A DNA stretch of 45,717 bases from Bacillota bacterium (GTDB lineage: Bacteria; Sysuimicrobiota; Sysuimicrobiia; Sysuimicrobiales; Segetimicrobiaceae), in contig JAJPJJ010000008.1 of NCBI GenBank assembly GCA_021324295.1, forward strand, positions 1-45,717, written 5' to 3'. The translations under genes and the position numbers were made by a program. Of this stretch, positions 1 to 45,717 are shown in pieces. Each line of letters starts with the position of its first letter. The first letter of the stretch is position 1. Below the pieces are notes generated by a model. It was not told the DNA's origin, did no database searches, and worked only from the letters and a program-made list of their open reading frames with translations.

Positions 1-644
1 CCGGCAACGGCCAGCGCGAGCTCGGCGAGGCCGTCGCCGGGCTCCGCCGTCCCCTCCGGGGGCGCGTCCGCCTCGCCGGCCGGGACGTCACCGGCGCGTC
101 GCCGCTCGAGATGATCGCCGGCGGCCTCAGCCACATCCCCGAGGACCGGATGGGCACGGGCGTGGCGCCCCGCCTCAGCGTGGCCGACAACCTGACGCTC
201 AAGAGCTACCGGGACGCGCGCTTCGGCCGGGGCCCGTTCCTCGATCCGCGGGCGGTCGCGGCGCACGCGCGGGAGCTGGCCGCGGCGTTCGACATCCGCG
301 CCGCCGGGGTGGACGCCCCGGCGGGCACGCTGTCGGGCGGGAACCTCCAGCGGCTGATCCTGGCCCGCGAGATCTCAGCCCGGCCGCGCGCGATCCTGGC
401 GTTCCATCCCACGCGCGGCCTGGACGTCGGCGCCACCGAGGCGGTCCACCGCCTCCTGCTCGATCAGCGCCGCGCCGGCGCGGCGGTCCTCCTGATCTCC
501 GAGGACCTCGACGAGATCCTGCTCCTCGCGGACCGGATCGCGGTGCTGTCGGGCGGCGAGCTCGCGGCGGTCGTGAGCGCCGGCGAGGCCAGCGTCGAGG
601 AGATCGGCCTGATGATGGGCGGGAGCCGGAGGGCCGCCTCGTGA
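1..644 (+). CDS. BMP-family (nucleoside/purine-type) ABC transporter ATP-binding protein, C-terminal part
   Basis: The reading frame is open to the window edge, so the N-terminal half, including the first ATPase domain, is missing. About 214 residues are visible and form the second nucleotide-binding domain of a tandem ATPase. The first residues, GNGQREL, are the degenerate Walker A of that domain. They are followed by HIPEDR, the signature LSGGNLQRLILARE, a Walker B region ending PTRGLDVGA, and ISEDLDEIL as switch region. This pattern fits the NupO/YufO-like ATPases that work with BMP-type binding proteins in nucleoside or purine uptake. The gene overlaps the next permease by 4 bp (GTGA). 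Substrate is inferred from the neighbouring purine-catabolic genes; a sugar transporter ATPase cannot be excluded from this half alone. Confidence 0.9.
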   Translation, partial: GNGQRELGEAVAGLRRPLRGRVRLAGRDVTGASPLEMIAGGLSHIPEDRMGTGVAPRLSVADNLTLKSYRDARFGRGPFLDPRAVAAHARELAAAFDIRAAGVDAPAGTLSGGNLQRLILAREISARPRAILAFHPTRGLDVGATEAVHRLLLDQRRAGAAVLLISEDLDEILLLADRIAVLSGGELAAVVSAGEASVEEIGLMMGGSRRAAS

Positions 645-1738
645 TCCGCCTCGAGCGGCGCGCCTCTCCCGCTCCGTGGGCGGCCGGCGCGGTCCCGGTG
701 GTCGCGATCCTGGCCGGGCTCGCCGCCGGCGCGGGGCTGTTCGCGTTGGCCGGGGTGAGCCCGCTCGCCGCCTACGCCGGCCTGCTCAGCGATCCGTTCG
801 GCAGCGTGTTCGGGTGGAGCGAGACCACCGTCAAGGCCATCCCCCTGATCCTCACCGGCCTCGCCGTGCTGCTGCCCGCCCGGATGCGCCTGTGGAACAT
901 CGGCGCCGAAGGCCAGCTCCAGTGCGGCGCGATCGCCGCCACGTGGGTAGCGCTGTGGACGCCCCTCGGCCGCACCGCGGGCGCGGTCCCGGCGCTGCTG
1001 GTCGCCGGCATGGCCGCGGGGGCCGTGTGGTGCCTCGTCCCCGCGGCGCTGCGGGCGTGGCTCGCCGTCAACGAGACGATCACGACGCTGCTGATGAACT
1101 ACATCGCCGTCCTGCTCGTCAGCTTCCTCATCTACGGATCGTGGAAGGACCCCCAGAGCCTCGGGTTCCCGCTCTCGCCGCCGTTTCCGGCGGCCTCGCG
1201 GCTGTGGGTGCTCCTCCCGGGCACGCGCGTGCACGCGGGGCTCCTCCTCGCGCTCGCCGCATCCGCCGCCGTCTGGCTCATCCTCGCGCGCACCCGGTGG
1301 GGGTTCGAGATCCGCGTCATCGGGGACAATCCGCAGGCCGCCCGCTACGCCGGGATCAGCCTGGCGCGCAACATCGTGCTCACGATGGGCCTCGCGGGCG
1401 CCCTCGCCGGGCTGGCCGGCGCCGGCGAGGCCTCGGCGATCGCCGGCCGGTTGCAGCAGGGGCTGTCCCCGGGGTACGGCTACACCGGGATCATCGTCGC
1501 CTGGCTGGCCCGGCTCAACCCGCTCGGGGCGGTGCTGGTCGCGTTCCTCCTGGGCGCCTTGTTCCTGGGCGGCGACGGCCTGCAGATCTCCCTCGGCCTG
1601 CCGATCGCCGTCGTGAACATGCTGCAGGGGCTCGTCTTCTTCTGCGTGCTCGGCGGCGAGGCGCTGGCGGGCTACCGGCTCGTCCTGGGGCGCGGCCGCG
1701 TCGCCGCACCGGGCCCCGCCCTCCAGGAGCCGCCGTAG
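641..1738 (+). CDS. ABC transporter permease, BMP/nucleoside type (first permease)
   Basis: This is a 365-residue polytopic membrane protein of the branched-chain amino acid/ribose permease superfamily. It fits the longer permease (NupP/YufP type) of BMP-dependent nucleoside transporters. The motif MRLWNIGAEGQLQ after the first helices is characteristic of this subfamily, and GDNPQAARYAGI matches the cytoplasmic coupling segment. Hydrophobic stretches run through the whole length. The GTG start at 641 overlaps the ATPase stop by 4 bp, and the second permease begins 3 nt after this stop, so the three genes are almost certainly one operon. With the second permease it should form the membrane pore, working with the BMP protein at 13045-14136 or another binding protein upstream of the window. 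Confidence 0.9.
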   Translation: MIRLERRASPAPWAAGAVPVVAILAGLAAGAGLFALAGVSPLAAYAGLLSDPFGSVFGWSETTVKAIPLILTGLAVLLPARMRLWNIGAEGQLQCGAIAATWVALWTPLGRTAGAVPALLVAGMAAGAVWCLVPAALRAWLAVNETITTLLMNYIAVLLVSFLIYGSWKDPQSLGFPLSPPFPAASRLWVLLPGTRVHAGLLLALAASAAVWLILARTRWGFEIRVIGDNPQAARYAGISLARNIVLTMGLAGALAGLAGAGEASAIAGRLQQGLSPGYGYTGIIVAWLARLNPLGAVLVAFLLGALFLGGDGLQISLGLPIAVVNMLQGLVFFCVLGGEALAGYRLVLGRGRVAAPGPALQEPP

Positions 1739-1740
1739 CC

Positions 1741-2658
1741 ATGTTCGCGCTCGCGGTGCTCGCGGCCGCCGTGCGGGCGGGGACGCCCGTGCTCCTGGCC
1801 ACGCTCGGCGAGTTGTTCGCCGAGCGCTCGGGGATCCTCAACCTCGGGGTCGAGGGCATGATGCTCGTCGGCGCGCTCGCGGGGTTCGTGGCGACCGTCC
1901 AGACCGGCAACCCGTGGCTCGGCGCACTCGCCGCCGGCGCGGCCGGCGGCGGCCTCAGCCTGATCCACGCGGTGCTCTGCATCACGCTCCGGGCGAACCA
2001 GGTGGCGAGCGGCCTCGCGCTCACGATCTTCGGCACCGGGCTGTCGGCCGCTCTCGGGCGGAAGTTCGTCGGCGTCCCGGCCTCCGGGTTCCCCCCGGAG
2101 CCGGTCCCCGGGCTCGCCCGGATCCCGGTGCTCGGCGCGGTGCTGTTCCAGCACGACCCGCTCGTCTACCTGAGCTACCTCCTCGTGCCGGCCGCGTGGT
2201 TCGCGCTGTACCGGACGCGCTGGGGCCTCGAGGTCCGGGCGGTCGGCGAGCACCCGGAGGCGGCGGATGCGGCGGGCACGAGCGTCGCGGGCGTCCGGTA
2301 CGTCTGCGTGGCGATCGGCGGCGTGCTGGCCGGGCTCGGCGGCGCGTTCCTCTCCACCGCGTACACCGGCATGTGGATCGAGAACATGACGGCCGGTCGA
2401 GGATGGATCGCGGTCGCGCTCGTGATCTTCGCCACGTGGGATCCGCTGCGCGCCGCGGCCGGGGCGTACCTGTTTGGCGGGGTGAACGCGCTCCAGCTCA
2501 ACCTGCAGGCGGCCGGGGCGCGGCTGCCGGTGTATCTGCTGCTGATGACCCCGTACGTGTTTACGATCCTGGTGTTGGTCTTCGCGACGCGGGAGACCGC
2601 CCGGAAGCGCCTCGGCGCCCCCGCAGCGCTGAGCGTGCCCTACACGCGGTCAGGATGA
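1741..2658 (+). CDS. ABC transporter permease, BMP/nucleoside type (second permease)
   Basis: This 305-residue membrane protein is the shorter permease (NupQ/YufQ type). The motif ERSGILNLGVEGMMLVGA near residues 25-45 is the family hallmark, and GEHPEAADAAGT is the coupling segment. I chose the ATG at 1741, two nucleotides after the stop of the previous permease, because the conserved N-terminus starts there. The same frame is open far upstream, but that part is only the shadow of the preceding gene. It is the last gene of the rightward transporter operon and ends tail-to-tail with the small leftward gene at 2727-3023. Confidence 0.92.
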   Translation: MFALAVLAAAVRAGTPVLLATLGELFAERSGILNLGVEGMMLVGALAGFVATVQTGNPWLGALAAGAAGGGLSLIHAVLCITLRANQVASGLALTIFGTGLSAALGRKFVGVPASGFPPEPVPGLARIPVLGAVLFQHDPLVYLSYLLVPAAWFALYRTRWGLEVRAVGEHPEAADAAGTSVAGVRYVCVAIGGVLAGLGGAFLSTAYTGMWIENMTAGRGWIAVALVIFATWDPLRAAAGAYLFGGVNALQLNLQAAGARLPVYLLLMTPYVFTILVLVFATRETARKRLGAPAALSVPYTRSG

Positions 2659-2726
2659 CCGCGGAGGCGGGCTCGGCGGTCGTCGGCTGGGCGCGGCCGC
2701 CGGGTCCCACCCCTCCCACGATGCGA

Positions 2727-3023
2727 TCACGCGTCGCACCCGCCGCGGGAGACGACCGCCTCGCAGGGCGAGGCGTCGAGGATCTCGACGCTGCCGGCCT
2801 GCGCAAAGGGCTGCATGAAGCGGCCGACGCTGTCGCGGTCCGGCGCGTCCACGATCAGGTACATCGTGTGCGCGTTGTTGACGACCGCCTCGCCATGGAT
2901 CGTGAGGCCGTGCTGCCTCGCGTTGGCCGCGGAGAGGTGCTGGAGGAGCTGCGCGGCCATCTGCGGGTTGCGGGCCGGGCACCGGGTGGCTTCGTGCCGG
3001 TGCTGGACGACGAACAGGCTCAT
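2727..3023 (-). CDS. Small conserved-type protein, possible alpha-beta barrel fold (98 aa)
   Basis: A 98-residue protein starts MSLFVVQHRHEATRCP. I moved the start to the ATG at 3023 because a strong Shine-Dalgarno run (AGGGGGGA) sits 5-6 nt before it and because the similarity pattern begins there; the open frame continues 21 codons further upstream. Alternating short beta-strand and helix segments (FVVQH, QMAAQLLQHL, TMYLIVDAP, DSVGRFMQPF) suggest a ferredoxin-like or dimeric alpha-beta barrel fold; this is inference. Three cysteines (CPA, SPCEA, GGCDA) are unusual for its length. It is downstream of pucG with a 134-nt gap, so it may be the distal gene of the xanthine dehydrogenase operon or have its own promoter. 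Function is unknown. Confidence 0.75.
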   Translation of the reverse strand: MSLFVVQHRHEATRCPARNPQMAAQLLQHLSAANARQHGLTIHGEAVVNNAHTMYLIVDAPDRDSVGRFMQPFAQAGSVEILDASPCEAVVSRGGCDA

Positions 3024-3157
3024 CGTGGGTCCCCCCTTCGGTGAGGTGTGACTGCGCCGATCGCGCTCGCCCGGCCGGCGCGGCACGCCGGAGAGGCACC
3101 GCCCTGCCCCCCAAGTCTACCACGGGCCGGACGTCCGCGGCAGGCGGGACGCGCCGC

Positions 3158-4342
3158 TCAGGCGACCGCGCGCATCGCCGCCTCCACGCCGGCGCGCGGC
3201 GGCAGGCGCAGGCCCGCGTCCCGGAGGACGTCCTCGAAAGCCGCCAGGAAGTGGAGGACGTGGCGCAGTTCGGCGTTGGACGCCAGAAACCCGACCCGCC
3301 ACGCCCGGCCCCGCAGCCGGCCGAACGCGCCCATGATCTCGATGTCGTGCTCGCGCAGCAGCGCCTCCCGGATCCCGGCCTCGGAGATCCCCTCCGGCAC
3401 CTCGACGATCGCGAGCATCGGCAACCGGTGCGCGGGATCGCCGAACAGCCGCAGGCCCATCGCCTCGAGCCCCGCGTGCAGCGCGGCGCCCGCGCGCCGG
3501 TGGCGGGCCCACCGCGCCTCGAGCCCCTCCTCGTGGATCAACCGCAGCGCCTCGCGGAGGCCGTAGGTGAGGCTCGTGGGCAGCGTGTGGTGGTTGAGGC
3601 GGTCCGGCCCCCAGTAGGCCTGGAGCTGGCCCAGGTCCAGGTAGTTGCTCTGGACCGGCCGGCGGCGCCCGAGGATCATCCGCTCCACCTCCGCCGTGTA
3701 CGTGAGCGGCGCCATCCCGGAGGGGCAGCCGAGGCACTTCTGCGTGCCGGCGACGCAGACGTCCAATCCCCACCGGTCGGTCTCGACCGGCACGCCGCCG
3801 AGGGTGAGCACCGCGTCGACGACCACGACCGCGCCGACCTCGTGCGCGATCTGCACGAGGTCGGGCAGCGGCTGCAGCACGCCGGTGGACGTATCGCCGT
3901 GCACGAGGGCCACGGCCTTGGGCCGCGCGCGGGAGGCCGCCGCGCGGAGCGCATCCGGGTCGATCAGCCGTCCCCACTCGGTCTCGACCCGGGTGACCTC
4001 GGCGCCGCACCGCGTCGCGATCTCGGCGAGCAGCTCCCCGAACCGGCCGGCCACGCCGACCACGGCCCGATCCCCCGGCTCCAGGATGCTGCAGAGCGCG
4101 GCCTCGAGCCCCGCGCGCGAGGTGCCGGAGACCGGGAACGCCCGCCGGTTGTCCGTCCGGAAGACGAACCGGCAGAGGTCGCTCACCTCGTTCATGATCG
4201 CGGTGAACTCCGGATCGAACTGGCCGAGGAGCGGCAGGCCGAGCGCCCGCAGGACGCGCGGATCCGGGTTCGTCGGCCCCGTGCCGAACAGCAGGCGCGG
4301 CGAGGGGTTCAGCTCCCCGTACCGCCGCGTGTCCTCTCCCAT
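3158..4342 (-). CDS. pucG: PucG-type (S)-ureidoglycine--glyoxylate aminotransferase
   Basis: This 394-residue class V PLP-dependent aminotransferase resembles B. subtilis PucG, which transfers the amino group of ureidoglycine to glyoxylate in purine ring catabolism. The PLP lysine is K202 in GTQKCLGCPSGMAP, close to the PucG version of this motif. The aspartate that contacts the pyridine nitrogen is D176 in VVVVDAV. The N-terminal LLFGTGPTNPDPRVL and the SGTSRAGLEAAL loop are typical of the alanine-glyoxylate aminotransferase fold. The ATG at 4342 lies inside the end of the molybdenum-subunit gene (34-bp overlap), so translation is probably coupled. A serine-pyruvate or alanine-glyoxylate aminotransferase is the alternative, but the K motif and the purine operon favour PucG. 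Confidence 0.88.
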   Translation of the reverse strand: MGEDTRRYGELNPSPRLLFGTGPTNPDPRVLRALGLPLLGQFDPEFTAIMNEVSDLCRFVFRTDNRRAFPVSGTSRAGLEAALCSILEPGDRAVVGVAGRFGELLAEIATRCGAEVTRVETEWGRLIDPDALRAAASRARPKAVALVHGDTSTGVLQPLPDLVQIAHEVGAVVVVDAVLTLGGVPVETDRWGLDVCVAGTQKCLGCPSGMAPLTYTAEVERMILGRRRPVQSNYLDLGQLQAYWGPDRLNHHTLPTSLTYGLREALRLIHEEGLEARWARHRRAGAALHAGLEAMGLRLFGDPAHRLPMLAIVEVPEGISEAGIREALLREHDIEIMGAFGRLRGRAWRVGFLASNAELRHVLHFLAAFEDVLRDAGLRLPPRAGVEAAMRAVA

Positions 4343-6768
4343 GGCCGCGGGTCCTCCCCGGCGCCCTCGTGCGCCGGCTCTTGGAGCAGCTCGTGTTGCC
4401 CGGTCGCCAGGCCGTGTGCCCAGGGGACCGGCTCCGGGCCGCTCCCCTGGGGCGGCGGGGGCGGCGGCGCCACGGGAGCGACCGGCGGCGCGAGCCCCGC
4501 GAGGTCGTCCGGCCGCACCGGCACCCGGTTGAGCTCGCGCCCCGTGGCATCCCGCAGCGCGGCGACGATCGCCGCGGTCGCGACGATCGTCGCCGGCTCG
4601 CCGACGCCCTTCGCCCCGTACGGCGCCCCCGGCTCGGGCTCCTCGACGAGGGCCGAGACGACCGGCGGCATGTCGGCGATCGTCGGGATGAGGTAGTCGG
4701 TGAACGAGGCGTTGCGGATGCGGCCGTCGCGGAGCTGGAGCTCCTCCATGAGCGCGAGCCCGAGGCCCTGCGCGGTCCCGCCCTCGATCTGCCCCTGCAC
4801 GCTCTGCGGGTGAAGGGCGCGGCCCACGTCCTGCGCCGCGGCGATCTGCACCACCCGCACCAGGCCCAGCTCCTCGTCGACCTCGACCACGGCACGCTCG
4901 GCCGCGAACGCGAACGCGGCGTGCGGCTCGCCCTGCCCGCGCGCGTCGAGCGGCCGCGTCGGCCGGTGGTGGTAGACGCGCTCCGCCTCGACCGGTTCGT
5001 CGAGGAACGCCGCGATCGGGCCGACCGGCTCCCCATCGAGGAGGACGAGCCCGCCGGCGAGGCGGAGCTCGCCCCGGGGGCGCGCCAGGCTCCGGCGCAC
5101 CCGCGCGAAGAGCGCCTCGCGGACCGCCGCGCACGCCGCCTGCACCGCGCCGCCCGACATCATCGTCTGGCGCGAGGCCGAGGTCGAGCCCGCCGACCCG
5201 ACGCCGGTGTCCGGCGGGAGGATCGCCACCCGCTCGACGCCGAGCTCGGTGCGCGCGATCTGGGCGAGGATCGTGTGGATGCCCTGCCCCACCTCCGCCG
5301 CGGCGCTTCGCACCTCGGCGATCGGCCCGGCGGCGTCCGCGCGGAGGCGCACGCGCGCCGCGGACGCGTCGTCGAACCCCTCGCTGTAAGCGATGTTCTT
5401 GTAGCCCACGGCGAAGCCGACGCCGCGGCGGAGCCGCTCGCCGCGCGAGACGTTGCCGCAGCCGCCGGGATACGCCCGCGGGTCCCCGCGGCCCGCCGGG
5501 GGCGCCTCCGGCGGCAGCGGGAGCGCCGCGCAGCGCCGGATCACCGCGGCGACCGGCGCGCTGCCCCGGACGACCTGTCCCGTGGGCAGCACCGAGCTGG
5601 TGCGCAGCGCGTTGCGGAGGCGCAGCTCCACCGGATCGCGTCCGAGGGCGCGCGCGAGCCGGTCCATCTGCGCCTCGTGCGCGAAGCACACCTGCACCGC
5701 GCCGAACCCCCGCATCGCGCCGCAGGGCGGGTTGTGCGTGTACACGGCGGTGCCGTCCACGAGCGCGTTCGGGACCTCGTACGGGCCGCACGCAAACGTG
5801 GAGGCGTTGCCGATCACCGCGGCCGACGACGAGGCGTACGCGCCGCCGTCCACGAGGATCCGCGCCCGGACGCAGACGAGCGTCCCGTCGCGCCGCGCGC
5901 CGTGCCGCATCCAGATGCGGGCCGGGTGCCGGTGCACGTGCCCGAGGAACGACTCCTCGCGGCCGTAGGCGATCTTGACCGGCCGGCCGGTGCGCAGCGC
6001 GAGCAGGCTCGCGTGGATCTGCATGCTGAGGTCTTCCCGCGCGCCGAAGGCGCCCCCGACGCCCGCGAGGTGCAGCCGGACCTTGTGCGCGGGCAGCCCG
6101 AGGCACGGCGCGATCTGCTGCCGGTCGACGTGGAGCCACTGCGTCGCGACGTAGAGATCCACGCCGCCGTCCGGGGCCGGGATCGCGAGCCCCGCCTCCG
6201 GCCCGAGCGGCGCCTGGTCCTGCACGGCGGTCTCGTAGTACCCCTCGACCCACACGTCGGCCGGCGCGTCCGGGTCGCCGTGCACGATGTGCACGTGGCG
6301 CAGCACGTTCCCGAAGTCGTGCACGCGCGGGGCGTCGGCGCGGAGGGCCTGCGCCATGTCCGTGACCGCGGGGAGGACCTCGTAGTCGACCACGATGCGC
6401 TCGCCCGCCCGCCGGGCGGTCTCGGGGTCCTCGGCGGCGCCGATCGCGACGGGCTCGCCGGCGTAGCGCACCCGGTCCCACGCGAGCACGGGCTGGTCCG
6501 CGAACTCGAGCCCGTACGTCTTGCGGCCCGGGACGTCGCCGGCGAGCAGCACGGCGCGCACACCCGGGTGCGCGAGCGCGCCGGAGACGTCGATCGACCG
6601 GATCCGCGCATGGGGATGCGGGCTGCGCACCGTGAAGCCCCAGAGCATGTCCTCGGCCCACAGGTCGCTCGCGAACAGGAACGTCCCCTTCGCCTTGGGC
6701 ACCGCGTCCACGCGGGGGACGCTCTCGCCGATCCCGCCCCGGGTGACCGGGAGCGTGCGGACGCTCAT
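4309..6768 (-). CDS. Xanthine dehydrogenase, molybdenum cofactor-binding subunit
   Basis: This 819-residue protein is the large subunit of a xanthine dehydrogenase-family molybdenum hydroxylase (PucD/XdhA type), expected to oxidise hypoxanthine and xanthine to urate. Visible motifs are GVGGAFGARED (about 236-246), PCGAMRGFGAVQV (about 348-360, molybdopterin contact) and, near the C-terminus, GVGEPATI carrying the catalytic glutamate. The start at 6768 gives an ATGA overlap with the deaminase gene upstream. After the conserved end (RVPVRPDDLAGL) there is an extra tail of about 60 residues rich in proline (APPVAPVAPPPPPP) and charged residues. This tail overlaps the start of pucG and is unusual. 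The [2Fe-2S] and FAD subunits are encoded two and three genes upstream. Confidence 0.93.
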   Translation of the reverse strand: MSVRTLPVTRGGIGESVPRVDAVPKAKGTFLFASDLWAEDMLWGFTVRSPHPHARIRSIDVSGALAHPGVRAVLLAGDVPGRKTYGLEFADQPVLAWDRVRYAGEPVAIGAAEDPETARRAGERIVVDYEVLPAVTDMAQALRADAPRVHDFGNVLRHVHIVHGDPDAPADVWVEGYYETAVQDQAPLGPEAGLAIPAPDGGVDLYVATQWLHVDRQQIAPCLGLPAHKVRLHLAGVGGAFGAREDLSMQIHASLLALRTGRPVKIAYGREESFLGHVHRHPARIWMRHGARRDGTLVCVRARILVDGGAYASSSAAVIGNASTFACGPYEVPNALVDGTAVYTHNPPCGAMRGFGAVQVCFAHEAQMDRLARALGRDPVELRLRNALRTSSVLPTGQVVRGSAPVAAVIRRCAALPLPPEAPPAGRGDPRAYPGGCGNVSRGERLRRGVGFAVGYKNIAYSEGFDDASAARVRLRADAAGPIAEVRSAAAEVGQGIHTILAQIARTELGVERVAILPPDTGVGSAGSTSASRQTMMSGGAVQAACAAVREALFARVRRSLARPRGELRLAGGLVLLDGEPVGPIAAFLDEPVEAERVYHHRPTRPLDARGQGEPHAAFAFAAERAVVEVDEELGLVRVVQIAAAQDVGRALHPQSVQGQIEGGTAQGLGLALMEELQLRDGRIRNASFTDYLIPTIADMPPVVSALVEEPEPGAPYGAKGVGEPATIVATAAIVAALRDATGRELNRVPVRPDDLAGLAPPVAPVAPPPPPPQGSGPEPVPWAHGLATGQHELLQEPAHEGAGEDPRPWERTRGGTGS

Positions 6769-8138
6769 CGCGCCTCGCTCCACTCCCGGATCCGGCGGGC
6801 CACCCGGCGGCCGGTCGCGGCGATCTCGTCCTCGTCGGCGGTCACCAGGCGCCCGCGGCGCACGACGGGCCGGCCGTCGACGAGGAGGTGGCGCACCCGC
6901 TGCGGGGCGCAGTGGACGAGCGCCGCGACGGGATCGGCCTCGGCCCCGGCGAAGGCGAGCCCGTCGGCGGGGAACAGCGCCACGTCGGCCCGCCGGCCCG
7001 GCTCGAGCGCGCCGATGTCCTGGCGCCCCAGGCACGTCGCCCCGCCGCGCGTGGCGATCCACAGCGCGTCCCGCGCGCTCATCTCCGCGGCGCCGCGCCG
7101 GCGGGCGACGAGCATCGCGAGGCGCGCCTCCGCGAGGAGGTGGCCGCTGTCGTTCGACGCGGAGCCGTCCACGGCCAGGCCGAGGGGCACGCCGGCGCGG
7201 CGCAGGGCGGCGGCCGGCGCGATCCCCGACCCGAGGCGAAGGTTGCTCGTCGGACACCACGCCACCGCCGCGCCGCTGCGGGCGAGGCGCTCGAGGTCGC
7301 CGTGCGCCTCGGACAGGTGGACGCAGTGGGCCAGCCAGACGTCCGGCCCCAGCCAGCCGAGGTCGTCGAGCAGCTCGAGCGGCCGGCGTCCGTACGTCGC
7401 GAGGCAGTACGCGTCCTCGTCCCGCGTCTCCGCGAGGTGCGTGTGCAGCCGCACGCCGAGCCGGCGGGCGAGCGAGGCGGCGGCGCGCATCAGCCCTTCG
7501 CTTGCGGAGAACGGCGAGCAGGGCGCGACCCCGAGCCGCACCATCGCGCCCGGCGCGGGGTCGTGGAACCGGCGGACCGCCGCCTCCGTCTCGGACAGGA
7601 TCGCCTCGGGATCCTCCACGATCGCGTCGGGCGGCAGCCCGCCCCGCGATGCGCCCCGGTCCATCGAGCCCCGCGTGGGGTGGAAGCGGAGCCCGACCTC
7701 GCGCGCCGCCTCCACCTCCGCCCCCAGGAGCGCGAGGCTGTCCGTGCCCCGCGGGAACAGGTAGTGGTGATCGACCGTCGCCGTGCACCCGGACAGCGCG
7801 AGCTCCGCGAGCGCCACGCGGGCGGCGGCGTGCGTCCACTCCGCGTCCACGGCGGCCCACAGCGGGTACAGCGCCCGGAGCCACTCGAACAGCCCTCGAT
7901 CCTGGGCCCGCACGCGCGTCAGCGCCTGGTAGAGGTGATGGTGCGTGTTGACGAGCCCCGGCAGCGCCACGCTTCCCGCGCCGTCGATCCGCGCAGCCCC
8001 CTCCGCGCCGGGCGGCGTGCCGCGGCCCACCCAGGCGATCGTGCCGCCCTCGACGAGGATCGAGCCGCCGGGGATCTCGGTGCCGCGGTCGTCCATCGTG
8101 GCGACGACGTCGCACCGGTCGATCAGGATCCGGCTCAC
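6765..8138 (-). CDS. 8-oxoguanine deaminase-like amidohydrolase
   Basis: This 457-residue metal-dependent amidohydrolase belongs to the ATZ/TRZ-guanine deaminase group. The first metal site is the HxH pair H66/H68 in NTHHHLYQ. Further ligands or catalytic residues lie in HTHLAET, AHCVHL and DGSASNDSGHL. The sequence HPTRGSMDRGAS is typical of 8-oxoguanine deaminases, which convert 8-oxoguanine to urate and ammonia. The GTG at 8138 forms a GTGA overlap with the iron-sulphur gene and has a GGGAG Shine-Dalgarno; the open frame further upstream is a shadow. Its position between xanthine dehydrogenase subunit genes fits a feed of damaged guanine into urate breakdown. A general guanine deaminase is possible but less likely. 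Confidence 0.87.
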   Translation of the reverse strand: MSRILIDRCDVVATMDDRGTEIPGGSILVEGGTIAWVGRGTPPGAEGAARIDGAGSVALPGLVNTHHHLYQALTRVRAQDRGLFEWLRALYPLWAAVDAEWTHAAARVALAELALSGCTATVDHHYLFPRGTDSLALLGAEVEAAREVGLRFHPTRGSMDRGASRGGLPPDAIVEDPEAILSETEAAVRRFHDPAPGAMVRLGVAPCSPFSASEGLMRAAASLARRLGVRLHTHLAETRDEDAYCLATYGRRPLELLDDLGWLGPDVWLAHCVHLSEAHGDLERLARSGAAVAWCPTSNLRLGSGIAPAAALRRAGVPLGLAVDGSASNDSGHLLAEARLAMLVARRRGAAEMSARDALWIATRGGATCLGRQDIGALEPGRRADVALFPADGLAFAGAEADPVAALVHCAPQRVRHLLVDGRPVVRRGRLVTADEDEIAATGRRVARRIREWSEAR

Positions 8139-8608
8139 GGGGAGCTCCCGCCGAGCTTGGACGCGGCGAGCCGGACCGCGTCGAGGATCTTCTGGTAGCC
8201 GGTACAGCGGCACAGGTTGCCGGACAGCGCCTCGCGGATCCTGGGCTCGTCGGGGTCCGGGTCGCGGCTCAGCAGGTCGACCACGGCGACGACGAACCCC
8301 GGCGTGCAGAACCCGCACTGCACCGCCCCGGCCTCGACGAACGCCCGCTGCACGGGGTGCAGGTCCTCTCCGGTCGTCAGGCCTTCGACCGTGCGCACCT
8401 CCCTGCCATCCGCCTGGGCGGCGAGCACGAGGCAGGCGCAGACGAGCTCGCCGTCCAGCCACACAGAACAGGAGCCGCACTCGCCCTGCTCGCACGCGTT
8501 CTTGGAGCCGCACAGGCCGAGCGCGTCGCGCAGCAGCGCGAGCAGGCTCGCCCCGGGCCAGACCTCGGCCGTCCGCCACGCCCCGTTGACGCGCACCCGC
8601 ACGCGCAT
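8135..8608 (-). CDS. Xanthine dehydrogenase, [2Fe-2S] iron-sulphur subunit
   Basis: This 157-residue protein contains both cluster domains of the molybdenum hydroxylase small subunit (PucE/XdhC type). The plant ferredoxin-like cluster cysteines are in CEQGECGSCSVWLDG and the nearby VCAC. The second, four-helix domain cluster is in CGFCTPG and CRCTGYQ. It carries electrons from the molybdenum centre to the FAD subunit. The length is normal for the separate-subunit form. Its ATG lies one nucleotide after the stop of the FAD subunit gene, and its stop overlaps the deaminase start, so it sits in a tightly coupled operon. Confidence 0.96.
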   Translation of the reverse strand: MRVRVRVNGAWRTAEVWPGASLLALLRDALGLCGSKNACEQGECGSCSVWLDGELVCACLVLAAQADGREVRTVEGLTTGEDLHPVQRAFVEAGAVQCGFCTPGFVVAVVDLLSRDPDPDEPRIREALSGNLCRCTGYQKILDAVRLAASKLGGSSP

Positions 8609-8609
8609 C

Positions 8610-9485
8610 CTACGCCCGGCCTCCCGCCCGCCGGTCCTCCAGGGCCCAGCGGAGCGCGCGCCGCGCGAGCGCCGCGCAGGCGTGGCGCCGGTACGCGGCG
8701 GTGCCGCGCACGTCGTCGATCGGCCGCGCCGCGCCGGCGACGCGCTGGGCCCATTCCTCGATCTCCCGCGGCGCGGGGAGCGCCGCGGGGTCGTCCCACG
8801 TGCCGGCCCGGGCCATCGCCTCCGCGGCGTACGCCTCGGCGTCCGGGGCGCGCAGCACGGTAGGGCCGACCGATCCGAGCGCCACGCGCACCGCCCGCTG
8901 CTCCTCGTCGAGGACGAGGCAGAGGCTCGCGATCGCGATGACCATCGCGTTTCTCGTCCCCACCTTGCTGAACGACCCCGGCCCGCGCGCGATCCGCCAG
9001 CGGGCGCCGAGGATCAGGCCGTCGGGGGGAAGCGCGGTCTGCTTCGGGCCGACGAGGAACTGCGCCCACGGAAGGGCGCGCGCCCCGTCCCGGGTCGCCA
9101 CCACGATCTCCGCGTCGTACGCCGCGAGCACCGGCAGCGCGTCGCCGGCCGGGGACGCCGTGCCGAGGTTCCCGCCGACGGTGCCGCGGTTGCGGATCTG
9201 CGGCGACCCGACGGCGCGGGACGCCTGCGCGAGCGGCACGCACTCCGGGAGCTCGGCGATGACCCGCGTGTAGCTCACCCCGGCTCCGAGGAAGACGGCA
9301 CCGTCCTCGCGCCCGCAGCGGCGCAGCTCCGCGAGGCGCGAGACGTCGAGCAGCGCGCGCGGCCGCCGGCGGTTGAGGTTCAGCTCCACCATGAGGTCCG
9401 TGCCGCCGGCGATCGGGACGGCATCGGGCCGCGCGGCCTTGATCTCGAGCGCCTCGTCTAGCGTGCGGGGGACGAAGACGTCCAT
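8610..9485 (-). CDS. Xanthine dehydrogenase, FAD-binding subunit
   Basis: This 291-residue protein is the FAD subunit (PucC/XdhB type) of the same molybdenum hydroxylase. FAD-binding motifs are PIAGGTDLMVELN near residues 24-36 and NRGTVGGNLGTASPAGD near residue 105. The C-terminal domain (CO dehydrogenase flavoprotein type) follows. It passes electrons on to NAD+ or another acceptor. It is the first gene of the leftward operon FAD - [2Fe-2S] - deaminase - Mo subunit - pucG, and the ATG at 9485 has an upstream GGAAGAGGG. The 123 nt between it and the MerR-like gene upstream may hold the operon promoter, but I see no clear -35/-10 pair. Confidence 0.95.
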   Translation of the reverse strand: MDVFVPRTLDEALEIKAARPDAVPIAGGTDLMVELNLNRRRPRALLDVSRLAELRRCGREDGAVFLGAGVSYTRVIAELPECVPLAQASRAVGSPQIRNRGTVGGNLGTASPAGDALPVLAAYDAEIVVATRDGARALPWAQFLVGPKQTALPPDGLILGARWRIARGPGSFSKVGTRNAMVIAIASLCLVLDEEQRAVRVALGSVGPTVLRAPDAEAYAAEAMARAGTWDDPAALPAPREIEEWAQRVAGAARPIDDVRGTAAYRRHACAALARRALRWALEDRRAGGRA

Positions 9486-9608
9486 CGTGCCCTCTTCCGG
9501 GATGCGGCGCCTGCCTGGCGCGTGCTCCTTGTACGTGTCCGCGTCCCCGCAGTCCTCCCCGCGCGTCCGGCCTCGGGGCGAGGGCGCCGCGCCGGCTGCG
9601 GGACGGGC

Positions 9609-10085
9609 TCAGGGGCCGGCGGGACCGGCCTCGCCGCCTTCGGCCGGCACGCGCTCGCGCAGCAGGTCCGCGCGCACCTGCGCGACCGACGCCGGCACCG
9701 GCCACAGGGAGATCTTCCGCCGGGGCGGCTCCCGGAGGAGCCCCGCCAGCTCGTCGAGCCGCATCACCGTCACGTCGCGGCCGATCGTGACGAAGAAGAG
9801 CGGGCCGCCTTGGCCGAGGAGCGCCGGCAGCCGACGCCAGAGCTGCCGCAGCGCGAGCGCGTAGGCGGACACCCGGGTGCCCTCCGCCCGCAGGTCGGCC
9901 AGCCACGCGAGCGCGATCACGTCCTCGGCGCTCCACTCGTGCCTGAGCCCGGTCTGCGTCCCCCGCCTCACCGATGGCGTCACGAGCCCCCTCTCCACCC
10001 ATCGCTCGACGGTCTGCTTCGGAAGGTGCATCCCCACGAGGCGACCCACCGCCCGTACGACGTCGCCGGTCTGAAATCCAGCCAC
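9609..10085 (-). CDS. MerR-like winged-helix transcriptional regulator
   Basis: This 158-residue protein has an N-terminal MerR-type helix-turn-helix: PKQTVERWVERGLVTPS is the recognition portion, followed by EWSAEDVIALAWLADLRAEGTRVSAY, which matches the second helix and wing of the family. The C-terminal part (ALRQLWRRLPALL, LFFVTIGRDVTVMRLDEL) does not match a ligand domain I recognise and has no cysteine pattern for metals. It lies immediately upstream of the xanthine dehydrogenase operon on the same strand, so it is a plausible local regulator of purine genes; that role is inferred from position only. It diverges from the Ku gene. Confidence 0.75.
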   Translation of the reverse strand: MAGFQTGDVVRAVGRLVGMHLPKQTVERWVERGLVTPSVRRGTQTGLRHEWSAEDVIALAWLADLRAEGTRVSAYALALRQLWRRLPALLGQGGPLFFVTIGRDVTVMRLDELAGLLREPPRRKISLWPVPASVAQVRADLLRERVPAEGGEAGPAGP

Positions 10086-10455
10086 CGCCTCACCCCTCGC
10101 TCATCGGTCTGCCGGCGCGCCTCCGCAGCAGCGGGCCGGTCCGCCTGCTCGCGCGCACGGCCGCGTGGCGCCGCCGCCGGTCGCGCGATCCGTCCCCCTC
10201 TCGCCACCCCCGTTTGCCGGCCCGCGGGCCGGCGAAGACCCGCCGCCTCGCCGCACGCCCCGGCCCGGGCCGCACGGGCCTCGCGCGCGGGCGTTTAGTC
10301 TCACGGATGAATCTCGATGCGGCCGCGCGCGGCGGCGCGCGCCGGGCGGACAAAGCCTCATAGACGAGACTATACCACTTGCCGCCGACTTGGGGTATCA
10401 TTGGAGCGGGCCGCCGGACAGCCGGCGGTTCCGGTCTCAATAGAATCTTTCTACT
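10086..10455. other. Divergent intergenic region between MerR-like gene and ku
   Basis: These 370 nt contain no convincing gene. Three structures are visible. One is a perfect 18-bp palindrome (GCCGGCCCG followed by its complement) at 10216-10233. Another is a separated 7-bp inverted repeat, TAGTCTC at 10296-10302 and GAGACTA at 10366-10372. The third is a more AT-rich stretch at 10360-10450 with possible -10 elements: TAGAAT at 10441-10446 for ku, and TATAGT read leftwards at 10369-10374 for the regulator. The -35 boxes are weak. The separated repeat could be regulator half-sites, and the GC palindrome could be a transcript hairpin. Both are inference. Confidence 0.4.
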
Positions 10456-11325
10456 GTGGGGGCGCCGGTGCGACCGATCTGGAGGGGGTACATCAGCTTC
10501 GGGCTCGTCACGATCCCGGTCAAGCTCTACGCCGCGACCGAGCAGAAGGACGTGCGGTTCCGGCTGCTGCACCGCACCTGTCTTTCCCCGATCAAGAACC
10601 AGCGATTCTGTCCCCACCACGAGCAGGTCATCGACTGGCACGACGTGGTGCGCGGGTACGAGGTGAGCAAGGGCCGGTTCGTGACGGTGACGGACGAGGA
10701 GCTGGACCAGGTCCCGATCGACACGACTGGCAACGTCAACATCGCGGGGTTCGTGGAGCTCGCCGAGATCGACCCCGTCTACTACGAGCGCGCGTACTAC
10801 GTCGCGCCGGACGACGGGGGGGCGAAGGCGTTCCTCCTGCTGCAGCAGGCGCTGCGGGAGACCGGCCGCGTCGCGCTGGGCAAGGTCGTGCTGCGGGAAA
10901 AGGAGCACCTCGTCACGATCCGCCCCTACCAGGACGCCATGGTGATGAACACCCTCTACTACGCGGACGAGGTACGCGCGCTGTCCGGCCTCGACGAGGT
11001 CCCGGTCAAAGCCGAGGTGCACCCGAACGAGCGGACGATGGCGGTCCAGCTCGTGAACAACCTCGCGACGGAGTTCCACGCCGAGGCGTTTCGCGACCGG
11101 TACCGCGAGGCGCTCCTCGAGATGATCAAAGCCAAGGCCGCCGGCGAGCCCGTGGAGGCTCCTCCGCCCGCGGCCCCGGGGAAGGTCGTGGACCTCATGG
11201 ACGCGCTGCGGCGCAGCGTGGAGATGGCACAACGCAAGCGGGGCGAGGCGACCCCGGACGCCGGCAGGGCGCCCCGGCGGCGCCGGCAGGCCGCGGCCGG
11301 GGGGCTGCGCGAGCGGCCGCGGTAG
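10456..11325 (+). CDS. ku: Ku protein, non-homologous end-joining
   Basis: This 289-residue bacterial Ku homodimer subunit binds DNA double-strand ends and recruits the ligase LigD. The N-terminus RPIWRGYISFGLVTIPVKLYAAT is split by no insertions and is highly typical. The beta-barrel core continues to LVNNLATEFHAEAFRDRYREAL, and the C-terminal tail is short, basic and rich in arginine and lysine (RKRGEATPDAGRAPRRRR), as in other bacterial Ku proteins. GTG at 10456 is used here; GTG at 10468 (VRPIWRGY) is an equally good start, with a GGGGG run 5 nt before it. No ligD is seen in the window. The gene stands alone between purine genes. Confidence 0.95.
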   Translation: MGAPVRPIWRGYISFGLVTIPVKLYAATEQKDVRFRLLHRTCLSPIKNQRFCPHHEQVIDWHDVVRGYEVSKGRFVTVTDEELDQVPIDTTGNVNIAGFVELAEIDPVYYERAYYVAPDDGGAKAFLLLQQALRETGRVALGKVVLREKEHLVTIRPYQDAMVMNTLYYADEVRALSGLDEVPVKAEVHPNERTMAVQLVNNLATEFHAEAFRDRYREALLEMIKAKAAGEPVEAPPPAAPGKVVDLMDALRRSVEMAQRKRGEATPDAGRAPRRRRQAAAGGLRERPR

Positions 11326-11358
11326 AGCCTTGGGCGCGAGGTCCCCGGCGCGCCGCCG

Positions 11359-12153
11359 CTACCGCTTGAGGACCAGCCCGATCACGCCGTACGGGGGCCG
11401 GGGATCCGCGTAGACGGTGCGCCCCGCCTCCCCCGGCGACGCGCACGCGGCGTCCCACGTGCGGTTCTCCGCCTCGAACGACACCTCGACGATGCTGGGG
11501 CAGCGCGCGAGGATCCGCTGGCCCATCTCGTGCACGAGGTGCTGGATCGAGCGCGAGGGGAACTCGTCGAACGTGGCCGCCGCAAGACCGCGCACCTGCT
11601 CGCTCGGCACGCGCTCGTCGAAGCTCCGGTGGCGCCAGTACACGTTCAGGTGGACGAACAGAGGCCGGTCGTGCGTCTCCGGCAGCGTCGTGTACCGGTC
11701 CCGCACGAACCCGGCGAACGAGCTGCCGGTCACCTTGATGAGGCGCAGGCCCTCGCGGCCGCAGCGGTGGTCGAGGATCCCGTCCGTGCCCATCACGAGG
11801 TCGATCGCCCCGTAATCGGCGCGCGCCCGGCTGTAGAGCACCGTGCCCTCGCGGACGAACGGCACCTCCCGGGCGCGCAGCCGGATCCGCTCGATGTGGG
11901 GGTACGTCGCCAGGAAGCGGCGCCCTACCACCGCGCCGAACTCCTCCAGCGACTCGCCATCGTACTCCAGCGCCATCGCGTGGATGAAGTTCTTCATCGA
12001 GTCGGTCGCCACGATGGGCGCGTTGTCGCCCTCGGTCCACGCGGGGCGCAGGCGGTCGCCGGAGGCGTCGATCGCGACCTCCCCGGCGAAGAGCCGGTGG
12101 CGGCCGTCCACCCGGTAGAACCGGACCGCGGCCTTGCCGTAGTGGATCCTCAT
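11359..12153 (-). CDS. pucL: Factor-independent urate hydroxylase (urate oxidase, PucL C-terminal type)
   Basis: This 264-residue cofactor-free uricase oxidises urate to 5-hydroxyisourate. The conserved VATDSMKNFI segment carries the Thr-Asp pair of the active site. The C-terminal block SIVEVSFEAENRTWD and PRPPYGVIGL match the Bacillus PucL branch rather than eukaryotic uricases. It is somewhat short compared with the roughly 300 residues usual for the family. The ATG at 12153 overlaps the OHCU decarboxylase stop by 4 bp. In B. subtilis these two activities are one fused protein, in the same order; here they are separate. It ends 33 nt from the convergent ku gene. Confidence 0.92.
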   Translation of the reverse strand: MRIHYGKAAVRFYRVDGRHRLFAGEVAIDASGDRLRPAWTEGDNAPIVATDSMKNFIHAMALEYDGESLEEFGAVVGRRFLATYPHIERIRLRAREVPFVREGTVLYSRARADYGAIDLVMGTDGILDHRCGREGLRLIKVTGSSFAGFVRDRYTTLPETHDRPLFVHLNVYWRHRSFDERVPSEQVRGLAAATFDEFPSRSIQHLVHEMGQRILARCPSIVEVSFEAENRTWDAACASPGEAGRTVYADPRPPYGVIGLVLKR

Positions 12154-12602
12154 CCGTCCCCCGTCCCCCCGCGCCGGTAACGGTCGCGCGCGATCGCGAC
12201 GAGCTCGGCCAGTCCGGTCCGGAGCTCCTCCTCGCGGGTGCGCCGGAGGCGCTCGCGCAGCACGCGGAGGATCGCGGACCGGGGCCGCCGGTTCACGAAC
12301 ACCACGAAGCGGAAGCCGAAGCGATCCTCGTAGAGCCGGTTGAGCCGGGCCAGCTCGGCCAGCACCGCCGGGTCCTGCTCCGTCCCCTGTTCCCTCGCCG
12401 AGGCCGGCGACGCCGCCGGCTCGCCGATGCGGGGATGAGCGCCGAGCGCCTCCACGAGCTCCTCTTCGGGGACCTCGCGCCACAGGCCCGCGGGGTCGCC
12501 CAGCGGATCCTCGCGCCGGGCGAGCCGCTCCACCAGGCGGGTCCTCCCCTCGAAGAGGCGCGCGAGCGCGTCGGCGCTCAGCTTCCGCGGTAGATCGTGC
12601 AT
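12150..12602 (-). CDS. uraD: 2-oxo-4-hydroxy-4-carboxy-5-ureidoimidazoline (OHCU) decarboxylase
   Basis: This 150-residue protein carries out the third step from urate, decarboxylating OHCU to S-allantoin. The signature ALGAHPRIGEP contains the catalytic histidine, followed by a SAREQ segment and DRFGFRFVVFVNRR, which match the family. The ATG at 12602 lies inside the end of the hydroxyisourate hydrolase gene (25-bp overlap), and the stop overlaps the uricase start. The open frame upstream of 12602 is a shadow of the hydrolase gene. Overlaps on both sides imply translational coupling of the three urate-to-allantoin enzymes. Confidence 0.93.
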   Translation of the reverse strand: MHDLPRKLSADALARLFEGRTRLVERLARREDPLGDPAGLWREVPEEELVEALGAHPRIGEPAASPASAREQGTEQDPAVLAELARLNRLYEDRFGFRFVVFVNRRPRSAILRVLRERLRRTREEELRTGLAELVAIARDRYRRGGTGDG

Positions 12603-12889
12603 GCGTACGGCGAGACGAGCAGCGGGATGTGGTAGTGCCGCCCGGCGTCGGCGACCGGGAGCTCCACCTCGAGCCGCGAGATGAGCCGGGACGGCACGTG
12701 GAACACCAGGCGGTACGTCCCCGCGGCGAGCGGGCCCCGCACGAGGTCGGGGATCCGGCCGTCGGCGTCGGTCTCCTGGGACGACAGCAGCGCGCCGTCG
12801 CGGTACAGCTCCACCCGGACGCCCGCGGCCGGCGCGCCGCGCTGCGTGTCCAGGACGTGCGTGGAGATCGAGGGATGCGATGCGCGCAC
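12578..12889 (-). CDS. pucM: 5-hydroxyisourate hydrolase (transthyretin-like)
   Basis: This transthyretin-fold enzyme of about 103 residues hydrolyses 5-hydroxyisourate to OHCU. Diagnostic features are the N-terminal SISTHVLDTQRGAPA with the catalytic histidine, the AGRHYHIPLLVSPYAC strand, and the C-terminal YRGS signature. I chose GTG at 12889 because a GGTGA Shine-Dalgarno lies 5 nt upstream; GTG at 12898 is the alternative and adds three residues. Codons further upstream are open but unlike the family. It is the first gene of the leftward hydrolase - decarboxylase - uricase operon and is divergent from the BMP-protein gene. Confidence 0.93.
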   Translation of the reverse strand: MRASHPSISTHVLDTQRGAPAAGVRVELYRDGALLSSQETDADGRIPDLVRGPLAAGTYRLVFHVPSRLISRLEVELPVADAGRHYHIPLLVSPYACTIYRGS

Positions 12890-13044
12890 GGGTCTCACCC
12901 GGCCGCGTGACCGGTCCCCGTCTCTGTACGTGCCCGCGCTCGGCCACTCCTCCCGGGAGGACCCGGTGCCGTGGGCACGAATCGGTACGCAGCGCCGCCC
13001 GGGTGCGGCGGGGAGCGCACAGGTCGCTGCGGGGAGGGGTGCGG
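12890..13044. promoter_or_regulatory. Divergent purine-operon control region with palindromes
   Basis: This 155-nt region separates the start of the urate operon (leftwards) from the BMP solute-binding gene (rightwards). It contains a perfect 14-bp palindrome TCCTCCCGGGAGGA at 12948-12961. Five nucleotides on is an interrupted repeat GTGCC-GTG-GGCAC at 12966-12978. Their central position makes them candidate operator sites for joint control of uptake and breakdown. No clear sigma-70 hexamers are seen, so the promoters themselves remain unplaced. Confidence 0.45.
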
Positions 13045-14136
13045 ATGCGCGCGTGGGAACGCCGGCTCGGCGGACTGCTCGTCGGTCTCGCGGTCCTGGC
13101 CCTGGTCGCCGGCCCATCGCTGGGTGCCGGGGCGCCCAAGCTCAAGGTCGCGTTCGTCTACGTCGGGCCCGTGGGCGATGCGGGGTGGACCTACGAGCAC
13201 GACCAGGGCCGGAAGTACCTCGAGGCCCACGACCCCCGCGTCACGACGACCGCGGTCGAGAACGTGGCGGAGGGCGCCGACTCCGAGCGCGTCTTCACCG
13301 ACCTCGCGCGCAAGGGCTACCGGCTCATCGTCGGCACATCCTTCGGCTACATGGATCCGATGGTCAAGGTCGCCGGGGAGTTCCCCGCGGTGGACTTCGT
13401 GCACATCTCCGGCTTCAAGCGGGCGAAGAATCTGGCGACGGCGTTCGGCAAGATCGAGCAGCCACGGTACCTCACGGGCCTCGTCGCCGGCAAGATGACC
13501 AGGACCAATGTGATCGGCTACGTCGCGGCGCATCCGATCCCCGAGGTGATCCGCGGCATCGACGCGTTCGCGCTCGGCGTGCGGGCAACGAACCCCCGGG
13601 CCACCGTCCGCGTCGTGTGGTCCAACACCTGGTACGACCCGGCCCAGGAGAAGGAGGCCGCGGAGAGCCTGCTCAACGCCGGCGCCGACGTGATCGCGCA
13701 GCACCAGGACTCCCCCGCCGCGGTGCAGGCGGCGGCGGCACGGGGCAAGTACGCGGTCGGCTACAACTCGGACATGAGCCGCTTCGGGCCGAAGGCGTTC
13801 CTCACCGCCCCGGTGTGGCACTGGGGACCGATGTACGTGTACCTCGCGAGACAGGTCGAGGCCGGGACGTTCAAGGGCGAGGACCTGTGGTGGGGCATGG
13901 ACAAGGGCGTCGTCGACATCGCGCCGCTCGGCCCGATGGTGCCGGCGTCGGTCCGCGGCCTGGTCGAGGCGAAGCGGAAGGCGATGATCGCCGGAACGTT
14001 CGACGAGTTCGCGGGACCGATCAAGGACCAGTCCGGGACGGTGAGGGTGCCGGCGGGCGGGACGCTCGACCACGCGGCCCAGCTCTCGCTCAACTGGTTC
14101 GTGCAGGGCGTCGTGGGGACGATCCCGTCGAAGTAG
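13045..14136 (+). CDS. BMP-family ABC transporter substrate-binding protein
   Basis: This 363-residue secreted binding protein belongs to the BMP/PnrA family, whose known members bind nucleosides or purines. Basic residues (MRAWERR) and a hydrophobic segment to about residue 28 form a signal peptide. There is no lipobox cysteine, so it is probably a free periplasmic protein. The mature part shows KVAFVYVGPVGDAGWTYEH (the family's opening strand), IVGTSFGYMD, GYVAAHPIPEVIRGI and VWSNTWYDPAQEKEAAESL. The ATG at 13045 has a GGGGAGGGG Shine-Dalgarno. It faces away from the urate operon and is likely to serve the ATPase and permeases at 1-2658, about 10 kb away. Confidence 0.93.
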   Translation: MRAWERRLGGLLVGLAVLALVAGPSLGAGAPKLKVAFVYVGPVGDAGWTYEHDQGRKYLEAHDPRVTTTAVENVAEGADSERVFTDLARKGYRLIVGTSFGYMDPMVKVAGEFPAVDFVHISGFKRAKNLATAFGKIEQPRYLTGLVAGKMTRTNVIGYVAAHPIPEVIRGIDAFALGVRATNPRATVRVVWSNTWYDPAQEKEAAESLLNAGADVIAQHQDSPAAVQAAAARGKYAVGYNSDMSRFGPKAFLTAPVWHWGPMYVYLARQVEAGTFKGEDLWWGMDKGVVDIAPLGPMVPASVRGLVEAKRKAMIAGTFDEFAGPIKDQSGTVRVPAGGTLDHAAQLSLNWFVQGVVGTIPSK

Positions 14137-14200
14137 CGGCGGCGGGCAGGGCGCCGGCCTCGCCCGGGCCCGGTCCGCGCCCTCGGCGGAGCGCGCGTCG

Positions 14201-15097
14201 GTGATCGTCCTCCCCCTCCCCCGGCCGTTCAGCGTCGGCCGCACGCTCGCCTTCCTCCACACGTCCTCCCTGCGGACCCCGTACCACTTCGACCACGCGC
14301 GCCGTCTCCGCCGCCTGGTCCGGTTCGGCGGACGGGCGTCCGTCGTCGAGTTTGCGTTCGACGAGCCCGAGGCGCGCCTGCGGGCGCGCGTCCTGGGAAG
14401 CGCCGCGGGCGACGGGCGGGCGGCGGCGCTGCGCCGGCTCGCGACCCACGTGTGGAGCCTCGACGACGACCTGGCCCGCGGGTACAGGGTCCTGAGGGGC
14501 GATCCGCTGATGGCGCCCCTCGTCGGACGGTGCGCCGGGCTCCGCAACGTCCGGACGCCGGGGCTCTACGAGGCGCTCCTCACCGCGGTCCTCGGGCAGC
14601 AGATCAGCGTGGCGGCCGCGGAATCGCTCCGCCGGCGGCTGATGGAGGCGCTGGGCGATCGGAGGACGAGCGGCGGGGTCGCCTACCTCGGCTATCCCGC
14701 GCCGAGGCGCCTGCGCGCCGCGTCGCCGGGTGCCCTCCAGGCTCTCGGGTTGAGCCGCCAGAAGGCGCGCTACGTGCGGGAGATCGCCGACCGGGCGGTC
14801 GCCGACCGGCTGGATGCGGCGGCCTTCGACGGGCTCTCCGACGAGCGGGCGGTGGAGCAGCTGCGCGAGATCCCGGGGGTCGGCCGGTGGACCGCGGAGA
14901 TCGCGCTGATGCGCGGGCTGGGCCGGCGGGATATCTTTCCCGCGGGAGACCTCGGGCTCGCGCTGGCCGTGCAACGGCTCCAGCGACGGGCGACGCGGCC
15001 GGAGGAGCCCGAGCTCCGCTCGCTCGCCGAGCGGTGGGCGGGATGGCGCAGCTACGCGGCCCTCTACCTCTGGTGGTCGCTGGGGATCAACGCGTAG
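14201..15097 (+). CDS. AlkA-like DNA-3-methyladenine glycosylase II
   Basis: This 298-residue DNA glycosylase has the AlkA arrangement: an N-terminal beta domain, then a helix-hairpin-helix glycosylase domain. The latter begins around LYEALLTAVLGQQISVAAAESL. The HhH motif is LREIPGVGRWTAEIALMRGL and the catalytic aspartate is D250 in FPAGDLGL. It removes alkylated bases from DNA. The GTG at 14201 starts directly at the conserved PLPRPFSVGRTLAF, as in other family members, which do not carry the Ada domains. It is 64 nt after the BMP gene and convergent with the cupredoxin gene. Together with ku it makes a loose DNA-repair presence, not an operon. Confidence 0.9.
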   Translation: MIVLPLPRPFSVGRTLAFLHTSSLRTPYHFDHARRLRRLVRFGGRASVVEFAFDEPEARLRARVLGSAAGDGRAAALRRLATHVWSLDDDLARGYRVLRGDPLMAPLVGRCAGLRNVRTPGLYEALLTAVLGQQISVAAAESLRRRLMEALGDRRTSGGVAYLGYPAPRRLRAASPGALQALGLSRQKARYVREIADRAVADRLDAAAFDGLSDERAVEQLREIPGVGRWTAEIALMRGLGRRDIFPAGDLGLALAVQRLQRRATRPEEPELRSLAERWAGWRSYAALYLWWSLGINA

Positions 15098-15176
15098 CGC
15101 CGGACGTCCTGCTCGGTCATGGCGCACACCGGCGGCGCGCTGTCGGCTGACCGTGGCGCCGGCCCGCCGCCGCTAC

Positions 15177-15656
15177 CTACCGCACCTCGATCGTGCCCTG
15201 CATCCCGGCCTCCCGGTGTCCCTCGATCGTGCACGCGAACGGGAAGCGGCCCCGCACCCGCGGCACGAACGCCACGGCGGCGGTGGCGCCCGGATCCAGC
15301 CGGACGACGTCGAGGCCGGGGGCGTCGATGTGGAGCCCGGCGCCGACGACGGTCACCGGCACCCGGCGCAGGTAGCCGGTCTCGAACTGATGCGCGAGCT
15401 GGCCCCGGTTGACGAACACCAGCCGCACGCCGTCGCCGGCGCGGAGGCGGACGACCGCCGGGCGGAACGCGAATTCCGACATCTCGACGCGCACCGACCG
15501 CGGGCCCTCAGCCGCCGTGCGGACGGCAGGCAGTGCCAGCAGCAGGAGGACGCAGACGGCGCGCGTCGTCCACGCGCGGCGGGGAGGCCGCCGGGTCCCG
15601 CGCAGGCTCCGGGACCCGGTCGCCCCCAGCGTTCCTGCGGTCGGCCTGGCTTCCAT
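15177..15656 (-). CDS. Secreted cupredoxin-domain protein
   Basis: This 159-residue protein has a basic N-terminal region and a hydrophobic segment at about 34-48 (VCVLLLLALPAV), so it is exported or anchored by its signal. The rest is one plastocyanin/azurin-like cupredoxin domain. Type 1 copper ligands are visible as H89 in QLAHQFE, then C142, H147 and M152 in CTIEGHREAGM. The ligand spacing is intact, so copper binding is likely and the role is electron transfer or copper handling outside the cytoplasm. The start is uncertain: the first 30 residues are long for a signal n-region. It is the last gene of the leftward group below the LuxR-type regulator. Confidence 0.85.
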   Translation of the reverse strand: MEARPTAGTLGATGSRSLRGTRRPPRRAWTTRAVCVLLLLALPAVRTAAEGPRSVRVEMSEFAFRPAVVRLRAGDGVRLVFVNRGQLAHQFETGYLRRVPVTVVGAGLHIDAPGLDVVRLDPGATAAVAFVPRVRGRFPFACTIEGHREAGMQGTIEVR

Positions 15657-15749
15657 GTCCCGCCGGGCCCCGCGAGCGCTGCCGGGCGCGTCCGGTGGCC
15701 CTTCGAGGTGCCCGGGCAGGATCCCGTGCCTCCGGCCCGGGCACCTCGC

Positions 15750-16352
15750 TCAGTCGTTGTTGAACGGCGTGAGCAGCGGGTTGAACTCGGCGAACATCCC
15801 GCTCGGGTTGGGGTACCACACCCAGATGTGGAACGTCACGAGCGGCGGGTGCCAGAAGTTGAACGCGGCCCCGGTCTTCGGGTTCGTCTTGGCGCACTGC
15901 GCCTGGGAGGCGGCCGTGACGAACGAGCCGTCCGTGTAGTGGCACGCCGCGCCAAACGACCCGTACCGAGCTCCGGGGAGCGGCGGCGTCGCCGGCTTCT
16001 TGGGCCAGACCCACTCGATCGCCACGAGCTGCCACGCCTCGCCCCTGCGGACGTAGACGAGGATCGGGGGCTTGGTGACGTCGAACCCCTCGACCTTCGG
16101 GTTGAGGAAGTGGTAGCCCATGTTGGGGATCATCGTCGTGATGATCCCGTAGCCGTCGGCCTTGGCCCGCTCGAGATCCGTCGCGTACTTCGCGGTCGCC
16201 AGCCGCGCCGCCGACAGCTTGGCGACGACCCCGGGCGCCACCGTGGCCTGGGCGCCCATCTCCATCGGGGCCGCCCGGGCCGGGAGGCCGCCTCCGCCGG
16301 CCAGCACGGCGGCCAGGAACGCTACGAGACCGGCCAGTGCGATCGTGCGCAT
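15750..16352 (-). CDS. Secreted protein of unknown function (200 aa)
   Basis: This 200-residue protein has a clear signal peptide (MRTIALAGLVAFLAAVLAGG, cleavage probably near ARA-APM). The ATG at 16352 has a strong GGGGGTGGAG upstream; the frame continues upstream only as a shadow of the LuxR-type gene. The mature part holds IITTMIPNMGYHFLNP, PPILVYVRRGEAWQL, GSFGAACHYTDGSF and FNFWHPPLVTFHIWVWYPNP. It is rich in tryptophan, tyrosine and histidine, with two cysteines (ACHY, AQCAK) that may form a disulphide. I recall similar secreted proteins of unknown role in actinobacteria-like genomes, but no function. Its neighbours are a cupredoxin and a DUF4242 protein. Confidence 0.85.
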   Translation of the reverse strand: MRTIALAGLVAFLAAVLAGGGGLPARAAPMEMGAQATVAPGVVAKLSAARLATAKYATDLERAKADGYGIITTMIPNMGYHFLNPKVEGFDVTKPPILVYVRRGEAWQLVAIEWVWPKKPATPPLPGARYGSFGAACHYTDGSFVTAASQAQCAKTNPKTGAAFNFWHPPLVTFHIWVWYPNPSGMFAEFNPLLTPFNND

Positions 16353-16471
16353 CGACTCCACCCCCTGCAGCGTTGCGTGCCGAGCACAGGGCTGCATTCG
16401 CCGCGCCTGCTCCCCGACCGCCGATCCCCGTCCCCGCGCGTCCCGAGCCGGACCGGGGGTCGACCGCCGGG

Positions 16472-16744
16472 CTAACTGTAGAAGTAGGGGTCGAGGACCG
16501 TGACCCGGGTGATCCGGTCGATGGGCAGCCCGTTCCGCTCCGCGGCCTTGCGGATCGCCTCCGGGCTCGGCCCGTCGTAGACGCAGAAGGTCTTCCTCTT
16601 GTCCTCGCTCACGTACGAGTGCACCCAGGTGACGCCCAGCTCGCCGTTGCGATCGACGACCTGCTGGCAGACACCCGTGCCTCGCTCGTCGCGGGGGATC
16701 TCGAGCCCCGCGGGGAACGTCCGCTCCACCATGTACCGCGGCAT
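16472..16744 (-). CDS. DUF4242 family protein (90 aa)
   Basis: This 90-residue protein starts MPRYMVERTFPAGLE, which is typical of DUF4242 (SCO4226-like) proteins, and continues with VTWVHSYVSEDKRKTFCVYDGPSPEAIRKAAERNGLPID split over strands and helices of a ferredoxin-like fold. The Streptomyces relative SCO4226 is reported to bind nickel; whether this one does is not known. The ATG at 16744 has a perfect GGAGGTG Shine-Dalgarno. It lies 105 nt below the LuxR-type regulator and 119 nt above the secreted protein, and may be a direct target of that regulator. Confidence 0.9.
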   Translation of the reverse strand: MPRYMVERTFPAGLEIPRDERGTGVCQQVVDRNGELGVTWVHSYVSEDKRKTFCVYDGPSPEAIRKAAERNGLPIDRITRVTVLDPYFYS

Positions 16745-16849
16745 CGCGGCCACCTCCAGAGTCGGGTCGGGCACCCGTGCAGGACGAGTGTCCCACGCGC
16801 GGGGGGCCGCCGACATCGGGGGGATTGCCTATCTTTGCCCGGGCCGGGC

Positions 16850-19462
16850 CTACCTCGGGGGAAGGTATCCCAGCCTCGCGGCCTCCCGCACCGCCTCGGT
16901 CCGCGACCTGGCGCCGAGCTTTGCCAGCACCGCGGAGACGTGGTGGCCGACGGTTCTGGGCGAGACGAACAGGCGCTGCGCGATCTCCGCGTCGCGGAGG
17001 CCGGAGACCAGGAGCTTGAGGACGTCCACTTCGCGCTCGGTGAGCTGGGCCGGGTTGGCGCGCGTCGCCGGCCGCGGGCCCCGCGGCACCCCGCGCACGC
17101 CGAGCTGCCGCAGGCGCCGCGCCGCGGCCGCGGTCGCCGGCCGGGCGCCCAGCCGGTCGAACTCGGCGAGGGCGCGACGCAGGCTGTCGGGGTCGTCTGT
17201 GGCGGCGAGCGCCTGGGCCGCTTCGTACGGACAGCCCAGCTCGCTCCAGCACCGGGCCGCCTCGGCCCACCGCGCGCGAAGCTGGAGCGCAAAGGGCTCG
17301 GCGGCCGCCTCCGGAGCGTCCACGAGCCCTCCGGCGCGGCGCACGGCACAGGCCAGCTCGCCGAGGAACCAGGGATCGGGGTGCCGGAGCGCGAGCGCCA
17401 GGCCCGCCCGGGCCTCGTCCGCGGCCCTGCGGGCGTCCCCGTCGAGCCAGGCGGCTTCCGACCGCGCCGCGCGCACGGGACCGATCCGCTGAAGCTCGCC
17501 CGTCGGGAGCGCGAGGTCCAGGGCCTCGTCCAGCGGACCCCACACCTCCGGATCCCCTCGCCTCGCCCGCACGCGGCCGAGGGCCACGAGCGCCTGGATC
17601 CGGCTGACCGCTGCCCCCTGCGGATAGGCGAGCACGGAGGCTGCCACATCCGTCGCCTCGTTCCACCGTCCCTGCAGCATGAGCAGCACGGCGCGCCAGC
17701 CCATCGTGTAGATCCGCGCGGCGTCCAGATCGTGCTCGAGGCAGTACGCCACGCCCTCGTCGAGGTATCGCTCGGCGTGCGCGAGCCGGTAGCACGCCAC
17801 GCAGTTGGACCCCAGGTTGGCAAGGGCGCGGGACACGTGCTCCGGGAGCCCCGCATCGAGCGACACGCGCAGGCTCTCCTCCACGTATGCCCGCCCGCGC
17901 TCGGGGTCGCGCCCCCCGCACATCAGCGCCGAGCCCAGGTTGTTCAGGGCGTGGGCGAGGATCTCGGCGTCGCCCAGCTCCCGGGCCAGCGCGATGGCCC
18001 GCTCCGCCCATCCGACCGCCTCCGCGGAGTCCCGCGCCAGCATCCGCAGCTGCGCCTGGTTGCTGTACGCCCACGCGAGTTCTCGCACGGGTGGCAGCTG
18101 CTCGAGGACGGCGAGCGCGGCCCGGCCGGCCTCTTCGGCCTCCGCATTCCGGCCGAGGAACCAGAGCAGCCGCGACAACCAGCGAAGGTTCTCGCCCTCC
18201 TTGAGGCGGTCGTCCAGGCCCCGCCAGATCGTCAGGGCACCCTGCCGCGCCTCCAGGGCGTCGGTCAACTGGCCGGCGAGGTAACACTCGTACGAGCGGG
18301 CCTCCAGCAGCGCGGCGCGCTGCGCGGGCGGGAGGCCGTCCGCACAGCGAAGCGCGCGGGCGTACTGGGCCGCCGCCTCCCGGTGGGCCTTGAGGCGACG
18401 GGCGTGGTCGGCGGCCGCGACCGCATACCGGAGCACGGCCGCGCGGTCCCCGGCCGCCTCCGCGTGATGCGCCAGCCTCGCGGGCGCGTCCGGCGTCGCT
18501 GCCCGCCCGCGCAGGATCGCGAGGACGCGCCTGTGGAGCATCACGCCGCGCGGGGGCGCGATCGTCTGCAGCACGGCCTCCCGGGCCAGCTCGTTCCGGA
18601 AGGCCAGTCCGTCCGCCGCCGCGGACAGCACGCCCGAGGAGAGGCACGCCTCGATCGCCCGGGCGTCGCCTTCGCCGAGGATCCCCGCGAGCAGCCAGGG
18701 CTCGACCCGGGGGCCGGCGATGGCCGCGGCCTCGAGCGCCCGTTGCGCGGCCTTGGGGAGCCGGGCCACGCGCGAGAGGATCGCGTCCCGGATGGTGGGT
18801 GGCAGCCGGCTCCCGGGACTGGCGAGGATCTCGGTGACGAAGAAGGGATTGCCGCCGGTCAGCCGGTGGAGGGCACCGGCGTCGAGACCGCTATCCTTCG
18901 CGAGCACGCCGACGGCCTGCTCGGAGAGCGGCGGGATCGCCAGCCGCCGGACCGCGTGCGCCGTGGCCAGATCCCCGAGCACGACGCGCAGCGGGTGTGT
19001 GGGGCCGACCTCGTCGTCCCGGAAGGTCGCGACGAGCATCGCCCGAAGCGGCTCCAGCCGCCGGCCGAGGAAGCGCAGCAGGTCCAGCGTCGCGTCGTCC
19101 GCCCAGTGCACGTCTTCGAAGACGACGAGGACCGGCTGCCGCGCGCTCGCCAGCCGCTGGCGGAACGCCGCAAAGATGCGCGCCCGGGGCGCCGCGGCCT
19201 CGAGCAGCGACTGGATCTCGCCCCCTTCGGTCGAGGCGATATCGAGGAGCGGGCCGAGCGGCTGCGGGGTGGAGAGCGGATCGCAGGCGCCGAGGAGGAT
19301 CTGCGCGGCTCCTCCGACCGACCGGATGAACTCCTGGACGAGCGCGGTCTTGCCGACCCCGGCCTCGCCGCTGAGCACCGCGAGCCGCCCGTGCCCCGCG
19401 CCCGCTTCCCCGAGGAGCGCACCGAGCGTGGCCAGCAACGGGCCACGCTCCAGCAGTGGCAT
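16850..19462 (-). CDS. LuxR-family regulator with N-terminal AAA ATPase (LAL/MalT-like)
   Basis: This large regulator of 870 residues is of the LAL type. The N-terminal ATPase domain has Walker A GEAGVGKTAL (about residues 33-42) and Walker B PVLVVFEDVHWADD (about residue 110). The middle is a long helical repeat region of TPR/MalT-like character. The C-terminal HTH is LTEREVDVLKLLVSGLRDAEIAQ with SPRTVGHHVSAVLAKL. These proteins integrate an effector and ATP binding to activate transcription. It stands upstream of the DUF4242, secreted and cupredoxin genes and 67 nt downstream of the SDR gene, all on the same strand. Its effector cannot be read from the sequence. Confidence 0.92.
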   Translation of the reverse strand: MPLLERGPLLATLGALLGEAGAGHGRLAVLSGEAGVGKTALVQEFIRSVGGAAQILLGACDPLSTPQPLGPLLDIASTEGGEIQSLLEAAAPRARIFAAFRQRLASARQPVLVVFEDVHWADDATLDLLRFLGRRLEPLRAMLVATFRDDEVGPTHPLRVVLGDLATAHAVRRLAIPPLSEQAVGVLAKDSGLDAGALHRLTGGNPFFVTEILASPGSRLPPTIRDAILSRVARLPKAAQRALEAAAIAGPRVEPWLLAGILGEGDARAIEACLSSGVLSAAADGLAFRNELAREAVLQTIAPPRGVMLHRRVLAILRGRAATPDAPARLAHHAEAAGDRAAVLRYAVAAADHARRLKAHREAAAQYARALRCADGLPPAQRAALLEARSYECYLAGQLTDALEARQGALTIWRGLDDRLKEGENLRWLSRLLWFLGRNAEAEEAGRAALAVLEQLPPVRELAWAYSNQAQLRMLARDSAEAVGWAERAIALARELGDAEILAHALNNLGSALMCGGRDPERGRAYVEESLRVSLDAGLPEHVSRALANLGSNCVACYRLAHAERYLDEGVAYCLEHDLDAARIYTMGWRAVLLMLQGRWNEATDVAASVLAYPQGAAVSRIQALVALGRVRARRGDPEVWGPLDEALDLALPTGELQRIGPVRAARSEAAWLDGDARRAADEARAGLALALRHPDPWFLGELACAVRRAGGLVDAPEAAAEPFALQLRARWAEAARCWSELGCPYEAAQALAATDDPDSLRRALAEFDRLGARPATAAAARRLRQLGVRGVPRGPRPATRANPAQLTEREVDVLKLLVSGLRDAEIAQRLFVSPRTVGHHVSAVLAKLGARSRTEAVREAARLGYLPPR

Positions 19463-19529
19463 TCGGACACCCCGCCGTCCGCCGCCTCGGAGGGGGGTTC
19501 GGCGCGCCGGCCCGGGGCACCTGCCGATG

Positions 19530-20321
19530 CTACATCATCGCCCGGGTGGCCCCGCCGTCGACGCAGATCGTCTGCCCGGTGATGTAGCTCGCCGCGTCCG
19601 AGGCCAGGAACACGGCCATCGCGGCGAACTCGCGCGGGTCGCCGTACCGCCCGGCGGGGATCGCCGCGCGGCTCTCCCGCTGGATCTCCTCCACCGTGCG
19701 GCCGGTCTCCTTGGCGCGCACCCCATCGAGCCACCGCACCCGGTCGGTGTCGATCCGGCCGGGCGCGAGGTTGTTGATGAGGATGTTGTGCGGCGCCAGC
19801 TCCAGGGAGAGCGTCTTCGCGAGCGCGACGACGCCCGAGCGGAACACGTTGCTCAGCACCAGGTTGGGAATCGGCACCTTGACGCCCGAGGAGATGATGG
19901 TGATGATCCGCCCCCCGCCCCGCTCGCGCATCGCGGGCACCGCGCCCCGGATCAGCCGGACCGCGCTCATCAGGTTCTGCTGGAACGCCTGCTCCCACTG
20001 CGCGTCGCTCAGCGTGAGCGCGGATCCGGCGGGAGGCCCGCCGGCGTTCGCGACGAGGATGTCGAGCCGGCCGAACCGCGCGCGCGCCGTCCCGAGCAGC
20101 CGGTCCACCCCCTCGGGGTGCGCGACGTCGGCGGCGACACCGATCGCGCTCCGGCCCGTGCTCCGGGCGATCTCCTCGGCCGCCTGCGCGATCGCGTCCT
20201 CCCGGCGGCTGCCCATCACGATGTCGGCGCCGGCCTCGGCCAGGCCGCGCGCGACCGCGCGCCCGAGCCCGGTGCTCGCTCCCGAGACGACCGCGACACG
20301 CCCCGCAAGATCGATGCGCAT
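19530..20321 (-). CDS. SDR-family oxidoreductase with altered catalytic motif
   Basis: This 263-residue short-chain dehydrogenase/reductase fold protein has the nucleotide-binding TGxxxGxG equivalent SGASTGLGRAVA at about 13-24 and VANAGGPP at about 90. In place of the usual Tyr-x-x-x-Lys, residues 157-161 read SNVFR, so the catalytic tyrosine position is serine and the lysine position is arginine; S144/S145 remain. Other SDRs with this S-N-x-x-R pattern exist, usually annotated as 3-oxoacyl-ACP reductases without proof. The ATG at 20321 has a GGGGGAGG Shine-Dalgarno. It lies 54 nt below the M24 gene, probably in the same transcript. Classical dehydrogenase activity is doubtful. Confidence 0.88.
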   Translation of the reverse strand: MRIDLAGRVAVVSGASTGLGRAVARGLAEAGADIVMGSRREDAIAQAAEEIARSTGRSAIGVAADVAHPEGVDRLLGTARARFGRLDILVANAGGPPAGSALTLSDAQWEQAFQQNLMSAVRLIRGAVPAMRERGGGRIITIISSGVKVPIPNLVLSNVFRSGVVALAKTLSLELAPHNILINNLAPGRIDTDRVRWLDGVRAKETGRTVEEIQRESRAAIPAGRYGDPREFAAMAVFLASDAASYITGQTICVDGGATRAMM

Positions 20322-20375
20322 GATCCTCCCCCTTGCGACGATGTGCCGGCACCTCGATCGATGGCCCCGGCGCCG

Positions 20376-21557
20376 CTACCGCAGCTCGCGCGGAGCGTCG
20401 GACAGCACGGCCGGACCGTCGGCGGTCAAAGCGACGTCGTCCTCGATCCGGATCCCGCCGTACCCGGGTCCGTAGACGCCGGGCTCGATGCTCGTGACCA
20501 TGCCTTCTTCCAGCACGCCCTGCGCGCTCGGGTGGAGGAACGGGATCCCCTCGTGGTATCGGAATCCGAGCCCGTGCCCGGTGTGGTGGATGAACGCCTC
20601 GCCGTAGCCGCGCGCGCGCAGCGCGCTGCGCGACGCCCCGTCGACGTCCGCCCACGCCGCTCCCACGCGCGCCGCCGCCACGGCCGCGCGGTGCGCCTCC
20701 CGGACCGCCTCGTACGCTTCCTGCGCCTTTGGGGTGACCTGCCCGGCCGCGCGCATGCGCGTCAGGTCGGCGTAGTAGCCGTCCGCCACGACGCTGAGCT
20801 CGAGCATGACGAGATCCCCGGCCTCGATCGTCCGCGCCGACGTCGGCGCGAACCCCCAGGAGTAGGTCCGGAGGCGCTCCTCGCCGGAGAACACGAGGGC
20901 CTGCGCCCGCGCGTGCCGCACGCCGCGGTGCCCGGTCCCGCGGGTCGCGACGGCGCGCTCGACCTCCGCCGCGACGTCGACCTCCCGGCGGCCGGGGGCG
21001 ACGGCCTCCGCGAACGCCTCGAGGCCAAACCCGGCGATCTCGCACGCCACCCCGATCCGCTCGCGCTCGCGCGGCGTCTTCCGGGCGCGGAGCTCCACGA
21101 GAAGGGCCGCCGCGTCGACCGGGTCGGTCCCGAACGCGTCGGCGACGAGCCGCCGCGCCGCCGCCGCGGGGGCCCACGGCTCGAGCACCTTCTGGGGCGG
21201 TGCGATGTCCTCGAACCCCTCGTCGACGCCGACCCGCCTGCCCGCGAGCCGGCGGTCCGCCGCCGCCTGCCGCAGCAACTTGGCCAGCGACTCGTCGGGC
21301 GCGGGGTCGGTGAGGTGCCAGACGCGGAACGTGCGCACGTCGGACACCGTGATGTCCTCCAGCGCGTCCTGCTCCATCGCGGGGGCGAGCAGCACGGGAT
21401 CGCCCTCGGCCGGCACCACGATCGCCGACCTCCCGATCACCGGCCAGTAGCCCGCGAGGAGAACGAGGTTCTCCGGCAGGCGGCACACCAGCGCGTCGAG
21501 CCCGGCTCTTGCGAGCGCGGCCCGGACCCGGGCCGCGCGCTCCCGATCCTGCGCCAT
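20376..21557 (-). CDS. M24-family (Xaa-Pro peptidase/creatinase-like) metallohydrolase
   Basis: This 393-residue protein has an N-terminal creatinase-type domain and a C-terminal pita-bread domain. The metal-ligand pattern is: E in VMLELSVVADG (normally Asp), D in YYADLTR 11 residues later, H in HHTGHGLG, E in TSIEPGVYG and E in GIRIEDDV. The Asp-to-Glu change at the first ligand position is visible and may affect metal preference; other family members may share it. The ATG at 21557 has AGGAGGGA 4 nt upstream. Substrate could be a Xaa-Pro peptide or a small amide; it is the first gene of the leftward group and diverges from the GntR regulator. Confidence 0.88.
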   Translation of the reverse strand: MAQDRERAARVRAALARAGLDALVCRLPENLVLLAGYWPVIGRSAIVVPAEGDPVLLAPAMEQDALEDITVSDVRTFRVWHLTDPAPDESLAKLLRQAAADRRLAGRRVGVDEGFEDIAPPQKVLEPWAPAAAARRLVADAFGTDPVDAAALLVELRARKTPRERERIGVACEIAGFGLEAFAEAVAPGRREVDVAAEVERAVATRGTGHRGVRHARAQALVFSGEERLRTYSWGFAPTSARTIEAGDLVMLELSVVADGYYADLTRMRAAGQVTPKAQEAYEAVREAHRAAVAAARVGAAWADVDGASRSALRARGYGEAFIHHTGHGLGFRYHEGIPFLHPSAQGVLEEGMVTSIEPGVYGPGYGGIRIEDDVALTADGPAVLSDAPRELR

Positions 21558-21938
21558 CGCGTCCCTCCTGTGCCGCGCGCCGCCGCGGCGCGGCTCCCAT
21601 CCTCCCCCACCCCAGCGAATCGCGCTACCCCGGCGACCGGGGGCCCCGGGGCGAATCGGCTCCCCGAGGGAGCCCGGCAACGCGCACCGCGACGAGCCCG
21701 CAGGCCTGGGAGCGCGGCACGGGCCTCGGCGCGCCCCGCGCAAACGTGGAAGCGCGCAGACCCGTGGGCACCCGGGCCGGCGGGTCGGGGCCCGAGCGCA
21801 CAGTTTGGGACCCGTCCCGGGAAATCCTCCCGGGCGCGGCCCGGGAGCTCCCCACCGCGCCCGCAGCCCCGCGGACGGCGGCTCCGGGCGGCAGGATTGT
21901 ATGCACGGTGTATGTAATATGAGCACAGAGGGAGACGG
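21558..21938. other. Divergent intergenic region, M24 gene / GntR regulator
   Basis: These 381 nt contain no supported gene. The right end is markedly AT-richer than the rest and holds the inverted repeat listed separately at 21896-21918. Three CCCGGG hexamers are clustered at 21816-21845 within otherwise GC-rich sequence; with this base composition they may be chance. Both flanking genes need a promoter here, but no clear -35/-10 pair is visible. Confidence 0.5.
21896..21918. promoter_or_regulatory. Imperfect inverted repeat, candidate GntR/FCD operator
   Basis: ATTGTATGCAC and GTGTATGTAAT face each other around a single G. Eight of eleven positions are complementary. The repeat ends 20 nt before the ATG of the GntR-family gene and is much AT-richer than its surroundings. 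FCD-type GntR regulators often bind such short palindromes next to their own gene, so autoregulation is a reasonable inference. A direct TGTATG repeat is also visible within it. Confidence 0.45.
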
Positions 21939-22625
21939 ATGCGCATGCCGCGTCGATCGCTGAGCGATCAGGCCTATCGCACGCTCCGCAGCCGGATCCT
22001 GTCCCGGCGGCTGCCGCCGGGGACCCCGCTGCTCGAGATCCCGCTCGCCGAGGAGCTCGAGATGAGCCGTACGCCCGTCCGCGAGGCGATCCGCCGCCTC
22101 GCCCAGGACGGGCTCGTCGACCTGTGGCCGAGCAAGGGCGCGTTCGTGCGGGACATTCCGCTGCGGCGCATCCGGGAGATCTTCGAGATCCGCCTGCTCG
22201 TCGAGCCGCACGTGACGGCCCTGGCCTGCGGCCGCCTGCCCCGCGACCGCCTGGAGCGCGTCGCGACCGCCCTCCGGCGCGTCCTCCAGGCGAGCGAGCC
22301 GACGGCCGACGAGTTCCATCGTGCGGGCGACGAGCTGCACGCGCTGATCCTGCGCGCGGCCGGCAACGAGGCGATGGAGCAGTGGATCAGCCAGTTCCGG
22401 ACGGAGATCGACCGGGCGTGCTACTTCGCGATGCGGCGGCCCGGGATCGCCCAGCGTCTCGCCGCCCAGCACCTCGCCGTCGCCGAGCGCCTGCTCGCGG
22501 GCGACGCCGGCGGGGCCGCGGCCGCGATGGGCGAGCACATCGCCACGGTGCGCGACAGCGTGCTCGGCTCGGAGGCCGCGGAGGGCGCGCCCGCAGCCGG
22601 GGAGGCGCCCGGCGCGATCGCGTGA
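21939..22625 (+). CDS. GntR-family transcriptional regulator, FCD subfamily
   Basis: This 228-residue regulator has an N-terminal winged helix: DQAYRTLRSRILSRRLPPG, LAEELEMSRTPVREAIRRL and GLVDLWPSKGAFVRD. The C-terminal all-helical FCD ligand domain contains FEIRLLVEPHVTALA, FHRAGDELHALIL and AAQHLAVAERLLAGD, whose Asp and His positions usually bind a metal that holds an organic acid. The ATG at 21939 follows GGGAGA; ATG at 21945 is an alternative. It is upstream of and codirectional with the RraA-like and sugar-transport genes, so it probably controls them in response to a sugar acid or related ligand. The C-terminal 20 residues are low-complexity Ala/Glu/Pro. Confidence 0.93.
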   Translation: MRMPRRSLSDQAYRTLRSRILSRRLPPGTPLLEIPLAEELEMSRTPVREAIRRLAQDGLVDLWPSKGAFVRDIPLRRIREIFEIRLLVEPHVTALACGRLPRDRLERVATALRRVLQASEPTADEFHRAGDELHALILRAAGNEAMEQWISQFRTEIDRACYFAMRRPGIAQRLAAQHLAVAERLLAGDAGGAAAAMGEHIATVRDSVLGSEAAEGAPAAGEAPGAIA

Positions 22626-22678
22626 GGCGCGGGGGCGCTCCGGCGCGTCTCCGGGGGCGCGCTCCGGGAGGGAGACCG

Positions 22679-23353
22679 ATGAGGAGGATCATCAACGCCC
22701 GCACCGACGTGGAGCCCGCGATCGTCCGGGGGTTCCGGGAGCTGCTGGGGGTCTACAGCGTGTCGTGCGTCGTGACCGACGTGATGGAGCGCGCCGGCGT
22801 GATGCACACGGCGATCAAGGCGCGGTGCGGGGGCAAGCTCGCCGGGCCGGCCGTGACCGTGCGCCTCTTCCCCGGCGACCTCGTCGACCCGCTCGAAGCG
22901 CTCACCGTGGCCGCCGCCGGCGACGTGGTCGTCGTCGACGCCGCCGGAGAGACGGAGACCTCGGTGTGGGGCGGGCTGATGGCGGGCCTCGGGCGCCGGC
23001 GCGGCATCGCCGGGGCCGTGGTCGATGGCGCGGTGCGCGACGTCGACGAGGCGCGGGACCTCGGGTTCACGCTCTACAGCCGGGCCGTGGGGCCGCGCGC
23101 GTCGCACACCGCGTTCTCGGGGCGCCGCGAGCCGATCGAGGTGAACGTGCCGATCCACTGCGGCGGGGTCGTCGTGTCCCCGGGGGACATTATCGTGGCC
23201 GACGAGATCGGCGTCGTGGTGGTGCCGCGCGCCGAGGCCGGCGCGGTCCTCGAGCGGGCGCGCGCGCAGGCCGATCGCGAAGAGGCCACGCGCCGGAGGA
23301 TCGGAGAGGGGAAGGGCGTGGAGGAGCTGCTCGCGGAGTTCGGGAGACTGTAG
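22679..23353 (+). CDS. RraA-like aldolase/decarboxylase family protein
   Basis: This 224-residue protein has the RraA/HMG-aldolase fold. The signature GAVVDGAVRDVDEA contains the Asp and Arg-Asp residues that bind the divalent metal and substrate in 4-hydroxy-4-methyl-2-oxoglutarate aldolases and oxaloacetate decarboxylases. The N-terminal VVTDVMERAGV and the IIVADEIGVVVVPRAEA block also fit. The ATG at 22679 has GGGAGGGAGA before it; the frame upstream is a shadow of the GntR gene. It is the first enzyme gene after the regulator and 13 nt before the ABC ATPase. A role cleaving a 2-oxo acid made from the imported substrate is inferred; the RNase E-inhibitor role of E. coli RraA is less likely. 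Confidence 0.88.
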   Translation: MRRIINARTDVEPAIVRGFRELLGVYSVSCVVTDVMERAGVMHTAIKARCGGKLAGPAVTVRLFPGDLVDPLEALTVAAAGDVVVVDAAGETETSVWGGLMAGLGRRRGIAGAVVDGAVRDVDEARDLGFTLYSRAVGPRASHTAFSGRREPIEVNVPIHCGGVVVSPGDIIVADEIGVVVVPRAEAGAVLERARAQADREEATRRRIGEGKGVEELLAEFGRL

Positions 23354-23366
23354 CCCCGCCGGTGCG

Positions 23367-24899
23367 ATGCCCGAGCGCGCGACCGCGGACGACATCCTGC
23401 TGTCCGTCTCCGGGCTCACGAAGACGTTTCCCGGCACGGTGGCGCTCGACCGCGTCGACTTCGAGGTGCGGCGCGGGGAGATCCACGCGCTGCTCGGGGC
23501 GAACGGCGCCGGCAAGACCACGCTCATGATGGTCCTCTCCGGCATCTACCAGCCCGACGGGGGCCGCGTGCTGGTCGGCGGCCGCGAGGTGCGGCTCCAG
23601 GGCGCCCACCACGCGCAGCAGCTCGGGATCGGCACGGTGTTCCAGGAGCTGAGCCTGGTCCCGGGCCTGTCGATCGCGGAGAACGTGTTCCTCGGGCGGC
23701 TCCCCACCTCCGCCCTCGACCTCGTGGACTGGCATGCGCTCCGGCGCCTGGCCGCCGCGCTGCTCTCCCGGGTGGGCCTGGCGGTCGACCCCGCGACCCC
23801 GGTGCGCGCGCTCTCCCCCGCGCTGCGCCAGCTCGTGGAGATCGCGAAGGCCCTCTCGCTCCGGCCGGCGGTCCTGCTCTTCGACGAGCCGACCTCCGCG
23901 CTGTCGCGCCGGGAGGCCGACCGGCTGTTCGGCACGATGCGGGACCTCCGGGCCGACGGGCTCGGCCTCGTGTTCATCACGCACCGGATGCGCGAGGTCT
24001 TCCAGGTGGCGGACCGCGTCACGATCCTCCGCGACGGCCGCCGGGTCGGGACGTTCCCCGCGGGGGAGCTCACGCCCGACCGCGTCGTCGTCCTCATGGT
24101 CGGGCGCGAGCTCCCGCCGGAGGCCGCGGCCGACCGGCACGAGCCGGGCGGCCCGCTGCTCACGGTGTCCGACCTCGCCGCGCCCGGCCTCGCCGGCGTC
24201 ACGTTCGAGGTCCGCCGCGGCGAGATCCTCGGGGTCACCGGCCTGCCCGGGTCGGGCCGGGAGGCCCTCGGCCGGGCGCTGTTCGGACTCGCGGCGTGGG
24301 ACGGCGGCCGGGCGGAGCTCGCCGGCCGGCCGCTGCGCCCCCGCTCCCCCGCGGAGGCGATCGCGCAGGGCATCGGGTACCTGCCGCCGGATCGCAAGGA
24401 CGCCGGGCTGTTCCTCCGCATGAGCGTGCGCGACAACATCATCGTGACGCGCCTCGCACAGACCAGCCGCCTCGGCATGATGCGGTGGGGCGAGGCGGCC
24501 GCGGTCGCCGGCGAGTTCGTGGACACGCTGCGGATCCGCGCCACCTCCACGTCCCAGATCGTCGGCGAGCTGTCGGGGGGCACGCAGCAGAAGGTGCTGG
24601 TGGCCCGCTGGCTGGCCGTGCGGCCGCAGCTGTTGATCGCCGAGGACCCGACGGTCGGGATCGACGTCGGCACGCGGGTCGAGGTCCACGGCCTGCTCCG
24701 CCGGCTCGCCGCCCAGGGCTCGGCCGTGCTGCTGATCAGCGCGGACCTGGCCGAGGTGGTCGCCGTGGCCGACCGCGTCCTCGTGCTCGCCGACGGCCGG
24801 GTCGTCGCGGAGCGCGCCGCCGCCGGGACCTCCGAGGAGGAGCTCCTCGCCCTGGCATCCGCGCCGCCGGCCACCGGGGCGGCCCGGGCATCGACGTAG
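23367..24899 (+). CDS. Sugar-type ABC transporter ATP-binding protein (RbsA-like)
   Basis: This 510-residue tandem ATPase is of the ribose/xylose/galactose importer type. Domain 1 has Walker A GANGAGKTT, signature LSPALRQLVEIAKAL (a weakened LSGGQ) and Walker B VLLFDEPTSALS. Domain 2 has the degenerate Walker A GLPGSGREALG, signature LSGGTQQKVLVARWLA and Walker B LIAEDPTVGIDVGT. It starts with ATG at 23367, 13 nt after the RraA-like gene, and ends 17 nt before the permease. It energises uptake of a sugar or related compound by the permease and binding protein that follow. Confidence 0.95.
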   Translation: MPERATADDILLSVSGLTKTFPGTVALDRVDFEVRRGEIHALLGANGAGKTTLMMVLSGIYQPDGGRVLVGGREVRLQGAHHAQQLGIGTVFQELSLVPGLSIAENVFLGRLPTSALDLVDWHALRRLAAALLSRVGLAVDPATPVRALSPALRQLVEIAKALSLRPAVLLFDEPTSALSRREADRLFGTMRDLRADGLGLVFITHRMREVFQVADRVTILRDGRRVGTFPAGELTPDRVVVLMVGRELPPEAAADRHEPGGPLLTVSDLAAPGLAGVTFEVRRGEILGVTGLPGSGREALGRALFGLAAWDGGRAELAGRPLRPRSPAEAIAQGIGYLPPDRKDAGLFLRMSVRDNIIVTRLAQTSRLGMMRWGEAAAVAGEFVDTLRIRATSTSQIVGELSGGTQQKVLVARWLAVRPQLLIAEDPTVGIDVGTRVEVHGLLRRLAAQGSAVLLISADLAEVVAVADRVLVLADGRVVAERAAAGTSEEELLALASAPPATGAARAST

Positions 24900-24916
24900 C
24901 GGGATCCGGAGGCACG

Positions 24917-25924
24917 ATGCTCGAACGGCCGCACGTCACCGTGAAGCCCTCGGACGCCGAGGCCGGGCGCAAGGCGACCGCGGGCCTCGCGCGGCGGATC
25001 CTCGGGGTCCGGGAGCTCCTGCTCGTCGGCGTCATCGTCGTCGCCGGCCTCCTCATGACCGCGCTCACCCCCTACTTCCTCACGTGGGGCAACATCGAGT
25101 CGATGATCATCGGCATGGCGCCGACCGCGATCATCGTCGTCGGGATGACGATCGTGCTCGTCTCCGGCGGGCTCGACCTCTCCGTGGGCTCCGTGATGGC
25201 GCTGTCCGGCACGCTGGCCGGCCTCCTCATGCTCCGCGGCACGCCGATCTGGCTCAGCATCCTCCTCGTGCTCGCCGCCGGCGCGGTCGTGGGGGCGATC
25301 AACGGCCTCGTGATCACCGCGCTGCGGGTCAACCCGCTCATCGCCACGCTCGGGATGCTCACGATCGCCCGCGGGATCGCGATGGTCATCACGCAGGGGT
25401 TCACGGTGACCGGGCTGCCCGAGCCGTTCGCGTACCTGGGCCAGGGCGTGCTGGCCGGGGTCCCGCCGATGCTCTGGATCATGGCGGCGATCGTCGCCGC
25501 CGGGGACCTCGCGATGCGGAGCATGCGGTACATGCGGCCGGTCTACTACGTCGGGGGGAACGAGCGCGCCGCGCTGCTCTCCGGCATCAAGGTCGACCAG
25601 GTCAAGGTCGCGACGTACGTGCTGAGCGCCGTCCTCTCGGCGGTGGCGGGGATCCTCCTCGCCTCGCGGCTCATGGCCGGGACGCCGACCGCCGGCGTCG
25701 GGCTGGAGCTGACCGCGATCGCGGCGGCCGTGATCGGGGGCGCGAGCCTGCTGGGCGGCGAGGGCACGGTGCTCGGCGGGTTCCTCGGCGCGGTGTTCAT
25801 GTCGATCATCGGCAACGCGATGATCATCCTCGGGATCTCGATCTACTGGCAGGGGATCGTCTCCGGCGTCATCCTCATCCTCGTCGTCTCGCTCGACATG
25901 CTGCTTCGAACGAGGCGCCTGTGA
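24917..25924 (+). CDS. Sugar-type ABC transporter permease (RbsC-like)
   Basis: This 335-residue polytopic inner-membrane permease is of the ribose-type family. The motif VLVSGGLDLSVGSVMALSG is diagnostic, and the coupling region reads GGNERAALLSGIKVDQVK. Hydrophobic segments run from about residue 35 to the end. The ATG at 24917 has a GGAGG 5 nt upstream; the long frame upstream is a shadow of the ATPase gene. A single permease gene implies a homodimeric pore, as in RbsC. It is followed by 96 nt and then the binding-protein gene. Confidence 0.95.
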   Translation: MLERPHVTVKPSDAEAGRKATAGLARRILGVRELLLVGVIVVAGLLMTALTPYFLTWGNIESMIIGMAPTAIIVVGMTIVLVSGGLDLSVGSVMALSGTLAGLLMLRGTPIWLSILLVLAAGAVVGAINGLVITALRVNPLIATLGMLTIARGIAMVITQGFTVTGLPEPFAYLGQGVLAGVPPMLWIMAAIVAAGDLAMRSMRYMRPVYYVGGNERAALLSGIKVDQVKVATYVLSAVLSAVAGILLASRLMAGTPTAGVGLELTAIAAAVIGGASLLGGEGTVLGGFLGAVFMSIIGNAMIILGISIYWQGIVSGVILILVVSLDMLLRTRRL

Positions 25925-26020
25925 GGACCGCCCGGGCGGTCGGCCAGGAAGGGAGGTGGCCCCGCGACATCCGTTGTCGGACGTCTGGATCCGGCAAGCC
26001 CACCGGGAAGGAGGCAGGAG

Positions 26021-27049
26021 ATGCACAGCAGACTGGTTCGCGACCGCGCTCGTACACCGGTCCTCGCGGCCGCCGGGCTCGCGCTGCTCGCGGCGGGATA
26101 CCTGCTCGGCGCAGCGTCGGCGCCCGGCCCGGCCGTCCAGGCCGCGCCCTCGGGCGAGCTGTACGTGTACCTGGCCAACGTGACGCAGGTGCCCTTCTGG
26201 ATCGACCAGAAGCGCGCGCTGGAGGCCGCTGGCAAATACCTGGGCGTGCGGACCGAGTTCACCGGGCCGACGACCGCCGACGCGCAGGCGGAGGCGGCCG
26301 CGCTCGACCAGATCATCGCCAGGCGACCGGCCGGGATCATGGTGTTTCCGCCCGACAGCAAGACGCTGATCCCGGGCATCAACCGCGCCGTCGACTCCGG
26401 CATCCCGGTCATCACGATGATCGGCGATGTCCCGGACAGCAAGCGGTTCACCCACATCGGCATCGACAACTACAAGGCCGGGGAGGAGGGCGCCCGTGTC
26501 CTCGCCGCGACGATCGGCGGGCGGGGCAAGGTCGTGGTCGGCACGTTCCAGGCCGCCGGCGTCCTGGATCGGATGCGCGGGTACAAGGACTACCTGGCCA
26601 AGCACTACCCGGGGATCCAGGTGGTGGGCGTCGTCGACGACCACGCGGACCCCGCCTACGCGCCGCAGGCGTACGCGGCGGCGATCTCGGCGCACCCCGA
26701 CCTCGCGGGCATCGGTGGCACCGACGGCGACAGCGGCGCCGGGGCCGCGCGGGCGGTGATCGAGGCCAAGAAGAAGGGCGCGATCAAGATCGTCGCGATG
26801 GACCGCAACGAGGACATGCTGAACTACATCCAGGACGGCACGATCACGGCGGCGATCGCGCAGAAGTCGTACATGGAGACGTGGCTCGCGGTCAACCTGC
26901 TGTACTGGCTGCACCACAACATCGGCCCCGCCCAGATGCTCCCGGACTGGAAGGCGGCCAAGATCGATCCCCTCCCCCTCGACGTCGACACGGGGATCAT
27001 GGTCATCACCCGGGACAACGTCCGGCAGTTCCGCCACGCGACGAAGTAG
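26021..27049 (+). CDS. Sugar-type ABC transporter substrate-binding protein (RbsB-like)
   Basis: This 342-residue periplasmic-binding protein has an N-terminal basic segment and hydrophobic helix (VLAAAGLALLAAGYLLGAA) and a probable cleavage after VQA. There is no lipobox cysteine. The mature domain shows QTVPFWID-like text as TQVPFWIDQKRALEAAG, then ALDQIIARRPAGIMVFPPD, HIGIDNYKAGEEGA and GTDGDSGAGAARAV, matching the peripla_BP_4 family. The ATG at 26021 has an AAGGAGG Shine-Dalgarno 6 nt upstream. It is the binding partner of the two preceding genes. The ligand cannot be read; context suggests a sugar or polyol. Confidence 0.94.
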   Translation: MHSRLVRDRARTPVLAAAGLALLAAGYLLGAASAPGPAVQAAPSGELYVYLANVTQVPFWIDQKRALEAAGKYLGVRTEFTGPTTADAQAEAAALDQIIARRPAGIMVFPPDSKTLIPGINRAVDSGIPVITMIGDVPDSKRFTHIGIDNYKAGEEGARVLAATIGGRGKVVVGTFQAAGVLDRMRGYKDYLAKHYPGIQVVGVVDDHADPAYAPQAYAAAISAHPDLAGIGGTDGDSGAGAARAVIEAKKKGAIKIVAMDRNEDMLNYIQDGTITAAIAQKSYMETWLAVNLLYWLHHNIGPAQMLPDWKAAKIDPLPLDVDTGIMVITRDNVRQFRHATK

Positions 27050-27065
27050 CGCGCGGGTGAGCGGC

Positions 27066-27839
27066 GTGCGGCTGGTCGGCAAGGTCGCGATCGTCACCGG
27101 CGCGGCGATGGGCATCGGGCAGGGCATCGCGGCGGTCTTCGCGCGCGAGGGCGCGCGCACCGTCATCGCCGATGTCGACGCCGACGCCGGCCGGGCGACC
27201 GAGGACGCGCTGCGGAGACGCGGGCACGAGGCGACCTTCGTCCGGGCGGATGTCGCGGACGAGGCGCAGGTCCGCGCCCTCGTCGCCGCGGCGGAGCGGA
27301 CCTACGGCGCCCTGCACGTGCTCGTCAACAACGCCGGGATCGGCGTGTACACCAGCGTCCCCGACACCTCGCGGGAGCAGTGGGAGCGGTGCCTCGCCGT
27401 CAACCTCACCGGGGTGTTCCTCTGCAGCAAGTACGCGATCCCGCTGATCAAGGCGTCCGGGGGCGGGAGCATCATCAACGTCGCCTCGGTGCACGCGTAC
27501 CAGAACGTCGGGGCGACCGCCCCCTACGCGGCGAGCAAGGCCGGCGTGGTCGCCCTGACCCGGGTGATGGCGATCGATCACGCCCGCGACGGGATCCGGG
27601 TGAACGCGATCTGCCCGGGCTGGATCGATACCCCTCTCATCCGCAGCGTCTTCGCCGCCGCGCCCGACCCCGAGGAGATGCGCCGGCAGGTCACCCGGCG
27701 GCAGCTGCTCGGCCGCCTCGGCACCCCGGAGGACATCGGCCACGCCGCGCTCTACCTCGCGAGCGAGGAGGCGTCGTTCGTCACGGGGACGTCGCTGTTT
27801 GTCGACGCGGGCCTGACGGCCCAGCTCGAGACGTGGTGA
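27066..27839 (+). CDS. SDR-family NAD(P)-dependent dehydrogenase
   Basis: This protein of about 257 residues is a classical short-chain dehydrogenase: TGAAMGIGQGIA for the nucleotide, ADVDADAG with an acidic residue that favours NAD+, VNNAGIG, and the catalytic Ser plus YAASK. I prefer GTG at 27066, since GGTGA lies 5 nt upstream; GTG at 27057 is possible and adds three residues. It follows the binding-protein gene closely and ends the rightward operon. Oxidation of the imported sugar, or of a 2-keto-3-deoxy acid derived from it, is the likely role given the neighbouring FAH-family and RraA-like genes. Confidence 0.92.
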   Translation: MRLVGKVAIVTGAAMGIGQGIAAVFAREGARTVIADVDADAGRATEDALRRRGHEATFVRADVADEAQVRALVAAAERTYGALHVLVNNAGIGVYTSVPDTSREQWERCLAVNLTGVFLCSKYAIPLIKASGGGSIINVASVHAYQNVGATAPYAASKAGVVALTRVMAIDHARDGIRVNAICPGWIDTPLIRSVFAAAPDPEEMRRQVTRRQLLGRLGTPEDIGHAALYLASEEASFVTGTSLFVDAGLTAQLETW

Positions 27840-27857
27840 GGGAGAGGCCGGCGGGCC

Positions 27858-27881
27858 GCCCCGACCGGCCCTGACCGGGGC
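27858..27881. terminator. Hairpin between convergent SDR and FAH genes
   Basis: GCCCCG at 27858-27863 pairs with CGGGGC at 27876-27881 around a 12-nt loop, in the 56-nt gap between two converging genes. No T-run follows on either strand, so it is not a textbook intrinsic terminator. The position makes a bidirectional stop or 3'-end stabilising hairpin possible. Confidence 0.3.
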
Positions 27882-27895
27882 GAGGCCGGGGGGCC

Positions 27896-28771
27896 CTACG
27901 CCGGCTGGCCGCCCGAGCCCGGCCGGTGCCCCCGGGGCCGCCGGACCGGGTTGCGCAGCTCCGGGAACCCGTCGATCCGGCAGGCCACCTCGTCCCCGTC
28001 CTCGATCGGGACGGCCCCCGGCGTGCCGGTCAGCAGCAGGTCGCCCGGCTCGAACTCGAAGACACGCGAGAAGAACGCGACGAGCGTCGCCGGCGAGAAG
28101 AGCATGTTCGCGACGGTGTTCGCGGCGGCGGCCTCCCCGTTGCGCACCGTGGTGACGCGCAGCGCCCCGACATCGGGCACCTCGTCCGGGGTGAGGATCC
28201 ACGGCCCCAGGCTGAGGAACGTGGCGAACGACTTGGCCCGCGTCAGAAAGCGCGGGTTGCGGCGCAGGATATCCTCGGCGGTCATGTCGAGGACCGGGAC
28301 GTATCCGAAGAGCACGGCGGGCACGTCCCCCTCGGCGACGTCGCGGCAGCGCCGCCCGAGGACCACCCCCAGCTCGGCCTCCGCCGTGACCCGCTGCGAC
28401 TGCGGCGGCAGGACGATCGCATCCCCGGGGCCGACGATCGTGGTGTGCGGCTTCATGAACGACGCCGGCTCGTCGGGGACCGGGGCGCCCAGGTCCTGCG
28501 CGTGCGCCCGGTAGTTGAGGCCGACGCCCCAGATCTTCGGCGGCCGGCGGTAGGGCATCGTCGGCGAGGTGTCGCGCAGCGGCGCAACGGCAGGGTGCGC
28601 CGCCGCGGCGGCGCGGAACTCGTCCAGCGCTCCCGCCGTGATGAACTCCTGGAGGGTCGCGGGCACCCGCAGGCCGGCCGCGCCGGCGACGGCCTGGAGG
28701 TCGTAGGCGTCCTCGCCGAGCCACACCGCCGCCCGCTCGCCGCCGCCCACGCGATACGAGCCGAACCGCAT
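27896..28771 (-). CDS. Fumarylacetoacetate hydrolase-family protein
   Basis: This 291-residue protein has the FAH catalytic domain in its C-terminal two thirds. Metal-binding glutamates are in AEAELGVVLGRRC, with the conserved VGLNYRAHAQDLG upstream and GYVPVLDMTAED, AKSFATFLSLGPW and PGDLLLTGTPGAV downstream. Members cleave C-C bonds of diketo acids (fumarylpyruvate, 2,4-diketo-3-deoxy-sugar acids) or tautomerise/decarboxylate. It converges on the SDR gene; with that SDR it could form the last steps of a non-phosphorylated diketo-hydrolase sugar pathway, but this is inference. The ATG at 28771 has only a weak Shine-Dalgarno. Confidence 0.92.
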   Translation of the reverse strand: MRFGSYRVGGGERAAVWLGEDAYDLQAVAGAAGLRVPATLQEFITAGALDEFRAAAAAHPAVAPLRDTSPTMPYRRPPKIWGVGLNYRAHAQDLGAPVPDEPASFMKPHTTIVGPGDAIVLPPQSQRVTAEAELGVVLGRRCRDVAEGDVPAVLFGYVPVLDMTAEDILRRNPRFLTRAKSFATFLSLGPWILTPDEVPDVGALRVTTVRNGEAAAANTVANMLFSPATLVAFFSRVFEFEPGDLLLTGTPGAVPIEDGDEVACRIDGFPELRNPVRRPRGHRPGSGGQPA

Positions 28772-28934
28772 CAGCCCCGGGCCCGCGGGGGGCGTGCTCG
28801 CGCCGCCGCGCCGATCGTCGAGAGAACGGCCACGCTGTCACGGTTCGCTGCCGGCGGTCATGCGTCCTGGGGGGTCGCATGTCGCGTCTGCCCGACTCCG
28901 GGGCAGAACTATGGAAGATAGAGAGGGGCCTCGG

Positions 28935-30272
28935 ATGCCCACGCCGCACGACAGTGGAGGAGTTGCGTTGGATCCCCAGACTCGCCCGACACGGACCCCG
29001 GTGCCGCGACGTCCCGCCGCGCGGCGGCCTCTCGCCATCCTCGCGATCGGCGCGCTCGCCCTCGCCGGCCTGGCGATGCCGCCTCGCGGATGGGAACAGC
29101 GGGCCCTCGCCGCGGCGGGCCCGGCCCTTCGCATCTCGGTCACCGGGGGGCCCACCCCGGCCGGCACGCTGCGGCTCGCGATCCTCTCCGCGGTCCGCGA
29201 GCAGGTGCCCGGGGCGCGGGACGCCGAGGTCACCCTCCTCTCCACTACCCCGTCGCTCGCCGAGCTCCCCGCGTCGTCCGAGGCCACGGTCGAGGCCTCG
29301 GTGAGCATCGCGCCGCCCGCCGAGCCGCCGACCACCCTCACCATCCCGGTGACGTTCACGAACGTGATCCTGCCGTGGTCCGACGCCCAGGTCCTCCTGG
29401 TCAGCAACAGCCCGGAGACCCTCCCGTTCGGCAAGGTGCTGTTCAGCGGCGCGCTGACGGCGAGCCAGACCGTGCGGCTGCTGTACCACCACCAGAACGG
29501 CTCGGCGACGCGGCACATGTTCATCACCGTGACCCTCAGCAACCCGGCCCGCTCGCCGGTCACGGTCTGGGTGACGGGCGCCCAGAGCGGGCAGGCCGGG
29601 GACGAGCTCGCGCTCGGCCACGAGGCGGCGCGGGCGTTCCTGGAGGCGTACTGGCGGCACGCGGGATTCCTGCTGGAGATCCCGGCCAATACCACGCTGC
29701 CGCTGCTCGTGCACGACCTCGCGCCCCAGCACGTCGGCAGCGGTCTCGCGCAGGTCCAGCTCATCGACGGGCAGCGGCTCAACCTCCAGGTCGTCGCGCG
29801 GCTGGAGGGGGAGATGGAGCCGCCGGCTGCCAGCTACGCGCCGGACTTCGACAAGGTGCACCAGCGCGGGGCGTTCCAGCGCCCGCTGATTGTCCGGTCG
29901 TCCACCTACACCGTCGGGGGCGCCGTCGCGACGATGATGCTCGGCGCAAGCGGCGATGTGCTGCAGGAGAGCGAGACCCGGGAGAGCCTCCAGGGCAACT
30001 ACGGCGTGGTGTATTCGTTCGACGTGCAGGTCGCAAACCCGACCCCTGACGCGGCGACCGTCGCGCTCGTGATGCATGCCGACGGCGGGCAGGCCCGCGG
30101 CACCTTCATCGTCAACGATCAGCTGATCGACGGCCCGACGGTCCAGCCGAACGCGCCGCGCGCGCTCGTGACCCTCCGGATGGGCGCGGGCACGCGCCGG
30201 ACGCTGCACGTCGTCACGATGCCCGAGAGCGGCTCGAACTACCCGGTCCGCCTCACCCTCGGCCCCCCGTAA
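28935..30272 (+). CDS. Unrecognised secreted or membrane-anchored protein (about 445 aa)
   Basis: I do not recognise this gene. An N-terminal arginine/proline-rich segment is followed by a hydrophobic helix (LAILAIGALALAGLAMPP), suggesting export. The rest is rich in beta-strand-like segments (TTLTIPVTFTNV, HMFITVTLSN, PVTVWVTGA, RALVTLRM), which suggests several immunoglobulin-like or similar beta domains. Near the middle there is RLLYHHQNGSATRH and LEAYWRHAGFLLEIPANTTLPLL. No cysteine-rich or catalytic motif is visible. Start choice is uncertain: ATG at 28935 has GAGAGGGG, while TTG at 28968 has a better GGAGG 7 nt upstream. It precedes proB by 135 nt and diverges from the FAH gene. Confidence 0.8.
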   Translation: MPTPHDSGGVALDPQTRPTRTPVPRRPAARRPLAILAIGALALAGLAMPPRGWEQRALAAAGPALRISVTGGPTPAGTLRLAILSAVREQVPGARDAEVTLLSTTPSLAELPASSEATVEASVSIAPPAEPPTTLTIPVTFTNVILPWSDAQVLLVSNSPETLPFGKVLFSGALTASQTVRLLYHHQNGSATRHMFITVTLSNPARSPVTVWVTGAQSGQAGDELALGHEAARAFLEAYWRHAGFLLEIPANTTLPLLVHDLAPQHVGSGLAQVQLIDGQRLNLQVVARLEGEMEPPAASYAPDFDKVHQRGAFQRPLIVRSSTYTVGGAVATMMLGASGDVLQESETRESLQGNYGVVYSFDVQVANPTPDAATVALVMHADGGQARGTFIVNDQLIDGPTVQPNAPRALVTLRMGAGTRRTLHVVTMPESGSNYPVRLTLGPP

Positions 30273-30407
30273 GCCCCCGGCCGCGAACGGACCCCCGCTC
30301 CCCGGCCCCGGCCCGTTCGCGTACAATAGAGGCATGTGCCGCCGCGCCCGCGCAGGGCGAGCGATCCAGGCCGACGCCGGCGCGCCCGGGCGCCGGGCGG
30401 CCTGCTG

Positions 30408-31556
30408 ATGGCCGCGGGGCCGGGCCGCTCCGGCGCGCCGCGCCTGGCGGCCGCGCGCCGGGTCGTCCTCAAGGTGGGCACAAGCAGCCTCACCGGCGGC
30501 GGGCCGGAGATCGACCCGCGCCGGCTCGGCGCGATCGCGGAGGACGTCGCGTCCCTCGTCCGCCGGGGACGGGAGGTTGTCGTCGTCTCGTCGGGCGCGA
30601 TCGCGAGCGGCGCCGGACTGCTGGGCCGCCGCCTGCCGGCCCGCCGCCTCTCGGAGAAGCAGGCGCTCGCCGCCGTCGGGCAGCCGGCGCTGATGCAGCG
30701 GTACGCGGCCGCGTTTGCCCGCCTCGGGCTTCGCGTGGGCCAGGTCCTGCTGACGCGCCAGGACTTCGCCGGCCGGCGGCAGTACGTGAACGCCCGGCAG
30801 ACCCTCCTCGCGCTCCTCGCGGACCGCGTCGTGCCGATCGTCAACGAGAACGATACCGTCGCCACCGAGGAGATCCAGATCGGGGACAACGACACGCTCT
30901 CCGCCCTCGTGGCCAGCCTGGTCGGCGCGGACCTGCTCGTCATCCTCTCCGACGTCGAGGGCCTGATGACCGCGGACCCGCGCCGCAGCCGGGCCGCCCG
31001 ATTGATCCCGACGGTGGACCGGATCACCGGACCGATCCTCCGGGCGGCCCGGCGCACGACCTCCGCGCAGGGCGTGGGGGGGATGGCCACCAAGCTGGAG
31101 GCCGCGCGCATCGCCACGGAGTCCGGCGTGGCGACCGTGATCACAAGCGGCGCGCACGCCCGCCCGCTCGGCCGGCTGCTGGACGGGGAGCCGCACGGGA
31201 CGCTCTTCCTGCCGGCCGAGCGGGCGCCGTCGGCCCGGCGGCGCTGGCTCGCGTTCGGCCTGCCGATCCGCGGGACCCTCGTGATCGACGACGGCGCCCG
31301 GGAGGCGCTGCGGCGGGGCAAGAGCCTGCTGCCCGCGGGGGTCGTGGACGTCCAGGGCACGTTCGAGGCGGGCGACGCCGTGGCGATCCGGGACGCACAC
31401 GGGCAGGAGGTCGGCCGCGGTTTGGTCAACTACCCGAGCGCGCAGCTCGTCCGGATCAAGGGCGTGCGCTCCACCGACATCGCCGGCGTGCTGGGCCGCA
31501 AGCCTCACGACGAGGTCGTTCACCGGGACAATCTCGCGCTGCAAGGCGAGCGCTGA
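30408..31556 (+). CDS. proB: Glutamate 5-kinase
   Basis: This 382-residue enzyme phosphorylates glutamate in the first step of proline synthesis. The amino-acid kinase domain has VVLKVGTSSLTGGG, VVVVSSGAIASGAGLLG, VPIVNENDTVATEEIQIGDND and SAQGVGGMATKLEAA. The C-terminal PUA domain (GTLVIDDGAREALRRGKSLLPAGV) gives the normal full length. ATG at 30408 is chosen because the conserved part begins soon after; the frame is open to GTG at 30336 but adds only a basic low-complexity stretch. A possible -10, TACAAT, lies at 30322-30327, with no good -35. It is followed 21 nt later by proA. Confidence 0.96.
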   Translation: MAAGPGRSGAPRLAAARRVVLKVGTSSLTGGGPEIDPRRLGAIAEDVASLVRRGREVVVVSSGAIASGAGLLGRRLPARRLSEKQALAAVGQPALMQRYAAAFARLGLRVGQVLLTRQDFAGRRQYVNARQTLLALLADRVVPIVNENDTVATEEIQIGDNDTLSALVASLVGADLLVILSDVEGLMTADPRRSRAARLIPTVDRITGPILRAARRTTSAQGVGGMATKLEAARIATESGVATVITSGAHARPLGRLLDGEPHGTLFLPAERAPSARRRWLAFGLPIRGTLVIDDGAREALRRGKSLLPAGVVDVQGTFEAGDAVAIRDAHGQEVGRGLVNYPSAQLVRIKGVRSTDIAGVLGRKPHDEVVHRDNLALQGER

Positions 31557-31577
31557 TGCGAGGAGGGAGTCCTCTCC

Positions 31578-32831
31578 GTGAGCCCCGCCCGCTCCTCGGT
31601 TGAGCAGCAGGCCGTCGAGGCCCGCCGGGCCGCGGCCGAGCTGCGCATCGCTCCGGACGAGCTCCGCCGGGCGGCGCTGCTCGCCATCGCCGCGTCCATC
31701 CGGGCGCGTTCGTCTCGCATCCTCGAGGCCAACGCGCGGGACCTCGACGCGCTGGCCGGTCGCTCGGCGGCGTTCCGCGACCGGCTCACGCTCACGGCGC
31801 CGCGCGTCGCCGCGCTGGCGCGCGCGGTCGAGGAGATCGCCGGGCTTCCCGACCCGGTGGGCCGCGTGCTCGATGTCCGCACCCGGCCCAACGGCATGGA
31901 GGTCCGCCGGGTCCGGGTCCCGATCGGGGTCATCGCGATGGTCTACGAGTCGCGGCCGAACGTGACGGTGGATGCGGCCGGGCTGTGCCTGCGCGCGGGG
32001 AACGCCGTGCTCCTGCGGGGCGGCGCGGAGTCCGTCCACTCCGACCAGGCGCTCCTCGAGGCGATCCACGAGGGGCTGCGGACCGCCGGCCTGCCGCCGG
32101 CCGCCGCGACGCTGCTTGCGCGGCGGGATTACGATGCGATCCGGGAGCTCGTCGGGCTTCGCGGGCTCGTGGACCTCGTCATCCCGCGCGGCGGCGAGGC
32201 CCTCATCGCGCTCGTGAGCGAGCACGCCCGCGTCCCGGTCCTCAAGCACGAGCGGGGCGTCACGCACGTCTTCGTGGACCGGGCCGCGGACCCCGAGATG
32301 GCGATCCGGATCGTGGTGAACGCCAAGACGAACCGGCCGAGCACGTGCAACGCCCTCGAGACGGCGCTCGTCGACGCCCCGATCGCCCCGCGGCTCCTCC
32401 CGCCGCTCGTCGCCGCGCTCCGCGCCGCCGGCGTGGAGGTGCGCGGGTGTCCGGTGACCCGGCGCCTCGCGGCCGACGTGGCGCCGGCCACGGACGACGA
32501 CTGGTCGGCCGAGTACCTCGATCTGATCCTGTCCGTCCGCGTGGTCGACGGCCTCGACGAGGCGATCGCGCACATTCGCGCCTACAGCACGGCGCTCGCG
32601 GACGCGATCGTCACCGAGGACGCGGCCCGGGCGGAGCGGTTCGTGCGCGAGGTGGACAGCGCCGCGGTCCTCGTGAACGCATCCACGCGCCTCGTGGACG
32701 GCGGCGAGTTCGGCCTCGGCGCCGAGGTGGGGATCAGCACGAGCCGCCTCCACGCCCGCGGCCCGATGGGCCCGGACGACCTCACCACGACGAAGTGGAT
32801 CGTCTGGGGCAGCGGCCAGCTGAGAGCGTAA
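31578..32831 (+). CDS. proA: Glutamate-5-semialdehyde dehydrogenase (gamma-glutamyl phosphate reductase)
   Basis: This 417-residue NADPH-dependent enzyme performs the second step of proline synthesis. It has VPIGVIAMVYESRPNVTVDAAG, the catalytic cysteine in NAKTNRPSTCNALET, and the ending STSRLHARGPMGPDDLTTTKW, all diagnostic of ProA. The GTG at 31578 has GAGGAGGGAG upstream. It forms an operon with proB; proC is not in the window. It converges with the amidohydrolase gene. Confidence 0.97.
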   Translation: MSPARSSVEQQAVEARRAAAELRIAPDELRRAALLAIAASIRARSSRILEANARDLDALAGRSAAFRDRLTLTAPRVAALARAVEEIAGLPDPVGRVLDVRTRPNGMEVRRVRVPIGVIAMVYESRPNVTVDAAGLCLRAGNAVLLRGGAESVHSDQALLEAIHEGLRTAGLPPAAATLLARRDYDAIRELVGLRGLVDLVIPRGGEALIALVSEHARVPVLKHERGVTHVFVDRAADPEMAIRIVVNAKTNRPSTCNALETALVDAPIAPRLLPPLVAALRAAGVEVRGCPVTRRLAADVAPATDDDWSAEYLDLILSVRVVDGLDEAIAHIRAYSTALADAIVTEDAARAERFVREVDSAAVLVNASTRLVDGGEFGLGAEVGISTSRLHARGPMGPDDLTTTKWIVWGSGQLRA

Positions 32832-32851
32832 CCCGAGGCGGCGGCCGGGCG

Positions 32852-32867
32852 CGCGGGGCCCCCCGCG
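32852..32867. terminator. GC-rich hairpin between convergent proA and amidohydrolase genes
   Basis: CGCGGGG at 32852-32858 pairs with CCCCGCG at 32861-32867 around only two bases, so two inner pairs would open. It lies in the 58-nt convergent gap. A pyrimidine-rich stretch follows on the plus strand, but it is mostly C, not T. It is a weak terminator candidate at best. Confidence 0.3.
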
Positions 32868-32889
32868 GCCGATCCTCTCCCCGCCCCCC

Positions 32890-33840
32890 CTAGGCGCCGG
32901 AGATCGTGCGCTGGCCCCGGGTCCCGGACGGCTCCGGGAGACCGAAGAGCCGGCGCGCGTTGCCGCCGAAGATCGCCGTCTCGTCGTCCGGGGACAGGTC
33001 CAGCCGGCGGAACGTCTGCTGCTGGTCGCGGAGGATCGCGGTGCGATACTCTTCGGGCGTGCCGGAGTCCGTGCCGAACATGATGCGGCGCGGCCCGTAG
33101 GTGCGCACGAGATCGCGGAAGACCGCCTCGAGGGACGGCGCGCCCGGCGTGTAGTCACGCCAGTTGTTCGTGCCCGACGTATCCACCCAGACGTTCTCCG
33201 TGTGATACGCCAGGAACAGCGTCTCGCGGAGAAACCCGGCCCCGCAGTGGGCGATCGCGAACGTGACCTCGGGAAAGTCGCGTGATGCCGCGGAGAGGTG
33301 GAGCGGGTCGGCGTACCGCAGGTCGTAGATCGGGGCGACCGTGATGCCGAAGTGAAAGAGGACCGGAAGCCCCTGCTCCGCCGCCGCCTCGTACACCGGG
33401 TAGACCGCGCGGTCGCTCGCGCTGAAGCGCTGCACCGGCGGGTAGAGCTTGAGCCCGCCGAGCCCCCACCCCCGGAACCGCCGCACGATCGCGGGAGCCT
33501 CGGGGGCGAGCGGATCCACGACGCTTCCCCAGGCCTGGAAGCGTCCGGCCCCCAGCCGCAGGAACTCGGCGAGCTCCTCGTTCCCTTCGCCGACGGCGAT
33601 GAAGAAGCCGCCCTCTACGCCTGCACGATCGAACGCGACGGTCCACCGGCGCGCCAGGTCGGCGAGCGACACGCCCTCGAGCGCCCGGGTGGCCTGCGCC
33701 AGCCGGCCTCCCCCGCGGGCGAGCGCCTCCAGCGCCTTGGCGCGGATCCCCCACCGGCGCTCGCGAAGCCGGTGGAGCATGCCGGCGGTCACGAGGTGCA
33801 GGTGGCTGTCCACGATGCGGTGTGGGGTGGGCGACGACAC
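32890..33840 (-). CDS. Amidohydrolase family 2 (TIM-barrel metal-dependent hydrolase)
   Basis: This 316-residue protein has the amidohydrolase-2 fold. Its metal site begins with the HxH pair in IVDSHLHLV at the N-terminus, then LPVLFHFGI, FAIAHCGAGFL and the aspartate in IMFGTDSGTPEEY. The family includes decarboxylases and hydrolases of aromatic or lactone substrates. I placed the start at GTG 33840, which has a perfect AAGGAGGT 4 nt upstream; the open frame continues far upstream only as shadow. It has no partner on its strand within 275 nt, so its substrate cannot be guessed. Confidence 0.9.
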   Translation of the reverse strand: MSSPTPHRIVDSHLHLVTAGMLHRLRERRWGIRAKALEALARGGGRLAQATRALEGVSLADLARRWTVAFDRAGVEGGFFIAVGEGNEELAEFLRLGAGRFQAWGSVVDPLAPEAPAIVRRFRGWGLGGLKLYPPVQRFSASDRAVYPVYEAAAEQGLPVLFHFGITVAPIYDLRYADPLHLSAASRDFPEVTFAIAHCGAGFLRETLFLAYHTENVWVDTSGTNNWRDYTPGAPSLEAVFRDLVRTYGPRRIMFGTDSGTPEEYRTAILRDQQQTFRRLDLSPDDETAIFGGNARRLFGLPEPSGTRGQRTISGA

Positions 33841-34030
33841 GGGGACCTCCTTCGCTGCCCGGCCGATCTGGAACGATCTGCCGTGACCTCCAGATCCCGG
33901 CTTCACCCTGGTAAACCGTCTGCGCCGAGGTGATGTTCCTGTGGAACGCCGGACCCGCATGCCACGCCGGCCCCAGCCGCCTGCGCGTCCTTGCCGGACC
34001 GAGTTTCGCTCGTGCTGGAGCGGGCACCGC

Positions 34031-34077
34031 CGGCGCGTCACGGGCCGCGCCGCGACCGTCTTGCAGGCCACCATCAC
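34031..34077. repeat. Hairpin-bearing repeat, copy 1 (intergenic)
   Basis: This copy resembles 34109-34154 over its whole length with a few substitutions and two short indels. Both start CGGCGCGTCACGG and both contain CCGTCTTGC. The first half folds as CGGCGCG (34031-34037) with CGCGCCG (34046-34052) and an 8-nt loop. It lies in the 275-nt gap between the amidohydrolase gene and the AttH-like gene, which otherwise shows nothing. Confidence 0.7.
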
Positions 34078-34108
34078 TGTGAGCTGAGCGGGTGGACCGC
34101 GACGCAGA

Positions 34109-34154
34109 CGGCGCGTCACGGCCCCGCGCCGTGGCCGTCTTGCGGGACCGTCAC
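34109..34154. repeat. Hairpin-bearing repeat, copy 2 (overlaps 3' end of the AttH-like gene)
   Basis: This copy encodes the last residues and stop codon of the AttH-like fusion gene on the minus strand. Its hairpin is CGGCGCG (34109-34115) with CGCGCCG (34125-34131), and the stop codon at 34116-34118 falls in the 9-nt loop. Substitutions between the copies respect the stem. It may act as a transcript 3'-end structure. Duplication of the gene end or a small REP-like family are the two readings. Confidence 0.65.
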
Positions 34155-35603
34155 GAAGGTCTCTGCGGCGGCGGGGCCGGTCCACGCGATCGCATGTCCG
34201 TCGACCGTGCCCCGGACCTCCGCCCGCCCGCGGAGCTGGAGGAAGACGCGGCGCCATCGGCCGGCCCGTTGCCCCGGCAGCGCGAGGCGGCTGCCGAGCG
34301 CGTCCCGGACACGAATCCGCACGCTCAGCCGGTCGCGCCCGTCGCCCGCCGAGATCGTCACCGCGTCGGGCGAGGGCACCCGGTGGCCGGCGACCTCCGG
34401 CCCCGGATGCCACCCGCTGTAGCCGATGACCTTGACCCGGAATACCCCGAGAAACCCCCCGCGGCCCTGCCCGGTGGACGCCCACGCGAAGATGGCCGGC
34501 ACCCGCCCCACCCCGCCCCGGGTCGCCCGCCCATCGAGGTGGAGCGCGCCGTAGAGGATCGCGCCTGCGTCCCCAGCGGCCTCGCCCCAGTCCCAGGTGA
34601 CGCCGCGCCACGTGCCCCAGTTGTGGTCGTGGTAGGCGGGCGCCCGGCGCAGCCGGAGCGAGGTGCGGGCGGTCCGGATCTCCCCGCTCATCCACCCGCG
34701 GACCACGGGGACGACGTATCCCGAGACCACCGCCTCCTCCGCGGTCTCCCCGGGCGGCAGGTAGAACCCCGCGTCCGGCGCGAGCCGCAGGTCGGCGTGG
34801 ACGCGCGGGGCGTCGATCGTCACCCGGTACCCTCCGGCCTCGGTCCGCACGCGGGCCGGCCCGACCCGCTGGGCCGCCGAGGAGGCGGAGAGGTCCCCCG
34901 GTCGGATCGCCGCGGGGACCACGACGTCATCGACCGGATGGCCGGGCCGGCGGATCCGCAGCAGCACCGCGCCCCGCCCCTCCCCCCCAGCCAGCAGTGT
35001 CAGGTATCCGTACGCCTGTGTCGCGGGATCCACGAAGTTGAAGTAGTCCCACTCGGCCCATCCGGCCCGCTGCCCGGGGGCCGGCCTGTGGAAGCGATCG
35101 AGCTGGTCGAAGAGCGTCGCGGCGGGAGGCGCGATCCAGGCGCGGTCGGCCGCGCTGTCCCGGGCGCCGGGCACGGCCTGCGCGGCCCCCGCGGCGTGGT
35201 CGAGCGAGGGGATGCCGGCGGAGGCGGTGGCGGGGACGATCGCCCTCCGGACGCGCACGTAGACCACGCGATTCTGCACCTCCGGTGATGCGGCCGCGAC
35301 CTCGTGGCCGAACCGGGGTCCCCCGAGCAGCTCCCGGACGACGAACCCGGCGTGGGGGATCGTCAGGAACATCCCGGTCACCGCGTTGACCTTGAGGACC
35401 GCGGGGTCCACGCCCTCGGGCAGCAGCACGAGGTCCCCGCCGGCGGCCAGGTCCCGGTCGCGCGCCTGGAGCAGCAGCGCCTCGCCGACGGAGAGCAGCG
35501 CGATCATCACGCCCACCCCGATGCCGTAGCCGAGCAAGAGGAGCGCCGAGCGCCACGGCCGGTCGCTCAGGCTGCGCCAGGCGAGCAGCGACGCGACACG
35601 CAT
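34116..35603 (-). CDS. FtsX-type N-terminal helix fused to CrtC/AttH-like lipocalin domain
   Basis: This is a 495-residue protein. Residues about 1-40 (ASLLAWRSLSDRPWRSALLLLGYGIGVGV) match the N-terminal cytoplasmic segment and first helix of MacB/FtsX-type permeases, and a short MacB-periplasmic-like part follows. No C-terminal FtsX helices are present. The second half has PAYHDHNWGTWRGVTWDWGEA, the core of CrtC/AttH (hydroxyneurosporene synthase-like) lipocalin domains, which bind hydrophobic molecules. The ATG at 35603 shares one base with the ATPase stop (TGATG). In AttEFGH systems AttH is a separate secreted protein; here it seems tethered to the membrane. Substrate is unknown. Confidence 0.82.
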   Translation of the reverse strand: MRVASLLAWRSLSDRPWRSALLLLGYGIGVGVMIALLSVGEALLLQARDRDLAAGGDLVLLPEGVDPAVLKVNAVTGMFLTIPHAGFVVRELLGGPRFGHEVAAASPEVQNRVVYVRVRRAIVPATASAGIPSLDHAAGAAQAVPGARDSAADRAWIAPPAATLFDQLDRFHRPAPGQRAGWAEWDYFNFVDPATQAYGYLTLLAGGEGRGAVLLRIRRPGHPVDDVVVPAAIRPGDLSASSAAQRVGPARVRTEAGGYRVTIDAPRVHADLRLAPDAGFYLPPGETAEEAVVSGYVVPVVRGWMSGEIRTARTSLRLRRAPAYHDHNWGTWRGVTWDWGEAAGDAGAILYGALHLDGRATRGGVGRVPAIFAWASTGQGRGGFLGVFRVKVIGYSGWHPGPEVAGHRVPSPDAVTISAGDGRDRLSVRIRVRDALGSRLALPGQRAGRWRRVFLQLRGRAEVRGTVDGHAIAWTGPAAAETFVTVPQDGHGAGP

Positions 35604-36328
35604 CACGCGATCGTCCCGTCGCGCATGCGCACCTGCCGGTCCGCGATCGCCGCCAGCTCGGTATTGTGCGTCACGACCACGACCGCGCAGCCGTCCCGGC
35701 TGATCTCCCGCAGCAGGCGCGCGATCTCCCACCCGGCCGCGGCGTCCAGCTCGCCCGTCGGCTCGTCCGCCAGCAGGAGGGCCGGGCGGTTCGCGAGCGC
35801 CCGCGCAATCGCCACGCGCTGCATCTCCCCGCCGCTGAGCTGGCCGGGACGATGCTGCGAGCGGTGCGCGAGCCCGACGCGCTCCAGGAGGGCCCGGGCT
35901 CTCCTCCGGCGGTCCGGCTGGGCGACGCCGGCTTCCATCATCGGCAGCGCGACGTTCTCCTCGGCGGTGAGCATCGGGAGCAGGAAGAAACGCTGGAACA
36001 CGAATCCGACGTGCCGCAGCCGCAGGCGGGCCAGCGCGGCGTCGGACAAGCTGGCCGTCGGCTGCCCGAGGAGGGTGACCGTCCCGGCGGTGGGCAGGTC
36101 CACGCCACCCAGGAGGTGGAGGAGGGTGGACTTGCCGCACCCGCTCGGCCCCACGATCGACAGCAGCGTCCCCCGCTCGACCGCCAGGGTGATGCCCCGC
36201 AGGGCGTGGACGGTGCCGCCCGGCATCCGGTAGACCTTGACCACCGCGTCCGCGGACGCCACCACCCGGTCCGGCGCCGGCGCCCCGCCCGCGTGCTGCG
36301 CCTGCGCCACGGCCTGCGCGTCATCCAT
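35603..36328 (-). CDS. MacB/LolD-type ABC transporter ATP-binding protein
   Basis: This 241-residue single-domain ATPase belongs to the MacB/LolD/AttE class. Walker A is VGPSGCGKSTLLHLLGG, the Q-loop is in VFQRFFLLPMLTAEENV, the signature is QLSGGEMQRVAIARALA, Walker B is LLLADEPTGELDAA, and the H-loop is VVTHNTELA. The LTAEEN and GELD features are typical of mechanotransmission ABC systems paired with FtsX permeases. It is the third gene of the leftward operon: its ATG lies 18 nt after the permease stop, and its own stop shares one base with the following start. Confidence 0.95.
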   Translation of the reverse strand: MDDAQAVAQAQHAGGAPAPDRVVASADAVVKVYRMPGGTVHALRGITLAVERGTLLSIVGPSGCGKSTLLHLLGGVDLPTAGTVTLLGQPTASLSDAALARLRLRHVGFVFQRFFLLPMLTAEENVALPMMEAGVAQPDRRRRARALLERVGLAHRSQHRPGQLSGGEMQRVAIARALANRPALLLADEPTGELDAAAGWEIARLLREISRDGCAVVVVTHNTELAAIADRQVRMRDGTIA

Positions 36329-36346
36329 CGCGGTCGCGCCCTCGCG

Positions 36347-37579
36347 TCACGACAGCACCTCTGCGTGCAGTGTGGCCGCCACCCCCAGCCGCGCCGCGAT
36401 CGTCGCGGGGTACACCGCGCCGAGCGTGCCGGTGCCGAGCACGAGCGCGACCGTCCGGAGGGCCGCCGCGGTCGTCAAGGTGAAGAAGTGCACATTCTCC
36501 GGCACGCTCGGGGCGCTCCGGAGGATCGCGTCGAGGTTACGGCTGATCAGCAGGCCGAGCGCAAACGCGCCCGGGAGGCTCGCAGCGCCGAGGACGAGCC
36601 CCTCGAGGAGGACGAGGCTCGCGATCCGGGCCCGTGTGAAGCCCACCGCGCGGAGCATCGCGATCTCGCCGAGCCGCTCGCCGAGCGACAGCGTGACGAT
36701 CGCGGTGATCAACAGGAACGAGACGGCGATGCTGATCGTGCCGAGGATGAGCGAGAACTGCCGGAAGTACGTGAGCTGCGCGGCCGCCCGGTCGAGGAAC
36801 CCCTGGATGCTGAGCGCGTCCACCCGCGGGTCGCGCGCCTGGATCCAGCGGGCGAGGTCGCCCGTCCGCGCCGGCGCGGTCACGCGCACGAGGATGAGCG
36901 ACGCCGCCCCGCGCGGCAGCCCCTGCAGCCGGCGGAGGTCCACGGTCGCGAGGGCGACCGAGCGCTGCGTGGCCAGGTCGAAGTAGAAGTCCGCGATCCC
37001 GACGACGCGGAACGCCCGCGGCGCCGCGTACCGAACCACGAACGGCTCGGGCGCCGCCGACAGCACGACCACGTCCCCGACGCGGACGCCGTCGAGCCGG
37101 GCCATGTTGCGGTTGATCACGATCGGCGGATCCGCCGGGGGTGACCCCGGCGCGGGACCCGCGCCCGCAGCGGCGGCCGGCAGGTCCCGTCCCTCCAGCA
37201 CGGCGTACGCGCCCGTGCCGCCGCCGGGGACGCCGAGCGCAAACGACGGGAACCGGGCGCCGCCGCGCCGGACGTAGAGGTTGGCCGCGACCACCGGCAC
37301 CGCCGCGGCCACCTCCGGCCGGGCGGCGATCTCCGCGGCCAGCCGCTCCCCGTCCGGGATCTCCGCGCTGCTCGAGAACGGCAGGGTCCCGCGCGGGACG
37401 ACGCGGACCGCGAACCCGAGGCGCCCCAGCACCCCGCCGAGGCTCGCCTCCAGGCCCCGCGAGAGCATCGTCATGTCGAGGAGCAGCGCCCCGGTGACGC
37501 TGAGCCCCAGCAGGACGAGCGCCGTGCGCACGGGGTTCCGCAGCAGGCTCCGGGCGGCCAGGAATCCGAGCGGTCCCAC
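36347..37579 (-). CDS. FtsX/MacB-type ABC transporter permease
   Basis: This 410-residue permease has the complete MacB layout: an N-terminal helix (TALVLLGLSVTGALLL, about 18-33), a large periplasmic domain, and a C-terminal FtsX domain with three helices. The last includes SFLLITAIVTLSLGERLGEIAMLRAVGFT, split over helix 2 and the coupling loop. Such permeases do not move solutes through a pore but transmit ATPase motion to the periplasm to extract lipids, peptides or lipoproteins. It is second in the operon, starting 9 nt after the first permease ends. It corresponds to AttF or AttG in the AttEFGH comparison. Confidence 0.92.
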   Translation of the reverse strand: MGPLGFLAARSLLRNPVRTALVLLGLSVTGALLLDMTMLSRGLEASLGGVLGRLGFAVRVVPRGTLPFSSSAEIPDGERLAAEIAARPEVAAAVPVVAANLYVRRGGARFPSFALGVPGGGTGAYAVLEGRDLPAAAAGAGPAPGSPPADPPIVINRNMARLDGVRVGDVVVLSAAPEPFVVRYAAPRAFRVVGIADFYFDLATQRSVALATVDLRRLQGLPRGAASLILVRVTAPARTGDLARWIQARDPRVDALSIQGFLDRAAAQLTYFRQFSLILGTISIAVSFLLITAIVTLSLGERLGEIAMLRAVGFTRARIASLVLLEGLVLGAASLPGAFALGLLISRNLDAILRSAPSVPENVHFFTLTTAAALRTVALVLGTGTLGAVYPATIAARLGVAATLHAEVLS

Positions 37580-37588
37580 GGCGGCGAG

Positions 37589-38461
37589 CTACCTCCCGAT
37601 CTGGTCCAGCGGCGGCCGGTGCAGGAGGCGCCACGCCGTGGCCGCGCCCGCGGCGATGCCCAGCGCGACGGACAGCGCGGCCACGAGGCCGAGGAGCGCC
37701 GGGGTGACCTGCGAGAAGAGGATCGTCGTGTCGAATGCGCGGCGGTAGTAGACGTTGATCGCCGCCGACAGCGCGTAGCCGAGCCCGATCCCGACAGCGC
37801 TGCCCAGCAGGGCCACGCCCGTGGCGATCAGGAGCACGGCCGCCGCGACGCTTCGGCGGGAGATCCCGATGAGCCGCATCACCCCGACCTGCCGGCGCAG
37901 CTCCTCGCCCCGCAGCGTCATGATCGCCGCGAGGAACACGCTGCTCGCGAGGATCGCGACAACGCTGATGGCGCGGTGAAAGCGGGAGATCACCTCGAAC
38001 GTGCTCGAGTTGCGGCGGGCCAGGTCGGCCGAGGTGTAGGCGCGGAACCCGAGCGCGACCGCGTTGAGCCGGGCCACCATCTCGTCCGCGCGGGCGGGAT
38101 CCCGGAGCCGCACGACGATGCTGTCGACTTGGTCGCCCTCGCGGAGGAGCGCCTGCAGGTCCGGCAGGTGCAGCCGGACGTCGAGACCCCGGAGCGCGAC
38201 GTCGGTCGGGTAGAGCACCGGCCGGTAGACCCGCGCGATGCGCACGAGGTGCCAGGGGCCGGCGGGGCTCGCGGCGAGCTCCAGCGTATCGCCCTCGCGG
38301 ATGCCGAGGCGGGCCGCCGTCCGGTCGCTGAGGAAGACCTCGGGGAGCGGCCCGGCGGGCGCCACCCGCGGCGGCGCGGCGCCGGTACGGGCGGCGGCCA
38401 CCGCGCCGGCGATCGCCGCGGCGAGCAGGGCTGCGAGTGCGAGGCCGGCACGGGCTCTCAT
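37589..38461 (-). CDS. FtsX-type ABC transporter permease, second subunit
   Basis: This 290-residue permease has an N-terminal helix (LALAALLAAAIAGAVAA), a shorter periplasmic part and a C-terminal FtsX domain: SVVAILASSVFLAAIMTL, then ELRRQVGVMRLIGISRRSV, then two more helices. It is the first gene of the leftward export-type operon. The ATG at 38461 has a poor Shine-Dalgarno, and no AT-rich promoter stands out upstream. It is smaller than the other permease, suggesting a heterodimer of unequal subunits, as in AttFG. Confidence 0.88.
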   Translation of the reverse strand: MRARAGLALAALLAAAIAGAVAAARTGAAPPRVAPAGPLPEVFLSDRTAARLGIREGDTLELAASPAGPWHLVRIARVYRPVLYPTDVALRGLDVRLHLPDLQALLREGDQVDSIVVRLRDPARADEMVARLNAVALGFRAYTSADLARRNSSTFEVISRFHRAISVVAILASSVFLAAIMTLRGEELRRQVGVMRLIGISRRSVAAAVLLIATGVALLGSAVGIGLGYALSAAINVYYRRAFDTTILFSQVTPALLGLVAALSVALGIAAGAATAWRLLHRPPLDQIGR

Positions 38462-38830
38462 GAGCTGATGATAGCAAGCGTGCGCCCGGTCGAGGAAGAA
38501 CGCGCGGCTACCTGGCGCGCCTCGTGTCAGCTCCGGCCCGCCGGTCGGACCCGCCAGCCAAACGCGGGCGAAGGACAGGCCCCACGCCCTTCCGTATCCC
38601 GCACAGAACGTCCGGCATGCTCCGCGCGTGGATCCCCGCGCGGGTCCGGCGCATGCTCTCCGAAGCCCGAGGGGGCGCAGCGAGACCGATCGGGCGCGGG
38701 GCCCCCCGCGCCTCCGGCCGAGGCACGGCGTCCCACCCCGACGCATCGCCGTACTCACGCGATGCGTTGGCGGCCCCGGGAGGGCCCGGGGCGGGCCCGC
38801 GTCCCCGCGCCGGCGGTGCGCGATGCCGCA
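38462..38830. other. Intergenic region with two strong hairpins
   Basis: These 369 nt lie between the export operon start and the end of the HIT gene. Short open frames occur on both strands, but none has a Shine-Dalgarno or recognisable sequence. A stem CCGCGCG/CGCGCGG with an 8-nt loop spans 38622-38643. A perfect 9-bp stem ACGCATCGC/GCGATGCGT with a 9-nt loop spans 38741-38767. Neither is followed by a T-run. The second may mark the 3' end of the long leftward fab-rnc-HIT transcript. Confidence 0.5.
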
Positions 38831-39358
38831 CTAGCCTGTCGTGGTCGCCCCGCCGCCGCCGCGCTTCCCCATTACCGCGCGCAGCGCCGCGGCGAGGCGG
38901 TCGTAGGTCTCCGTCAGGTCCTCGGGCAGCACCTTGACCTGGCCGAGGACCGGCATGAAGTTGGTGTCGCCGACCCACCGGGGTACGACGTGGACGTGGA
39001 GGTGATCGACGATTCCCGCCCCGGCTGCGCGGCCGAGGTTCAGCCCGACGTTGAACCCCTCCGGGTGGTACGTCTCCCGGATCGCCTGCATCGCCGCGGT
39101 CGTGAGGCGGAGCAGCTCGAGGGACTCCGCGTCGTCCAGGTCCGCCGGGTCGGCGATGTGCCGGCGCGGCACCACCATGAGGTGCCCGGAGTTGTAGGGG
39201 AACGTGTTCAGGATCGCAAACACGCGCTCCCCCTGGTAGAGGATGCGGTTCTCCCGGTCCTTCCCCTCACGGGGCAGGGCGCAGAAGATGCAGACGGCTT
39301 CCGTCCCCCCGCTCTGGGTGATGTACGGCAGCCTCCACGGAGCCCACAGGTACTTCAC
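38831..39358 (-). CDS. HIT-family nucleotide-binding hydrolase/transferase
   Basis: This 175-residue histidine triad protein has the active site HLHVHVVPR, with the middle histidine as nucleophile, and a zinc-type CIFCALP near residue 23. Together with MKYLWAPWRLPYI at the N-terminus, this fits the Ap4A phosphorylase-like branch of HIT proteins found in Terrabacteria. It probably hydrolyses or phosphorolyses dinucleoside polyphosphates. The GTG at 39358 begins the conserved N-terminus. It is the last gene of the leftward fab-rnc operon, 93 nt after rnc, with a hairpin in that gap. Confidence 0.93.
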   Translation of the reverse strand: MKYLWAPWRLPYITQSGGTEAVCIFCALPREGKDRENRILYQGERVFAILNTFPYNSGHLMVVPRRHIADPADLDDAESLELLRLTTAAMQAIRETYHPEGFNVGLNLGRAAGAGIVDHLHVHVVPRWVGDTNFMPVLGQVKVLPEDLTETYDRLAAALRAVMGKRGGGGATTTG

Positions 39359-39381
39359 GCCGGCACCGCGCTCCCCTTCGA

Positions 39382-39399
39382 CCCGCAGGCCCCTGCGGG
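39382..39399. other. Stem-loop in the rnc-HIT gap
   Basis: CCCGCAGG at 39382-39389 pairs with CCTGCGGG at 39392-39399, separated by two bases, so the real loop is larger. It lies between the stop of rnc and the start of the HIT gene. No T-run follows in the leftward direction. It could be a processing site, possibly by RNase III itself, or just GC-rich sequence. Confidence 0.3.
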
Positions 39400-39451
39400 C
39401 CGGAATCTGGCCGCCCGGCAGCGGACGCCGCGAGGTCGCGGGGTCCGCCCC

Positions 39452-40174
39452 TCAGCCGGCCCGGCTGCGCCGGAGCTGCTCCAGCGCCTGCTGCGCTGCG
39501 GCCTGCTCGGCCTCCTTCTTGCTCCGCCCGCGCCCTTCGCCGAGGACGCGTCCATTCACCTCGACGACCGCGACGAAGTTGCGATTGTGCTCCGGCCCCG
39601 CCTGCCCGATGATCCGGTACCGCGGCAGCCGGCGCTCGCGCTGCTGGATCAACTCCTGGAGCTGGCTCTTGTAGTCCCCCTCCCCGGGCGCCTCCAGCCC
39701 TGCGAGCTCCTCGGCGAACCACCGGGTGACGCAGTAGTGCGCCACGCCGTAGCCCGAGTCGACGTAGACGGCGCCGATCACCGCCTCGAGCGCATCCGCC
39801 AGGAGCGAGGTGCGCGTGCGGCCGCCGCCCTTCTCCTCGCCGCGCCCGAGGAGGAGGTAGCGCCCCAGATCCATGCCGCGGGCGATGCGCGCCAGCGGGC
39901 CCTCGCTCACCACCGAGGCGCGCAGCCGCGCGAGATCCCCTTCCAGCCGCGTGGGGAACATCCGGTAGAGGTGGTCGCTGATCACGAGGTTGAGGACGGC
40001 ATCCCCCAGGAATTCGAGCCGCTCGTAGTTGTCGCCGTGCCGGCTCCTGGCCTCGATGCCGACCGAGCCGTGCGTGAGCGCGGTGTGGAGCAGGGTCCGG
40101 TCCCGAAACCGAACATCGAGCTTGCGCTCCAGCTCCGCGAGCAGCGCCTCCCGCTCCGGGGAGAAGGCGTCCAC
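39452..40174 (-). CDS. rnc: Ribonuclease III
   Basis: This 240-residue double-strand-specific endonuclease matures rRNA and other structured RNAs. The signature ERLEFLGDAVLNLVISDHLY with its acidic catalytic residues lies at about 48-67, and the second acidic cluster is in LADALEAVIGAVYVDSG. The C-terminal double-strand RNA-binding domain ends GRGRSKKEAEQAAAQQAL. I placed the start at GTG 40174, two nucleotides after the fabF stop; a GGAGG 11 nt upstream is the best Shine-Dalgarno. The location after fabF is a conserved arrangement in many Gram-positive-type bacteria. Confidence 0.96.
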   Translation of the reverse strand: MDAFSPEREALLAELERKLDVRFRDRTLLHTALTHGSVGIEARSRHGDNYERLEFLGDAVLNLVISDHLYRMFPTRLEGDLARLRASVVSEGPLARIARGMDLGRYLLLGRGEEKGGGRTRTSLLADALEAVIGAVYVDSGYGVAHYCVTRWFAEELAGLEAPGEGDYKSQLQELIQQRERRLPRYRIIGQAGPEHNRNFVAVVEVNGRVLGEGRGRSKKEAEQAAAQQALEQLRRSRAG

Positions 40175-40176
40175 CC

Positions 40177-41415
40177 TCAGGACGGCCTCCGGACGACCAG
40201 GATCGCGTTGTGCCCCCCGAACCCGAACGCGTTGGACATCGCGACCTCCACGCGGGCGGGCCGCGGCGTATTGGGCACGTAGTCGAGGTCGCAGTCCGGA
40301 TCGGGCACCCGGTAGTTGATCGTCGGCGGGAGCACTTGCCGCTCGATCGCAAGCGCGCACGCGATCAGCTCGACGCCCCCCGCGGCCCCGAGCAGGTGCG
40401 AGGTCATGGACTTTGTCGAGCTGACCGGCACGCGGGAGGCGTGCTCCCCGAACACCCGCTTGATCGCCAGGGTCTCGAACCGGTCGTTGTACTCGGTGCT
40501 CGTGCCGTGCGCGTTGATGTAGCTCACCGCACCGGGCTCCAGGCCCGCATCGCGCAGCGCCGCCGCCATGGCCAGCGCGGCGCCATCGCCCTCCGGGTCC
40601 GGGTGCGTGACGTGGTAGGCGTCCGCGCCCATCCCGTAGCCCACCAGCTCCGCGTAGATCCGGGCGCCGCGGCGCTCGGCGTGCTCCCACTCCTCGAGCA
40701 GCAGCACCCCGGCGCCCTCACCCATCACGAACCCGTCGCGCCGCGCATCGAACGGGCACAGGGCCGCTTCAGGCGGGTCGTTGCGGGTCGTCATCGCCTT
40801 CATCGCGCAGAACCCGGCCAGGCTCAGGGGCGTGATCGCCGCCTCGGTCCCGCCGCAGATCATCGCGACGGCGTCCCCGCGCTGGACGATGCGGAACGCC
40901 TCCCCGATCGCGTGGCCCCCCGTGGCGCAGGCGGAGACGACCGAGAAGTTGGGCCCGCGGGCGCCGACGAGCATGCTGACGATGCCCGACGCCATGTTGA
41001 TGATCAGCATCGGGACAAAGAACGGGCTCACCCGGCCGGGGCCGCGCTCGAGGAGGACCCGGTGCTGCTCCTCCCACGTGTGCACCCCCCCGATCCCGGT
41101 CCCGATGATGACCCCGACGGCGTCGCGGTTCCGCGGCGTGATCGCGAACCCGGCGTCGTCGAGCGCCATGCGCGTGGCCGCCACCGCGAAGTGGACGAAC
41201 CGGTCGTTGCGGCGGATCTCCTTGCGATCGAGGTACGCCGCGGGATCGAAGTCGCCGACCTCGCCAGCGATCTGCGTCTCGAAGCCGCTGGCGTCGAAGG
41301 CGGTGATCCTGCGCACGCCCGATCGGCCCTCCATCAGGCCGTTCCAGAACGCCGACTTGCCGGTGCCGACCGGGCTGACCACGCCCAGGCCCGTCAGCGC
41401 CACCCGCTTGCGCAT
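40177..41415 (-). CDS. fabF: 3-oxoacyl-[ACP] synthase II
   Basis: This 412-residue condensing enzyme elongates acyl-ACP with malonyl-ACP. The catalytic triad is C163 in VVSACATGG, His in [12 protein letters not shown] and His in [12 protein letters not shown]. Length and order of motifs are normal for FabF. The ATG at 41415 has GAGGAGGTAGG immediately upstream. It lies 104 nt below acpP and just above rnc in the leftward operon. Confidence 0.98.
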
Positions 41416-41519
41416 CCTACCTCCTCGACCGCCGCAGTCGTCGCGGCCCGCCGGCCCCCGCCGGTCCCCGCCCGCCCCGGCCCGGTGCCGGAGGCCCTCC
41501 GGGCGGTGCGCCCGGAAGG

Positions 41520-41768
41520 CTACTCCGCCGGCGCCTCGACATGGCTCTCGATGTACTTCACCGCCTCGCCGACCGTCGCGATCTTCTCGGCGTCCTCGTC
41601 GGGGATCTCTAGGTCGAACTCCTCCTCCAGCGCCATGACGAGCTCGACCACATCCAGAGAGTCGGCCCCGAGGTCCTCGACAAACTTCGACTGCGGCGTG
41701 ACCTGATCGGCCTCCACGCCGAGCTGCTCCACGACGATTCCCTTCACGCGATCGAACACCGATGCCAT
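41520..41768 (-). CDS. acpP: Acyl carrier protein
   Basis: This 82-residue acidic helical carrier protein has the phosphopantetheine attachment site S37 in [20 protein letters not shown] (split here only by context). It carries the growing acyl chain for FabD, FabG and FabF, encoded next to it. A GGTGAT lies 6 nt and a GGAGG immediately upstream of the ATG. The position between fabG and fabF is the standard one. Confidence 0.98.
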
Positions 41769-41802
41769 CCTCCGATCACCCCCTGAGCATCCCGCGCACG
41801 CG

Positions 41803-42549
41803 CTAGCGCATCGCCAGTCCCCCGTCGACGTTGAGGACCTGGCCGGTGATGTACGAGGCCTCCTCCGACGCGAGGAATGCGACGGCGGCCGCGACCTCCT
41901 CGGGCGCGCCGGTCCGCCCCATCGGAATATGGCCCAGGAACCGCGCCCGCTGCTCCTGGGTGAGCGACGCGGTGAGACCGGCCTCGATGTACCCGGGCGC
42001 CACCGCGTTCACCGTGATGCCACGGCCCGCGACCTCCCGGGCCACCGCCTTGGTGAACCCGATCACCCCGGCCTTGGCCGCGATGTAGTTCGCCTGTCCC
42101 GGGTTCCCAACCTCCGCCACGATCGAGGTGACGTTGATGATCCGCCCGCGCCGCTGCCGGATCATCTCCCGCAGGACGGCCCGCGTGCAGTAGAACGTGC
42201 CGTGCAGGTTGACCGCGAGGATCTCGTGCCAGTCCTCGTCGCGCATGCGGACGAGCAGCCCGTCCCGCGTCAGGCCGGCGTTGTTGACGAGGATGTCGAG
42301 GCGGCCCCGGAATGCGAGGGCCTCCTCGCACATCCGCCGGCAGTCATCGGCCGACGCGACGTCGGCCTGCACCAGCCGGCCCACCCCGCCCGCCTCCTCG
42401 ATCCGCCGGAGCGTCCGCTCCGCGCCCGCCGCGTTGCGCCCGTAGTGGACCACGACCGCGACCCCGTCGCGGGCCAGCCGCACGGCGGTCGCGCCGCCGA
42501 TCCCGCCCGAGGCACCGGTCACGAGCGCGACGCGCGTCTCCGCGGTCAT
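41803..42549 (-). CDS. fabG: 3-oxoacyl-[ACP] reductase
   Basis: This 248-residue SDR enzyme reduces 3-oxoacyl-ACP with NADPH. It has [15 protein letters not shown] for the cofactor, [15 protein letters not shown] (very typical of FabG), catalytic S142, and Y155/K159 in NYIAAKAG. The ending [14 protein letters not shown] is the family C-terminus. The ATG at 42549 overlaps the fabD stop by 4 bp; upstream open frame is shadow. Unlike the SDR at 19530-20321, the active-site residues are all intact. Confidence 0.97.
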
Positions 42550-43478
42550 GTGACCGGTCGCCCCGCCAGCAGGCTCAACGCGGCCTCCCGGGACGCCCGG
42601 TCGTCGACGTGGCAGGTCTCGGCATCCACGGTGCGCCGGATCATGCCGCTGAGGACCGTACCGGGGCCCACCTCGACGAACAGCCGGACCCGCATCCGGT
42701 GCATCGCACGCACGGACTGCTCCCACCGCACGGGCGACGCCACCTGCGCGAGCAGGGCGCGGCGGATCTCCGCGGGCCCGCGGACGGGGGCGGCGGACAC
42801 GTTGGCAAGCACGGGGATGCGGGCGGGCTGGATCGGGACGCGTTCGAGGTGCTCTGCCAGGCGCTCGGCCGCGGGCCGCATCAGGCTGGTGTGGAACGGC
42901 GCGCTCACCGCGAGCGGCACGGCGCGGCGAGCCCCGCGCTCGCGCGCGGCGGCGAGCACCGTGCGCACCGCCGCCGCATCGCCAGCGATCACCACCTGCC
43001 CCGGGCTGTTGAAGTTGGACACCTCGACGACGCCGAGGTCCGCGTGCTCCGCGCACAGCGCCGCGATCGCGTCGCCCGACAGGCCGAGCACCGCCGCCAT
43101 CATCGTGTCGCGCCCTGCGCAGGCCTCCTGCATGAACAGTCCGCGGAGGCGTACGATCCTGACCGCGTCTTCCAGCGAAAGGGCCCCGGCGCAAACAAGG
43201 GCGGTGTATTCGCCCAGGCTCAGGCCGGCGGCGCAGGCCGGCTCGATGGGAAGGGTGGCCAGGCACGCGAGGCTCGCCGCCAAAATGGCGGGTTGCGTAT
43301 TCGCGGTGCTCCGGAGCGCCTCCTCCGGCCCCTCCGCGCACAACCGCAGGATGTCGAATCCGGCCGCCGCGCTCGCGCGCGCGAAGACCTCTCGAGCCTC
43401 CGGGTAGTGCGCGGCGAGATCCGCTCCCATGCCGACGTACTGCGCGCCCTGGCCGGGGAAGACGAACGCGATGGTCAT
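42546..43478 (-). CDS. fabD: Malonyl-CoA:ACP transacylase
   Basis: This enzyme of about 310 residues loads malonyl groups onto ACP. Features are FVFPGQGAQYVGMG at the N-terminus, the nucleophile S87 in AGLSLGEYTAL, where the common GHSLG has Leu instead of His, and the catalytic His in VSAPFHTSLM. The GLSLG form is found in some other FabD proteins. I prefer ATG at 43478, with a GGGGG run just upstream, over GTG at 43490. It overlaps fabG. The 144-nt gap to plsX is where fabH usually sits; it is not there. Confidence 0.96.
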   Translation of the reverse strand: MTIAFVFPGQGAQYVGMGADLAAHYPEAREVFARASAAAGFDILRLCAEGPEEALRSTANTQPAILAASLACLATLPIEPACAAGLSLGEYTALVCAGALSLEDAVRIVRLRGLFMQEACAGRDTMMAAVLGLSGDAIAALCAEHADLGVVEVSNFNSPGQVVIAGDAAAVRTVLAAARERGARRAVPLAVSAPFHTSLMRPAAERLAEHLERVPIQPARIPVLANVSAAPVRGPAEIRRALLAQVASPVRWEQSVRAMHRMRVRLFVEVGPGTVLSGMIRRTVDAETCHVDDRASREAALSLLAGRPVT

Positions 43479-43622
43479 CGCCGCCCCCACGCGGCACCCC
43501 GGGCGCGGAGGGCTCCTGGGCAGACGCTCTGTGAGCTGATCGCACCGACCCGATGTGGCACCCGCGCACCATCGCCTAGGTTGGGTGCACCGTATCCCCC
43601 GCGCAGCATCTGCAATGCGGCA

Positions 43623-44648
43623 CTAGGCGGGGGAGCCGGGGGAGAGCGCGAGCTCGGTGAGGCGGCCGGCGTCGTCGCGGATGGTCTCCACGATCCGCGA
43701 CCGCACGGATTCCATCGCCAGCGCCACCGCGTTCCGGATGGCCTTAGCCTTCGAGCTCCCGTGGCTGATGATGCAGACGACGTTGACGCCGAGCAGCGGC
43801 GCCCCGCCGTACTCCGTGTAGTCCATCCGGCGGGCGAGCGCGCGAAGGCGGGGTCGCGCCAGCGCGACGCCCACGCGGACGAGGAGCCCGCGGCTCAGCT
43901 CCTCGCGCAGCAGCGTGAAGATCCCGAGCGCCAGCCCTTCGCCGAACTTCAGGACGACGTTGCCGACGAAGCCATCGCAGGCCACCACATCCGCGACGCC
44001 ATCGAAGAAGTCGCGCCCTTCCACGTTGCCGACGAAGCGCAGGCCGGACTGCCGGAGCAGCTCGGCCGCGCGGATGACGACCTCGTTCCCTTTGGTGTCC
44101 TCCGCCCCGTTGCTCAGCAGGCCGACGCGCGGGATGTCGATGCCGAGCACGCGGGACGCGTAGACGCTGCCCATGACCGCGAACTGCAACAGGTGCTTGG
44201 GCCGGCAGTCGACGTTGGCGCCGACGTCCAGCATGATCGCGCGGCCCCGCAGCGTGGGCAGCACGGCAGCGATCGCCGGCCGATCGATCCCCTCGATCCG
44301 GCCGAGCGTCAACAGCGCCGCCGCCATCGCGGCGCCGGTGTTCCCCGCGCTCACCATCGCGTCGGCCTCTCCTCGCCGGACGAGGTCGACGGCCACGCCC
44401 ACCGACGCCCGCCGCTTTCTGCGCAGGGCCATCGCGGGCGCCTCGGCCATCTCGATCACCTCCGGCGCCTCCTCGATGCGGACCGGCATCCCGGGGGCGT
44501 CGACGAGGCGCAGCTCCTCGCGGAGGCGCCCGGTCGGACCGACGAGGATCACCTCCACCCCGAGATCGCGCGCGGCGCGCACGGCCCCGGCGACGATCTC
44601 CCGAGGTGCGTGGTCGCCGCCCATCGCGTCCACCGCGATCCGCATCAT
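43623..44648 (-). CDS. plsX: Phosphate acyltransferase PlsX
   Basis: This 341-residue enzyme makes acyl-phosphate from acyl-ACP for phospholipid synthesis. The N-terminal IAVDAMGGDHAP is the diagnostic motif. Others are VSAGNTGAAMAAALLTLGRIEGI (in two parts), LLSNGAEDTKGNEV, FVGNVEGRDFF and CDGFVGNVVLKFGEG. ATG at 44648 or 44645 may be used. It lies 30 nt below rpmF, as in many bacteria. Confidence 0.98.
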   Translation of the reverse strand: MMRIAVDAMGGDHAPREIVAGAVRAARDLGVEVILVGPTGRLREELRLVDAPGMPVRIEEAPEVIEMAEAPAMALRRKRRASVGVAVDLVRRGEADAMVSAGNTGAAMAAALLTLGRIEGIDRPAIAAVLPTLRGRAIMLDVGANVDCRPKHLLQFAVMGSVYASRVLGIDIPRVGLLSNGAEDTKGNEVVIRAAELLRQSGLRFVGNVEGRDFFDGVADVVACDGFVGNVVLKFGEGLALGIFTLLREELSRGLLVRVGVALARPRLRALARRMDYTEYGGAPLLGVNVVCIISHGSSKAKAIRNAVALAMESVRSRIVETIRDDAGRLTELALSPGSPA

Positions 44649-44678
44649 CTGCGTGTGCGTCCCCCCGGCCGTCGCGAG

Positions 44679-44879
44679 CTACGGGCCCGCCTTCTCCTCC
44701 GCGGGCTTCACCTCGAGCACTTTCCGGCCGCCGTAGTAGCCGCACGCGGGGCAGACCCGGTGCGGCACCATACGGGCGTGGCACTGCGGGCAATCCACGA
44801 GCGTCACGACGCGCGCCTTGTAGTGCGCTCGCCGCGAGGCCGTCCGCGCCTTGCTGAACCGCCGCTTGGTGAGTCCCAT
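44679..44879 (-). CDS. rpmF: 50S ribosomal protein L32
   Basis: This 66-residue ribosomal protein starts MGLTKRRFSKARTASRR and has the zinc-type cysteine pairs CPQC and CPAC. The start is the ATG at 44879, which has AGGAG 7 nt upstream; the GTG at 44885 is too close to that Shine-Dalgarno. It lies between yceD and plsX, the conserved position. Confidence 0.97.
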   Translation of the reverse strand: MGLTKRRFSKARTASRRAHYKARVVTLVDCPQCHARMVPHRVCPACGYYGGRKVLEVKPAEEKAGP

Positions 44880-44961
44880 CTCCACGCTCCTGTCTGCGGC
44901 GCGCCGTGCGGCCGCCCTTCTCGATGCCGCGGCGCCGGCACGCCCGGCCGCGGCATCCCGC

Positions 44962-45501
44962 TCACCGCGCGCGCTCCGATTCCCCCGATGCCCACCGCTC
45001 GAGCGGAGCCAGCCGCGGGTCGACGTCCCGTTCCTCGCAGCCGCAGGCCACGCGGTTGCGATCGGCCCCGCAGCGGGGGCACAGGCCGCGGCAGTGTGGA
45101 GAGCAGCGTGGCGCGATCGGCAGCGCCAGCATCACGTTCTGGCGAACGACCTCGGTGACGTCCAGCACGTCGCCTGGCTCCAGCGGCACGAGGAAGTCAT
45201 CGGGATCGATCGCCTCGCGACCCGGCTCGGCCGCCTGGGGTCGCGGGGGACAGAACTCTTCCGCCACGGGGACCTCGAGCGGCAGCTCGTACGGCGCAAG
45301 ACACGTCCCGCAGACGAGGCCCACGACCGCGCGGACCTGCCCGGTCAGCACGACGGACTGCCCCGTGCCATGTACCGTGAGGAGCCCTTCAACGGGCGCC
45401 GCGAGCGTGACCTCCTCGGCGGGCAGCTCCAGGCGCTCGTGGTACGCCAGCACGCGGACCGCGTGCCGGTCGGCCAGCAGCTCACCGACGTTCACGCGCA
45501 T
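44962..45501 (-). CDS. yceD: YceD family (DUF177) protein
   Basis: This 179-residue protein of the YceD/DUF177 family is conserved upstream of rpmF and linked to 23S rRNA/ribosome metabolism. It has CGTCLAPYELPLEV in the middle and the C-terminal cysteine cluster LCPRCGADRNRVACGCEE followed by DPRLAPLERW. I chose ATG at 45501: GAGGTG lies 7 nt upstream and MRVNVGELL is the family N-terminus. An upstream ATG at 45546 would add 15 residues. It is the first gene of the long leftward operon behind the promoter at 45579-45608. Confidence 0.93.
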   Translation of the reverse strand: MRVNVGELLADRHAVRVLAYHERLELPAEEVTLAAPVEGLLTVHGTGQSVVLTGQVRAVVGLVCGTCLAPYELPLEVPVAEEFCPPRPQAAEPGREAIDPDDFLVPLEPGDVLDVTEVVRQNVMLALPIAPRCSPHCRGLCPRCGADRNRVACGCEERDVDPRLAPLERWASGESERAR

Positions 45502-45564
45502 GCCGCCCACCTCGCCATCCACGACACGCACGAATACATAACACATGCCCGGGCACGCGGCGCC

Positions 45565-45577
45565 GGGCAGACTGCCC
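45565..45577. promoter_or_regulatory. Palindrome at the predicted transcription start of the yceD operon
   Basis: GGGCAG-A-CTGCCC is a perfect 6-bp inverted repeat around one base. It begins two bases downstream of the -10 box in the leftward direction and so covers the expected start point. It could be a repressor operator or a 5'-end hairpin of the transcript. Confidence 0.45.
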
Positions 45578-45578
45578 C

Positions 45579-45608
45579 ATTATACGGGCGCCGTTTTTCC
45601 ATTGTCAA
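45579..45608 (-). promoter_or_regulatory. Exact-consensus sigma-70 promoter for yceD-rpmF-plsX-fab-rnc operon
   Basis: Read leftwards, TTGACA (45608-45603) and TATAAT (45584-45579) are separated by 18 bp. Both hexamers match the consensus exactly, which is striking in such GC-rich DNA. Transcription would start near 45572 and give a leader of about 70 nt to the yceD ATG at 45501. Confidence 0.85.
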
Positions 45609-45610
45609 CA

Positions 45611-45639
45611 TCTAACGGCCCGGGCCCCCATCGGCCGGA
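45611..45639. repeat. 29-nt direct repeat, copy 1
   Basis: This unit starts TCTAACGGCCCGGGCCCC and ends CATCGGCCGGA. It is identical to 45689-45717. It lies two bases upstream of the -35 box of the yceD promoter. The unit has an internal CGGCC/GGCCG dyad. Confidence 0.9.
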
Positions 45640-45688
45640 GCACGCTACTTCGCGTCCCCTGCCGTTTGCCCACGTGCGGTGCCCGTGG

Positions 45689-45717
45689 TCTAACGGCCCG
45701 GGCCCCCATCGGCCGGA
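45689..45717. repeat. 29-nt direct repeat, copy 2 (at window end)
   Basis: This is an exact copy of 45611-45639, 78 bp further on, separated by 49 nt without similarity. The window ends at the last shared base, so the true repeat may be longer and more copies may follow. Confidence 0.9.

Follow-up and report, generated by a model that had tools for sequence, protein, structure and literature searches.

The exact direct repeat at the end of the window (the 45,717-nt stretch analysed here, which is the whole of contig C80 in a 129-contig, 4.02-Mb assembly) probably marks the place where the contig breaks within a tandem array that contains four or more units, each of about 78 bp. The array belongs to a non-coding, lineage-specific interspersed family, whose members would have spread into the gaps between genes and then expanded locally.

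The truncated array and its continuation on a second contig

Two identical 29-nt copies, the second of them cut by the end of the window as the earlier note had described, are found at 45611-45639 and 45689-45717 with a start-to-start spacing of 78 bp; in 100 dinucleotide-preserving shuffles no chance match with three or fewer mismatches to the 29-nt copy was expected. The second copy stops at 45717 because the contig stops there, and its 29 nt are the only portion of a second unit remaining before that end. The 49 intervening bases, previously taken to be unrelated sequence, are part of the repeat, since the whole 78 bp (29 + 49 nt) recurs in tandem elsewhere in the genome. The features of this region are as follows:

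45611..45688, plus strand: first, gene-proximal complete 78-bp unit, of type P (match to the unit model R1 at 45612-45686, 66.4 bits, E = 1.1e-17; identical unit at C122:23048-23125)
45617-45630: near-invariant core GGCCCGGGCCCCCA of the first unit
45689..45717, plus strand: initial 29 nt of the second unit, truncated where the contig ends (exact copy of 45611-45639; R1 match at 45690-45716)
45608 to 45579, minus strand: sigma-70-type promoter of the YceD-rpmF-plsX-fab operon, TTGACA-18-TATAAT (12 of 12 consensus bases)
44962..45546, minus strand: YceD (DUF177) gene, the first downstream of the array (Pfam PF02620, E = 3e-27; orthologues in 10 same-family genomes)

The array stops 2 bp upstream of the -35 box, with the core side abutting that box. 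The strong promoter reported at this place was confirmed: a TTGACA-TATAAT promoter is present at the corresponding position, with small changes, in nine genomes of the same family that are without the array.

The last 38 bases of the window (45680-45717) are repeated at the beginning of contig C122 when that contig is read in the reverse direction. From this overlap C122 continues with the tail of a unit, an identical 78-bp unit, two diverged units, a gene of unknown function, and then coaD, rsmD and recG (the last two named by eye from the sequence). As the C122 copy follows a unit tail and the C80 copy follows the promoter, a minimum of two identical units must follow one another, and the array must comprise four units or more. 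The join between the two contigs is supported not only by the overlap but also by synteny, because coaD, the unknown gene and YceD are adjacent, without an array, in seven relatives. Hence, of the interpretations offered earlier, the start of a tandem array is borne out, and extension past 45717 through the C122 overlap does recover further copies.

The coincidence of the end of the second copy with the contig end could also suggest a false duplication introduced by the assembler. This is highly unlikely, given that C122 independently carries an identical unit behind the tail of another, and that many complete arrays, whose units differ in sequence, were assembled in the interior of contigs. 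The suspicion of an assembly artefact was nevertheless right in one respect: the repeated copy itself is genuine, but tandem units of identical sequence seem to have interrupted the assembly at this point, and apparently also at a second one. There, the end of C102 and the start of C71 (loci L032 and L029) share 28 bases of one unit, and these ends probably adjoin, which would place a second break inside an array. We infer that contig breaks at array ends reflect the failure of a short-read assembler on identical units, and the family would thereby explain several of the contig breaks in this Bacillota bacterium genome.

A dispersed family of non-coding units

A genome search with the 178-bp end of the window recovered 85 matches, mostly tandem copies of the ~78-bp unit. 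The unit model R1, a sequence-only model built from 34 aligned units, matched 145 places in the 4.0-Mb genome at E-values up to 0.01, amounting to about 140 units. In the 660 kb of the genome that were read, 135 units fall into 66 arrays of 1-5 units each. Unit length is modally 78 bp and mostly 75-80 bp. The core GGCCCGGGCCCCCA is almost invariant and the remainder of the unit drifts, with about 61% identity between arrays; this conservation suggests that the core may serve in binding or recombination. Another array (L144, C56:6447-6764), made of four diverged units that repeat every 82 bp or so, possibly represents an older subfamily.

A coding repeat is ruled out, as the unit length is not tied to multiples of three and substitutions are distributed without bias over the codon positions (29/29/27). 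An identity of the repeat as a tRNA was tried and rejected. We also considered that the units might be structured RNA leaders, either riboswitch-like or attenuators, in 5' UTRs. Their location between an upstream gene and a Shine-Dalgarno sequence would suit such a role, and the minus strand of the unit in the window folds slightly better than shuffled sequences (z = -1.9). However, no consensus structure emerged over sets of 58 and 43 units, the window had no Rfam match, and the genes downstream are unrelated to each other, which together make RNA leaders very unlikely.

The alternation of an invariant segment with a more variable one, in polar arrays with a differing far end, is reminiscent of CRISPR loci, and the earlier note had raised a CRISPR-like array as one possibility. 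The short direct repeat with its intervening segment and the presence of a cas1 gene on contig C91 are in line with this. In contrast to CRISPR loci, however, the intervening segments are homologous in all arrays, and the arrays are dispersed across dozens of contigs. The only cas1 gene of the genome is on C91, a contig without any unit, and the conserved intervening segments refute a CRISPR array.

Placement and polarity of the arrays

With genes called by a simple codon-usage script, 65 of the 66 arrays overlap a predicted gene by no more than 47 nt, and nearly all lie outside genes or overlap gene ends only; at a few of these loci the upstream gene now terminates within the distal unit. Of the 39 arrays in gaps between co-directional genes, 30 point their core towards the downstream start (p=0.001, with arrays treated as independent here and in the p-values below), and the 9 whose core faces the upstream stop count against a preferred orientation. 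Of the 42 start-facing arrays, 20 have their proximal edge at 10-28 nt from the start codon, where uniform placement would predict 10.4 (p=5e-5); the distance is often 15-28 nt, and in most arrays it is at least 15 nt. With the edge at such a distance before the start, these arrays are situated just upstream of the Shine-Dalgarno sequence, which is left intact.

The genes behind the arrays are functionally unrelated and include those for SDR, cupin, SufBD, ArgJ, HisI/E, phosphoglycerate mutase and DinB proteins, among others, which rules out a regulon of related genes. An earlier proposal of a duplicated regulator site before the fab operon is accordingly correct as to place, but not as to a fab-specific regulator, since the unit precedes dozens of unrelated genes. 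A more general version would be that the arrays are dedicated cis-regulatory modules, in which the palindromic core GGCCCGGGCC would be recognised by a protein that controls transcription or translation of the gene behind it, with the copy number tuning the strength. The near-invariance of the core amid drift in the rest of the unit, and the fixed orientation and position before start codons, are compatible with such modules. On the other hand, no function is shared by the genes concerned, the orthologues in relatives manage without arrays, and the operon in the window has its own conserved promoter; we therefore regard dedicated cis-regulation as unlikely.

The arrays are also polar. Neighbouring units are on average 0.88 identical, a value that falls to 0.67 if the pair includes the unit farthest from the gene (p=6e-8), and the distal (D) units resemble one another across arrays, with 21 D-D nearest neighbours against 10.9 expected (0 of 500 permutations). 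From these neighbour identities and the resemblance of the distal units it follows that an array reads P...P-D from the gene outward. This polarity would be accounted for most simply if P units duplicated locally while D stayed fixed. A bolder variant, in which a core-recognising factor adds or duplicates units gene-proximally against the fixed D, making array length a heritable expression dial for many genes of the lineage, is to our minds unlikely.

We favor the spread of an interspersed family followed by local expansion. In this scenario a unit, or a short P...D block, would have been inserted repeatedly, with a preference for one orientation, just 5' of a Shine-Dalgarno sequence or promoter; many of the sites are tight operon junctions, at which insertion would do little harm. 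The gene-proximal P units would subsequently multiply via tandem duplication, with the single distal D unit staying as it was, and the contig end would mark the point at which the assembler could not resolve identical units. We infer the mobility of the units rather than observe it, because neither a target-site duplication nor a transposase nor a pair of empty and filled sites in the same species came to light.

Phyletic restriction and comparison with known repeat families

The empty sites, like all the relatives searched, are of other genera than the window. At nine orthologous gene pairs in one such relative, G004, arrays are absent, and several of these pairs are about 20 bp apart or overlapping (gaps being approximate, as measured from alignment ends); no tandem repeat with a period of 70-89 was detected in 1.16 Mb of this genome. 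Eleven other genomes of the same family gave one marginal model match in each of two (E about 1e-3 to 6e-3), and four relatives one marginal unit-model match each (E 9e-4 to 8e-3). A 23-base core pattern found no match among the 42 other genomes of the phylum, which is represented by one order and 43 genomes. This shape of the taxonomy hints, as no more than a guess, at CSP1-3/Sysuimicrobiota, which has a single class with a single order (PMC11604079). Searches for the exact tandem pattern in the species genomes of the GTDB genome_contigs collection retrieved no real array and no mycobacterial genome, and its two lone hits, one from Curvibacter and one from a bin of Oscillospiraceae, were rejected as they do not fit the unit profile. 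The exact tandem array was likewise absent from IMG/VR, and a viral origin was rejected on that ground, although both collections may omit the genome to which the window belongs. On these comparisons the family appears specific to the genus or species; loss of the arrays in the relatives is possible in principle, these being of other genera.

In architecture the family most resembles the mycobacterial MIRU elements, whose 40-100-bp units form short tandem arrays at tens of scattered intergenic sites (PMC2734929) and are limited to few lineages (PMC4213456). MIRUs insert between tightly packed operon genes, as in the case of rnc-fpg1, where the gap is 358 bp in M. tuberculosis versus 1-54 bp outside the M. 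tuberculosis complex (PMC2734929). Comparably, the 78-bp units occupy 66 dispersed intergenic arrays, favor co-directional tight junctions in one orientation (30 versus 9) and are restricted to one lineage. Nevertheless, according to the published description MIRUs insert at start codons and carry an internal ORF whose coupling is at -4 nt (PMC12548453), whereas the 78-bp unit has no ORF coupled to the downstream start, its array edge lies upstream of the Shine-Dalgarno sequence or promoter and not at the start codon, and its arrays possess a distinct distal unit. As the coupled ORF is lacking and the likeness was drawn from architecture, we do not file the family as MIRU, and its best reading is as a MIRU-like element. 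The polar build and the Shine-Dalgarno-sparing position would be its distinctive traits. Its occurrence in a phylum that is small and has been little sampled suggests an origin of MIRU-like minisatellites at operon junctions independent of that in the mycobacteria.

Repeat length alters the transcript level of Mtb-fpg1 (PMC2734929), and promoter activity resides in the MIRU region between senX3 and regX3 (PMC4213456). By analogy, some effect of the 78-bp arrays on downstream expression is plausible, and it may be a mild one exerted by spacing out co-transcribed genes. If array length varies between strains, this would offer a natural test of how operon-internal spacing affects expression.

REP sequences and REPINs are also short, extragenic, multi-copy and lineage-specific, and can form tandem arrays (PMC3116915), all of which applies to the 78-bp units. 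A REPIN consists of two REP sequences in inverted orientation and folds into a hairpin, whereas the 78-bp units repeat directly and share no conserved fold. No unit was found in the 3.3-kb locus of the single Y1_Tnp gene (C8:9891), and the absence of any unit beside this gene rules out mobilisation by a RAYT. That gene (L126, C8:9891-10241) is the only Y1_Tnp match, of the IS200/RAYT type, in the genome; a TnpB-like ORF in the same locus suggests an IS605-type element.

Another interspersed repeat, about 85 bp long and with a strong hairpin (CCAACGCATCGC...GCGATGCGTCGG, z = -2.7), occurs in the window at 38710-38788 on the minus strand, just downstream of a HIT-family gene. It has 51 matches in the genome, with only short, weak matches in relatives of the same family, and looks REP/MITE- or terminator-like. 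Some of the 78-bp arrays have a copy of this hairpin repeat close to their distal end, at a distance of about 25-95 bp, namely at L148 (C122:16153-16242), L054, L143 and L046.
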